Assembly (NCBI RefSeq): GCF_025399195.1
Contig: NW_026252115.1
Location: 218,606 to 282,605, forward strand
Direction of reading: 5' to 3'
DNA length: 64,000 nucleotides
Source: Umbelopsis ramanniana AG
Lineage: Eukaryota > Mucoromycota > Umbelopsidomycetes > Umbelopsidales > Umbelopsidaceae
The position numbers and the translations under genes are program-made. Every line of letters begins with the position of its first letter. Within the stretch, counting starts at the first letter, position 1. Below are positions 1 to 64,000 of the stretch, piece by piece. Below the pieces are notes generated by a model. That model searched no databases. It saw only the letters and a list, made by a program, of their open reading frames with translations, and was not told the DNA's origin.

Positions 1-1498
1 CAAGTCGAATTACTCGTCAATGGCTTGTTAAAGCTGTGAACTGCCCGCGTCATGATTTAGCACCGAGATCTCTTGAGTGCAAGCTAAGATTGTCTGTTGT
101 ATTCATTTGTTTATATTGTAAAAATTAAAGTAAATTTTAAGAAGCTTTGGTCATCAATGAGTGCTAAATAATCCATTTATACTACTGAGCCACAGCAAAG
201 GTATGAATCTGACGGACAAACGCCAGAAGTACCCGCTAATATGCCTTTATTTGGAGAGTTCCATTAGTTGCACCAAGCGGCATCATAAATCGAGTTAGGC
301 TCCATGATACAGCAAAGATAGAGGTGCAGTGGCTTTAGCAGTGTTGATCTTTCTGCGCCTCACTCATGGTATCCCCTCCCAGCATCATCTATACTTGAAT
401 ATCTTCCAATAAAAAATATAGGATTATAGTAAAGCATCGTGCCTGTACGGCCCTCATAGCTGTATCGACAGTGCATGCTCTTAGTTTGTCATATCGAAAT
501 AAGTGTGCTAGGTTGATTTTCAGCCACAACATTTCAAGTTGAGAGCTTACAAAAATCAGGTGTAGGTTTACCCGACAGGCTTCGCCATACCATGAAGGTA
601 ACACCATGCTCCCCAACAATCTGTTTACCCAAAATAATGGGGTATGAGCATAGCAGAAAACCTCCAAAAAAGCCATGGTTTGTCTTCACAAGAAGAAAAT
701 TTAATAGCTACAACAGGCGCATGCATAACTAGCCACCACCTCCCAACGTAAATGATCGGAAGATCATAGAGACCCAAAAAAACTGCAACTTGTAAATTTA
801 GGGTTTGTTCTTGTACACATAACCAGTCATGGATTAAGTGATGTATGGAAACAAACTGGTCCTAAGGTTTACTGCAGTGGAATTTTGTGTACCTATCTAA
901 TTATAGCCAAACTACTTTCAAAACTAAGATGCTCCACAGAAGGCAAATTATCTGCCTCGCATGGGGATGCGATGGCGAAGATCCTATCTATATATGCCAA
1001 TTTAATTATTGGCATATGCTCCGGCACTTGCTTTGCTCGACTGACCAGCTTACACAGCTACCGTGACTATCCCATGACAGATGTAAACCGCAAAAACATA
1101 ATAACCAGGGCTGTGTATATCTAGACAGGTCGCTTCCGGGAACGGACCTATTACCCGAGTTCTCAAATTGAACGTGTAACCGATCTTCCCGTACTCCAAA
1201 ATATAAATTGAAAAGGGCTTGATGTCGACTGTATACTCAGCCACATCTGTTATAATTTCTAGACGCAGCTCTAGGAAATCGCATATCTCAGAATTAGAAA
1301 CGCTAGAGCTAAATTCAAGTAAAGTTCGCATAATGGACGTAGTCCTTCGTTTTCTTTATTATCCACTTTTGTATAAATTACCAATAGGAGGCGTTAAAAC
1401 CGCATTCGGTCAATGATACTTCAATGCATAGGTGCGATTGCAGATGGCTTGCAAAGGCGACAGAACTCCTTCAAGAGACGAAAGCTAGAATGGTTGCA

Positions 1499-1969
1499 TC
1501 ACATGTTTCCTACGATGCTGAAAGCAACTACGTAAAGCATAAGCAATGCCGTGGAGGTGCGCACCAAAGTAGAAGATCCAGAGCTTGGGGTTGAAGATCC
1601 AGAACTTGGGGTTGAAGATCCGGCACTCACAGTTGCCTGGGTACTAGATCCTGTTGCTGAGGTTGAAGAGTTGGATGTCGCATCAACTGCCTGGCAAGTG
1701 CATGTTCCAGTCCCTGTCACCTTCTGACTGCCAACTGCAGTGGTGATATTCCACGTTGAGCCATCACAAGTTAAAGTCTGCTTAATATTGTTGATTTCCG
1801 TGAAAGGACATTGATTGTATTCATCGCAGTCTGCTTGGAAGCTTTCGTTGGTCAGAGTAGCAGTGCATCCGGCAGAGGTCATGGTTCCTGATACGATGCA
1901 GTTGAATGAGGCATTTTGAGATTGAATAGAAGGACCCCAGCTGCATCCTGGAGAGGTGGTAATAGTCAT
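1499..1969 (-). CDS. Small 8-Cys protein with hydrophobic tail, paralogue 1 (156 aa)
   Basis: Member of an unrecognised family with nine copies in this window. It begins MTITTSPGC, has eight cysteines (about 9, 24, 35, 48, 54, 68, 89, 91), several N-x-S/T sequons, a Ser/Thr-rich stalk at about 95-135 with repeated TPSSGSS heptads, and a hydrophobic C-terminus of about 18 residues. No N-terminal signal peptide is present. The start is set by homology to the other copies and by a TATAAATA about 50 bases upstream, which leaves no room for an upstream signal exon. The tail could be a GPI-like signal or a tail anchor. The function is unknown. Confidence 0.75.
   Translation of the reverse strand: MTITTSPGCSWGPSIQSQNASFNCIVSGTMTSAGCTATLTNESFQADCDEYNQCPFTEINNIKQTLTCDGSTWNITTAVGSQKVTGTGTCTCQAVDATSNSSTSATGSSTQATVSAGSSTPSSGSSTPSSGSSTLVRTSTALLMLYVVAFSIVGNM
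1571..1625 (-). repeat. 21-bp in-frame minisatellite in paralogue 1 stalk
   Basis: Two full units and part of a third of a 21-base repeat (GAAGATCCAGA..TTGGGGTT on the plus strand) encode the heptad TPSSGSS. Paralogue 2 has one unit at the matching place, so stalk length varies by repeat number. Confidence 0.8.
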
Positions 1970-2017
1970 CTTTTATCAGGAAATGTTTTATAAACTGGTA
2001 GTAATGGAAAAGGTCCA

Positions 2018-2025
2018 TATTTATA
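2018..2025 (-). promoter_or_regulatory. TATA box of paralogue 1
   Basis: TATAAATA on the minus strand, about 50 bases before the ATG at 1969. Several other family copies have a TATA element at a similar place. Confidence 0.55.
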
Positions 2026-2863
2026 GACATGCATAGTTTAACTTTTTTTTTTTTTCAAAGTGGTTGTGTTATTTTCTACTGTAGGCAATTTGAGGCTGAG
2101 CAAAGGTCGTGAATATTTTGCTGCCATCTTTGAACGCAAAAACTATCTGCCATAGTGTGACCTATAATCTTATACAACACTGCGCACAAAAACACATGCG
2201 AACTTCTCAAACAAGCTGTGATAGCTTCAGACTATACGTCGGTTCTTGAAGCCAGGGGTGGCAACTGGTCACAGTATGAATAAAAGCTGGTTTGGTGGGC
2301 CTGCTGGTGTTGTTCAAGCTTTCAAGTTTTATGTGCTGAAACCTATCGTTACCATAGACGCAAATAATAGGGCTTAGAGGATAATGTCATGTGAATGAAT
2401 TGATAACATGAAACGACGATGTATTTCCACTGCTCAGTAATAATTCAGCCAAATCTCTCAGCTACATTAATCTCAACGTAAATCCAGGCTGCAGAATTGA
2501 AAAATACCAGAGCAAAGAAAATTGTAGATAGTTAACACTGCATTTATAATAAAGGCAACCTACCAAGAACCGGCCCATATCCCATCCAATCAAAAAACGC
2601 AAGTACAGAAAGGGTCATACTCTTTCCGACCTTCTCAAGGTCAACAATTTGAAGGCACTATGTACGCTAAAGCCGCACCAGAAGAAACGATATGATCCAA
2701 CGGAAATTATGGATTTGGAAGATTTCTCTTAAACGCTTGATGCAATTTACGCCATTATATGAGATTCAGTTGGCTCAATTTGCCGTCGCTTCCTATTAAC
2801 TACCCTGTTTCAAGCGATATCTTGAACCTCAACATGACCGCCATTCGTTCGTCAGAGCTTTGG

Positions 2864-5516
2864 CCATCAATGAGTGCTAAACAATCCAGTTATGCTACTG
2901 AGCCACAGCAATGTTATGAATCTGACGGACAAACGCCAGAAGTACCCGCTAACATGCCTTTATTTGGAGAGTTCCATTAGTTGCACCAAGCGGCATCATA
3001 AATCGAGTTAGGCTCCATCATACAGGATAGAGGTGCAGCGACTTTAGCAGTTTTTATCTTTCTGCGCCTCACTCATGGTATCCCCTCACAGTATCATCTA
3101 TGCTTGAATATCTTCCAATAAAGAATATAGAATAATAGTAAAGCATTGTGCCTGTACGGCCCTCATAGCTGTATCGACAGTGCATGCTCTTAGTTTGTCA
3201 TATCGAAATAAGTGTGCTAGGTTGATTTTCAGCCACAACATTTCAAGTTGAGAGCTTACAAAAATCAGGTGTAGGTTTACCCGACAGGCTTCGCCATACC
3301 ATGAAGGTAACACCATGCTCCCCAACAACCTGTTTACCAAAAATAATGGGGTATGAGCATAGCAGAAAACCTCCAAAAAGCCGTGGTTTGTCTTCATAAT
3401 AAAAAAAATTTAATAGCTACAACAGGCGCATACATAAAGCTAGCCACCTCTTCCCGATGTACGTTGTTGCCAAAGTGATTGTAGAGACCCACAAAAATAA
3501 TGCAGCTTGTTGTTTTATGTTCAGTCACACATACCCAGCCATGATTCAAATGATTTATGGGACAAAACTGGGTCCAAGGTTCACTGCAATGAAATATTGC
3601 GTACCAAGCTAATTATAGCTATATTACTCACAAACGAAGATGTTGCCACAGAAGGCAGATAGTCTGCCTCGCATGGGGATGCGGCAAACTCAGAGGCGAA
3701 AATCTTATCTAAATGTGTCAATCATCATTGTCATATGGTGCGGCGATTACAGTGCTCCAATCCACACCCGGTTTACTTTTACTAATTGCACAGCTACCGT
3801 TTGCATCCTTTGTGGATTCAAATCGCAAAAACCTAATAACTAGGGCTGTACATACCTAGAAAGATAGCTGTACGTTTTGCTTTCATGAGCGGGTCTATTG
3901 CCCGAGAGCTTCTGGACTCTCAAACTTAACTACAACGAGTAAGCAATGTACTCGTACCCCAAAATACAAGTTTAAATGGGCCTAGATGTCGCTGTATACT
4001 CAGACACATCTGTTATTATTCTGAAACTCGGCTCTAGGGAATCATCTATCTTCGGAATTAGAAGCATTCAAATCAAGAATTAAATTCATGTAAAGTTCGG
4101 ACAATACAGCTTGTCCATCTTTTTACTTTTATTATCCATTTTTGTATAAATTAACAATAAGGTGGCGTTGAAGCCGTACACTTCGATGCTATGTATGGTT
4201 GGTAATGTTATAGTTGGGCTTGCAAAGGCAACTGAACTTCTTCAAAAAGAAGAACGGTTCTTTCTAGCATCGTTACGTCAAAGATTTCCTGCGATGTTGA
4301 AAGCAACTACGCAAAGCATAAGCAAGACCGTTGAGGTGCGCAACATAGTAGAAGATCCAGAACTCGGAGTTGGCGGTATATTGGGCCCTGTTGTCGAGGC
4401 GGAAGGAACGGCCGCCACATTAAGTACTTGACAAGTGCAGGATCCAGTTTCCGTCAAGGTCTGGCCGTTGGTGGAAGTGGTAGTCGTCCACGAAGAACCA
4501 TCACATTTTAAATTCTGCGCAATACCATCGATTTCCGTGAAAGAACATTGATTGTTTCCATCGCAGTATGTTTGGAAGCTTTCGTTAGTCATTGTTATTG
4601 TGCATCCGGAATAGGTGATGGTTGCTGTTATCATGCAGCTGGACGTACCAGCTTGAGACTGAGCAGTCGGACTCCAGTTGCATCCTGGCGAGGTGGTAAT
4701 AGTCATCTTCTATCAAGAACGTTATAAAATCTAGTAGTAGTTAAAGGGCCAAATCATATACTCGGCATAGCTTAACTTTTGTTGGAAGGAAAAAGGGAAG
4801 TGGTTATGTCATTTCCACTGTAGGCAATTTGGGCTGAGCAAGGTCGTACAGGGGTTTTCCAAATACTCTTCTGATGAAGCTGCGATCTTTCAACACAAAC
4901 ACAAACGCCTTAGGAAGACCAGTAATTACTTATAACGCTGCGTACAAAAACACATACTAAATTTTCAAAGAATCTGTGATAGCTTCAGACGTTACCTCTG
5001 TTTTTGAAGCCAAGGGTGGCGACTGGTCATAGTATCAATAAAAGACGGTTTGGTGGATCTGCTGGTGTTGTTCAGGTTTTTAAAGTTTTCTGTGCTGAAC
5101 CTTTCATTGCTATAGATGTAAATAATAGGGCTTAGAGGATAATATCATGCGGATAGATCGACAATATAAAACGATGGTGTATTTCCACTGCCCATTAATA
5201 CTTCACCCACGTCTTTCAGCTCTATTACTCTTAGCGTAAGTCCATGTTACAATAGAAGAATACTAGAGCAATGCGAATTGTAGACAGTTAACACTGATTT
5301 TATTATAAAGGTAACCTACCAAGAACAGACCCGTATCCGATCCAATCAAAAACGTAAGTACGGCAAGGGCCATCTCTTTCTGACCTTCTCAAATACACTA
5401 CAGAACCTACCGTGGTCAACGATTTGAAGGCACTATGTACGCTAAAGCCGCACCGGAACAAAGTACATGGTCCAATGGAAATTAAGGGTTTGGAAAATTT
5501 CGCTTAAATGCTTGAT
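2864..5516. repeat. Segmental duplication, copy B (about 2.7 kb)
   Basis: Second copy of the block at 151-2742. The bases that follow copy A directly (2741-2863, beginning CAATTTACGCC) reappear only at about 6099-6400, so unrelated DNA separates them here. The block contains one paralogue of the small cysteine-rich family. Confidence 0.85.
4278..4706 (-). CDS. Small 8-Cys protein with hydrophobic tail, paralogue 2 (142 aa)
   Basis: Duplicate of the gene at 1499-1969, carried in copy B of the segmental duplication. It starts MTITTSPGC, keeps all eight cysteines with the same spacing (C-x5-C in the middle, C-T-C before the stalk), has a shorter Ser/Thr stalk, and ends in a hydrophobic tail similar to paralogue 1. 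No signal peptide is present. A weak TATA-like sequence lies about 50 bases upstream. The function is unknown. Confidence 0.75.
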   Translation of the reverse strand: MTITTSPGCNWSPTAQSQAGTSSCMITATITYSGCTITMTNESFQTYCDGNNQCSFTEIDGIAQNLKCDGSSWTTTTSTNGQTLTETGSCTCQVLNVAAVPSASTTGPNIPPTPSSGSSTMLRTSTVLLMLCVVAFNIAGNL

Positions 5517-7129
5517 GATCTTTGATATGGGCACCTAAAGATTCAGTGAGTGAGGTATCTGGCTTCTGAGAGGTGGGTATTGGTCTAGATATGGAGTCGA
5601 AAATGGTATGACAAGCCTACCCCCAAGTTAAGAATCGGGTACCTAGCAAGTCGTTGGATCCATGTCTGGCATGTTTCTTGTCTGGTTGGTGTCGGGAAAC
5701 AATTATGGGATTGGATACCAGGGCGCGAAAATAGCAATGTGGAGTACCTAGTGGCTGGGGTCATACTCGGTGTATACCCAACGAGGTACTGGTGTTGAAT
5801 GGATGTTGGTGCAAAGGATTTAGGTGAAACAGTAAGACGTTCATAAGAAGATTCAAGTTGTCAAATCCATCAGTTCAATGGAGTGTAAAGCCACCCGCAC
5901 GCCTCAGAAGGTTCTGTAACTACTTGTTTACTTGTTGCGTTCCCAAGATGCTAATGGACATGATTGTGAGTGCCATCTCGAACTAATTAAAATGTAGAGT
6001 GGCTCGCTCCTCTAAGTCGACATGTTTGGTCTTTTGTGAAGGTGTTAACCGCTCCTCACACAGTCGAAATTTGGTTAAATCTTAGTCAATTATAACTTGC
6101 AATTTACGCCAGTCTGTGGGATCCAGTAATGGTTAATTGTCGTCACTACCTACTAACTCATATTACAGGAAATTGAGAAACGTCTACCGAACAAAAGTCA
6201 GACCAGTAAGTAATCCAGCTTAATTCCTATTCTACTGATCTATTCGTTTGACAACTGTCCTTTTTCTACCAATTGGCAGATGTTCCTACTGAGATCCAAC
6301 ATGCCTTGCCACTGAAAGCACCCTGTGCTGAATATATACAGTCAAAATACCCAAGCGATATCTTGAACCTCAACATGGCCGCCATTTGTTCATGAAAGCT
6401 TTCGGAAGCATAATACCTAACCAACTAGTCAATCAGCTACAATATAAGATTAAAGTTAATCTGATATTTACCTTATCGAATCAATACTTGAACAACTTCT
6501 GCAAAGTAAACAGCCACGAAATGTGGCATCTACACCTGGGATACAGTATCAGCGGTGATATAAATTCCTCGTCTTCATACTTGTCCCGCCGAATAGTAGA
6601 ATGTCCGAACAATGCCGTATTTCTACTCGTCTGGTCCAATTTGTATGGTTTCCTGTGAAGCATCGCCAGACATATAGTTAGCGTATTGCATACTTTGCTA
6701 TATGTCCTCAAGGCAACATTACCTCATCCTCTCGTGCAAAATTTAGATGCATTGCCATTTGAGAATGAACCCTTTTAAGTTCAAGCCACTAGACACACGT
6801 CGCACTGCCATGGTTGGTTATGTTTTCGAAACTGAAAAAGCAGTTGGATGCAATGGCAAAGAGTTATGTAGAGAAGTGCCGAGGGTCTGTGCAGTGAATT
6901 TTCACTGTTCTGATTACTGGATCAAATTTCTGTGTGATCACAAATCCCAAGATACCGACAAGCTTGGGCAGGATTGAATTTCCTGCAAGAGTGAATAAAC
7001 CGCTGGTAAATAGCTGCCGATCCAGCTACTTATATCCACATAGCGTACACTGATTAGTTCAGCTCGTATGCCGTCTACAGCCTTTACACAGTCAAATAGG
7101 ATTGTGGGCTATTAGTTGGTATTAAGTAT
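4707..7129. other. Spacer with end of duplication, inserted DNA and repeat remnants
   Basis: The first 800 bases are the upstream part of duplication copy B. About 5517-6098 has no counterpart in copy A and interrupts the duplicated sequence, which resumes near 6099 and again near 6350 (the CAAGCGATATCTTGAACCTC region, also at 2811). I found no terminal inverted repeats by eye and no convincing gene. Confidence 0.6.
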
Positions 7130-7543
7130 TTAATTAAAGCTTCCAATGACAGCGCAAAGCGCTAAGCTAGCAGCAATAAGCATGTTTGACTTTGTAAGAG
7201 AAATTCCAGCACTCTCATAGGAATAACTAAGTTTAGATACTGCTTTCTCGTATGTACATGATCCTGAAACTGAGGAAAAAGGGCTGCCGGTGGATGGGAA
7301 TGGGATAGGCAGGCCGTTACAAGGTAAAGATGGAGACGTAGTAAGCTTGGGAGTGTCAAATGATACTCCTTTACAATTACCAGAAGAGTCACACACGCAT
7401 GGAGCGTAAACATTTTCGTAGGTTTTAATGCAGAACAATTCAGTGATGACAAAGTTCACATAGCATGAATCAAATCCATCTATTTGTTCAAATGCAGTAG
7501 GTGGAGGAAGGTACCCGCAACCTATCGAGAACTTGACTGGCAT
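7130..7543 (-). CDS. Small 8-Cys protein with hydrophobic tail, paralogue 3 (137 aa)
   Basis: First unit of the tandem array. The protein starts MPVKFSIGC and carries the subfamily II cysteine pattern (C-x-C-x5-C in the middle, a single cysteine in GSCTY). It ends in a hydrophobic stretch after LTKSNMLIAASL. An in-frame ATG lies 43 codons upstream, but that region contains the TATA sequence (7619-7630) and the extension is not conserved between copies, so the start is placed at MPVKF. The function is unknown. Confidence 0.72.
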   Translation of the reverse strand: MPVKFSIGCGYLPPPTAFEQIDGFDSCYVNFVITELFCIKTYENVYAPCVCDSSGNCKGVSFDTPKLTTSPSLPCNGLPIPFPSTGSPFSSVSGSCTYEKAVSKLSYSYESAGISLTKSNMLIAASLALCAVIGSFN

Positions 7544-7618
7544 TAAGAATTGAAGAGAGGAATTTGAGAGAAGTAAGGAAAGGTAAAAGATCTCATAATT
7601 GGTAAAAAAGATCGGGCG

Positions 7619-7630
7619 CTTTATATAAAG
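7619..7630 (-). promoter_or_regulatory. TATA box of paralogue 3
   Basis: Palindromic CTTTATATAAAG about 80 bases before the ATG at 7543. It is at the place where copies 5 to 7 have TATAAAAA. Confidence 0.55.
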
Positions 7631-8209
7631 ATACAACGTTACATCTTTCCGCCATCCTGTTTTCCTGGACACAAAACCGTAGAGTTGAGAGGCAGATCAA
7701 TGCCCTACCAACACTTGGTGTTGTTGACATTATATGATTATGGCATTTTCTCTGTTTTGTTTAATGTCCTCTTCTGACCATACTATCTACTTTCACAATA
7801 TTGATTGCGATTCAATGCGCTTTAGGTGTGGATAACGATGATTCTTTACTCAGTTTACGCCATTGTCATACTGTGGGCCTGAAATATAAGACGACAAGAA
7901 GTGTGTGTGGCTGAGCGTCTGTAATGGTTTGAGTGCAATCTATTAAGAATGCTATTGAAAAGATAGGTGCTAATATTTTTCTTTGTACAGTTAAATCGTC
8001 ATGCCTGCAAAAAGATAACATCTTTCAAGCAAACAAGGTCAGAAATACTAACTCTGGTATTACATACGCAGAGATGCATTGGAAAGTAATAGTGCAAATT
8101 GAGTCTGTCGAACCAGTGCCACGCCAACAATTTTTAACTCATAATCCTCTCGCAGCCAATGTTGGGAGAAAAAATGAGTTGGTCAAGCATATACACAAGA
8201 TATATCTAT

Positions 8210-8608
8210 TCAAAAGCTAGCAATGACAGCGCAAAGCATTAAACTAGCGGCAATTAGCATGTTTATCTTGGTTAGCAAAATTCTGGCACTGGCATTTGTT
8301 GCGGTAAATACTGCTTTCTGGTATGTGCACGATCCTGAAACTGTAACATGACGGTTATATGTGAATGACATCGGCTGGCCGTTACAAAGTAAATTTTGAC
8401 CAGGCAGGGCAGTGTCACCCGTTGGCATTTCCGAACAATTATCAGAAGCGTCACAATGGCATGGAGCATAAACATTTTCAAGGGTCATGGTGCAATACCC
8501 TCTACTGATGGCAAAGTTTACATAGCATGAATCCCATCCAGTTATAGGTCCGCCGGGAAGAATAACTACAGGATTAGGACCGCAGGCTGGCGAGAAGGTG
8601 ACTGTCAT
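8210..8608 (-). CDS. Small 8-Cys protein with hydrophobic tail, paralogue 4 (132 aa)
   Basis: The protein starts MTVTFSPAC and keeps the eight subfamily II cysteines, the GWDSCYVNF core and a hydrophobic tail ending CAVIASF. It is the most diverged of the six tandem copies in the middle region. The start is chosen by alignment with the other copies; the in-frame codons upstream are not conserved. No signal peptide is present. A weak A/T-rich promoter element lies about 75 bases upstream. The function is unknown. Confidence 0.72.
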   Translation of the reverse strand: MTVTFSPACGPNPVVILPGGPITGWDSCYVNFAISRGYCTMTLENVYAPCHCDASDNCSEMPTGDTALPGQNLLCNGQPMSFTYNRHVTVSGSCTYQKAVFTATNASARILLTKINMLIAASLMLCAVIASF

Positions 8609-9351
8609 TAAGGATGGAAGAGAAGGACTTGAGAGATGAAAGGAAAAGTGAAAAATCCTATAATTAGTGAAATTCGTACACTTTATTTTGCGATCTAATG
8701 TTACATCTTTCCACCATCCTGCTGTCCCGGACACAAAACCATATAGTTGAGATATAGGTCAATATAATTACCCACTTCGGTATCATCAGGGTGGTAACAA
8801 TACTGTATCTTATCTGTTTTTTAATGACCTCTGTTGACGCATACTATCTGCTTTCGTGATTATACTGACCCCCGTTCAATGCACTCCAGGTGTTGATAGC
8901 TAGTGTTTTTAACTGAGTTTACGCCACTGTGATACTGTGGCACAGCATGTTACCATTTTGCATTCTGACTACGAAAGTCAACACTTTGAATTGCCTGAAA
9001 TATTAAGAGACAAGAAGTGTGCGTGACTGAGCGTCAGTCATGACTTGAGCACACTCTATTAAAATTGCTATTGAAATGATGGATATGAGTAATGCTCTCT
9101 ATTTACAAGTTTGAATGTCATGTCTGCGAAAAGTTAACGTCTCTCAAGCAAACAGGATGAGAATTACCAACCCTGGTATACATACGCACACAGGGCTTAG
9201 AAAGTAAAGTTCTAAACTGCCTATGTCGAGACAGCGCCACACCAACAATTTATAACTCATAGTGCTCTCGCAGTCAATTTTAAGTCAACAGATACTGGTC
9301 AATGTAATAAAGTGAGGTGGTCAAGCTACGTTATGCATTATATATATTTAT

Positions 9352-9759
9352 TCAAATGCCACCGATAACAGCGCAAAGCACTAAACTAACGGCAATTAGC
9401 ATGTTTGACTTGGTCAGTGTAATTCCAGCACTAGTATTTGTAGTAGCAGATCCTGCTTTCTTGTATGTGCACGATCCGGAAATAGCAATATCAACGTTGC
9501 CAGTGGATGGGAATGGAATCGGCTGGCCGTTACAAAGTAAAGATTGAGGCGTACCAGTCAGGGAGGTACCACCCGTTGAAACTCCTGAACAGTTACCAGA
9601 AGCGTCACATTGGCATGGAGCAAAAACATTGTCAAAGGTTATGGTGCAGGACAGTTCAGTGACGACAAAATTAAGATAGCATGAATCCCATCCAGCTATA
9701 GGTGCGAGAGTAGTAACGGTAGGGCTGGGACCGCAGCCTGACGAAAAGGTGACTGTCAT
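9352..9759 (-). CDS. Small 8-Cys protein with hydrophobic tail, paralogue 5 (135 aa)
   Basis: The protein starts MTVTFSSGC, contains GWDSCYLNF and the APCQCDASGNC cluster, a second motif CNGQPIPFPSTG, then GSCTYKKAG and a hydrophobic C-terminal tail. All eight subfamily II cysteines are present. TATAAAAA lies at 9840-9847, followed by a C/T-rich leader, so an upstream signal-peptide exon is unlikely. The function is unknown. Confidence 0.75.
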   Translation of the reverse strand: MTVTFSSGCGPSPTVTTLAPIAGWDSCYLNFVVTELSCTITFDNVFAPCQCDASGNCSGVSTGGTSLTGTPQSLLCNGQPIPFPSTGNVDIAISGSCTYKKAGSATTNTSAGITLTKSNMLIAVSLVLCAVIGGI

Positions 9760-9839
9760 CAAGGAATGAAGAGAGCGACTTGAAGGATGATAAAAAGGTA
9801 GAAGAAAAGGTAAAGAATCTTATTAGTGAAATTCGCGCG

Positions 9840-9847
9840 TTTTTATA
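9840..9847 (-). promoter_or_regulatory. TATA box of paralogue 5
   Basis: TATAAAAA on the minus strand, about 80 bases upstream of the ATG, preceded by the conserved GCG and followed by a conserved AATTTCACTAAT-type element. Confidence 0.6.
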
Positions 9848-10473
9848 GCAATCAACCTTACGTTGTTCAACCATGCCGGTGTTTCAGACGCAAGCTATAT
9901 ACTTGAGAGAGACATCAATACAATTACTGACATCCTGCGTTATCGGCATCATAAGATTGCTGCATTTTATCTATTTTCATAAGCTCTTCTTGTGCATACT
10001 ATCTGCTTTGTTGATGAGACTGATTGCCATTCAATACACTTCAGGCAAGGGTCACTTTGTATTCTTGACTCAGTATACGCCACCGTAATCTTGTGGCACG
10101 GCAGGTAGACATAAAGTTTTCTGACTATGAAAGTCAACCTTTGCCTTACCTGAAATACCGGGAGACAAGAAATATGTGTGGCTGAGTGTCATTAACGGGC
10201 TGAGCGCATTACATCAAGTTTGCGCGAATGTTTCATGGTCGTATCTGAAAAGGGTAAAATCTCTCGAGAAAGCAAGGTCAGAAATACCAATTCCTATATC
10301 ACATACGCAAAGGCAACTTTAAAGGTGGTAGTTCAAACTGTCTCTGTCAAATCTGCCAGGTCAACAAATTGTAACTCAAAATCCTCTCGCTGTCAATCAT
10401 CAAGTCAACAGATGCAGATAAAAGGTGGAAAAATGGGCTGATCAAGTTAAATTACACATTCGATGTATTTCAT

Positions 10474-10890
10474 TTAAAAGCTAGCGATAACAGCACAAAG
10501 CACTAAACTAGCAGCAATTAGCATGTTTGACTTGGTCAGTGAAATTCCAGCACTGGTATTATATGTAGTGGCAGAACCTGCTTTCTTGTACGTGCATGAT
10601 CCTGAAACAGAGGACACAGAGCCGTTAGTGCTAGTGACTGAGATGGGAATTGGCTGGCCGTTACAAGGTACAGTGTGAGACGTATTGGCTAGGGAGGTAC
10701 TAGCCGTTGAAGGTCCTGAGCAGTTACCAGAAGCGTCACACTGGCATGGAGCAAAAACTTTGTTGATAGTTATGGTGCAGGACCCATCAGTGATGACATA
10801 GCTAAAATAGCATGAATCCCATCCAGCTATAGGTGCGAGAGTAGTAACGGTAGGGCTGGGACCGCAGCCTGGCGAGAAGGTGACTGGCAT
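10474..10890 (-). CDS. Small 8-Cys protein with hydrophobic tail, paralogue 6 (138 aa)
   Basis: The protein starts MPVTFSPGC and is very close to paralogue 5 in its N-terminal half, including GPSPTVTTLAPIAGWDSC. The middle loop after CNGQPIP is rearranged (a Ser/Thr/Asn-rich stretch instead of FPSTGN). It ends in an intact hydrophobic tail. Eight cysteines are conserved. TATAAAAA is at 10972-10979. The function is unknown. Confidence 0.75.
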   Translation of the reverse strand: MPVTFSPGCGPSPTVTTLAPIAGWDSCYFSYVITDGSCTITINKVFAPCQCDASGNCSGPSTASTSLANTSHTVPCNGQPIPISVTSTNGSVSSVSGSCTYKKAGSATTYNTSAGISLTKSNMLIAASLVLCAVIASF

Positions 10891-10971
10891 TAAGGAATAA
10901 GAGAGCGACTTGAGAGATGAAAAAAAAGTAAAAGAAAAGGTAAAGGATCCTATAATTAGTGAATTCGCGCG

Positions 10972-10979
10972 TTTTTATA
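10972..10979 (-). promoter_or_regulatory. TATA box of paralogue 6
   Basis: TATAAAAA about 82 bases upstream of the ATG. The surrounding 60 bases closely match the same region of paralogues 5 and 7. Confidence 0.6.
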
Positions 10980-11610
10980 TTGCAATTCAACGTTACATTG
11001 TTCAACCATGCCGGCATTACAGACCCAAAATATATAGTTGAGAGTGATCAAGCAATTACTGACACCTGGTATCATCAGCATCATAAGATTGCTGTATTTT
11101 ATCTGTCTTCATAAGCTCTTCTTTTGCATACTATCTGCTTTGTTGATGAGACTGATTGCCATTCAATACACTTCAGGCAAGGGTCACTTTGTATTCTTGA
11201 CTCAGTATACGCCACCGTAATCCTGTGGCACAGCAGGTATACATAAAGTTTTCTGACTATGAAAGTCAACCTTTGCCTTACCTGAAATACCGGGAGACAA
11301 GAAATATGTGTGGCTGAGCGTCATTAACGGTCTGAGCGCATTATATCAAGTTTGCGCGAATGTTTCATGGTCATATCTGAAAGGGTAAAATCTCTTGAGA
11401 AAACACAAGGTTAGAAATACCAATTCCTGTATCACATACGCAAAGGCAACGTTGACGGTGGTATTTCAAACTGTCTCTGTCGAATCTGCCAGATCAACAA
11501 ATTATAACTCCAAAATCCTCTCACTGTCAATCATCAAGTCAACAGATGCAGATAAAAGATGGAAAAAATTGGGCTGATCAAGCTACATTACACATTCGAT
11601 GTACTTCATT

Positions 11611-11664
11611 TCAAAAGCTACCGATAACAGCGCAAAGCACTAAACTAGCAGCAATTAGCATGTT
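11611..11664 (-). pseudogene. Untranslated remnant of paralogue 7 hydrophobic tail
   Basis: The stretch is in frame with the coding region and homologous to the C-terminal tails of paralogues 5, 6 and 8, ending at the shared stop codon at 11611-11613. It is separated from the open frame only by the TAA at 11665-11667. Confidence 0.8.
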
Positions 11665-12021
11665 TTACTTGGTCAGTGAAATTCCAGCACTGGTATCATT
11701 TGTAGTGGCAGATCCTGCTTTCTTGTATGTGCACCATCCTGAAACCGCAATATCAACATTGCCAGTGGATGGGAATGGAATCGGCTGGCCGTTACAAGGT
11801 AAAGTGTAAGACGTATCAGCCAGGGAGGTACCACCCAATGGAAATCCTGAGCAGTTACCAGAAGCGTCACACTGGCATGGAGCAAAAACATTGTCAACGG
11901 TCATGGTGCAGGACCTATCAGTGACGACCAAGTTAATGTAGCATGAGTCCCATCCAGCTATAGGTGTGAGAGTAGTAACGGCTGGGCTGAAACCGCAGCC
12001 CGACGAGAAGGTGACTGACAT
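11665..12021 (-). CDS. Small 8-Cys protein, paralogue 7, tail removed by nonsense codon (118 aa)
   Basis: The protein starts MSVTFSSGC and is otherwise a normal subfamily II member with all eight cysteines. The reading frame stops at LTK, where sister copies continue LTKSNM. The single base change converts the serine codon TCA to TAA. The 17 codons beyond it (11611-11664) are still open and still encode the hydrophobic tail up to the usual stop, so the change is recent. The product would lack a membrane tail. An upstream in-frame start exists but overlaps the TATA region (12104-12111). Confidence 0.75.
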   Translation of the reverse strand: MSVTFSSGCGFSPAVTTLTPIAGWDSCYINLVVTDRSCTMTVDNVFAPCQCDASGNCSGFPLGGTSLADTSYTLPCNGQPIPFPSTGNVDIAVSGWCTYKKAGSATTNDTSAGISLTK

Positions 12022-12103
12022 TAAGGAATAAGAGAGCGACTTGAGAAATGAAAAAAAGTAAAAAGAAAAGGTAAAGGACCCTATAATTATTGAAATTCGT
12101 GCG

Positions 12104-12111
12104 TTTTTATA
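12104..12111 (-). promoter_or_regulatory. TATA box of paralogue 7
   Basis: TATAAAAA about 83 bases upstream of the ATG. The promoter is intact although the gene carries a nonsense codon. Confidence 0.6.
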
Positions 12112-12722
12112 TGGCAATCTACGTTGCTCAACCATGCCGGTGTTTCAGACGCAAACTATATACTTGAGAGTGACAAAAATACAATTACTGACACTCTGCG
12201 TTATCAGTATCTTAAGATTGCTGCATTTTTTCCATTTTCACAAGCTCTTCTTGACATACTATCTGCTTTCATGATGATACTGATTGCCATTCAATACACT
12301 TCAGGCAAGGGTCACTTTGTATTTTTGACTCAGTATACGCCGATGTAATGCTGTGGCACCACAGATAGACATAAAGTTTTCTGACTATGAAAGTCGACCT
12401 TTGCATTACCTAAAACACCAGGAGACAGAAATATGTGTGGTTGAGCGTCAGTAACGGTCTGAGCGCATTATATCAAGTTTGCGCGAATGTTTCATGGTTG
12501 TATTTGAAAAGGGTAAAATCTCTTGAGAAAACAAGGTTAGAAATACCAATTCCTATATCACATACGCAAAGGCAACTTTGAAGGTGGTAGTTCAAACTGT
12601 CTCTGTCGAATCTGCCAGATCAACAAATTATAACTCCAAAATCCTCTCACTGTCAATCATTAAGTCAACAGGTGCGGAAAAATGGGCTGGTCAAGCTACA
12701 TTACACATTCGATGTATTATAT

Positions 12723-13136
12723 TTAAAAGCTACCGATAACAGCACAAAGCACTAAACTAGCAGCAATTAGCATGTTTGACTTGGTCAGTGAAATTCCAGC
12801 ACTGGTATTATTATTTGTAGTGGCAGAACCTGCTTTCTTGTATGTGCATGATCCTGAAACAGAGAATTCAGAGCTGCCAGTGGATGGGAATGGGATAGGT
12901 TGACCGTTACATGGGATGGCTTGAGTCGCGTCGGCTGTGGGAGTGCCAGCTACTGATACCCCTGAACAATTACCAGAAGCGTCGCATTGGCAAGGCGTGA
13001 ATTGATTATCGACGGTAATAGTACAGTTTGCTGCAGTAATGACAAAGTTTGCATAGCAAGAGTCATACCCAGCAACAGGCGAAGGAGTGGGAATAGGAGT
13101 AGTAGCAGGGCAGCCTGAAGAGAAGGTAATGGTCAT
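12723..13136 (-). CDS. Small 8-Cys protein with hydrophobic tail, paralogue 8 (137 aa)
   Basis: Last unit of the tandem array. The protein starts MTITFSSGC and has a proline-rich segment at 10-20, the TPCQCDASGNC cluster, CNGQPIPFPSTG, GSCTYKKAG and an intact hydrophobic tail ending CAVIGSF. Eight cysteines follow subfamily II. A TATATAAA lies at 13198-13205. The function is unknown. Confidence 0.75.
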   Translation of the reverse strand: MTITFSSGCPATTPIPTPSPVAGYDSCYANFVITAANCTITVDNQFTPCQCDASGNCSGVSVAGTPTADATQAIPCNGQPIPFPSTGSSEFSVSGSCTYKKAGSATTNNNTSAGISLTKSNMLIAASLVLCAVIGSF

Positions 13137-14252
13137 AACGGAAGTAATGAAAGGCGTGAAGCAGTGGTAAAAAGATTCAGTTGGTGAAATGGCCCCATTT
13201 ATATAGAACTCTTCAGCGTTACCATGGTGACATATAAATATGTATTAGCATGCATAGATTTGCTGCGCTTCAGCCTTGGATTTAAGGCTTTTACCTTTCT
13301 GTTTTAGATTTCGTGAGGAATGGTCTGGTAACTCGTTGCGTTGTGTCAGATTATCACGTTTTCCACATGTGCTGTTGCTATATATGGCGCCAAATATAAT
13401 GCTGTTGATCCAGATCAATGTTCATGATGTAGGCGCAAACAGTAGTAAAAAGTAGCAGGAAATGGGTTGTAAAAGACACCAGAGGTACAGTGATATGATC
13501 AAGTGGTTTATACATTGGTTTATTCCCTAAACGTTATCCAGCGCTATGTTGAATTCTTACCGGGGTAGTATAAGCCTCAACTAATACCATATAAAAACTT
13601 TTCTCAAATATTTTCGCTGACGATGATAGGATGAAAATATAGTTCCTGTAGCACGATCTTCATCAGCGCCGCTGATAGTTGCTTAGCCACTACCAGAGTA
13701 CATATATAAAGCGATAACCAGCCTCAGCAATGTGAATATTCGGGGCTATATTGTATCATGGTGTCATTAGCATTTGCTGGTCATGTCGAGGAGTGTTTGT
13801 CGATGTGAACGAATCACTGTCTGTGAACCACTTGCTCAATGGAAGTAGAATTTAGTGTTATTCATGTTTTTCTCCTTACTTTTTGTGCCACTTGTCATGC
13901 CATGCACTGTTTGTTTCATTTCTGTCCCCGGTAAATCGGGGCTTCATGACCAGATTGACCGTCAAATTAGATCAACGCTGCAATGTTGATGAAGCTAAAA
14001 TGAGCTTTAGGGACTTGTCTATTTGACATAAAGTAATAAAGGATTAAGGCAAGACCAATTGAAGAAAGACAGATATTCAAAATCATTTTGTTTTACCATT
14101 GACAACATGAGCGACGTCTAGACGTCTACAATTTGGACCAGTGTGTACCCACTGGTACCGTATGGCCCAATAGACCACCAAAGCATAACATAGCATAGAA
14201 ATGGTGCCCAAATTTTCTCTTGGAAAGACTGAATTTATTGATAGTGATCGCC
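13137..14252. other. Spacer between paralogues 8 and 9
   Basis: Apart from the promoter of paralogue 8 I see no gene, RNA gene or clear repeat here. The spacer does not share the conserved blocks of the 1.1 kb units. Confidence 0.5.
13198..13205 (-). promoter_or_regulatory. TATA box of paralogue 8
   Basis: TATATAAA about 62 bases upstream of the ATG at 13136. Confidence 0.55.
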
Positions 14253-14756
14253 TCATAACATGATCCTGATCATAGTAGAAGCTACCAGAGCAAAGACGAG
14301 AACTATTTCTCTTTTGCCAAGGACAAGAGGATTTGCTATAGAAGTTGAAGGGATTGTAGAGCTTGCGGCTGGTGCGGGTGATATAATTGAATTTGTCCAT
14401 TTTGATGACGGCAGAGCTGTTGGCAGCGCAACTGTCGTGCCATTAGTTGTTGATTGACCAAACTGACATGTGCAAGATCCGACCACCGACTTGAGAGGTA
14501 ATAGAAGTCCCGTGATATTCCAAGTTGATCCGTCACAAGGAGCTTCGGCTGGCTGGCCATCCATGGTCAAGATAACGCAAAGCTTTTGGCTGTCGCACTT
14601 CGCGAAGTACGGCTGGTCTATGAATGTTAGATTGCAGCCAGGCGTAGTGAGGAAATAAACCATGTTGAAGCTGCATGCAGAATTACTGTCGGATGGTAAC
14701 GTGGAGGTACTATTATTAACGACGATGTTGCATCCTGGAGTATATGTTATAGTCAT
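14253..14756 (-). CDS. Small 8-Cys protein with hydrophobic tail, paralogue 9 (167 aa)
   Basis: Most distant and longest family member. It starts MTITYTPGC and has eight cysteines at about 9, 28, 41, 54, 60, 74, 95 and 97. This is the subfamily I pattern (C-x5-C and C-T-C) shared with paralogues 1 and 2 rather than with the nearer array. A Ser/Thr/Pro/Ala stalk precedes a basic GKRE and a hydrophobic C-terminus. No signal peptide is present. It may be closest to the ancestral form at the right edge of the cluster. The function is unknown. Confidence 0.72.
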   Translation of the reverse strand: MTITYTPGCNIVVNNSTSTLPSDSNSACSFNMVYFLTTPGCNLTFIDQPYFAKCDSQKLCVILTMDGQPAEAPCDGSTWNITGLLLPLKSVVGSCTCQFGQSTTNGTTVALPTALPSSKWTNSIISPAPAASSTIPSTSIANPLVLGKREIVLVFALVASTMIRIML

Positions 14757-17700
14757 TTACGCAAACGTAGGAGCAATGGGTCAGTGCCGGCTGAACGAAG
14801 ACTAGCGAAGTGACTTGGTTGAAGCAGTGTTTACGGAGAGTGAGTTTAGTGGAGAAAAAAAAAAGGCTGCATTGCAAGTCAAGGTGGAAATGCAATTAAT
14901 AAATTTCAAGGTAACAGGGAAAATGTGGATTGGAGCGATAAAGTAGTCAGAAAAGCCTACGGTGTACAGAAGTCATGGAAATGATCTCTTGACTTCATTG
15001 AATTTGCTGCCACGGTTAATTTTTGTAATACCAGGCAGGGGCCACACATTTGTCGAAATTTGCCAAACACACACTCATGGGGAATTTTCCTTTGCACCAT
15101 CTGCAACACGCAATTAGTGTGTACAACAGCATGGCTTTGCCGCAGCTTAATATGTTTTCATTCCATACTGAGCAACTACCTGCAACGAGACGGTGGCGTA
15201 ATATGATAGAGATACCATCTTGTTTTGCTAATGAATCCAAAATTGCCTATGCAAACTAACACATACAGAATGTGATGGGCGGGGGCCTTGTAGCTGTCAG
15301 ATTATATTAGAAGTCTGCCGTTTACATTGATGTTTTCCCTCAATGTGCTGATTGATTGCTTCAGACGACGTTGGTGCCAATACTCATGTCTGCATATGTA
15401 TGATTGTCCAATAGTGAATCAAAGGTAGCAAATGGAGAAAGTTGACCATTATGTTACTGATGTGCTCTTGGAACGACAATGTTCTCAGATAAGGAGACAT
15501 GATCAATGAAGAGCCTGCCATTCGAATCTTAGATTCTGACAGTAAATCAGGCAAGTAAATGTATTTCTATTTCTTGCTGGCTGATATGATTGCATATTGC
15601 AAACACTGCATATGAAATCAGTCAGTATAGCGTAACCTACACAATGACCTTTTAGCAGTACTAACGTGAACGCACATCGATTGGTCCCATGAATCAAAGA
15701 ATTATAGGAACAAATGGCTTCAAGCAAATTTTAAACTAGTAAGGACCTGCTTGTGTTCCTAACCTTTTTCATGAAGGATCTTTATTGCTATCAATATCAA
15801 ATCATATCACCATAGAAGAAATAAATAAAGCAAGAGAATGTTCTTTGCTTCCCATTTTGAACGGACTAGCCGTAGCAGCTGTGTCTATTGCGTTATTTGA
15901 GCCAGATATCGAAATTATTGCGGATGTAGGTTATATATAATTGTATCTATCCAGCTCATTGACCTTTAGTGTTAATTAGGGCATCAAAATCATAACCAAT
16001 TGAGCAAAACTGAATTTAAGCACATGCTTTTTCAGAGCGTAAACGTACTAACCCAACCTTCAGACAACAATAGTTGAATACCCTCAGGATACAAGGCGGC
16101 AATATTGGTGTTGGCCACGCCTTGCTTGTATCCATGGAAGTGGCTAAATTCAATGGTCGAAGTATTCTAGCTTAGATGGTCTTGGACTGCTACTTCGAAA
16201 GAGATGAATTGTTTATGAACTAAATAATTATAATCGTAACAACAAAATTGTTTGTCGAGCGAATTCGTGGCTCTTGTTCCTGCATGACATATGCACGCCA
16301 CTATATGGCTGCAAAAGGAAGTCAAAGTGATTCCGCATTCTAATCTGTAACATTGTTTGACATTATAGTTACTCCAATGTGCAAATGAAGGACGGGACAA
16401 CATTTTTAGCGTGTGCAGTCGGTCGGAATTTGGGAAGTCAATAGGTGAGATAAGAGACGAAACCGAAGAAATTGAAAAGCTTCAGCGAATTTCAGCAGGG
16501 ACTGCTATTAAAAGTTAATGTTCATGTTTTTAGAAACTGGAGGGAAACTTCACTTTACCCACCCCTTGCCAGTTCAGCAACGCTCGTATAGTGCTTTGTT
16601 CGTTTGGAGAAAATTGAGCTATCTCCTGTTTTCAACAGCCTCAGGGTTCAGTTATCCTCGATTGGGTATGTTGAAATTGTTTACCAATTACGACCCTGGA
16701 TTTTAGCGACAATCAAACACAGTCGGGCAGTCCAACTTTCTACGAGTATTTTGAGCGTGTTGCCTTGCTAATAATAGTGAGCTTCAAACTTTGGTAGTAT
16801 TTTGGTACCTCGTGCATAGCTGGGTCTCGCTTGTACGGACTAGTGTTACGATATACAAGTTCTGAAGTCACAGTAGAGGTTTCTTTTTGCTATTTGAGAA
16901 AGAAAGACTAGATCGGTCGCCTTTTAGATAAAAGTAATTTGACCTGGCTTGTGCACAAAGTAGCAATGGCTGAAAAGGCAATCAAGCCCAGCTACAAAAT
17001 GAACAAGCAAAGGTGAACCCTAAGGATTTTAGCAATTTGAGAAAAAGGTTATTATGATTTACACCAATCGATTGATTGGGCACAAGCGAACGAGGCAGGG
17101 AAGAAATCTTACGCGGGCTCGGCTTGTTACACGATTCGCATGCACGGTGTCGGCCAGGTTGCTCGAAACAGGCTTATAACTTGATTTGGGATAGTAAATA
17201 CGTATGGTGCTTGACACTATAGAAGCAAAAAGGGGGCTCGAGTATGTGCGTTACTGCTGTTTCGTGCTCCTCTCAACGCTGAATCTCAGGTTCAAGAATC
17301 CGCTTTATGCAAAAGCTAAAATTTTTTCTTCAAATTCATGCCAAAAGGTGTGTACATCCTTTTATGAATTCAATCGCCGATAAATTGTGATCCAGCTTAA
17401 TTCGTCCAAGATGGATTTTATTGCTGAACGATATGGTTCATGATCCCCGCGTTCAACGAGGAAGGAAAGATCAAAGGGCCATTCAAAACAATAAAACCGG
17501 TGTTTCATATTTCACATGAAGCTCTCAGCAACTCCATAGGCAAAAGTCAAGAAAGCGGGTTTATTAGGTGGCACTTTGTGTAATACAACTTTGCCTCATG
17601 CGGGGATTTCGTGATTCGAAAGAAGAGGAGGAAGGTCGCCCACTTTGCTGAATGGCCACTAGTTTCGCCTGCCTCTTGCAGGCTTCCAATATTTCTATTC

Positions 17701-18170
17701 TAATATCGATGGCCAATCCGGGCATTGCCACAACGTGGGTGGACCACATTTTGACTTGAGGACCCATCTTCAGTCGAGTCAGTTACTAGGGGACGCATTT
17801 GCCATGACAAAATCCACGGAGATGAGAAAATTGGCTGTTGGGTTGTGCGCTGATACCCTGCTAATTTTCACTTGATTGCCCGAATGAAATCAGAAATGTG
17901 GTCTTGCTGAACTTGGCTATCGCCACTCAAAGCGGCAGTTTAACCTCATTAAATTGTGGTAACACAATAACTTGAGTATCGTTGCAAAGAAGTTGCGTTA
18001 CACTATAAAGACTGGGTCACCTCTCTACACACGTTAAATCCTTTTTATCTCGCTTCTCTTTAACGCTTTTTGCCTGGTTGCAAACAAGTTCTCTTCTTCA
18101 CCACCCACCCCAGTCCAATTCCTTAACACCACCAACCTTTTTTTTTTCTCTTTTTGTCACGAAGAAGATA
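14757..18170. other. Gene-poor stretch of 3.4 kb
   Basis: Open frames here are short and show no family likeness or plausible splice structure. I see no tRNA, rRNA or transposase. The right end holds the promoter of the double-psi barrel gene: CTATAAAG at about 18003-18010, then a C/T-rich leader. The stretch may hold regulatory DNA or decayed mobile DNA, but nothing positive supports either. Confidence 0.5.
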
Positions 18171-19269
18171 ATGTTCATTCGTCATTTGCTTCTATCGACT
18201 ACTGTCGCAGCCATGCTGGGTTCCATGGCTACCGCTTTCCCACTCCCTGGTCACTCTAAGCGTGCTGAATCCAAGAGTTGCGCTACCGTCGTCAAGGGTA
18301 CCACTTTGACCTCAACTCCTTTCTACATCACCTTCAATGGTACCATTGAAGGCGATGCATGCTCGTCCATCAACGGCAGTACCAGCCATTTCACTCTGCA
18401 CTCGTTCAACAGTTCAGACTACCTTACTGCTGTCAACCTTGATGGCACCACCACCAACGGTACTTCTTGCGACATTACCATCCCTGACAACCGTTACCAA
18501 ACCGTCACTGGAAAGAGTGTGTTCGTTTTCGTTCCTCTCATTACTGCTGATGGTAATAAGACTTCCATCAGCTGCGGTAATGATAAGCCCGTTGCCTTGA
18601 ACGTCAACTTGGATTCCTTCAACGTTCCTGGCGTTAACGTCACTACCACTACCATTACTGGTGAGACTACCACCACTCATGCTGCTGCTCCTACCCACCA
18701 TGCCCAAGAAGTTCACCATACCACCACCACCACTACCGAGGAACCTCATACCACCCATGAACCTCATACCACCCACCATACCACCACTACCCACCACACC
18801 ACCACCACCACTACCACCACTCACCATGCCACCACTACTCATCATAGCAATGAAGACGACAGCTCTGATGACAGTGGTGGTGCTGACTCTTTCTCTGGAA
18901 GAGGTACCTGGTTCATTCCTGAAACTGAAGGTGGCGCCCAAGGTGCCTGCGGTCCTTTTGAATCCAATTCCGACATGATTGGTGCTCTTGTGAGTACAAA
19001 GTCTCGTTTACTTTCAATCTTTATGAAGCCATCTTTACTAATTTTTTTATTTTTTCTAGAACGCTCCTCAATACGGTAACCTCAATGGCAAGAGCTCCTG
19101 GTGTGGAAAGAAGGTCAAGGTCTCCAGCGGTGGCAAGAGCATCATTATCACCATCAATGACGCTTGCCCTGAGTGCGCCCACGGCTCTATTGATTTGACT
19201 CAAGCTGCCTTCGAAAAGCTCGGTAACCTCGTTACCGGTGTTCTTCCCATCACTTGGCACGAGATTTAA
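18171..19269 (+). CDS. Secreted RlpA/expansin-like double-psi beta-barrel protein (342 aa, 2 exons)
   Basis: Exons are 18171-18989 and 19060-19269. The intron is GTGAGT...CTAG and the joined frame is open. Residues 1-22 are a signal peptide, followed by a Kex2-like site (SKR-AE). Residues 30-160 are a glycosylation-rich domain I do not recognise. Residues 165-230 are a Thr/His-rich linker with repeated HHTTTT and about 17 histidines, then an acidic DSSDD patch. The C-terminal 100 residues are a DPBB domain (GRGTWF, GACG, WCGKKV, NDACPEC, GSIDLTQAAFEKL). Such proteins usually act at the cell wall and bind polysaccharide without clear hydrolysis. The ATG at 18171 is preferred over an upstream non-ATG frame. 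Confidence 0.9.
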
Positions 19270-19640
19270 ATGGTTTTTGCCATGGACCCAGCTTAGAAAA
19301 TTTCCCTTCATTTTAGTTTTGTAGTAGCTACTTTCTCTACCGTCTGATTTTTTTAATGTATCATCGTTCTCAGTGATAATAGTAAAAATCGACACGACCC
19401 CCTTTCCCTCTATGCAAATCATCGTTCAAATGACGTGAGACGTTTTCGCTACACTGGTAATATCTGCTGCGCACGCTCCAGATGCGCACGGAATGAAATG
19501 CAGGGTGAGCGGTAAATATTTACATGCATTCATGTCAGCCGGTTGACATATTGTGGCGGTCAAAAGTATCAATGTTTTCTTATTATTGCATTTTAATTAT
19601 GTTTTTTTTATTTATTTTAAAAACTTTTCACCCTCTTGGT

Positions 19641-22600
19641 TTATCGCTTGTATTGCCCGGGTGTACCAGGTTTGGTCAAGGCCGCAGGAGAATTAATGCC
19701 GGTATCCTTTGGTGTTGCTTTCAACCAATTGGATTTGCGGCCCTTTTCATAGATCTCTTCGAGCACCGTTCCAAAAGTACCATTCTCTCGTAACTCGAGG
19801 TACTTTTTATACAACAACAATGCCTACACCAAAGGAAGAACTTAGTTTCTGCGTAGCAACTTTCAAATCATCTGCTGTCTCAACTTACCGTCTTGGCATC
19901 TTCAATACTGTTGTGCGTAACTTGTTGAATATCCAGCTGAAGCAGAGCCCACGCCAAGAAACGTAATGAAATTTTTCTGTGCCCAGTGAAAGAAACGATA
20001 AATATCCACTGTGTGTCGAATTGACTTCTTAAACACCATCACCTACCGTTGTCTGTTTCGCATGTAGTATATATCTAGAGTATCTATGACTTGCTCGGGG
20101 GGTACCAAAATATCTAAAGTGCACTGTCAGAATCACAATCGCAAGATCTGACAATGCATTCGTCACCAGAAATACTTACTGATGATACGGAAATCGCTCT
20201 TCAAGCCGTGACCAATGAAGATACATCCAAGATCAACCAATAGTCTTAGCTTCTTGTACGCAATCTTGAGAGGTACAAGAGTGTGTTTCGAGGTCTGTGG
20301 ATCAAGATCACCCGCTACATCGGACAAATCCCCAAATTAATGAATTTATGCCAAATTGGCTTAGATATGGCCATTTAATTTACCTTCAATACCACTGTAT
20401 TCCGTAAGGTAGTCGACAATGGGTTCGCTGTTCGCAATATAATCATCGATGAAAGGCGTTCCTTCCATATCCCCGCTTTCGCCTCTGAGCACACTGACGC
20501 GAGCAAGACTGAGTCGACTGGGCCGAATGACAGACTTGGTACCATCGCTACGAATTTCGGTTTCTTCTTGGCTCAATGCTACAAATTCCGCATCGATCGA
20601 GATCAAAGTTCCAGCTTTTGGCATTTCATCCTGGCTAAGAATTTTGTAGGATGGGGGCTCAGTAGACGGGTTTCTAAAAAGCGAGAACCAGTCAGTGAAA
20701 TGTCTTTCACCATAAGCTTTCCTTTTTGAGTGCACTTACTTCGTAATGGAAATGTCCTTAAAGAGGATCGATAGGTCAACATGCGAAGGTAGCTTGGATA
20801 AATCTAGAAGCTGGTCTAAATCAACCCGGGTATATTGAAGGATGGAAGGTATCTATTTTGTCAAAAGGTTGAGGTTATCATCCATTGCCAAGGTTTGATG
20901 TTTGCCAAACTCCACTGTAACTTACCTTCCAACTGCCTTTGAAGGAAAACACCTCATCAGCTTCGATATTCTTGACCAAAAAGTCATTAAAGAGGTACCA
21001 TGGTGACTTTTCGGATCCCTCCAATTCTGCGGTGGGTACTGGTGTTCAAATGTTCAGTAAAGAAATGTGTAGGGTGATGTCACAGATGAAATTATAGACA
21101 TGGACATACTTCGGATCTGGGAGACCAAGTGTGGTACTTCTCTGTCACTCTGCACTTGAGATACAATAGACTAAACCAGTGCGTTAGGCTAACTTGCTGA
21201 GAAATTCCTCGCCAAACTGAACTGGAAAAAAAGGACTTACCGAGAGCTCATAAACAGCTAGCTGCTGAGAACCCACAAGGAGCTCAATCGGCACTGGCTG
21301 TCTTGGATCTAGCGCTTTGATATCAATTTCATCTTCGACAATCCTAATGAGCAATCTGTTTGGAACATACAAGGCATGGTGAGTAGTCAGATTAAAGCAT
21401 CGGTGTGAAGCATTCATACTTACCGTTCCGGTAACCAAGTCTTGCTAGTGCCACCAGGTGATTCTGCACCGCTGTCACTATCGGTTCTAGGACTAGTGGT
21501 AGTATTGTGAGCTGACGCTTGACTGCCTTTTCCATTACCATTAGCATGGTGTCGCCATAAGCTCGCTTGCTCCGAAGATGTAATGCCAGAGTTAATGGTC
21601 AAAATGCTAGGAAGTTCGCGAAGCAGCTTCTTGGTAGCAATCGGTTGATATTGCTGACAATTAACACAATAAGCTTTTGTCTTGGTTTCTCGATTAATGC
21701 TCGTCTTAAGCAAACTTGCAAACGAGCGCTTCTTGATCCTTTGATCCTGCTTGACATTTGAGGACGCCAGCTAGGTCACAAAATAAATGTTTTAGTTTCT
21801 TTCGTCCAATTAATGCGAATATCAGCATAGTGTTGCCCACCTTTTTAGGGTACATGATATCCACCACGTAAGGATAAGTGGTTCTAATGATCTCGTTCGA
21901 ACAGTGCGAGCATTTGCTATAATTGGTGGTTTTGAGACCAAACACCTGCTGAATGGTGGATGGCATATCCGATGGAGATTCCACTTCAGATGCAGCAGTG
22001 ATGGATCGTAGAACGATCGGATTAGAGTTCGGCGTAAATGTCTCTTGATGTAATTGCTCAAGAATAAAGCGTATGAAATTTTGAATGAGCATAGAGTAGG
22101 AAATTGAATGATCGGGTTGTTCAGGTTCGAACAGGCCAAGCGCACCAGCTACATGAGCATATGTTAGCGTAATTGTAATGGATGTGGGTCTTCCAAAAAA
22201 AAAAAAAAAAAACTTACCTTGGGGGATGGTGCGGAAAGCTCTCAAAAAGTTGGTAGCCTGGCAGTTTTGACCATTTGCATCTTCCAACATTCGAAACAAG
22301 AAGCCAAGTTCACAGCAGAGACAATTCTCCTTAGGACAATCCATAGCAATATGAGAAATAGCGATTTTTCTCAGTGGCAACGTAAAATGAAGCATTTGTA
22401 GCATGGAGTTACAGTAAGAGTTGGCGATATGAGTCTCCAGTCCACCATACTGAGTGTGATTGTAAAATCTGAGCGGCAAGAATCAAAGGGATGAGTTGCA
22501 AGAACATGACCTGGGTATACGACATGAACCAGAGCTTACCCGAAATCGAAATCTTCAACACCAAACCTACTGTATTGAATCTCAACGCGAGCATACGAGC

Positions 22601-24343
22601 TTGGCATTTTTAACCCAGTTGGATCAACCGATAGCTTTCGCTTGGGTGTTTCGCCACCATCCTGTACGTGAAGTATTAAGCACAAACGAATTCATATGGA
22701 GAAAGAATCAAACGTTCCATATTCCTTACTAGTGAGTCGTCGCCTTCATCCACTGGTCCACCACGAAGCAACTCTAGGGCTTGCTGAGACCTGAATTTCG
22801 GCGCATTCACATTCTTCTGGTTGTTGCGGCGAACAACTTGGTTACGTCTCCTAGTACCTGGGTTAGGAGCATAACCAACAAAGTCGATCGTCTTCATATT
22901 CCGCAGGACTTCTTCTTCGATCTGTGGCGGAGGGAGTCCTACGTCAAACGTCATATTCGATGGCCAAGAAGACAAAAGTGGCTCGGTGTAATGTGGCATG
23001 CCAACAAGCGAGAGAGGGCTACAGTGCGGGCCGAAAAGTTAGCAATATGTACTCATCTCCCAAGCATTAAAACAGTCTGTACCTGAAATCATCCATAGAA
23101 ACATTAGGTCGAGCTTGAGGCGGGTCAGGTGCTTCCAGTGGATCAGAGTATGCATTGATGGAATAATCGGGACGGTCTGCGTATTGAAAGACAAAACTTG
23201 ATGCATCTCCAATGGCGACAGTTTCACCCGTACTAGACACATCAATCGACGTAATGTAGCTGCTTGTTGGTATTTGATAAAACTGGCCAGCTGGAGCATG
23301 CAAGCCCATTGCCAAATTGGTAACATCGCACACTTGAAATTGCCCTGACTGCGATACAATGAATACGGTGGTACTGAGTCTCGGATGCATCTTCAAGAAG
23401 ACTGGTCCGCTAGGGAAAGGAATTGGGGCCAGTGATCGAATGGCCATTCGAATATCATAAACTTTGACCAATGGATCAATCATCAAGGAACCTTGACTGG
23501 AACATACAGAAGGAATTCCGTGAGTACACTCATAAAACCAACAGCCTCCCAAAAAAAAAAAAGAAGTAAACGGTCATTGCATTACCGATTGGAAAATCCG
23601 CACGTCAACATCATGTTGCCAGATACCTCCAGATCTGACAATGTTCCGGTATGAGCTTGTACGCGTTGTTCAACTTTCATGGTACGTGGATCTCGTAACG
23701 TGACTTCACCCGTCAAGCTACCACAACAGATAAGACGAGATGACGACGCTTTCTTCATCACCACCGTGTTTGCTGCTCCTGAAATCTTGCGACTAATCGT
23801 ACCATAGTTGACGTTGACCACTAACAACTCGTCCTGTTGACCTGCAACCAGTAATTCATTGTTCGCCAACGTTGAGGTGGTCATGCAGTGCAAATCCTGA
23901 GTATTCTCGTTGCTGTGAGAGAAGAAAGGCTCGAGCGATAAGACAGCTGCATATTGCTTGGATTCATCCTATGCATACTTTACCTAATGTTCCACTTGAC
24001 CAGACCTCGACGGTTACGCATCTGCAAGGAATTAGAGCTAAGGCTGATAATACCTCGGTCGCTCAGCGCAATCTGTCGGATTTGTTGATCGCTGTGACCT
24101 TTGAATGAAGTATATCGTTGCATTCCATCGTGCGCGTAATAGGATGTCACACGACCCTGTAGCATGTAATAGCATGTGAGCGAACGAGCAAGAAGTGGGC
24201 TATGCATGGTGAAAGGTTCTGACCTTGTCGTTTCCAGACCAAAGAAGATCCAGGTATGGATCCCATACTAGAGAAGATATTGGTGATATTTTGTTAGGAT
24301 CATTGTCGCATGTCCTATGCACTTCAGTCCATTGGGACTCCAT
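19641..24343 (-). CDS. PAN2: PAN2, catalytic subunit of the PAN2-PAN3 poly(A) nuclease (1167 aa, 18 exons)
   Basis: Exons in plus coordinates: 19641-19823, 19889-19976, 20047-20113, 20180-20314, 20384-20673, 20740-20852, 20926-21026, 21110-21170, 21241-21355, 21424-21770, 21841-22148, 22218-22468, 22540-22661, 22730-23018, 23083-23496, 23586-23912, 23984-24156, 24224-24343. They total 3504 bases, a multiple of three. The N-terminal WD40 region includes [17 protein letters not shown] and FVFQYAD. The middle inactive USP-like domain includes [11 protein letters not shown] and [12 protein letters not shown]. The C-terminal DEDDh exonuclease has IDAEFV, then [12 protein letters not shown], then HNSIEDA. 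An in-frame stop just before MESQWTEV supports the start. The enzyme trims mRNA poly(A) tails in the cytoplasm. Confidence 0.95.
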
Positions 24344-25530
24344 ATATGTATATCACGGGTATCAGTCCAATGCGCGGTCGAACGAGGTTGTCGGACTGCC
24401 TGAAAGAAAATTGTGACATTTTACTTTTCAAGGTTCATTTAAACATTTAATCGTCACCTCATTGGCTGGTTGACGGAAGCCAACCCAGTAACTCGACTAT
24501 CGTTAAAGATTCTTAAAATAATGAAAAGTATTCAAAGCTTTTCAAGGCAAACCACCGAATGAATAAAGTATAGCAGTATTAAGAAGCAGTAGTCACTTCA
24601 TATTATATTACAAGGGGTAGTGGTTATGTGCTCTGGTATCTTCAGCCTCTACATAGCTCTACCTATTGACTGAAATACGGTTAAATTCGTCACATCTAGT
24701 TTTTCCTTTGAAATACTGGTCAATATTTCTGAGAGTGTCTGGTAAAGGCTTAATGTGATAAGATGAACATCAGCTGTAGGGTACTGGATAATAAATGGAA
24801 ATAACTGAAAAACACCATCGGTCAGCGTTTAGCGTCTAAAAGGCCAGCCAGTTCCGCCAACATTCATTACCGGGCGTGGAAAGGAAAATGCTGGGATAGA
24901 CGGAAATGCGGGCATCGGTCGGCAAAGCGGTGAGCTGGAACTCTCGGGCTTTGCGATTTTTAACCCAAACTTGGTTTTTCCATTGGCTAGGATTATGAAC
25001 TGACTATCAAACTGTCATCAAGGAATTCCATGCATGCTATGGTTGAAATAGAGGACTTTCCATGTTTTTTTTCTTCTTTTTTTTTTTCAATTGCCAACCG
25101 AGCAAATAGTCAGTCGAGCGTGCTGCATGTTAATTATGGCAAACTGGCGTCTGCAGAACGTTACCAGGCGTCAGGATATGATTGGATGGGAGTGGTAAGT
25201 ACGACAGAATAGAGTCCGGTTCAAACGCCTTTTGATTTTGGGGAACAAAAAAGTATTGCGGGGAAGGTTGCCGACAAAGGATCTTATTTTTAAAGGAAAG
25301 AAGTACTAGCAATGTCTTCTTGACCTTACAAGTCGATAATTGCCTGATTAGAGGCCGTTGCCGAGATCGCTGAACCCTGAAAATTTGTCAGAATGGCTTA
25401 GTGACTGTTGTTTCTTTCACGTTTGAGCTGAGTCGGTGCGTGGATCTGACTTTTTTTTTTTTCTATTTGGTTTTGTCATATTGTAATCCAGAACTTACAT
25501 TTCTTTTCCTTTCGTTCCTTTTCGTCTGCC
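24344..25530. other. Shared upstream region of PAN2 and the arrestin gene
   Basis: 1.19 kb between two divergent starts. I see no open frame with support. Pyrimidine-rich tracts just before 25531 look like the arrestin leader. Confidence 0.5.
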
Positions 25531-26953
25531 ATGCCCCTCGCACTTCCTTTTGTGTCTGGAGCCCATCTTTCAATTGATGTACCATGGCCAGTTGTACTTT
25601 TGAAAAGCCAAACCTCTGATATATGTCATGTCCTTGGAGGTGAAGTGCTGTTAATGCTGCATCGCCCTATGGTGGCCACATCCATCTCCATCAAGTTAGT
25701 AGGAAAGAGCTATACTGTTTGGCCTGAAGGTATGATATGATTTTGTTTTTTCAAAAAGTTATGTCTTTCAATTGCTGTGCAATTTCTTATGTAACTTTTT
25801 CCAACCAGGCATTGGTGCGCGTGGAACCAAGCTCTATCATGAAAAGACGATTCATGAACAAAACATAATTTTGGCTACCGAAACCCTCAACTTGTCTTCT
25901 GGAATGCACAAGTATCCTTTCGAATTTTTAATGTCCAACAAATTGGTCGAGACCATCGAGGACGAGTTTGCCAAAGTCACATATTACCTCACCGCTTCCG
26001 TCGAACGTTCCGGATTTGGGTCGAAGATAAAATCTCGTAAAGATATTTTGTTGCTTCGAACTGAATGGAACGATCAAGCATTAACCAACAATGCTCTTCG
26101 CGATACATCTGTCAACGTCGAACGTCATCTTAAATCATGCGACGCTTATATACAACTAGAGAAAACCACCGCCTCCTCAGGCACTGACATTGCTGTGGAT
26201 TTGACCTTATCTCCACTGATGAAAAATATTCATTTGGAATCTTTATCCGCTGTTCTCAGCGAACGTCGAGTCTACCGACTTCCCGAATTCCATGCTCGCC
26301 GAAATGAACTCACGGACCAGGACCTTAATCTTAAACGCATCATCGATATATCCGAGTTCGCTGAAACTGGCGAAGAGCAGACAGTGACTGAAAGTGATTT
26401 GCGCCGAGCTTTGTCTTCTTACTATGCTCAGGTGCCACTATCGGGATCGGCTTTCCAACGGCGCTTGATCTTCACACTGCCCAACTGTATTCGCACCAAT
26501 CATTCTACCACCTTCTCTGAGATAGACTTTAAGCACTGGCTCAAGCTCGATATCATGATTTCACGTCCCCCCACCGCTGGAGAAATGGCAGCTGCTACTG
26601 AAGAAAAGCACATCGTGTTTGATCGAATCCGCCTCGATATCCCAATGACCATTCTTGACTGCAGACTCAAGGAGGATTTTGCCACACTTCCCACCTACCA
26701 GACAGCTATCATGGATTACAAGTTAGACGAGGATGAAATGGAGATCAAGGGCTTCCAATGTCCTTGCGTCGTCGCTTTCCGCAAAACACAAAAGAAGTGC
26801 GCTCACCCACAACACATACCAGGAAGCCATCATCTGCAGGACGAATACCCTGCTTACTCCCCTCCACATTATGACCGTTTGGAAGGCATCCGACGTTTTG
26901 AAATGTTGCACAGCTCTCTCTCTCAAGGCAGCTTATCGTCTGTCAGCTCGTAA
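25531..26953 (+). CDS. Alpha-arrestin (arrestin domain protein, ART/ARRDC type; 447 aa, 2 exons)
   Basis: Exons are 25531-25729 and 25809-26953, with the intron GTATGA...CCAG. The N-terminal arrestin fold shows a leading beta-strand region and the typical F-P-G-like turn segment around GMHKYPFEF. The C-terminal arrestin fold covers the region containing PLSGSAFQRRLIFTLP. Near the C-terminus is SPPHYDRLEG, a PPxY motif of the kind bound by WW domains of Rsp5/NEDD4 ubiquitin ligases. By family, such proteins recruit the ligase to plasma-membrane transporters for endocytosis. Cys/His pairs (CPC, KKCAHPQH) precede the PPxY tail. The specific cargo cannot be inferred. Confidence 0.9.
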
Positions 26954-27160
26954 ATAGTCCACGCATTCACCCTTACCTTAGATTAATCTTAACTATTGCA
27001 TTATGAATTACCCCCCACCCATCATTGTTACTGCATGTATCTATAGACATCTCCATGACATCATAACCTACTCTAGAAAGGTTCATCCCATATTTGGTAC
27101 TTCCTTGTTGAATGTATTAAACAGATAACCCACAAGCATTGCTTCTAAACTGGTGTATTT

Positions 27161-30100
27161 CTACTGTTCCACCTTTCCAGCGGTTTGAGACTTGCCATGT
27201 CCGAATCCGAACGCAGCAGCTGTGTCTTCTGGATCCAGTCTAAAAAAAGAGTGTGTTAGATAAAGTCTTTGCCATGAGACATTCAAAGGCGGGGTACTTT
27301 ACTCTCTGAATTCATAATGGCCTTCTCCATCGAATCGAAGCAGGTATTCGTGATGTCGCAAAAGCGAGGTTCTGAAACATTGAGGAAGGGTAAGCAAAGG
27401 TGTCTCGAGGTGTTCTTCATCCGGCGCTACTCACCTATGCGACACGGTAAAGAGAGTGATGCCAGCCTCTCTTGCATACTGGTACATGATAGCTTCGACA
27501 TCGATACTGACAGCGCTCGTGCATTCATCCAGAATCGCCTGTCCCACAACATTAGTGGCAATGATTATCACCGAGAGCTCTATTGTGTGTACTTACGAAT
27601 TGGGGCTTGTGATAAAACAATCTAGCCATGGCCACTCTTTGTTTCTCTCCGCCAGACAAGCTGTAAACGATGCATAAGCCCAATGGTGCTCCTGAAACAT
27701 ATTTTACAGCCAACACTTACACTTCCGCCCAATCCTGAACTGCACTCCATCCTCCCTCTCGCTCAACAAGGTAGCCAAGATGAACAACGTTCAAAAGTTC
27801 CATCAAGCGTTCGTCGTCAAAACCCTTATCAAGAGCGTCCTCACGAGTATCAGGGTAAATGACTTGGTCGCGGAAACTACCTAGAGCCAAATAGGGCTTT
27901 TGGGGAACATAAAATAGTTTGGATGCTGCTGGCTTGGTGACGGTTCCACCCCACAAAGGCCACAAGTCACCCAGAATTCGGAACAGTGAACTTTTTCCAC
28001 ATCCATTGGGTCCAGATATCAAACAGTTCATTCCCGTTTCGACTCTGAACGAAAGCTCCTTCAGCTGTTGGGAAAGCGGAGAGCTTCAGCATCGACCAAC
28101 GACACGACCTTATTTTGAAAAGACAACCTACCAAGACATCTTTGTTGGGTGTCACAATGGGCACGCGGGAAAAGTTGATGACACCATCCTGGATGATCAC
28201 CTTTCCTTTCAAATGTGTAGTATCGATGACTGAATAGAGGTGATGAATATTAAGTTGTAAGTCTGGGCTACAGTAGCCGATAGGAATACCGCTTGCGACC
28301 GCGAATACTTACTCTCCTTTTGGTTTGCTTCTCCTGTGTCTGCAGTGACCATGGTTCTAGAATACTTTCCTTCGCCGACATCTTGCATAACATCAAATAA
28401 TTCTGACACACGAGACTGAAAGGGACAATGAGGATTAGTTAATGTGAAACGTCTGTGAAACGGACTGCGGGGGTGGACATACTGTGTAGCCAGCAAATCG
28501 AGTAAGGTCTCGACCAGTAAGGATGAGTCTACCAACAGCCTGCGACAAGTTGACCAGATAACTCGCTATGGTATTACGGATTAGTAAGGGCATATGTTAT
28601 AGATGCAGTCAACTAGTTTCACATACAGTTCCTGGAGTAATCCTCCATCAACTTCGCTGGGTCACTGGCTTCCATGCCCATTTGTTCAGTTGCTACAAAG
28701 GCGATAATAGTTAGCGGTAACACCAGCTACGAATGACATAGTGTATGTGAACATACCATAGCGTGGATCAAAAACAGGTCTGGCCAAAAGGCTACATGAC
28801 AAGATTAAAATATTGTGCATAGTGTGACGATATAAGGTATGAAACACACTCACTAGTAGGCGGTCATGGTGGCACAATACTTTACAAGCACAGAGTCGAA
28901 TATGCCATTCACAAATCGAAGAGTATAGACTTTTCGGATATGACGAGAGATCTGGAAAAAGTGCTATGAGTAAATGCGATGGTTTTACAAGACACCTCTC
29001 ATAGTATAGGCACTGTACCTTTCTAAAGCTGCTCTCAACTACCTCCTTTTCCCTTTGACCACCTCCATAAAATGCGATTTCCTCTGAATGCGCTATGATG
29101 CGAGACTACATAGACAGATAAATATAATAGAGCCATCGATGAATTGCAAGCAACAAAACTTACATGGGTAAAGCGGAAATCACCCTCCAACTTTTGCTCA
29201 ATAGCCGTATCTACACAGGAAAAAAAAACGATGAGATGCTAGAAGGATTGAACGAGACCGTCGGACATTCAATACCCACATTTGCCAAAGGGAGGAGAAA
29301 AGGCACGAAGGATGATTCCAGACATCACGAAATAGGCAATCATGAACACTGGGGCTTCTCCACCGCTGAAAAACCACCACCGCAAAGGTTATTACAAAGC
29401 ACTCACCACGGTTCTCATCCCTACCAACCTCACTTACATTGCTTCACCCAGCTTGTATGCAAACAGACCAATGTCCACAAGTGGTTTGGCAATATCTGAA
29501 TACAAGTGCGACAGATTTTCAGAGAATTTGTCAATATCCTGCGTTAACAATTGATCGGCATTTTGCAAACGATTATCCAAGTTTGCAATCTTGTAGAAAG
29601 TGATAGCATCTAGATATTGGTTATGTGCATGCTAAAATATCGAAATAACATTAGATAATGGTATATACGAAAACATGAACCACATGTCTGGGAAGGGGTA
29701 GTACCTTTGTGAGACGCTCACGGAAACATAACGCCAGAGCGCTGATGGTCAATTTTAGGCAGTTGTTGACGATACTCATGGGCCACTGGAGAAGTTTACT
29801 GCAATTAGACGAATATACACCACAACGCAAGGTAGTATTCAGTTTCTCACCATCATTAAGCCAAACTCAAATATAGCTTTGGATATAAAGGCCTCGCGAT
29901 TGCGCGATACAATAGCTTTGACGACTTGGCTGTACAAGGGTAGGTAGGAGTTTGAGCTGAGCTGAGCTGAAATTGAGCTTCGTGATCTCCGTGAGACCGC
30001 ATTTCCACTTACCCGTTGAATGCCGAAAACCAAATGTCCAACCAGGTACGGGCAATCAAGACAATAGCCAAAGCTGCCAACAAGGTAGTTTCTCTGGACA

Positions 30101-30347
30101 CAGCACTTGGGATGCATATAGGCAGCAATTTGGCCATTTGGCGGAAGAATGTGGCATTGACGCCGACCTTCTTTCTAACCGACTTCTTCTGCGAACGCGT
30201 AGACGACTTAGGGTTGGGTTCTTTGAAGGTCGACTGTGCAAACTTGGCAATAGCTTGCTTGTTTCTGTAGAGTGTAAAGAACAAAACGAGGGCTATGGAG
30301 CCTACTGTTTTTTTCTTGGAAGACAGGGTCGACAATGCAGGAGCCAT
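27161..30347 (-). CDS. Peroxisomal ABCD-type half-transporter (PXA/ALD family), many exons
   Basis: The start at 30347 (MAPALSTL) and stop near 27161 bound a gene with more than ten short introns; the first exons are 30013-30347 and 29851-29929. The transmembrane part contains the ABCD-typical [20 protein letters not shown] region at about 29440-29590. The nucleotide-binding part has Walker A (GPNGCGKSS) near 28000, LWPLWGG, the signature LSGGEKQR near 27650, Walker B with LDECTSAVS near 27520, and the family-specific ending [14 protein letters not shown] precedes NBD in one half-transporter of roughly 700 residues. By family it imports long-chain acyl-CoA into peroxisomes as a dimer. Whether it is the PXA1 or PXA2 type is not decided. 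I did not place every exon border. Confidence 0.9.
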
Positions 30348-30492
30348 TCTTCCAACAATGGGATATATGTTCTAAGTAGTTTATAGAAGACTAACGAGAG
30401 TACAGGGTAAATGACATCGAATTGAAATAATGTCTTTTGATTATCATAAAAAATAGCTAGTCATTTCACGTGAGGTTCACAAGTGCTCCTCC

Positions 30493-31227
30493 TCAAGCCA
30501 TGGTCGACGCCACACCTAATGGAGTTTTTTGAAGCATGTCAACAAGCTTGTCTGACTCTAACTTGTACAAGTAACCATCCTTTGTGACAACGTAAAGGCA
30601 TCCATCAGCACCAACTGTGCCACATTTGATTTGGCTCTTGACTTCTGCTATTAAAGTAGCGTCGCCAGTCGTGGTGTCTATAGCAAATAACCCAGAACCA
30701 AGTGTGGCGTACAGTGTATCATTTGCGCTCAGCAACGCTGAACACGTCGACCAATCAGTTTTCGATTCTATCAGAGTTGGATTTTTATCTCTGCCAATGC
30801 AGTAGAGAGAATTAGTTTGTGTCGCTACGTAGATCTTGGACAAATGAACCACAGCTGCCCGGGTTCTACTCCAGTAACTGTCGAAGAGGCCTTCTTCTTC
30901 AATCCAAGGCTTACTTGACCCGGTGGCAGGGTCCACTACCGTCAACCGGCTACCAAAGCAAAGCAACTCGTTTTCATAGCTGACCAGTCTACAGAAGGCC
31001 CAAGTGGAAAATCTCGACAGTGGTCGAACATTTCGTTCGCTAGTATCGATCTCATACAGGCTGTTGAGATTGGTGGTAACGTAGATCAGTCCATTGGTAT
31101 GCCGCACTGCTGAAAAGGCGCTGACCCAGTCATTATTCCAAAAGTGAGTACCTTCCGGTAAGAAGTTGTTGATTTCTGCTGGTTTTTCCAGGTCATAGAA
31201 GAACAGCGGATGAGTGAAGACGAGCAT
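30493..31227 (-). CDS. Unrecognised propeller-like repeat protein (244 aa)
   Basis: A single open exon. The frame extends further upstream only through non-ATG codons, so the start is set at MLVFTHPL. The sequence has repeated strand patterns of the type G-x-(I/L)-Y-V-(T/A)-T-x-(T/N)-x-x-L-Y-x-I (for example at NGLIYVTTNLNSLYEID, SKIYVATQTNSLYCIG, DTLYATLGSGLFAID, GCLYVVTKDGYLYKLE), about 40-45 residues apart. This looks like a small beta-propeller of the PQQ/WD type. No catalytic motif is seen. It lies 183 bases from the divergent NET-domain gene and may share its promoter. No function is assigned. Confidence 0.7.
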   Translation of the reverse strand: MLVFTHPLFFYDLEKPAEINNFLPEGTHFWNNDWVSAFSAVRHTNGLIYVTTNLNSLYEIDTSERNVRPLSRFSTWAFCRLVSYENELLCFGSRLTVVDPATGSSKPWIEEEGLFDSYWSRTRAAVVHLSKIYVATQTNSLYCIGRDKNPTLIESKTDWSTCSALLSANDTLYATLGSGLFAIDTTTGDATLIAEVKSQIKCGTVGADGCLYVVTKDGYLYKLESDKLVDMLQKTPLGVASTMA

Positions 31228-31410
31228 AAGGAGAGAGTGCCTGGAGGCGACGTGTGACGGTGGAAAGGCGTCCCAGGGCGGAGAGTCAACTTTAACGGCG
31301 CTCGTTTTTTGACTGTCGCAAAAAAAATTCTTTTTTTTTTTTAGTCTCAAAGAAGAGATTTTTTTTCTTTCTTTATACTTTTCCCTCGCGTTCTTCCTTG
31401 TACTTCAAAT

Positions 31411-33009
31411 ATGGGCGGGTGCGTGATCTATTGTTTGATATCAAATAACATGAATTGAAAAACTAATCAAAAGAACACTTTAGTGTGCAACTTGCACCAA
31501 GAGATTTTATTGAGCCTGTTGACTTGAAACAAGATGTTGCCTGGGATCAGTGGCACGATATGATCTCGGCAGAAGACCTTACTGAAGAAATCGAACATAT
31601 CATGATGAAGTATGCTTCATTCTCATAGACTTGAAGTTGGCTTGATGGCAACATTACTAACTCTGTCACCTAGCGAATCCGTTCCTTCATGGATCAACGA
31701 ATGGCAAGATCAGGTAGAATCCCCCACCTTGGAATCTTCTATCTTTCCCCATACCCTCGGGGATCTGTTCGGTGGCGACGAGATCGCAGCTGGTCTTTAC
31801 GATGAAATGACGTTTTATCCCAGTCACGACTCACCAGCCGTTACCGAGCCAGAATTATCGCCACCATTATCGACCTCTCATTCCACCTGTGGTGAGAGTA
31901 TCGACCATAACCTTACACAAGACATTGACGACGTTCAGGTTGCCATGTCTTCTGAATCAGAATCGTCTGACAGTGATGACGAAGAAGAGGAAGAGCCTGT
32001 GTTGCTCGCTGACTGCACCCAGCCAGCTTTCGATCAACAAGACGGTTCAGATTCTGAGGATGAGGAGCAATTCCTTTACCAAAAGGCATATGCTAGTCGA
32101 GGAAACAGCTCGACGCCTGTCGCTTCTTTCATGCAGCGAAGACAGATGGAAGAATCTATTTTGGAAAAGATCACAACCCAGTTGGATGCTGAAAAGCTTC
32201 CTGCCATCCTTACCATCATTGGTTCAGATCAAGACGAGCAATCGCATGGTGGTGAAGTTGAAATTGATCTTACTCGATTGGATCAAGATCGCTTGGGTCG
32301 AATTTTGGCGTATGTCGATGCATGTGTTTTAGAGCAACACGGTGGTCCCTCTGTTCAACTGAATGATTATTTGTGTGCTCGCCCTGTTATTCAAGAAACC
32401 AAACAAACCCCTAAAAAATCAAGAACCAGACCTGTTGATTCTGACGACGACAGCGACGATGATAGTCAAGTGTATGAGTTGCCAAAGCGACGAAGACGCC
32501 AACGACAGACGCCTGCTCGGAAACGTACTCGCAAGCAGAGATCACCTATTACAAAGCACGGCAAAATGACAGAAGATATAATAGGTGGCCATACGGTCAT
32601 TGTTGATGAACTGTCACTCGGTTTAGGTGGATCAATTGGTGACGGCCCATTGTCTTTGAGTACGTTAAATTCCGTCACTGTCCATCAAGCTGGCGGAAAG
32701 TCCAAAACTGGCCACAAGTCCATTGATCCCGAAAGTATTGCAGCATCACGACCAAAGCGCCGGGCAGCTGTACACAAGAGAAGAATGTTGGAAGAATTAC
32801 TTGCACCCTCTGACGACGATGATGAAGATATATCCAACGAAGTTCCCCTCGTTGTTCATAGTGATGAAAAAATGGATATGGGCGTCACCGAAGATAAAGT
32901 CATAGTCCATGAATCAGTATCTGCCTCCTTGGCTGGACCATTGGCACCTACCTATACTCAGCATGTATCTGATGATGCCGATGAAGAAGATATTGACATC
33001 ATGGACTAG
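31411..33009 (+). CDS. NET (extra-terminal) domain nuclear protein without bromodomain (489 aa, 3 exons)
   Basis: Exons are 31411-31418, 31484-31609 and 31674-33009; the first encodes only MGG plus part of a codon. Total coding length is 1470 bases. Residues about 175-245 resemble the NET/ET domain of BET proteins: a helix with KLPAILTIIG, then the acidic strand EVEIDLTRLDQDRLGRILAYV. Flanking regions are highly charged: SESESSDSDDEEEEE before it and a basic PKRRRRQRQTP stretch after it, likely a nuclear localisation signal. The C-terminus is acidic. By family, ET domains bind short lysine-rich motifs of chromatin regulators. No bromodomain is encoded here. Confidence 0.7.
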
Positions 33010-33500
33010 ATAGATCACATTGTACACAATTGCATCTCACCTCTTTCTTTTTAATTTTTTCCACCCTCTCCACCCTTCGTTTTGCACATACACTCACACA
33101 TGTGCAATCCCTTTGCACTTTACCCCCATGCCATCACCCAAAAAGTTTTTCAACTGTGTTATTTCCTTTGCAATCGATAACCTTTGTTTTTTTTTTACAC
33201 TGGTAAAAAGTTTAATAAAATAAAATAAAATAAAAGCATTTCTGAAAGAAACAAAGAAGCGTGCTGAATGAGGGCAATGGAAATAACATGGGACGAGTAG
33301 TGAGGAGGATACTAGACTAAAGGTGCGACCGAAGGGCAGCGTAAGTGAGAAAACCGTGACGAAATTAAAGAACATGGATGCGGTTTGTGTGATAATACTT
33401 GGAGTGAGGAAGGCACAGAAGCAACAAAAGAGATGATAACCGTGGTAATGGAGAAAACAAAAGAAAAATGGAAATGTACACGTCCCAGCAGGGTAGCTTT
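33010..33500. other. Convergent 3' regions
   Basis: 491 bases between two convergent genes. It includes TAAAATAAAATAAAATAAAA near 33215-33235, a simple repeat that may serve in 3' end formation. No gene is seen. Confidence 0.5.
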
Positions 33501-35618
33501 CTATACTTTAATGAAAGGCTTATAGCCTCCTATATTGATTCTCAGAGCAAGAGCCATAATCGAAGCGAGAACCGTAATTGCACCTGAAAATTCAATGGCA
33601 GTAACGTAGTTGGAGGCGTCAAAGATTTGACCAGCCAGAGGTGTACCTGCAACAAAGTTTCCAAATTAACCCCTCTCCGTATGAATACATGTATGCACGA
33701 GGGTAGGTAATGCTTACCTAACAAAAATCCTGGTCCAGTTGCGAGAAAATACATTGTCATGCCCTGAGCGAGGTGTTCGATGCCAACAATTTCGATCGCG
33801 ATAGCAGGCAGAACGGATAGGAAACTGGTATACAGAGATGTGTAAGGAAGATAGTTTGCCTTACCATGTGTTGGTTTAAATTGGTACTTACACTCCACCC
33901 GATGCACTATATACGATAAAGTAGAAAAACAATACACCATATGATTTGGCAAATGGCCATATGAGCATCGTACTAGCAGCAGATATGAAGGTAAGAAGAA
34001 ACATGACGTTCAGTCGACCACTGTACCAAGCAACGTTAGAAACTTTTTTTTTTTCTGGGTCAATTCCTCACACAGAAACCGGTACTTACAGCGACCGATC
34101 GGCAAGCGTTCCGAAGATGACTCTGGATGCTGCATTTATACCAGATCCAACGGCAACAATCAATGCACCTTGACTGGCGGTAAGGCCGATGCTTACACTG
34201 TACACTGTAGATGGAAACAAGAGCGATGAGCAAGACAGCGTTTCACGATCAGCACACACTGTTCTAATCATACGTACTTGGGACCAGATAAAATGGAACA
34301 AGGTATCCGAAAGGGACTAAAGCTGAGAATCCAAGCAATAGCCACATGGGGGTGGTCAGCAAGGAAGTATCAATCAACTTAGCTCGTCCTGTTGTCCTTG
34401 GCATTTCATACTTTGGCTTGCCTGCAAAGAGGAATAGGAAGTCGTTTAGAAGGCATGTACAAAAATTGAGAGTATATGGGTATGTTAGGACTCACAAAGT
34501 AGATCGCCGACAATCATGATTCCTAGGCCAATGATGCCATGATATCTCAAGGTTGCTTTGTATCCGTATTTGGAGATGAAACTGGAGATCAACTAAATTG
34601 GTACAATCGCCATAAAAGTCAGTCAAGATGTCTACCGCGTTAGACAGAAAGTTAAAAGACCTACCGGATTCAAGCAGAGCCCGCCAATGCCCGAGCCACA
34701 AATGGAAATACCACCAGCTAGTGAGCGGTTGCGCCGCAAGTACTGGGCTGGAATCATCATAGCTGGTTGAAAGCCCATGGCGCCACCAACGCCATACATC
34801 AATCCTTGAGTAAGATACAGCTGCCAGAACTCTGTAGTGAAGCTAGCACAAATCAAACCCATTGGAGCAAGAATCTGTTACACCAACCAAAGAGAAAGTA
34901 AATAAAAGGGAAACCCTAAAATCTTTCGTGAAAAGGTTCGCTTACGGTGCCAATGTGGATAGTTCCTCGGTATCCGATCTTTTGAATAATGAGAGGGAGA
35001 ACAAGTCCTAGCAAGTTGATCAGACCAGACTGCATTGAGCCTATGAAGGAGACTTCCAAAGCTGTTCGTTCGGGAAATGCTACAGTCAGATAGCTAAGTA
35101 AATCGAATGGTGTGCAGATGGATTGTGTAAGGTAAGCATCGAATATAGCGCACAATTGAGCAGATCATCGAAACATAGGAGTATAAAAAAGAGGATGTTA
35201 AAGATACATGCGTTAGCGAAAGTGGAAACATTAGGAGGTCAGAAGAGAGTGAAGGCATCATGACACCACCCAAACAACATATTGCCAACGAGCGAGATCA
35301 GCTTCTGCTTAGATGCGTCAGTCTACCAACACGCAAAAAATGAACAAAATTAAGAGAAAGGAATTTGGGGTTGAACACTTGCTTATTCATGTAGTTTCCA
35401 AAAGCAAGAGTACTACCGCTCAGGAAAAAGTTGACGAGGAAAGCGCCCAATGCGCATACCCAGCCGCGGTTACGAATTCCTTCATATTCATCATCAGGTT
35501 CGCCGCCTTTCTCTAACGATTCCTCAGGCGGGGGACCGATGATGGTTTCATCAACAATGGTAGTGTCGTAGGTAATTGACTGTTGCGATTGAACAGTGGT
35601 AGATCGAGTCAAAGACAT
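33501..35618 (-). CDS. MFS transporter, monocarboxylate (MCT/SLC16-like) type, several exons
   Basis: The start at 35618 (MSLTRSTT) is followed by a cytosolic N-terminus of about 55 residues and the first helix, WVCALGAFLVNFFLSGSTLAFG. Later exons give ERTALEVSFIGSMQSGLINL, the helix pair around YLTQGLMYGVGGAMGFQPA with YLRRNRSLAGGISICGSGIGG (typical of fungal MCT-like carriers), and SVYSVSIGLTASQGALIVAVGSG with TLADRS. The last exon ends TPLAGQIFDASNYVTAIEF, then a final helix and GGYKPFIKV before the stop at 33501. Twelve helices are expected. The substrate cannot be read from sequence; small organic acids are the usual guess. It is divergent from CDK11. Confidence 0.85.
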
Positions 35619-36176
35619 TGTGTGAAAGAGATGGAGATCACTGATAAAACAGTTACGTAGAGTAGTAGAAGTGAGTCAATAACAGATAAAAATGGCTCGT
35701 TTGCATACTATGGCCTCTAGGAAAAAGGATGCTCTAGGTGATGAAGACGGGATATAGAAAAGAAAAAGGATATTCACACTACCACGCACTACTTATATAA
35801 ACTTTCGCATATACCACGATGACTCTTGATCCAACAATGAAAGTTCGGTGATTACGCAAACCTAACCACCACCCTACCGGGCTCTCGGGGGCTGGCTGGC
35901 TTGACTTCCTTATGCCTCATGTAGCGAGTCTAGACTCGGTCGTTATTTTACCTTCCTTTTGCTTGCGAAACCCCTTTTGATATACTTGATTGCGCTGAAC
36001 GGTAGGTAAGCTGATCAATTATTTAGGTGTTTGAAGCAAACGTCTCAATTATCTATCGGCCTTTGTCAAAAACTCCGTCACGGATCTACTGCGGCTAGCC
36101 AACGTCTATTTCAACTTTTGCCCCGGACTTTAATCCGAAAGTGTAAAAAAAAAAAAAAAAAGTTTCCTAAATCCTT
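35619..36176. promoter_or_regulatory. Divergent promoter region, MFS transporter / CDK11
   Basis: 558 bases between two opposite starts. It ends in an A-tract of 18 bases 20-30 bases before the CDK11 ATG. An A/T-rich CTTATATAAAC lies at about 35791-35801 and could be the transporter TATA box. Confidence 0.4.
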
Positions 36177-37916
36177 ATGAGCTTACGCAAATCCAAATGG
36201 GAATCCGACGAAAGTGATTCAGAAGTCCATGATCCTTCAAGTAAACGATCAAAGCCAATCAAGAAAGCCAAGGTGGGAGGCGCGGCTGCACATTCTCAGC
36301 GTGATGCATTACATACGCAAACATCGCAACCGACTACCTTGTCGGCGACGGAAGAGGAAAGGACGACGCGTATGCCTCCGGTACGACGTGTGGTTCCAAC
36401 GCCTCCGAAGCCACCCATGCCCACTTTACACAGCTGTCGCCATGTAGATAATTATGAGAAACTCAACCGAATTGAAGAGGGTGCGTATGGAATTGTCTTT
36501 CGAGCAAGAGATCGAAAAACAGGCGATATCGTGGCATTGAAGAAGTTCAAGTTGGAAAAGGAAAAGAATGGATTCCCTATTACTAGTCTTCGAGAGATCC
36601 GAACGCTTATGCTAGCCAAGCATCCGAATATTGTAAACATTCGTGAGATTGTCGTTGGAGACAAGTTTGACCAGTAAGTTCACTCAACTACCGTCACGAT
36701 CGGGAACCCAGTTGTATCTCATCATTCCCCACAGGATTTTTATGGTAATGGATTTTATTGATCACGATCTCAAGGCGCTCATGGAAGACATGAAATCTCC
36801 GTTTCTGCAGTCCGAGGTCAAGACCATTATGATCCAGCTGTTATCAGCGGTGGCTCTCATGCACGACAATTGGATGATCCATCGCGATTTAAAAACAAGC
36901 AATCTGCTGTTGAACAATAGAGGCCAAATTAAAGTGGCTGACTTTGGGCTGGCAAGGACGTATGGAAGTCCATTGGGAAACATGACTCAACTTGTCGTGA
37001 CTTTATGGTACAGGTAATCCTATCATATGAACATTTTTGGGGTGGGGCAATGTATGTTTATAGAACTCATGACGACCATCTATAGAGCGCCAGAGCTGTT
37101 GTTGGGGGCAAAAGAGTATTCCACGGCCGTCGACATGTGGTCCATTGGCTGTATCTTTGCTGAACTGGTACGCAAAGAGCCTTTACTGCCTGGTAGAAGT
37201 GAAATCGAACAACTGGATAAGGTAATGCATCGATGTTTAATATTTGGAAAAAAGGGGCGGTAACCAATGGGATTTGCTTTGCGCCATATAGATATTTAAG
37301 CTTCTCGGAATGCCGAACGATAAGATTTGGCCAGGTTTTTCAGATCTGCCGCATGCCAAAAATATTGCTTTTGTGAACCAACCGTAAGTTGAAACTACCA
37401 TGAAGAATGCAATGGATTTATATTCAACTTTGTTCTTATTTTTATTTCTTAGCTACAATAATTTGCGTAGCAAGTTCTTATACCTAACAGAAGCAGGCAT
37501 TGATCTCATGTCAAAGTTGTTAACGTATGATCCCAAAAAGAGAATATCCGCTGAAGAAGCGCTCAACCATCCCTACTTTTCGTAAGTAGAATAGAACCGG
37601 TATCAAGCGAACATGGCGCATGTCACAGTAGCTCATCCACGTTCGTTTATTTCACAGCGAAAGTCCCGCACCGAAAGACCCGGCAATGTTCCCAACTTGG
37701 CCGTCCAAGGGCTCAGGTGAAAAGTGAGTCTTCATTGATGGGCAATGTAACTATTAAACCTTGCACTAACAGACAGTTTCCTTCAGGCGAAAAACATATC
37801 TCAGTCCATCCGCTCCACAAGCGTCTCATGCCGGCATGGAAGACGACGATACATTGTCAGGAACGCTTTTTGGCGGTACGTCCGAATCAACGGGCTTCCA
37901 ATTGCGCATTGCATAA
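36177..37916 (+). CDS. CDK11: CDK11-type (PITSLRE) cyclin-dependent kinase (442 aa, 7 exons)
   Basis: Exons are 36177-36673, 36735-37013, 37086-37221, 37292-37383, 37453-37581, 37658-37723 and 37787-37916, 1329 bases in all. A short N-terminal extension of about 90 residues is basic and Ser-rich. The kinase domain then runs from [16 protein letters not shown] (glycine loop) through the ALKK lysine, the family-defining PITSLRE helix, [18 protein letters not shown] and [19 protein letters not shown]. It finishes with [20 protein letters not shown], as in CDK11. The N-terminus is far shorter than in animal CDK11. By family the kinase acts in transcription and splicing with an L-type cyclin. Confidence 0.95.
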
Positions 37917-38040
37917 AACATAGACAGCATACATTGGGTCAGGCATAAAATTGTTGATGTTTTGAAAAATAAATCAAATGTATTTCACAGGATTTTTCAC
38001 AAACACCCCCCAGGATAGAAGAAAAAAATAGATGCGTAAT

Positions 38041-38726
38041 TTAAAATACAGTGCGCTTATCAGTCATGACGCGAACAATGGATCCTGGGCCAGCAACTTC
38101 GGTCAACTGTGAAAGGTACATTAGTACATATACGATGTTGTCCATTCTCTTATGTGATCACCTAATATACCTTTTCATGCCAGTTCAATATCATGCCAGA
38201 GTTGAATTGCTCAGGCTTTGAAAGCGCGGCATACAAGTACTTCATGAGGACATCCTGTTGGTCCAAATTCAATCCTTTGATCGCTGTTGGGATATCGTTT
38301 GCTCTAAACTGGTTGAGCACATCAACCACGGTTTTTATGTTCTTTGCCTAGAGTCATTGTTAGAACCCAGGCCGAGACAAACCCAGCTCTCTCCATACTT
38401 TTACTTTACCTTGGCACTCTCGAGGTTGCGTCCATAGGGCGGATCCTCCAAGGACTTGGTCAAGGCATCGCTGTTGTTACCTCTACGAGATGGCAATGCA
38501 GAAGCGGGTTTTAGTACACTTTTAATACTGGTAAGGTACGGTACATGCGGTGGGGGGCAATGCCATTGGCTTACCTGGTGAGTAGATTTCTAACATCGGT
38601 AGCTCTGGCATCGACAACGGAATTTATCTCGTCGATGGATCGACCAGACTCGGCGTCAGCCAAGATTTCTTCTTCAGTGTAGATGTCTTCGTCGTACTGG
38701 TCAATGTCAATGCGTCTGAAGGCCAT
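38041..38726 (-). CDS. ARPC5: ARPC5, p16 subunit of the Arp2/3 complex (155 aa, 4 exons)
   Basis: Exons are 38041-38106, 38171-38347, 38410-38482 and 38575-38726, 468 bases in all. The sequence shows the ARPC5 pattern: an acidic N-terminus with RRIDIDQYDED, then ATDVRNLLTRGNNSDALTKSL, PPYGRN, VLNQFRANDIPTAIKGL, LMKYLYAAL and the C-terminal LNWHEKLTEVAGPGSIVRVM. It is a structural subunit of the actin-branching Arp2/3 complex in the cytoplasm. Its start is 134 bases from the divergent TIM21 start. Confidence 0.93.
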
Positions 38727-38860
38727 GATGTGGGTTGGTGCTGTAACGAAGGTGAGTACGCGGGATTTTAAAAATTCCCTTTAACGAGAGAGACTTACCT
38801 TTGCACGCCCTACGTCATTCTCCAACCCCTCCCCTACCATCTTTAGCCTTCAGATAAAAA
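38727..38860. promoter_or_regulatory. Bidirectional promoter, ARPC5 / TIM21
   Basis: Only 134 bases separate the two divergent start codons, so the genes must share promoter DNA. No clear TATA box is seen. Confidence 0.5.
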
Positions 38861-39559
38861 ATGCTGCGTCGATCCGTCACAAACCTACGAGGTCCTCTTC
38901 TCAAACAACAACAGCGAGCATTCTCAGCAAGTCGACCAAGTCTCGCTAATGACACTCGCCGTTCTGCTTTGATCTCACAACAAACTGTCAAGGAATGGAA
39001 GGACCTGACTGCCCCACAAAAAGTCGTGGCTGCTACCAAGACCTCTGCTAATATAGGTTTAATCTTGGCTGGAGCTGCTGTCACTGGCACCATTCTGTAT
39101 TACGTTGGTTCCGAGCTATTCAGCTCTCAAAGCTCGACCCATATATTTTCGGACGCGCTGGACCGCGTGCGTCAACATGAAGAATTGAGTGCTATGCTAG
39201 GCTCTCCTATCAAAGGTCATGGAGAACCAAGTCGAAGTCGATCACGCCGAAATAGACGGATATTACATCAACTTGCTCAGGACTCGGAGGGAAAGGAGCA
39301 TTTGCTTATGCGTTTTTATGTTGAAGGACCCGACAATGAAGGTACCTGCATGGTCAATATGGTGAAGGACGATAGGGGCAAATGGCAATATCGCCAGCTT
39401 TATGTGGATGTTCCTGGTTAGTACACAGCGCAGTGGCAGGCCCATGTGGATTTGCGCATTATGTCGTTAAACTAATCGTGCTTTTACTTCCCAGGCCAAG
39501 GTCTTCCTTCTCGCCGTATATTCATTGAAGGCTCAGCGAATATGGCTAGAGGAGCATAG
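38861..39559 (+). CDS. TIM21: TIM21-like subunit of the mitochondrial TIM23 translocase (206 aa, 2 exons)
   Basis: Exons are 38861-39416 and 39495-39559, 621 bases in all. The N-terminus (MLRRSVTNLRGPLLKQQQRAF) is an Arg-rich mitochondrial presequence. The linker contains WKDLTAPQKVVAATKTSAN, followed by one membrane helix (GLILAGAAVTGTILYYVGSEL) and an intermembrane-space domain with SDALDRVRQHEELSAMLG, RFYVEGP and a short last exon ending RRIFIEGS. This order matches TIM21, which binds TOM and TIM23 during protein import. The length is usual for the family. Confidence 0.9.
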
Positions 39560-39948
39560 AAGCTGAAAAGGATACGACATTGAACACAAGGTTCAAGTAA
39601 AATGAAACTGTTATAGAGGCTGGTCGGTATACCATCTCAGTAAGTGCTGACCGGTAAAAGTTGGACTGGGCTAGTAGCATATAAATCGAATGAATTTATC
39701 ATGATCCAAAAGCAAAAAATAAATAGTAACAGAGTCTATTCACTCCATCGTGAGCAGCTATCTATCCAGAGTTGATATACGTAACTTGTATGAACATTTG
39801 ATTGTCGGACCCCTATAGTGAGGCATGACTTTCATAAGCGTTATGGTCATCGACATATGAACAACCACGGCTTGCCAATGGTGGAAAGCAAGTGTGAACA
39901 GCGTTTTGCAACTAGTGATGCATACCTATATTTATTCAAAATATATTT

Positions 39949-41195
39949 TCATGACATTGGAAGATTATCATATCTCAAATATGTCTGTCCTCTTTGTCTT
40001 CTCCAAAAGTTGCTGGTTTTAACCATCTCCTTGTCGCACAAAAACCAATACTTTTGAAAAAACACTGGACCAATCTCCCAGCCTTGCGTAAAGAGTGGGT
40101 CACCGCCCCAAACATTACAATGCTCGTGAAGGTCATCCATGAACCTCTCAATGTCAATCACACTTAGATTCAATATAATTCGATCCCTCATGGACGCCCA
40201 AGGAATGATATCAATAACAGGAGGATGTGTAATCGTCAACTGCAACTGGGAAGGTTTGAATATATCGGGCGATACCGTAAATTCGGTATCCAGCATGGTT
40301 TCCCTGATACCGGTGAATAAAGAGCAAATTCTAGCCATGGTAAACGATTGTAGGTCTATTCGTCTTGGTACTGTGGTTCCCAGGGGGGTTTGGCAGCATT
40401 CGTTCATCAAGTTCTTCAATATGGGACTGAATGAAGATGCCTGTTGTGAAAAGTGAGGATGTTCCGGTATTTTCGTTTGGTCTTCACCAACATGGATCAG
40501 TTTCGCAATGGCGTTGATTTGTTCTGCTGAAGCTATCGGTGGTTGATAGGATGATTCTATCTGATTGTCTCTATAAGCGGACGACTTGTTGGCCAACGTA
40601 TCATCGTCGGCATCTATTATGGTAAAGCTAATGTTCGAGTTAGTTTAATTAAAACTCCCTCTATAGCGGAACTTTCTAGTAAACTGTTTGTTGGCTTACA
40701 TGTTATCATGGCTCTTTTCACTTTCAGACGTTTCAGAGCTAGTAGTCGCTTTTTCAAAGGTTAGCTCTACATTGACAGGGAGGGCAAGTTCATTGGCCTC
40801 TTGCTGAATACGCAATCGACTTTCCTCCTTCAACTGCTCTGCCATTTTGACAATGAGGGCTGACAGTTGTAAATTCTTGTCATTGGCAGCCTGAAGTGCG
40901 GTTCGGTGATGTTGAACCTTGACGTCTTCGCTTTTACTTAACAGTGCAATTTGCTGTTCGAGATCTTGGATATATTGCTGCCGCCTCTTGCCTGCCAAAC
41001 AGTATATTAACGCCTCAGTGGCACACAACCGGTACAAGCCTTACACAACTTACGATATTGCCTCTGTGCTATCTTATTATAGTCTCTCTTCTTGGAACTT
41101 TCCTCATTGCTCGAAGATGGGTCTTTTTCCAGCATGTTGTGTGGATGGAGAGCAGGTTCATATTTTCCTGCTGAAATTTTAAAAATTCGTACCAT
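39949..41195 (-). CDS. bZIP transcription factor with C-terminal DUF3425 domain (370 aa, 3 exons)
   Basis: Exons are 39949-40627, 40700-40991 and 41054-41195, 1113 bases in all. The basic region KKRDYNKIAQRQYRKRRQQY crosses the first intron and is followed by leucine heptads. The C-terminal half has the DUF3425 pattern, with THPPVIDIIPWASMRDRII near residue 280 and a WGGDPLFTQGWEIGP region. Fungal factors of this type often control nutrient use or secondary metabolism. It lies 206 bases beyond the end of the flavin monooxygenase gene, same strand, so it is a candidate regulator of the neighbouring aromatic genes. The 5' end is uncertain: TTTCAG just downstream of the chosen ATG could be a splice acceptor. 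Confidence 0.85.
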
Positions 41196-41400
41196 GTGAT
41201 TAATAATGCTACGGAAAGTAGCCCACAGCCTGCACGCACCGGCAGTTCTTGCCACTTTTCGTACGCCTTAACGTTCTAAGACTCAGCGCTGTTGGCCCGT
41301 GCTTCAATCACTCATTCATGCAAAAATGGTTGCTTTATTGAAAATTCTCGATGATGGGGCAATGCCGTTGCCTAAATGATTTTATTCGGTCCCTACCATT

Positions 41401-43269
41401 TCATGATAGTAGCTTGGCCAGACTTGCTGCAGCTTCATCTAACTCAGTCTTATCATTGCAAGTTGCGAAAACATATCGGTCTGGTCTCACGATTATGTAC
41501 TTGCTGTTAGCAACCTCTTTTTTGATGCGGTAAATATCAAAATCTACAGGCTTGAGGCGTCCTTCGCATAGGGGTGAGGCAGCAAATTCTTCAATGGTAG
41601 CAATGCGGGCGATCCGGAAGCTATCGTTTGTGTTACGTTCTAGTGGATCATGGACAAGGAAAGTTGCATCTTGGATAGCCAACTCGCCGTTGGAAAGGTT
41701 CTCAATATCAACAAGAGCGTCAGCGGCATCGGCAACCTCGGATAGTTTGTCCACTAATACGACCAGTTGGAAGAGGCATTTTTTAGAGCCGTCAAATATC
41801 AGATCGTCAGTGAAAACGATCTCCGCATGGTCATTGCCAGAGGTCAACCGTTTGGCAAATCTTTGAGGGAAAAGAAGACCACCAGCACCTTTTGGAATAA
41901 AAGCCATACCCTCTTCAAATTTATACTTGTGCAGTCCATTTCGAGTATCGCCTTTGGCCAGAATACGGCGCACTTGAGGAATTTGTTGCAGAGTCCAAAG
42001 ACCCCAATCTCGGATGAAGTTTTTGAGGAAATTCTTCTCTGTTACGAAACGACCGTTTTCGACCGTTGTGTTCAAAGACCTATCAAGTTGTTGTTTGCGT
42101 TCTGTGTACCATCCTTTGAAGAGCAATTCATAGTCCTTGAAATTGGATCGACAGGCTACCGCTAATCTCCACGCCAAACCGGAAGCGTCTCTAAACCCGG
42201 AGGCAATGCCTTGACCACCAAAGGGAGGGAACACATGGGCTGCATCACCACTAAGGAGAACACGACCAAGAGACCACTTGTTACAACTGCGAGCGGCAAA
42301 TGTAAACGGCCTGCAGCGTAGAGTTTCAATGCAGTCTTCAGGATAAGTCACGTCTTGCGGGAGACCATATTTCCTTCCAGAGTGGGTAATATACGGGAAG
42401 ACGATTTTCTTGATACTCTCATATTCAGACATCTTGTGCCCGTCTTCCTCTTGGATGACGACAAATTCGAATCGCCACAAGCGTTCGTCCGGTGGGCCAA
42501 ATCTGCCGCAAACCGCGGGTCGTTCAGGATTACATAGAAATCTGAAGTCTGACGGAAAGAACTTCTCATAAACGTCTTCAGGGGTGTAGCCAAGCTTCCA
42601 CAGCGGAAAATTTGGATGCGAGTCTTCTGTAGGAAGGGTAATCTTCCAGTTGAGTGCAACCCAAGTCTCATTATACTTTGTATTGGTGTTTTCCATTATA
42701 ATGCCCTTGGGCTCTAGATATTGTTTTCTGGTAAAGCCAGTCTTGCCATCTGCTGCCACTAGAAATTTTGAACAAATTTTGACGATGGACCCTTCCTTGT
42801 CTTTGTAGTTGACATACACGTTCTCTTGGTCTTCTGAAATGTTCACAACGGTTGATGACGGACGAAAATCAACAGTAGGTTCTCTTGACATTTTCAATCG
42901 CATATTTTTCTCCAATGCCGGTTGCTTGTGACCAAGAAGGCCCATATGGCCACCTCCACCATCACTAAGTCCCATGTCGAAGGTGAGGAAAGGTTGTCTG
43001 TATAGGTCGTTGTGGACTCCAGCGACAAATTTCACTTTTTCCACGTATGTGCCAATGTCTGTGTACACATGACTATACAGCCCAAGGCCCTGCACAAGTC
43101 GGATACCGTCTTCGTCTAGTGCAATACCCCTAGGATCAGTGACAATTTCTTGCTCCTTCTCGAGGACTATGCACCGGATATTCATGATGCCCAGGTATCC
43201 AGCCAGCAAAGCTCCAGTAGGGCCGCAGCCGCAAATGATAACATCAGTGTCTTGTGTTGGCGAAACCAT
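41401..43269 (-). CDS. Class A FAD-dependent aromatic hydroxylase (phenol hydroxylase-like; 622 aa)
   Basis: Single exon. The N-terminal Rossmann motif is VIICGCGPTGALLAGYLG, followed by the LEKE region and the PRGIALDEDG motif. The DG motif is FLVAADGKTGFTRK near residue 185. The GD motif is RVLLSGDAAHVFPPFGGQG near residue 345, then WRLAVA. A C-terminal thioredoxin-like domain, as in phenol hydroxylases, fills the last 170 residues. By family it uses NAD(P)H and O2 to add a hydroxyl group to a phenolic ring. It is divergent from the FAH-fold gene with 256 bases between starts. The lack of introns contrasts with nearby housekeeping genes. Confidence 0.9.
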   Translation of the reverse strand: MVSPTQDTDVIICGCGPTGALLAGYLGIMNIRCIVLEKEQEIVTDPRGIALDEDGIRLVQGLGLYSHVYTDIGTYVEKVKFVAGVHNDLYRQPFLTFDMGLSDGGGGHMGLLGHKQPALEKNMRLKMSREPTVDFRPSSTVVNISEDQENVYVNYKDKEGSIVKICSKFLVAADGKTGFTRKQYLEPKGIIMENTNTKYNETWVALNWKITLPTEDSHPNFPLWKLGYTPEDVYEKFFPSDFRFLCNPERPAVCGRFGPPDERLWRFEFVVIQEEDGHKMSEYESIKKIVFPYITHSGRKYGLPQDVTYPEDCIETLRCRPFTFAARSCNKWSLGRVLLSGDAAHVFPPFGGQGIASGFRDASGLAWRLAVACRSNFKDYELLFKGWYTERKQQLDRSLNTTVENGRFVTEKNFLKNFIRDWGLWTLQQIPQVRRILAKGDTRNGLHKYKFEEGMAFIPKGAGGLLFPQRFAKRLTSGNDHAEIVFTDDLIFDGSKKCLFQLVVLVDKLSEVADAADALVDIENLSNGELAIQDATFLVHDPLERNTNDSFRIARIATIEEFAASPLCEGRLKPVDFDIYRIKKEVANSKYIIVRPDRYVFATCNDKTELDEAAASLAKLLS

Positions 43270-43525
43270 AAAAGTGTGGGTGTTAAAGAAGGTAACAGGT
43301 GCTTTTTTTTGGCGGATTATATAAATCTATGATTCTGGATTCAATCGGATAAATTGGGAACGCGAGGATGTGTGGGTAATTGGATGGTGGAAGAAATTGG
43401 ACGGAAATCTTCGCCTAAACTTTCTAGGCGTCCCGTGAAACAATGTCCGCGGTTACAGCCAGGCACTACATAAAACCAGACTCTATTCTGTCAGCATTTT
43501 TACACCTTCATTCAGAAATAACATC
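43270..43525. promoter_or_regulatory. Divergent promoter, aromatic hydroxylase / FAH-fold hydrolase
   Basis: 256 bases between two opposite starts of functionally related genes, suggesting joint control. TATATAAT is seen at about 43318-43325 near the hydroxylase, and CTACATAAAAC at about 43466-43476, 55 bases before the FAH start. Confidence 0.5.
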
Positions 43526-44380
43526 ATGTCCTGGACTCATTTGATTCGCTTTATTGCCAAGGAAGACGCCAAGGTCCATTTGGGTCAACTTGTCGACACT
43601 GCTCGTGATATTGGTTTGGACAGTATCTCCGGACATCCCATCACTGCCTACGAGGTACAAGGAAGTGTTTTTGATGGCAAGGTTACAGGAAAGGAGCTTA
43701 CAGTCCAGCAACTGCTTTGTCCAATTACCCGAGACCAATGCGACTACATTCGTTGCGTTGGACTTAACTACAAAGATCACGCCGAGGAAGCCAACCTTCC
43801 TCTTCCCAAGGTCCCCATCCTATTCAGCAAGCCTCGATCAGCCCTAATTGGTCCCTACCCAGAAGCCGTTAAGATTCCAAAGTGTGCACAAGATGAAACA
43901 AGTGACTACGAAGCAGAGCTCTGTGTCATCATTGGAAAAACTGGAAGAGACATTAAAGAAGAGGACGCATACAATTATGTTTTGGGTTATACTGCATCCA
44001 ACGATATCAGCGCTAGAAAGCTTCAACTTTCTCAAAGTCAGTGGTGCTTTGGCAAAGGTCTTGATGATTCTATGCCCATTGGTCCTGTGGTTGTGTCGCC
44101 TAGTGTTATTAAGGATCCCCACACTCTCTCCATCAAAGCCATTTACAATGGTACTACCGTCCAAAGTGGCCACACACAAAATATGATCTTCACCATTCCT
44201 CAAATGATCGCATACTTTTCCCAAGGAACCACCCTTGAGGCGGGTACTATCATTGTCACCGGTACTCCTGCTGGTATTGGAATTGTCAAGAACCCCCGTG
44301 TGTTCCTTGAGGATAAATCAGACATTCGAGTTGAGATTGAGAATATTGGAACATTGATAAATAAGGTTGAATATGAATAA
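43526..44380 (+). CDS. Fumarylacetoacetate hydrolase (FAH) family enzyme (284 aa)
   Basis: Single exon. After an N-terminal domain of about 60 residues comes the FAH core: CVGLNYKDHAEEAN, PILFSKPRSALIGP, DYEAELCVIIGKTGRDI, GYTASNDISARKLQ, then KGLDDSMPIGP and the C-terminal IVTGTPAGIGI. The acidic metal ligands (E in YEAELCV, D in NDISAR) are present. FAH-fold enzymes cleave or decarboxylate 2-oxo acids from aromatic ring opening. With a ring hydroxylase on one side and an extradiol dioxygenase on the other, processing of a ring-cleavage product is likely. The exact substrate is not readable. Confidence 0.9.
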   Translation: MSWTHLIRFIAKEDAKVHLGQLVDTARDIGLDSISGHPITAYEVQGSVFDGKVTGKELTVQQLLCPITRDQCDYIRCVGLNYKDHAEEANLPLPKVPILFSKPRSALIGPYPEAVKIPKCAQDETSDYEAELCVIIGKTGRDIKEEDAYNYVLGYTASNDISARKLQLSQSQWCFGKGLDDSMPIGPVVVSPSVIKDPHTLSIKAIYNGTTVQSGHTQNMIFTIPQMIAYFSQGTTLEAGTIIVTGTPAGIGIVKNPRVFLEDKSDIRVEIENIGTLINKVEYE

Positions 44381-45670
44381 ACTTTGTTGGCTTAGTCTGA
44401 TTACAACAGAAACTATTTAGATAGCGCCATTAAACGTAAATGCCTCTTGAGCAATAAACAAGCACCTTTTCTTTTCAATTCTATCACTGTAAACAATGAA
44501 GAACATGTTGCAAGTTTGTACTATCGTGTAACTTTTACATCCTTCTCATTCCTTTTCCAGCAACGTGAGATCCGGCTTGGCAAATTCCCGCTGAGATTCC
44601 ACTGACCTCAACCACCGTGGTTACATTATCTATAGTATTAGATGATGAGCACATGATGAGCTTCCGGCAAGGCCAATTCACAGTGCTACACTAGTGTGCC
44701 AAAGTAGGCAAATATCTGCTTATGATCTATGCCAAACATCTTTTCAAGCAGTTTACATCGAAAATGAAGAGACTCTTATCCATCTATTTAACTCAATTTC
44801 TGCTATGTAATTTATTTTAAATTCAGATACAATTACTGTGCTTAATGTGTGCTGTAACTTCTGGCACATTCACAAACTACATAGTGTATGTTAACATTGG
44901 CATCATTGACATACGGGATAGGGTGAACTTTGGCCGAAATAAAAGTTAAACCGGCCAAAGAAAATGTGCTGATGTTCAATCTGTATTGATAACTTGTTAT
45001 TAATTGGATTGGAGCACGTTGGATGTGTATGAGAAGTTTGAATGATTGGCCAGGGAAGCAAGTGATTGCGAAAGTCAAGACAAAGTGGCATCCCGGAGTT
45101 TGATTCTGCTCTGAAATATTAGCCGGCAAGCCTAGGCAGCGTTAAGGTTCCTCTCACAATGCCCCACACTTCTTGAAACGATTGACCATTCATCGTATTT
45201 GATGCGATGAAAGTAGCATACTATCATTCTCAATTGAAATAAGAAGTGCTTCATTGCTTATACGTTGGAAAATATCTGCCAGATGCCTTGAAATCAGCTT
45301 TTCAGTGCCGCCTTGCCCAATTCACAACAAGAAACTTTGCTCTCCCACATCCCCAATGGGGAATACTCCATCGTCCTTTCCCATAAGAAGTTACACAGCC
45401 TATGTCCTCTACAATTCAAGTGAGTCAATATCAGCGGATATATGACGCCGTTCGATGTGCGAAAAAGTTTTGAGCGGCGTTCGTTGCTTGTGAAAATAGC
45501 AATCATTAGACCGGCCTATCAAATGCATTGGGTTGGTATTTCCGGGAGAAGGCAAGGATGAATTATTACTTGTACTCTGGCGTCTCCCCGCAGTCACCTG
45601 ATTGAAAACTTAGAATATATCAGCGCTGTAAAATATCTGTATCCTGAAACGAAAAAGCTCTTATTCCAAC
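44381..45670. other. 1.3 kb spacer inside the aromatic gene group
   Basis: An 80-residue open stretch on the minus strand (about 44842-45110) alternates hydrophobic and polar residues and has a CTAATATTTCAG acceptor-like sequence at its 5' side, but no upstream exon joins it in frame. I do not call it a gene. No other signal is seen. Confidence 0.4.
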
Positions 45671-46711
45671 ATGAAACCAAATACATATTCTATCGTGCCA
45701 GACACCGTGGAAGCTGAAGGAACAAGCGAGACGCTCGATGACTTCCGAAAAGAATTTTCCATTGATCAGCAAGCACAGATTCGTCTTGTCAAGGTTGCCC
45801 ATATGCGTTACAGACACCCTGACCTGGAGGAAATAACCAGCTTCATGGAGGACTTTGGGATGATTGTTACCAAGAAGTCTGAAGACAAAGTATGGTTCCG
45901 AGGATATAGTAGTGATCAATACGTCTACTATGCCGAGAAAGGTGAACGACAGTTTCTTGGAGGAACTTTTGAGGTTGAGTCCTTTGCCGACCTAGAAAAG
46001 GCTGCTAAGCTCTCTGGTGCTACTGAAATTCAAGAACTCGTTGAAGCTCCCGGAGGTGGCCATCTCGTTACTGTATATGATCCTCTCGGTTTTCCTGTCA
46101 ACTTGATGTATGGCCAAACTCCTGCAGAAGTCCCAGAGCCTCCAACCCAGCCAGTTGTCAACTTTGTAGCTGAAAAATCAAGAAAGAGAGCCTTCCAACG
46201 GTTTCAGCCCGGTCCAGCTGCTGTACACAAATTAGGTCACTTTGGCATGTCCGTTACAGACTTCCCATCACAACTCAAGTTTTACGTGACCAACTTCAAT
46301 ATCGTTCCAACTGATTACCTCTATGTCGAACATGGTGGTCAGAAGATCAGAGCATCCGTCTTTGCTCGTATTGATAGAGGTGAAGATTACGTTGACCATC
46401 ACACCTTCTTCCTCTCTCATGGTGCATCCAATCACGTTCATCACTGCTCCTTCGAAGTACAAGATTACGATGCACAACAATTGGGTCACCAGTGGTTGGC
46501 CAAGAAGGGTTACAAGTCTGTCTGGGGTATTGGTAGACATATTCTTGGATCTCAAATCTTTGATTACTGGTGGGACACGACTGGCAACATGGTTGAGCAC
46601 TATGCTGATGGCGATGTTGTTAACAACAAGACTCCTATAAACTATGTAGCAGCTGGAGATGAATCTCTTGCAGTTTGGGGTCCTGAGCTTCCCAAGATCT
46701 TCCTCTCATAA
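45671..46711 (+). CDS. Two-domain type I extradiol ring-cleavage dioxygenase (VOC fold; 346 aa)
   Basis: Single exon. The N-terminal VOC module (about 38-150) starts VKVAHMRYRHPDLEEITSFM and ends VTVYDPLGFPVNLMYG. The C-terminal module (about 190-310) carries the probable metal triad: His in KLGHFGMSVTDFP, His in NHVHHCSFEV and Glu in GNMVEHYADG. This arrangement is typical of catechol 2,3-dioxygenase and dihydroxybiphenyl dioxygenase, which open a catechol ring next to the two hydroxyls using Fe(II) and O2. The context (hydroxylase, FAH-fold enzyme) fits a meta-cleavage pathway. The substrate is unknown. Confidence 0.88.
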   Translation: MKPNTYSIVPDTVEAEGTSETLDDFRKEFSIDQQAQIRLVKVAHMRYRHPDLEEITSFMEDFGMIVTKKSEDKVWFRGYSSDQYVYYAEKGERQFLGGTFEVESFADLEKAAKLSGATEIQELVEAPGGGHLVTVYDPLGFPVNLMYGQTPAEVPEPPTQPVVNFVAEKSRKRAFQRFQPGPAAVHKLGHFGMSVTDFPSQLKFYVTNFNIVPTDYLYVEHGGQKIRASVFARIDRGEDYVDHHTFFLSHGASNHVHHCSFEVQDYDAQQLGHQWLAKKGYKSVWGIGRHILGSQIFDYWWDTTGNMVEHYADGDVVNNKTPINYVAAGDESLAVWGPELPKIFLS

Positions 46712-47247
46712 GCCACTTTGTAGATGATGAGATGGGTGCTGTACATGCGCTTATTGAACCATAGGTACATTTCAATTTAAAAATAAAAAAAAATTAACTC
46801 CAGGATTAAGTACCAAGCACTTTCACTGTGGTATGAGAATAAAACTAAAGGATATGGTAAGGTATGCCGCCTATTATGATGTTGTAAGACACATAAATGC
46901 ACCACCTTGAGTGCAGTATTCACACCTCATAGTCACTGGGGTTTCTTTTGAGTACAGACAGCCAGGTGCAGTTGGCGTACCTAAAGGGATTTTCCAAAAT
47001 GACTTTTCTCCTCCCAATCCATAGAAAATACGAATGACAAGATGCCTTTTAATAAGATTTTTTTTTCGTCTTTTTGGAAACGATAGTTTTAACGTACAGC
47101 AGGAGAACACAATTTTGACATGTAAATTGAGATTATTGAGAATGGAAAAAGCGAACTAAAGAGTTGATGATAATGGAAAGGGAAAGGAATGAACATGTTG
47201 GTACAAACAGAGTTTGATACTGAAATACATTCGAATGAAAACAAGTA
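46712..47247. other. Convergent 3' region, dioxygenase / NRPS
   Basis: 536 bases with A/T-rich tracts (near 46780 and 47060) between convergent genes. I see no gene here. Confidence 0.5.
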
Positions 47248-50200
47248 TTAATCCAGCTTTGGCCGAGAAACAGGCTGTGCAGGAATACCCACCATATCGG
47301 AGTTCTCGATGAATCGCTCGCCCTTCATCAGCAAAGAGAAGTCTCCGAGGTGAGAGCCATCTTCCAAGACACCATCGTACAAAGCAATAGACCATGCTCC
47401 AATCTCGCAGCCATTGCCGATCTTCAAGTAAGACATCTTCATGATGCGGTCCTCAAAGAGATGGGTTTGCAAGGTACAGTCGGCTCGAATAGCACAGTCG
47501 TCTCCGATGGTCAGCAAGTCAGCTTCAGTCACCATGGTGGTTTCCAGCCAGACGTTTTTACCAATCTTGGCACCTAGGAGTCTGAACCACCAGCACACGA
47601 ATGGCGTACCGCGAATATGATTGCAAAGAACCACATTGCTAAGGGCTTCTTCAAGAGCCCCGATGAGTTCGGTTCTCCAAACGTAAAAGCTCCAGAGTGG
47701 CGCTTCTCTTGGAACGTATTTCCACATGATGACATATTTACAAAGTGCAACCAGAAGACAGCAGAAGACCGCAGAAAAAATGTAAGCGAATGGGAAGACC
47801 AGCCAAAAAACCAGCTCGTTGACCCAGTCAAATGCGCTAATGTAGGTAGTTGCGAAGAACAACACCAGAGAAGCGATACCAAAGATAAGTGTTGGAAGAC
47901 CCACTCTCCAGATTTCAACCGATAGACGGGCAATGTAGAGATACCACGGAGGATTGAATGTACGAGAACTGGAAACCGCCTTGGCAGAAGTTGCTCTATT
48001 GGGAAGAAATAATCCTGGGGACCCAAGCCAAGAGGTGCCTTCTGCCACTTCTTGTGAGATACCGTTTGTAAACCCTGGGTCATATGTACAATCCAAGGCT
48101 TCCTGAACTTCCAGGGCAACCAACGTAGAAACTTCGCTTTTTGGGGTGTCAGGACGATCACACTTTGGCCTTGGGCTTTCTTGAAGAGGTGGTCTGGAAC
48201 TGACGCCTAACAGACAGTTATTCTTGATTTCCACACCGGTGGGGACAAAGGCAGAGTTTCCAATGAAGGATTTTTCGCCAATGATAGTATCGGATATTTG
48301 AACCCAGCCATTGCAAATTCGAGGAGGACCAAGGTAGGCAGCATCAGCAATGAAGCTACCATCTTTCATGACCAAGCGATCTGGTGAGCAATGGAAAACA
48401 GTGGAGACTTCGGCAAGTTTTCCTATCTTGGAGCCAAGCATTCTGAACCTGAAGAGAGGCACATATCGAGTAGTCCATATTAGTAAATGTTCAAGAAGAA
48501 AGACATGTAAACTTTTAAAAATGTTCATGGTACTTACCAGATAGGAAGGAATAGAGTAGCATACATAGAATGCAGCATAGCCAAGCTGAGTTGCATAAGG
48601 CAATCTACAAACCACTTGCGACAGTAAAGCCAGCTGTCGACATGGAAAATTTTTCTAGTGGCTTTCGATCTACCAAGTAGCAGCCATTTGATAGCGGCAA
48701 TTTCCAGACATAGGACAAAAATGAAGGAGATTACAAGCAAGACCGACATGACAACTAACCAGTAAACCGAAGTGGTCCGCTCGTCGCCATCTCCTGCAAT
48801 TTCTGAAGTGAGAGGATATGCAAAGGAAGGGTGGTTGATAAGGATGACCATACTGACGCTGCCGGGGATGAGAGCAGCCATAAACACCAGCATCATGCCA
48901 AGGACGAAGAAAGCTTGAATACAGATGGCAAGCCAGTGAGGTAGTCTCCTAGGATCAACAACATCCGGGTAAAGTTCCTTGGAGTTCTCAGCGATATCTG
49001 CAAATTCACAGCTTAATGCCGCTCGCTCACATCGTTCAATGGGAGATCCAGCATATGTATTGCCACTTTCAAGAACGGTTTCTTCGGGTACCATAGAGAA
49101 TTCAGCAATACCAACATCGTCTTGAACGACAGAGTCGACGGCTAAATGAGTGCGAGCCCCAATGTAGCAGTTGGAGCCAATTTCCAAGGGACCAATAACT
49201 AGCCAGCCTTGATATCGTCCATTAGGTTGTTTTTTGCCCATTTTCACAGTATAGCCGTGTAAATGGACATCAATACCAATGCTTGTGTTATCACCGATAT
49301 TGACCATATCAAGACACGAAACATGGCCGGTTCCCATGTATACATTCTTGCCGATTTTTGCTCCCATAGCTCGGTAGATGTAAACAAGAAGTGGAGAACC
49401 TTTGAAGAAGGATAGTGGCAGCATAGTTGTCATACGGTGGACAATCCACCATCTCCAGTAGTAAACTCCGTAAAGAGGATAGACACCAGGCTTGAAACGA
49501 CCGATAATGATCCATTTAGCTGCGATACAAACAATTGGATAAATGGCCCAGGTGATCAAAAGAGAGCATATCATAAGAGCAAAAGCACTATAATCAAATC
49601 TTGCACCATAAATGTTTTGTAGAGTATCATAGTTTGGAGTGTCAGTAGGATGTAAGAGTAGGTCTGAAATAGTGATAGTAAGGTTTTCGCTAGCCTCAAT
49701 GGAAGTGAAGCTCTCAATATTCACATAGGAATACATGAGATAGGGCACCATCAGTTGCATGGAAGCAAACACAAACACCAGGTAGAGGGAAATGAACATG
49801 AAGATGTTTTTGACGAACCAGTTAACGTTGGCGGGACCAGGGGGGATCACTCTTATGGGCGGTGATCCAAGAACGGTGTCCATTTCAGAGTTAATAGAGG
49901 CTGAGCTTCCGGAAGACTTTTGGGAATAAAATTCAAGACGTCCTGAGAACTCCTCCAATTTGCGGTACTTGTAAACATCAATCATGGTCACATCTCGGTA
50001 TTCAGCCAGAGCGCGTAGGCTTGAAACAAACTTGGCAGCTACCATGGAGTGGCCACCCAATTCGAAGAAGTCGGAATCCGGCTCTAAGGTTTGGTCAGTC
50101 AGATGCAGTACAGTTCTCCATAGCTGTGCCACCTTTCGCTGGGTTGGCGTCAACAAGTTGCTTACGACGGTCAAGTCACTGTCTGAACTGGGAACCTGAA

Positions 50201-52943
50201 TATTGACTAGTTCAATGACAAGTATCAGCATTGGCTTGGCATTCATGTGAACATTACATAAATACTAATGGTTATTTTCTCTTACACTTTGGAATAACGG
50301 GTTCTGGAAGGGCCTTTCGGTTGATCTTTCCACTTGGCAAAGTCGGTATTTCAGTAATGGTTTGAAAGATGCTTGGAACCATGTAATAGGGAAGACGAGC
50401 CTTGAGAACCTCCTTGAGAAGTGGTTCGTTAAACATCAGGTCATGTTTGAGTACCAAATAGGCTACCAATAGCTCGACAGATTCTTCTGTGGGGTCGTCA
50501 CTCTTGCTTTTCCAGACATTAACGACTGCATTTTCAACTTCTTCGCAGCAGCTGACAATAACGGATTCGATCTCCGATATTTCCACTCGAAAGCCTCTGA
50601 TCTTGACCTGCATATCAATGCGACCGAGATGTTCTATGCTACCGGCTGGTAAGCCTGATGGGCCTTTTCCGGTATGGGAAGGAATGAAGCGAGCAAGATC
50701 TCCAGACTTGTAGAGACGTTGAGAGTGAGCAGAGCCGTTTGAGAAAGGATTGGGAACAAACTTTTCCTGGTTTAAATCGGGGCGGTTCAAGTATCCACGT
50801 GCAACACTAATAGAAATCAAAGTTAATGATAAATTTCTGGATAAAGTTGAAGTCCCTTGAACTTATGCTTACCCAATTCCTCCAATGCAGAGCTCGCCGA
50901 TGGCACCAATTGGTACAGGGTTCATGAACGCATCCAGAATGTACACCTCGTAGTTTGGAACAACCGTACCAATAGTGACGTTCACATCTTCAGGTTTGCA
51001 GTCGCCAAAGGTGGCAATGACTAAATCAATGTTCGTTAATAGGCAAAAAAAAATTTGGATGAATGTATTTCATCTTGTTGCATTTAATCATTAATACCTG
51101 TTGCCTCTGTTGGTCCGTAGGTATTGACCATTCGTCTTTTTCCGTTCAGACTCCATTTCTCAATGACGTCTTTTGGGCAAGACTCACCACCGACAATCAA
51201 TAGTTTGACGGTCGGCAGTAGGTAATCATCGCTTAATTCATTCTCTGAAATGCCAATGCTCATCATGTTCAACATGGTTGGGACACAGGAAAGGACAGTG
51301 ATATTTGCTTGGTTGATGAACTGTGCTAATTGAGCGCCAGAGTGCATCATATCTTCCGTAGGGATGTATAGAGTAGCACCGTTGAAGAAGGCCAGCCAAA
51401 TGGTTTCAATGGATGCATCAAAAGCCAATGAAAAGTTTTGAAATACCACATCCTTATCGGACAAGGGAAAGATAATCGACTCGGATAATACAAGATTGAC
51501 AGCACTGCGATGTTCAATTATGCAACCTTTGGGGTTTCCGGTAGTACCTGAAAAATAATCGAATTCAATATTGATGGTTTCACTTTTGTTTATAATTTAG
51601 AATCTTCAGTTTGAATGGTCAAAGCAAAATTTACCAGAGGTGTAGATCACATAAGCAGGTCTTTCAACACTTGTGTTCTTTCTTTTGTGAGTGACCATTC
51701 CATCGATGAAGGCGCATTCTCGGTCTACGATCTTGGTGCTTGAGATTTCTTCCCATATAAGAACTTGAGTTCTAATGCTTTGACCTTGGCTTTTTTGCTC
51801 TTCTAGAAAGTCCTTCATCTTGAGTCCGAGCTCAGAAGTAGTTATGATAAACTTGGCTTGGCAATCTTGCAGGATATAGCATATTCTTTCCATGGGAAAA
51901 GCAGGGTCCAGAGGAACATAGGCGGATCCGCTTTTAAGAATACCCAACATAGCAATGTAGGATTCAGCACAGCGGGGAAAAAGATGAGCAATGAAGACTT
52001 CTTCATCATCAAAGGTGTAGGCTCGTCTTGTTTTTTTGTTGTCTTGAGGGTAAGCGTTGATGTATCTTGCAACAACGTCGGCCAAAAAATTAGCGGTATA
52101 GTAAGTATACCTTACAGGATTCTCAGGATCTTCTTGTACAATGGCAAGGTTTTCAGGATGCATTGATGCCTGCCTTTCAAACAGATTTTGCAAAAGTGCG
52201 GCGTTCATTCCAAGCTTCTGATGGACATCAGGGTGAGGGCACTTGTTCCAAACGTTTAACAGAGTTTTGTTTTCTTCGGATTCAAGGATAGGAACTTCAT
52301 ACAGAGCATAACTGGCAAACTCAAGTGGAGCAGTACGGAGACCGTTCAGCATACAAAGCCAGTGGGACTTGATATTGATAGCGTTGGGATACACAGAGGA
52401 CAAGAGGTTGGAGAACGAAAAGATGGTCATGAAGCAGTCTTGAATGTCAATAAAGTGCAAGTAAAGTCCACCGGTTCTGGACATTTCCACTATTTCTGGA
52501 GACTCGTTGTCGCGATCGTTGATATTGATGTATAATACGTCTTGTATGTTAGGTAGAGAGGACTCTGGCAATTCTGCTGACAAGGTGCTCAATACATGGC
52601 TGACCAAGTTGAGGAAAGTTGATCTTGGAGTAATGGAAACATTGAACTCGATGGTCTTGATGGTCATTTGTACACTGGAAGTTCTGTATGCGACATTCAT
52701 TTTGAAGCTGGGAGATGATGTGTAGCGAAACAGCAGTAGTCCACATAGAGATACAAAGACAGGCAAGGAGCCTTCCATGCCAGCGTTGACGTTGTCATCA
52801 GAGGAGGGTCTCCATTCAGGAACAGCTCTTAATAGAATCGACAGAGAGTTACCAAGAGTAATCCTCTCATCAGAACCAACAAAGCAATGGATGTTGAAAG
52901 GAAGGTTGCTAATACTATTCAAGTTGGTATCGCTTGAATGCAT
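47248..52943 (-). CDS. Epsilon-poly-lysine-synthetase-like NRPS: A-T-(TM-LbH)x3 (1765 aa, 6 exons)
   Basis: Exons are 47248-48448, 48538-50206, 50286-50806, 50873-51020, 51098-51547 and 51635-52943, 5298 bases in all. Residues 1-240 resemble a degenerate condensation domain. The adenylation domain (about 250-805) has YVIYTSGTTGNPKG, NTYGPTEAT, GDLARF and PSGKINRKAL. The carrier domain has the phosphopantetheine site LGGHSM at about 863. The C-terminal 850 residues hold six membrane helices in pairs and three hexapeptide-repeat (left-handed beta-helix) domains, each opening with the (R/G)-x-(L/M)-G-(A/S)-K-I-G-K motif. This is the layout of Streptomyces Pls, which makes epsilon-poly-L-lysine. 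The specificity residues are lysine-like. It is probably membrane-bound and makes a homopolymer of a basic amino acid. Confidence 0.9.
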
Positions 52944-55900
52944 TTAGAGTGGGGTTGTGGAGGCAATTCTTCTTCTCCATGAGCAACCCATTCTATTTAA
53001 CTACCTGAGCTCAAAATACGCATACAGTTACCGACCATCAGTCAATTCTCTATTTGACATCAGAATGGCCCCCCAAGACTAAAATTAGGTCTGGCGTCTG
53101 TTCATCGCACCATCATTTTTGCAAGCTATTTCAAGGATTGGTTCTTTTTACATCAGTAGAAAAGAGCGTTCGTTTTTTAATGTATTTTAGCAAGTGATAG
53201 AATTATCTAGGCTGATTCATTTACAATACTCTATTGGTTTTTTTAAAAACATCTAGGCTATGAGTTGTTAATGTTGCCGGCTCACAGTCATTGTAAGCAA
53301 TCTATGGAGCTCACCTTCAGCATCATCCACCATGGCGCTGGAATCCTCACCCCTTCTCTCTAGTTTATAACGTTACTAACGTCGATCCGCCCCCATTCTG
53401 GTGGAGCTGGGTCAGACATTCTTTGTGGGTGCAACTGGGGCCCAAACCAGGAATACAACTGCACTCATGCAGCCACGAATCCGTCGGTTAGCTCCCTTAG
53501 ATTCTTGTCTGGCTTGGATCAACAATACACTAACTTTGTTGATGTAGGATTGATTAGGATAAAACAAGTGGTTGAATAATACCTTGTGCATGGCCATTGA
53601 AACATAACATTTACTTGTATCAGCTAGTACGAGGGCAAACTAGTCTGTCTGAACATTCACAATAACGATGCACTGTAACTCATTCAGCGAAAAGAACGTG
53701 ATGCATTACTCTGTTTTTGGCTGTCCTAAGCCTTTGAGAAAATCATCATGCCTATGCCTCAACCTATGAGGATCCCCAAGGCACGTGCGAATGAACATTT
53801 ATCATGCCCACGTCTGATTTGAAAATAGCGCTGTCAAATCCTAAAGTAGTCGATCCTAAAGTGACACAAGTCGGGCTCTATCTCGCTTCCGAAACTTCAC
53901 TCTAAACAAGAGCCAGTTGAATACATATGGAACAATACCTTTTTGAAAACCAATGTGAAACTCATCGAATGATAAGTTTGTTAGTAAAGAATGGCGTGAA
54001 CGAATCTAGCCAGCCAGCCATCCAGCCGATACTATTAATACTCAGAATTATGGCGCGTGATCTGCACTTCTGAGTTACCTTCTGTCTCGTAGCACCATTT
54101 GGAAGCAACCAGAATGCCTTTTGTTTGTAACATCCGAATTGGTACACTTAACGAAGTAAAAACGGTGGTGTCATACTCAGGTACCCAGTAACCTTGGTTG
54201 CTTTGATGTTCAAAAGCAACCCCCATCTATAACTCCATCGACGTTGGTGAGTTTTTCTGATCTAAAAGGAAGCGGTTTGATCGACCAACACGATCGTCAT
54301 TGGTTAAAAATTTGGCCTATGCTGTAATACGCAATCTGCACTTTTGCTACCAGGGCAGCGAGGGGATGAAAAGCCACGTTTTTTGACCCCTTGGTAGCTC
54401 TTCGTACAAAATTTTCTTTCTTGACGATATCAAGATTAAATCCATATTTATACATATTATATAGACTACTGCTTACTGACCTGAAAGGAAATTTGCAAAA
54501 TCATTTAGACCAAACTGTGATATTCCAATATACATGGTATGAACCAGTATTGACAACCTTTCCATGTGCATCTGCATGCCTATGCCCTTGAAGCCTGTAA
54601 CGTGGAGGCGTTTGTTGGTGCGGTTGGATCATCAAAAAGCCTTATTTCCTTGTTAGTTCTCCGCATGCTAATCAGGTTGACAGAGCTCTCCAATATCAAC
54701 AATCTAAAGTTCATCGATAAGATTATGTGTCAATAAGGACAATAGGTGTGTCAAATTAATTTGGTTCACTGTTACATCTGCTGAGACATTAGCAAAGAAA
54801 GTCTATGCTGGTTTGCAGGCGTAGAATGCAAGAGCAAAAGTAGTCATAAAGAGATAAAATCAATAAAGTTGGGCTTTACAATAGAGCGATCTCAAATGTA
54901 CACTTCCATATTCTATGGTCAAGTGAACTAAAGAAAGCCATAATAATAGGAAACTTATTTAATGGTTAGTAGGCATCTCTCATTGACCAAAACAAAGACT
55001 GATAATGATTATAATATATTCATACGAACACGCTGTACAAACAGCCATTGTATTAAAACTCGAATTCTTCGCATTTAATGATAAATGACTCGCTACTCCA
55101 GCTAGCTAGCTACCAATGCACTCATGTGTGAAATGGAAGGTTCTGACGACTCCAACGTAACTTTCAAATGCAGATCTGCGTGTCTACCGGTCTCTCAAGT
55201 CCAAATAAACAGATGTTGGATAAACCATTTTCCCTCAGCCTTCGTGCAAAAGGTAGACGATGCAATGCATTGTCCAGATGAAGCTTGACAACAGTGTCAA
55301 GAATGGTCGAAACCACATCAAGTATTCAACAGTAGTTCATATCACATCACGACCTAGGCCGTACAGAGACCGACGATGATCTATTCCCGGTATAACCTGT
55401 ATTTGAATGATCAAATTTAACGACATTATCGCACTGTATTTTCTGATCCGTCAAAAACGGTCTTGAGAAATAATGACAATCCTTCAATCAATGGCTTTAT
55501 TTTTTTGGTATTACCCAAGTACTACTGCGTCAAGAGAAGAAAGTAGATATAGCAAACAAAGTACGTTTTATCACAAATTCTCTCAATATGCACACGTTAC
55601 CCATTCTGATATCACTTCTGAACAGTAATAAAAGATTTGACATGATCCTTTTTGAAAATGCTCTCTGCCGAGCGCACGTACATAGCGGTGGGTAACTGAG
55701 TTGCTGGGTAATGTTTGTAATTGTGAGGATGAGTATAAAATTGTGGAGGTGTCGCCATTTTGTCGGTAGTACGCGGCTAACTTAGGCTCAATGGAGCACT
55801 AACCGGGCCATTGGCGTTTTGGGTACTGGCAGTTTTTGCCACGGGCATGAAATACTGTTGCAACGGCTGTTAGGTTAGTTCATGATAATTTCCCACCGTT

Positions 55901-57066
55901 GTTCCCATAGCCAGGGAATCGGATTGCAAGGCTACCTTTCTGATGTCATAAACTTGGAAACTGGGAATATACACACCTCAACCGATCGCAGTATATGGCA
56001 ACTCGAGCTATATCATTTTGCTGGACACTGACAGCATGGCACAATGACAACCTCCAAGTATGTGATAGAGTCAAATAGTCTCGAATACGACTTGGATGGT
56101 CTGTATTTTGACAAGCTTGCGCGGCTACTGCGCACGCACCGCAAGCCCCATTACATTTGAGGAGCTCTCCAGCTTTCTGCTGGCCATTGCCCTGCCCTGC
56201 CCTAGGTTTGCTGGGACCTACTATGGTCTTAATCTTTGTTTAATGTAGTTGTTTACAGTTAGCTGTTTACATATAGATAGAAGTGGGTTAGTACTTCTTT
56301 TAGGCAATTTCTTGAATTTGAATGTAGAGATCTGAGTTTGGAGATCTTTCAAAAAAAATAGTAATGCGCAACCGAAGTAGCAAAAATCACCTGGCTCCAT
56401 CTGTAATCTGAACTCAATCCCTTCAAAAAAAATTATTTCCGAAAATGTCAATTGCGCATTCATTTGCAACATGAATTGAACACACTGCTTGTTCTGGAAT
56501 CACTGTAGGTCACTTTACAATGCCTTAATCTCGACATAGAAGAGTCCGAGCTTCCACACGCCTTAGACCAGTATTTCGGAACCGACGGTGGTGGCGCCGC
56601 GTGAGGATGGACGCATACTCATACCGTGGCCCTGCAAGCATCTCCTTATATATGCTCATTGTAAATATCAGGTTGAATGGTGAAGTTTGGAAGGCTTGCA
56701 CGAGAGATCATCCTCCACCTGATAGAGTACCTAATGCAAGCTTTTCATTTCCTAATGCAACGACCTACTCCTTTCGATCGGATTAGAAGCTCACGTGCAG
56801 CCTCCTGCACACCCTGAGCTAAGCTAAACCAATTACTTATATATTTACCCACTTGAGAACTAGAATCTTAGACTTTACTCCTTTCGCCACGGTTTTTATA
56901 TGGCTAGCTTGGTTTTGGTTGATTAGTTACGGCAATACTTTATAATAATGTTTGAAATAATGATCAGAGCCATAGCTTGTATAATCAAAATGCCGCTCAT
57001 TATACGGTACTATAGATTTTAAGAACAGGGTATTTTCAAGGAATGTAGCTACCAGATCTAACAAAT
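52944..57066. other. Gene-poor stretch of 4.1 kb
   Basis: Upstream of the NRPS. Short open frames only, none with family likeness or a convincing exon chain. Minor simple repeats occur (CCAGCCAGCCATCCAGCC near 54010, CTAGCTAGCTA near 55100). No tRNA or transposase was recognised. Part of it should be the NRPS promoter. Confidence 0.5.
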
Positions 57067-58068
57067 CTATGCGTAGGTCTCGTCCTTGCGGAGTCTGTAC
57101 TTGAGTTCATCATCCCAGAGCAATTCGTTCTTGTACTTGCGAAGAGGAGCTTCAGGGAAGGTCTTGGGAGAGATACCATACTTCCAGGTGGAGGGGCAGA
57201 TAGCGATGTAACGAGCATAACTGAAGAAAACAAAGAATGAGTACGTGGTGAAAGACTAAAATCAATAAAACATCGGCGAGGTCTTCACTTACCCGCCAGT
57301 ACCACCAGCAAGCTTGGGGAAACCAATGTTAACGAGACATCCCTTGGGAGCAACCTTGTCCAAGTTGGCAACACCTTCAGCCTGAGGATGACCGTGGTGC
57401 AAAACCCAGTCCTCAGATTCCAAAGTAGGAGTGTCATCAGTATCCAAGGGTTCGTGACCGTGGAACAAGATGCTTCTCTGGTTGTGGAGGTACTTGATGG
57501 CAGGAAGTGTAATACCAGGGAACTTGGTCAAGAGGGGAAGTTCCAAGGATGGCCATTTCTTGGACCAGTCGGAGCGAATGAAGACAACAGAGCCCTTGGG
57601 GATCTTGCCATATTTCTTTTCATAAGCGTGGATATCAGCGACTTCCATCTGGTATCCAAAGTCCTTCTTGACCTTGGCAGTGATGTCAATGACAACCAAA
57701 GGACGAACAGCAACAGTGGCAGGGATTTCGTCGATGGCAGGGCCAAAGGGATCCCAATGAGCAGGGGGATCGAACTGAGTACCCAATTGGTCAGTCTTGA
57801 AGTTATAAGCGGTAGCTTCAAAACCATCCTTGGCATAAGTGTAAATCTCGTTGGTCTTGGGGTCGATGGCGCGAGAGAAGTTGGAGTTACCAAAACCAGC
57901 CCAGACGGGAATGTAAGGAGTGATAGTGTGGGTCAAGTCAATGTACTTGGCGCTTTCCAAATGGTCATAGTACAAAGACCAGAGACCATTAGACTGAGCG
58001 GTGGCAGATGCAGCGAAAGCTGTCTGGAGGAGTGCGGCCGAAGCGAGGACGGTGGAGATGAAGCGCAT
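57067..58068 (-). CDS. Secreted cyclase-family protein (PF04199-like; 309 aa, 2 exons)
   Basis: Exons are 57067-57220 and 57293-58068, 930 bases in all. A signal peptide (MRFISTVLASAALLQTAFA) is followed by IDLTHTITPYIPVW, the metal-site region QLGTQFDPPAHW at about 93-104, GSVVFIRSDWSKKW, FHGHEPLDTDD and QAEGVANLD. The family includes kynurenine formamidase and isatin hydrolase, which hydrolyse amides or lactams using Mn or Zn. The canonical HxGTHxDxPxH is here QxGTQxDxPxH, so two metal-binding histidines are glutamine. Codon use looks strongly biased towards C-ending codons compared with neighbours, suggesting high expression. The substrate is unknown. Confidence 0.88.
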
Positions 58069-60046
58069 TGTTTCAATTGGGGTTGTAAGGAGTGTGTGTA
58101 CGTTACCGAGTCTCAGGAAAAGAGTTGACGGAAAGAAAGCGACAAAGGGAAAAAAAGAAGGGCGAGCAAGTACAGGGATGTCAAATTCCGTCGCTATGCT
58201 TTATGCTGGTATAAATATGATATTGCATTTCCGTAACACTAGCTCTCGTGCAACTCTGAAGAAACTCAACCCAACAGCACGAGGTGGAAGACTCTATTCA
58301 CTAATGACCTATCATCGCACAATCCAACCCCATTCGTTGCCTTGCGCAACTTATACCGTCGTCGAAACGAAATTGAGCGGCAATTGTGGGAGATATTGGT
58401 CATCTCTCAAACTCTTCGGAAAGTCTTGATTGAATGAGTGTGGTATGGCTACCTCCCAGCATCGCCCATCATGACCCGGAATGTTTCAACTATTGCCAGC
58501 AACTTGGTTTCATTATACTTTATATTTCACTCGCAGTCAGAAAGAGAAAAGTTGGAAAGCAGTAAAAGAAGATAAAAATCTGAGAATCTTCTGGTCAGCT
58601 TAAAGTAATGGGTTTTTTACACACTTTCTTGCTTTTCTTTTAAGCCTCTTTGAACAGAACAAGCAGTGCATTATATAAGTGTTTGTGAAATTAGTCCCGC
58701 CAATGTTTAGGCTTCCTAACTGACAGGCTTATGGCATTTCTTAACTTTCCATGACTTTTGAAGCACTTTACGCTGTAATAAGAACCTTTTTTTTTTAGTC
58801 TGGTAACACTACAGCGGTACCTCATTACAGATTTCAATGAGAAACACAAATCCATCCAAGCTGAGTGCCATACAGATTGTTTGTCTGCAGCCAAACGGCT
58901 TTATTCCCTTTTTAGGCAGGAGAGGAAGATTCCTGGAATTCGAAATCTTGGTTTTAATACAAAATCGCGGCCCCAAGTGATTATCGAGCAAAAGGACTTC
59001 ATGTATGTCCCTCGTGGGCCTCTTTATTAATCTGGGTAATAGTCTCACATGCATAGAACGTCTTTAGTACCTTATTTTGTTAAAACTACTCCACACCAGA
59101 CAAAAAGGCGACGATCTACACATTGCTTGTTCATCATGGAGCATGGCCCTGTCACGGCGAACTTACCGAACTTTGATCTCGAGGTACACATCCGAACCAT
59201 CTGTCACACCTGTCCCATTAATTTGTATGAACCCATCGTATTGGGTTGCGTATCAACGAAGGATTTTCATTTGGCGAGATGGTTTAGCCACCTCCAAAAG
59301 GGTGTTGTGTCCAACGTAATTCTTTCACAACATCTAACCCGCATACAGATGGTCCTTCGTGCATATCTATAGAACACCACGTTATAAATTACTATATGAG
59401 AAGCTTTTATTTTCAAGAGATGGACTGCTTGCTTTGCAGTGCAGTGATGGGAAGCAAAAGTGAAACCAGAGCATAACGTTTGTTTATCCGGACAGCAAAG
59501 TGAGAAAGAAAAGGGTTGGTCATCCATTTTTTTCTCAGTTTCATTTACGGTTTGATATCTCCTAGTAAATACCCGGCACTTCTTGAAATAGACATACCCC
59601 CCTTTAAGGCTTCTTGTAACCATGCACACAATTTCAAGTCAGCCAGCTTCTCGCCTTTGTCCCCATGAAGCGCCATCCAAAAAATTATCGGTTATGGACA
59701 ATTTCTGTTATTCGCAATCGAATGTTACATCCATATCTCTCTACTAATGATATCATTGGACCACCTTAATCATCTATCTCCCTTCTCTCTCTTCCTCTTC
59801 TTTTTTTATCGGAAGTTTAGCTAGAACGTGCATCTTACCCCGAGCATTTCTGGCTCAACCAACCACAAAGTTGCTTTGTCAATTATAAGAAAATCTTGGA
59901 ACTTCTCTGCACTCCTTTTATCTCTCTACTGCTTTTTTCTTTGTTGATAAACGCTATCTCCAATATACGTTCGCCCAATCGGCATTAAGGACAAATAGTC
60001 CATTCAACACCTACTTCATATCCTGAACACCTAATTTAAAATCGCA
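58069..60046. other. 2.0 kb intergenic region between divergent genes
   Basis: No supported gene. The last 300 bases are C/T-rich (for example near 59780-59810), typical of the leader and promoter of the following gene. Confidence 0.5.
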
Positions 60047-61182
60047 ATGAGTTGGATTGACGAAACTCAGAATTATCAAAACCATACCCTCATTGTCTCA
60101 ACCGATGATCTCAAATCGCATAACCAAGTTATTATCTTGAACTCATGTGGATTTGCCTTTGCTTGCTGTTTCATTTTCTTGAACGCAAGGATGGCCTGGG
60201 CCTCACCAAAACGCATTTTCATTCTCAATCTCTTTCAATCCCTATGTGCGGCTATGGGCCTATTCTCCTTGGGTATCTTCAATCAAGTAGCCTATCCTCA
60301 TTCATGCGCAACAATGATGTTTTTCAACATTTTTGGTACAGCATTATGCATTGGTTTATGTCAACTAGTGTGTGTCGAGCGACTGGCAACCATTGTCAAT
60401 CGAAAGTGGGTGTGGGGTATATCCTTGCCACTCATTTGTAGTCATATAGTACTCTATTGCTACATGTATCTGACCGAAGAGTATTCAATTGACCAGGTGA
60501 GATAAAATTTTTGTAAACACTAAAAAAAAATTACTAGCCTGACTAAATACTCACATAACCATTCAGTGGGGCGCTTGCTCTAATCCCGACCGTCGTGAAT
60601 TCGTAATCGCCTATATGTGCCTAACTATCGCCACAGACGTCTACATTGTAAGCAATGAATGGAATGCTTAGAAAATGACGGGTATGCATGGGCTAACGTA
60701 TCTTGTGTTTGCAGAGTGGTCACTTTATCTACACTCTATGGGCATATCTCTACCGAGCACGGAAACTTGGATCAGAAAGTGGAATGCAAGGCTATTTTAA
60801 AGAACTAGTCGATATTAGTCTGTACTGCGCTTTGATCATGAATGTATCAGCAATTATCTATTGGGTTGTCCTTCTCACAAATTCTTACGGCGACATGTAC
60901 TTCCTTATCTTCGTCTTGATTGTCCTCACGCCTTCCGGAACCACTACTTACTTGTGTTGGAGGGTGACACATCTCAAATCGAAAATGAGACTTGAGTCTC
61001 AAGATCATTCCTCAACCCAGCGTCATACTTCCCCTCATTTACCACACAATTCCGTACGATCGGGAGACGATTTTTACGTTTTGGAAGATCAAACAGGCTC
61101 AAGAAAACATCGTGAGCCTAGAATGTACGTAATGGAAGATCAAGTCACTCCACCACAGAGAGCTCGTTCCCCTAGATTATAG
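60047..61182 (+). CDS. Seven-helix membrane protein, receptor-like (332 aa, 3 exons)
   Basis: Exons are 60047-60496, 60567-60647 and 60715-61182, 999 bases in all. Seven hydrophobic segments lie at about 28-48, 57-78, 88-112, 122-143, 160-190, 208-228 and 236-258, after a short N-terminus with one sequon (NHT). The third segment ends CQLVCVERLATIV, which sits where class A receptors have the E/DRY motif. The C-terminal tail of about 70 residues is polar, Ser- and Arg-rich, with a repeated Y-V-(L/M)-E-D-Q motif (FYVLEDQTG, MYVMEDQVT). It may be a G-protein-coupled receptor of an early fungal type. No ligand can be proposed and no family name is certain. Confidence 0.75.
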
Positions 61183-61780
61183 ATCTTATGCTCTCCGATC
61201 ATGCCACATCCCACCACATATGCAGCTTTGTAGTTACAGACATATTGCACGGTATCATACCAATAAATTAAACTCCATGGGTGCATACCCAGCCTCACCC
61301 CATTTGTTCGATTGCCATCAACAGGTCCATATCCTGAAGTTTGTTCGTCAGACTTCGGATTTTGAATACTACAGCGGCAAACTTCTTATATGTCTAGACT
61401 AAATTGACCGAATGTAGCAGTTCAACCATTTCATCGCATATGTGACACAGCTAGTAGAAACTTTGCGGGAAACTGAGTACTTTAATGTAGTGTGATGTTG
61501 CATTGTGAAAGTGTAACATCATACATCTATGAATAAAATGGGTCTAGATATAAATTGGGAACTGGTATCATGTCTGAGTGTGTATCACCGTCGATGTCTA
61601 CATATATACAATAGCATACTAGATGTTACAATTTTGATGGCGGCGATGTAAGGCAGAAATGGCGGTAATCGCCGCCTTTACCTGTGGCGCTTTTGACACG
61701 GTGCAACGCAGTGGAGATTGCAAGGCGTCAAAAATGTTTGTGACACCCATGCAGCCGATGGGAGTCGAATTTATAAGTGT
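61183..61780. other. Convergent 3' region
   Basis: 598 bases between the stop codons of two convergent genes. AATAAA-type sequences occur near 61260 and 61531. No gene is seen. Confidence 0.5.
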
Positions 61781-63001
61781 CTACGATAATCTATCGATAC
61801 CCATTTCTCGCAACGAAATTGCCAATTGTATAAACTGTTGCGTTGTGATATTTTCTGGCCTTGCATTGCTGTCGATGCTTGACGGAAGTGCAGTTTCCAA
61901 TTTCAACTGCGATTGAAGAAGGTTCAAGATATGTGACGCCGATTTTCGCTTCCGCGTGAAGAAAAAACGTAGTACATCCTCCAACAAATCGAAAGGCATT
62001 TCTTGGTATTGTAATGGTCGTAGATGAACGATGGCGGCATCGACCTAGATTATTCCGTGATATGCAAATATAAGTATTTTACAATTTAGCGCAACATATC
62101 AGCCTGCCTGGGCTGATCCTACCAAAAAAATAACTTCTTTTACCTTTGGTTTCGGTAAAAATGCACTGGATGGGATTAAGTATGGAATATTGGCACTGCA
62201 AAGTGTCTGCGTAATCACAGATAGTCTTCCTCGATCAGGTGTATTCACCGGTGCACATATACGTTGCGCAACTTCCTTTTGAAACATCAGTGTCATCCAT
62301 ACCTCCGCAGCACCAAACAGACCTTTCCTTTGCTGAAGTAGATGGAGCCATTGTATAAGCAACGGTGTTGCTACATTGAACGGCAGATTACCAACAATAT
62401 GTATTCTCTTCAATGGATCCACACGGTGGATGCCCGCCAGCTGGAGTATATCTGAGTGAGGAACTTTCATAGCATCTCCTTGAAGAATTTTAAGCCGGTG
62501 ATCATTTGCATCTGCGAGTTGCTATAGCGTACGGGTCGTCATGAGTCATCCCGTATCCCTGCCCCGTATCGCTTCTTTCGAATGACTGCCTTACCGTCAA
62601 AGTTGGAATAAAGCGAGAATCTTTCTCCAGCGCTACCACATGTTGGACGTTCGTATCGAGTACAGACCGCGTTAACAAACCTGGTCCTGTTCGGAAATGA
62701 GCACTGTCAGCCAATAGGAAGCGTTAAACTCTGGTATGGCTACTACTGAAAGCTACTAACCGGGACCGACTTCGACAACGAGAGAATCAGCTGCTGTGAT
62801 TCCCGCACAGCGCACAATCTTGTCTAATTTATAGACGTTAACTCAATTGTTCGTAAACCATAGTTTCATTCCGTCTTGAAACGGTCGGACCGACTTACCT
62901 GTTATATTCTTGTCAAAAATGAAGTTTTGACTGAGGGTCTGTTTTGCAGAAAGTCCATAGAGCTTTACAAGATCTCGAACACTTGGTAACTTGACATTCA
63001 T
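61781..63001 (-). CDS. Mitochondrial-type rRNA dimethyladenosine transferase (KsgA/TFB1M family; 299 aa, 5 exons)
   Basis: Exons are 61781-62044, 62144-62521, 62595-62686, 62761-62823 and 62899-63001, 900 bases in all. The N-terminus LPSVRDLVKLYGLSAKQTLS followed by QNFIFD is the TFB1M/KsgA opening. The S-adenosylmethionine motif is VEVGPGPGLLT, motif II is ALEKDSRF, LQGDAM follows, and the target-base motif is GNLPFN in place of NLPY. PKPKVKVDAA closes the methylase domain before a helical C-terminus with FFFTRKRK. By family it dimethylates two adjacent adenines at the 3' end of small-subunit rRNA. The TFB1M-like N-terminus favours a mitochondrial role over nuclear Dim1. Of two overlapping ATGs only the one at 63001 is open in frame. 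Confidence 0.9.
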
Positions 63002-64000
63002 TTACGTGCGAGGATCATGCAGGAATCACGTTTTCCTTCACACATTCGGTCCGGAAAAAAAAAATCTCTCGAAAATTTTGACATAAGCGGACTTTTAAAT
63101 GGCTCTTTATACCGTCCAGTCCATTTCTTAACATTGAGAGAGACATGAGTGTCGTTCAACATTTCACCCTTCCCCAACTCCATTCCGTTCAATTCTCACT
63201 TTACAGCATACTGTACCATTTTCTTTTTTAAATAATATTCTATCACTATTTCGTCATCGCCATCGTCAGGTATCAATGATTCTAACTCGACTACTCCAAT
63301 GCGACATCATCTTATCATATCAGCTTGTCATTCTTAGAGCCAGACTAATTGAACACCAGCACTAGGTAAGTTGACTTTCGGGTATGAATGATGAAATTCA
63401 CGTTAGTGGCAAGCATTAATGTACAATTTATCCTGTTAATGCCTAAGTTACATAGACTTATACAAACCCTGCAACATCTACGCGCTCACCAGTATACTGC
63501 TCTTAGCATGGATAGTAGATTTAAGCATTTGGTGTAAAAGGTACAGTAAGGGATATGTCATGTATTTTTATGACAGAAATACATGTATTTTCCATAAAAG
63601 TGTTGTAAAGTCACCTGACCTGACTCCACCTGTGCCTAAACCATCCTATGCCCTAAACCGCTCACTATGATCTGTACCTATGCCCGAATATATCAGAGCG
63701 AACAATCCACTAATAAACCATAGACGTTCTTTCCCTCTTATTTATAACTGACTGACTTTTCGTACCCTGTCGAATTCCTCTGACTTTTGGCACATAACTA
63801 CCTCTGAAACCAGTAATCCCTGACTGACTGACTAATATGATTACTTACTTCTGTATGGTACTATGGTTCCTCTGTGTTAAGACCTTGGCAAACTCTCTGA
63901 CTCTATCTATCGGACTACCTCTTTCTAGTATTCGGAAATGGCGCTTATTTACACGTCTTAAGCAATTCAGTGCTGGACGCGTGACTGCCTCCTATGGATC
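63002..64000. other. Intergenic sequence to window end
   Basis: Upstream of the methyltransferase. It contains scattered TGAC tetranucleotide runs near 63750 and 63825. I see no open frame or RNA gene. Confidence 0.45.

What the first reader, a model, noticed from the sequence alone, without database searches (positions are those of the whole stretch)
47248..52943. Epsilon-poly-lysine-synthetase-like NRPS
The A-T core is followed by six membrane helices and three left-handed beta-helix domains, the architecture of Streptomyces Pls, which polymerises a single amino acid without a thioesterase. Homopoly(amino acid) synthetases are known from some ascomycetes, to my recollection; one in a probable Mucoromycota genome would suggest an antimicrobial polycation made by this fungus.
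Basis: partly seen in the sequence, partly recalled or inferred. Interest (0 to 1): 0.9.

Follow-up and report, generated by a model that had tools for sequence, protein, structure and literature searches.

The report
Fungal enzyme probably making polylysine
This soil mould carries an intact gene for a membrane enzyme that probably strings lysine units into an antimicrobial polymer; such enzymes are known from bacteria and a few other fungi, but this one sits on a different branch and keeps half of an older peptide-making domain at its front end.

Summary
The minus-strand gene 52943..47248 has six exons and encodes 1765 residues: adenylation and carrier domains, three pairs of hydrophobic helices and three beta-helix domains. 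The terminal domain passes NCBI's cut-off for Pls/PosA-family synthetases (504 against 423 bits). The genome is Umbelopsis ramanniana AG (Mucoromycota). The substrate pocket, DAESIGTVIK, shares nine of ten residues with Streptomyces Pls and differs from ornithine and diaminobutyrate types, so L-lysine is the likely substrate and epsilon-poly-L-lysine the likely product. Neither was tested.

A chytrid homologue and some unnamed, apparently bacterial relatives share it. Identity to Streptomyces Pls is 28-34%, whereas the ascomycete Epls is 51% identical to S. albulus Pls by its authors, so one shared transfer is unlikely; a deep common origin with Pls is not excluded (AU p = 0.20). U. ramanniana has a second copy with the same five intron sites.

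It is a real new member of a known family in a variant architecture. Polymer, chain length and antimicrobial role are predictions. Structure prediction could not be run.

The parts
47248..52943 (-). Whole Pls/PosA-family synthetase gene; exons 52943-51635, 51547-51098, 51020-50873, 50806-50286, 50206-48538, 48448-47248; 1765 aa
   Evidence: orthologue P0001 covers the full length; intron sites agree with the C92 paralogue
52224..52943 (-). Residues 1-240: C-terminal lobe of a condensation domain, without the HHxxxDG half
   Evidence: hhalign: fungal against bacterial N-termini E 2.6e-16 (prob 98.7), bacterial against canonical C domains 1.4e-27 (99.8), fungal plus chytrid against C domains 5.9e-6 (85.4), unrelated control 0.49 (0.1). 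Against: by plain tblastn the window's own N-terminus reaches only E 0.004 and the chytrid's 0.37; Pfam finds nothing there
50320..52181 (-). Adenylation domain (about residues 255-798, over exons 1-4) with YTSGTTG, NTYGPTE, GRIDMQVKIRGFRVE and PSGKINRK intact
51098..51419 (-). Exon 2 stretch holding most of the substrate pocket; code DAESIGTVIK = residues 480, 481, 484, 523, 554, 556, 579, 587, 588, 796 (587 straddles the junction with exon 3, 588 is in exon 3, 796 in exon 4)
49941..50135 (-). Carrier (T) domain, about residues 834-898; phosphopantetheine serine S863 in ELGGHSM
   Evidence: PF00550, motif position
49500..49826 (-). First hydrophobic pair, residues 937-968 and 1013-1045
48945..49499 (-). 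C1, left-handed beta-helix domain (residues 1046-1230)
   Evidence: PDB matches at about residues 1082-1226; hexapeptide register reached by 14 of 2000 shuffles
48666..48944 (-). Second hydrophobic pair, residues 1231-1268 and 1286-1323
47914..48665 (-). C2, left-handed beta-helix domain (residues 1324-1544; interrupted by intron 48537-48449)
   Evidence: PF00132 above its cut-off; weak PDB matches, best E 0.62; register test not significant, 176 of 2000
47713..47913 (-). Third hydrophobic pair, residues 1545-1572 and 1575-1611
47251..47712 (-). C3, left-handed beta-helix domain (residues 1612-1765)
   Evidence: PDB hexapeptide transferase 3ixc, E 0.0027; register test not significant, 118 of 2000
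47446..47469 (-). QTHLFEDR motif (residues 1693-1700); candidate catalytic or acceptor-binding site
   Evidence: Q, T, H, L, F, D and R invariant in 43 of 43 rows of alignment A1. In the 12 rows the Azospirillum row has QTHLYEDR and the C18 protein lacks the motif. The role is inference

Best explanation
A membrane-bound, single-module NRPS-like synthetase of the Pls/PosA family that activates L-lysine and most likely polymerises it to epsilon-poly-L-lysine or short epsilon-oligolysine. Shown from sequence: intact A and T domains, a lysine-type pocket, three helix pairs and three beta-helix domains, a condensation-domain C-lobe in front, no thioesterase found. Inferred from Pls: lysine is adenylated, loaded on the carrier thiol, then passed to the C1-C3 assembly at the membrane, where the epsilon-amine of one lysine attacks the thioester or the growing chain, repeatedly, until the chain leaves. 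The C-lobe cannot catalyse condensation by the classical route because the HHxxxDG half is absent; it probably serves as a rigid platform for the A domain, as in full modules (inference).
For: TIGR02353 over its cut-off. Pocket DAESIGTVIK against DAESIGTVVK in Streptomyces Pls; the plasmid protein used as Pls matches the solved Pls A domain 7WEW at 1033 bits. PosA reads DMEHNGTVSK, and a protein beside a diaminobutyrate transaminase-family gene DFECLSAVTK. 1 of 160 A-domain hits in the 58 loci without a Pls-type match has DAESIGTV[IV]. Papers: lysine-activating members have Ala at pocket position 2, and Glu at position 3 is conserved across the family (PMC10522769, passages); pockets like those of confirmed Pls were taken to mean lysine (PMC8117764, passages). 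Conserved QTHLFxDR. Homologues in U. vinacea, U. isabellina and Umbelopsis sp. AD052. Two PF01648 (phosphopantetheinyl transferase) matches in the genome.
Against: No expression or product data. Identity to Streptomyces Pls is 34% (A-T) and 28% (terminal domain). No peptidase like the one beside bacterial pls (PMC8117764) was recognised next to the gene, by eye over the open frames and with Pfam on four neighbours. The nearest bacterial relatives are uncharacterised. The C-lobe departs from Pls. A survey placed most fungal sequences in the ornithine branch (PMC10522769, section 10).
Confidence: 0.65

Rival explanations
1. The enzyme activates lysine but transfers it, once or a few times, to another amine (polyamine, amino sugar, lipid or peptide) instead of building a homopolymer.
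For: Solved proteins matched by the beta-helix domains are named as acting on varied acceptors. The same genome holds a relative whose A domain is of acyl-CoA-ligase type, joined to a Pls-like terminal domain (209 bits, below the cut-off), so that domain is not tied to amino-acid polymers.
Against: The family members whose product is given in the passages I saw make homopolymers (PMC10522769, PMC7179176, PMC8117764).
Confidence: 0.2
2. The substrate is another dibasic amino acid (beta-lysine, ornithine, arginine), giving a different cationic polymer.
For: Pocket position 9 is Ile instead of Val; most sequences from fungi fell in the ornithine branch in a published survey (PMC10522769, section 10).
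Against: Ornithine-type pockets here read DMEHNG; the published epsilon-poly-beta-lysine pocket is DGESISVVNK. The window code keeps the Ala that goes with lysine.
Confidence: 0.12
3. The gene is a bacterial contaminant, a decayed copy or otherwise not functional in the fungus.
For: Apart from 7 fungal proteins (the window's own and six of the 120 listed hits), the listed relatives are bacterial, metagenomic or unnamed, with one transcriptome entry.
Against: Five introns at the same sites as in the C92 paralogue; a 282,605-base contig with eukaryote-type neighbours by eye; intact motifs; a 93% identical orthologue.
Confidence: 0.03

Closest known systems
[quoted passage not shown] A domain solved as 7WEW)
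   Same: A-T, terminal domain over TIGR02353's cut-off, nine of ten pocket residues, QTHLFxDR
   Different: Condensation C-lobe in front here; 34% (A-T) and 28% (terminal) identity; eukaryotic gene with introns
Epls of Epichloe festucae (Ascomycota)
   Same: Fungal, A-T plus tandem C1-C3, lysine pocket (PMC7179176, passages)
   Different: Epls is 51% identical to S. albulus Pls by its authors; the Umbelopsis protein is far less like Streptomyces Pls. I did not have the Epls sequence for a direct comparison
PosA, delta-poly-L-ornithine synthetase (Acinetobacter baumannii)
   Same: Same family and layout; published model of three packed beta-helices over six helices (PMC10522769, passages)
   Different: Pocket DMEHNGTVSK against DAESIGTVIK; its row was not among those with the N-terminal lobe
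Poly-diaminobutyrate and poly-diaminopropionate synthetases
   Same: Same family (PMC10522769, passages)
   Different: Phe at pocket position 2 (published; the DFE rows look alike but have no known product)
Fungal alpha-aminoadipate reductase (LYS2)
   Same: The LYS2 model TIGR03443 aligns from residue 58 through the A domain (189.9 bits against a cut-off of 1030.1)
   Different: LYS2 ends in a reductase (recalled); here a Pls-type terminal domain

Membership tests
Pls/PosA family (TIGR02353) | Terminal domain above the curated cut-off of 423.1 bits | tested here: met
   504.1 bits for the spliced protein; C92 paralogue 511.0, Streptomyces Pls 657.9. Unspliced, no single piece reached the cut-off
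Pls/PosA family (TIGR02353) | A and T domains upstream, no classical condensation or thioesterase domain | tested here: met
   the N-terminal lobe lacks the HHxxxDG half
Pls/PosA family (TIGR02353) | Six transmembrane helices in three pairs | tested here: met
   By hydropathy only
Pls/PosA family (TIGR02353) | Three left-handed beta-helix (C1-C3) domains | tested here: met
   By sequence only: C1 clear, C2 by Hexapep and weakly, C3 by 3ixc at E 0.0027. No structure model could be made
[quoted passage not shown]
   DAESIGTVIK against DAESIGTVVK
[quoted passage not shown]
   34% and 28% identity; separate branch in the trees, though one clade with Pls is not rejected (AU p = 0.203)
[quoted passage not shown]
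   Needs enzyme or culture chemistry
[quoted passage not shown]
   None recognised by eye over the neighbouring frames or with Pfam on four neighbours; spliced or small genes could be missed
PosA (poly-ornithine) | DMEHNG-type pocket | tested here: not met

The most novel reading that the evidence does not exclude
An independent early-fungal line of epsilon-polylysine synthetases, shared by Mucoromycota (Umbelopsis) and a chytrid (Spizellomyces, same pocket), taken over from bacteria whose enzyme still carries half of a condensation domain. The half-domain would be a relic showing that the Pls family arose from an ordinary C-A-T module whose condensation step was handed to a membrane beta-helix polymerase.
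Probability: 0.35. Interest if true: 0.62.

Novelty: new variant of a known kind. Interest (0 to 1): 0.45.

Why it matters
If it makes polylysine, a soil mould outside the Dikarya becomes a eukaryotic source of a polycation used as a food preservative, made by an enzyme only about 30% identical to the Streptomyces one. The retained condensation half-domain gives a concrete lead on how this polymerase family evolved from ordinary peptide synthetases, and how an NRPS can build chains without a condensation domain.

Tried and rejected
N-terminal region as a mere A-domain extension: rejected, since profile comparison shows a condensation C-lobe. The link is indirect for the fungi: by tblastn the window's N-terminus reached only E 0.004 and the Spizellomyces one 0.37 against 58 canonical loci. 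Pfam gave sub-threshold Condensation matches in 3 of 6 proteins scanned and none in the U. vinacea N-terminus. A homologue search with the first 245 residues of P0001 returned only P0001 itself, although P0002-P0005 share the region.

Ordinary gene cluster: three neighbours on one side are an FAD monooxygenase, a FAA hydrolase and a glyoxalase/dioxygenase-superfamily protein; they look like aromatic catabolism, not peptide synthesis. Bacterial neighbourhoods in five loci (L021-L024, L026) showed no partner gene common to all by eye; the two Schlesneria loci share theirs.

Simple independence from Pls: the trees put the fungi far from Pls, but holding fungi and Pls together was not rejected (AU p = 0.203; the run had not finished), so I claim only that one transfer shared with Epls is unlikely. 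Support for the fungal clade beside the C-lobe-bearing group was 86 and 80 with the long rows in and 96 with eight rows removed; these are quick trees with SH-aLRT only, midpoint-rooted.

Epichloe Epls was sought through the Streptomyces Pls search; no Epichloe row is named among the 120 listed. The hexapeptide register test was clear for C1 only.

Literature: no paper in the held library has both 'Umbelopsis' and 'poly-L-lysine'. 'Umbelopsis' with 'nonribosomal peptide synthetase' gave 9 papers; of these I read passages of PMC8070225 only (12 of 16 places), which named no such enzyme. One search listed 15 of 1,907 papers, none holding 'Umbelopsis'. The main text of PMC10522769 has neither Umbelopsis nor Spizellomyces; its supplementary table could not be read, so the sequence may be listed there. 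Searches are search listings only.
Full report
What is there. The finding's coordinates are exactly a start codon at 52943 and a stop ending at 47248 on the minus strand. Six exons with GT..AG introns join into one frame. Comparison with the U. vinacea orthologue moved one acceptor to 50206, giving 1765 residues. The genome is Umbelopsis ramanniana AG: its contig C92 has 54371 bases, the same as the contig of the NCBI protein P0004 named for that strain, and P0004 maps without mismatch on six exons of C92. The species is in Mucoromycota.

Family. The spliced protein scores 504.1 bits against TIGR02353, Pls/PosA family, whose cut-off is 423.1. Searched without splicing, no piece reached the cut-off. 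Pfam finds AMP-binding, PP-binding and Hexapep, and no condensation or thioesterase domain (searches used the 1757-residue model). Six hydrophobic segments lie in three pairs. C1 resembles solved hexapeptide transferases and carbonic anhydrases; C2 and C3 do so more weakly. In the 43 rows of alignment A1, five rows of the Streptomyces Pls search among them, Q, T, H, L, F, D and R of QTHLFxDR are invariant; in another alignment an Azospirillum row has Y for F, and the C18 protein lacks the motif.

Substrate. The ten pocket residues read DAESIGTVIK. The identical code stands in 104 of 126 aligned proteins (the window protein, 120 search hits and five plasmid-record proteins; L018 dropped). Streptomyces Pls has DAESIGTVVK, PosA DMEHNGTVSK, and a protein beside a diaminobutyrate transaminase-family gene DFECLSAVTK. 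Of 20 bacterial genome loci whose match reaches the terminal domain (20 of the 79; L047, cut short before the pocket, left out), 6 have a DAESIGTV[IV]K code, 10 a DMEHNG code and 4 a DFE code. Control: of 160 A-domain hits in the 58 loci whose match stops before the terminal domain, 1 has DAESIGTV[IV], 4 begin DAE, and 3 gave no letters. Published work ties Ala at position 2 to lysine and finds Glu at position 3 conserved in the family (PMC10522769, passages), and takes pockets like those of confirmed Pls as strong evidence for lysine (PMC8117764, passages). A wide sharing of the code also means that it is not special to this fungus.

The front end. Pfam finds nothing in residues 1-240 of the window protein or of its U. 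vinacea orthologue. N-termini of four relatives with the same extension match 41 of 58 canonical NRPS loci at E below 1e-4, best 1.7e-9, and in 32 of the 41 an HHxxxD motif lies upstream of the match in the same open frame. The window's own N-terminus reaches only E 0.004 that way, the Spizellomyces one 0.37. Profile comparison: extension of the relatives against condensation domains 1.4e-27, fungal against relatives 2.6e-16, fungal plus chytrid against condensation domains 5.9e-6, control 0.49. It is therefore a C-lobe without the catalytic half. It is present in six Umbelopsis rows, in Spizellomyces and in 15 of the 44 other non-Pls P rows of the 86 rows aligned (more than 60 of 175 positions filled). 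Two locus rows (L036, L038) also passed that count but were set aside because their frames were read from stop to stop.

Relatives and history. The six Umbelopsis rows form one clade (100), joined by Spizellomyces (99-100). The window type (U. ramanniana, U. vinacea, U. isabellina) and the C92 type (U. ramanniana, Umbelopsis sp. AD052) are separate lines, and all five intron sites agree between the window gene and the C92 gene. The nearest group is eight unnamed, apparently bacterial proteins with the C-lobe: support 86 and 80, or 96 after eight rows (Pls and other long ones) were removed. Streptomyces Pls lies on a long separate branch, but a clade of fungi with Pls is not rejected (p = 0.203). 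Epichloe Epls is 51% identical to S. albulus Pls by its authors (PMC7179176, passages), while the Umbelopsis protein is 34% (A-T) and 28% (terminal domain) identical to Streptomyces Pls, so the two fungal enzymes are unlikely to share one transfer. This was not tested with the Epls sequence.

How it most likely works. Shown: the parts. Inferred from Pls: lysine is adenylated, loaded on S863, and passed to the C1-C3 membrane assembly, where epsilon-amines attack successive thioesters. The two PF01648 matches in the genome could supply the carrier's phosphopantetheine. The C-lobe probably stabilises the A domain. The polymer, its length and its antimicrobial use are unproved.

What is new. Fungal members of the family are known (PMC7179176; PMC10522769 section 10). 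I found no mention in print of one in Umbelopsis in the searches, which cover an open-access library only. The retained C-lobe is not mentioned in the passages I read. I file it as a member of the Pls/PosA family in a variant architecture, and as a probable, unproved epsilon-polylysine synthetase; it fails the identity cut-off by which Pls homologues were counted in PMC8117764.

Noticed in passing
window 39952-46711: A bZIP-like frame (by eye), an FAD monooxygenase (PF01494), a FAA hydrolase (PF01557) and a glyoxalase/dioxygenase-superfamily protein (PF00903) lie together, probably an aromatic-ring degradation cluster beside the synthetase gene.
   Followed up: partly
L102:219-5612 (minus), genome contig C18: A third protein joins an acyl-CoA-ligase-type A domain and a carrier domain to a Pls-like terminal domain (209 bits, below the cut-off); an MFS-like and a TauD-like frame lie nearby by eye. 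It may transfer an acyl group rather than an amino acid.
   Followed up: partly
P0015, P0016, P0054, P0103: Relatives with a fused phosphopantetheinyl transferase domain (PF01648); on a Sphingomonas plasmid such a gene directly follows the synthetase gene (L020).
   Followed up: no
P0065: A relative from a eukaryote transcriptome collection groups with planctomycete Schlesneria proteins, so it is probably a contaminant.
   Followed up: no
window 57289-58068: Putative cyclase family protein (PF04199) with a signal-peptide-like start by eye.
   Followed up: no
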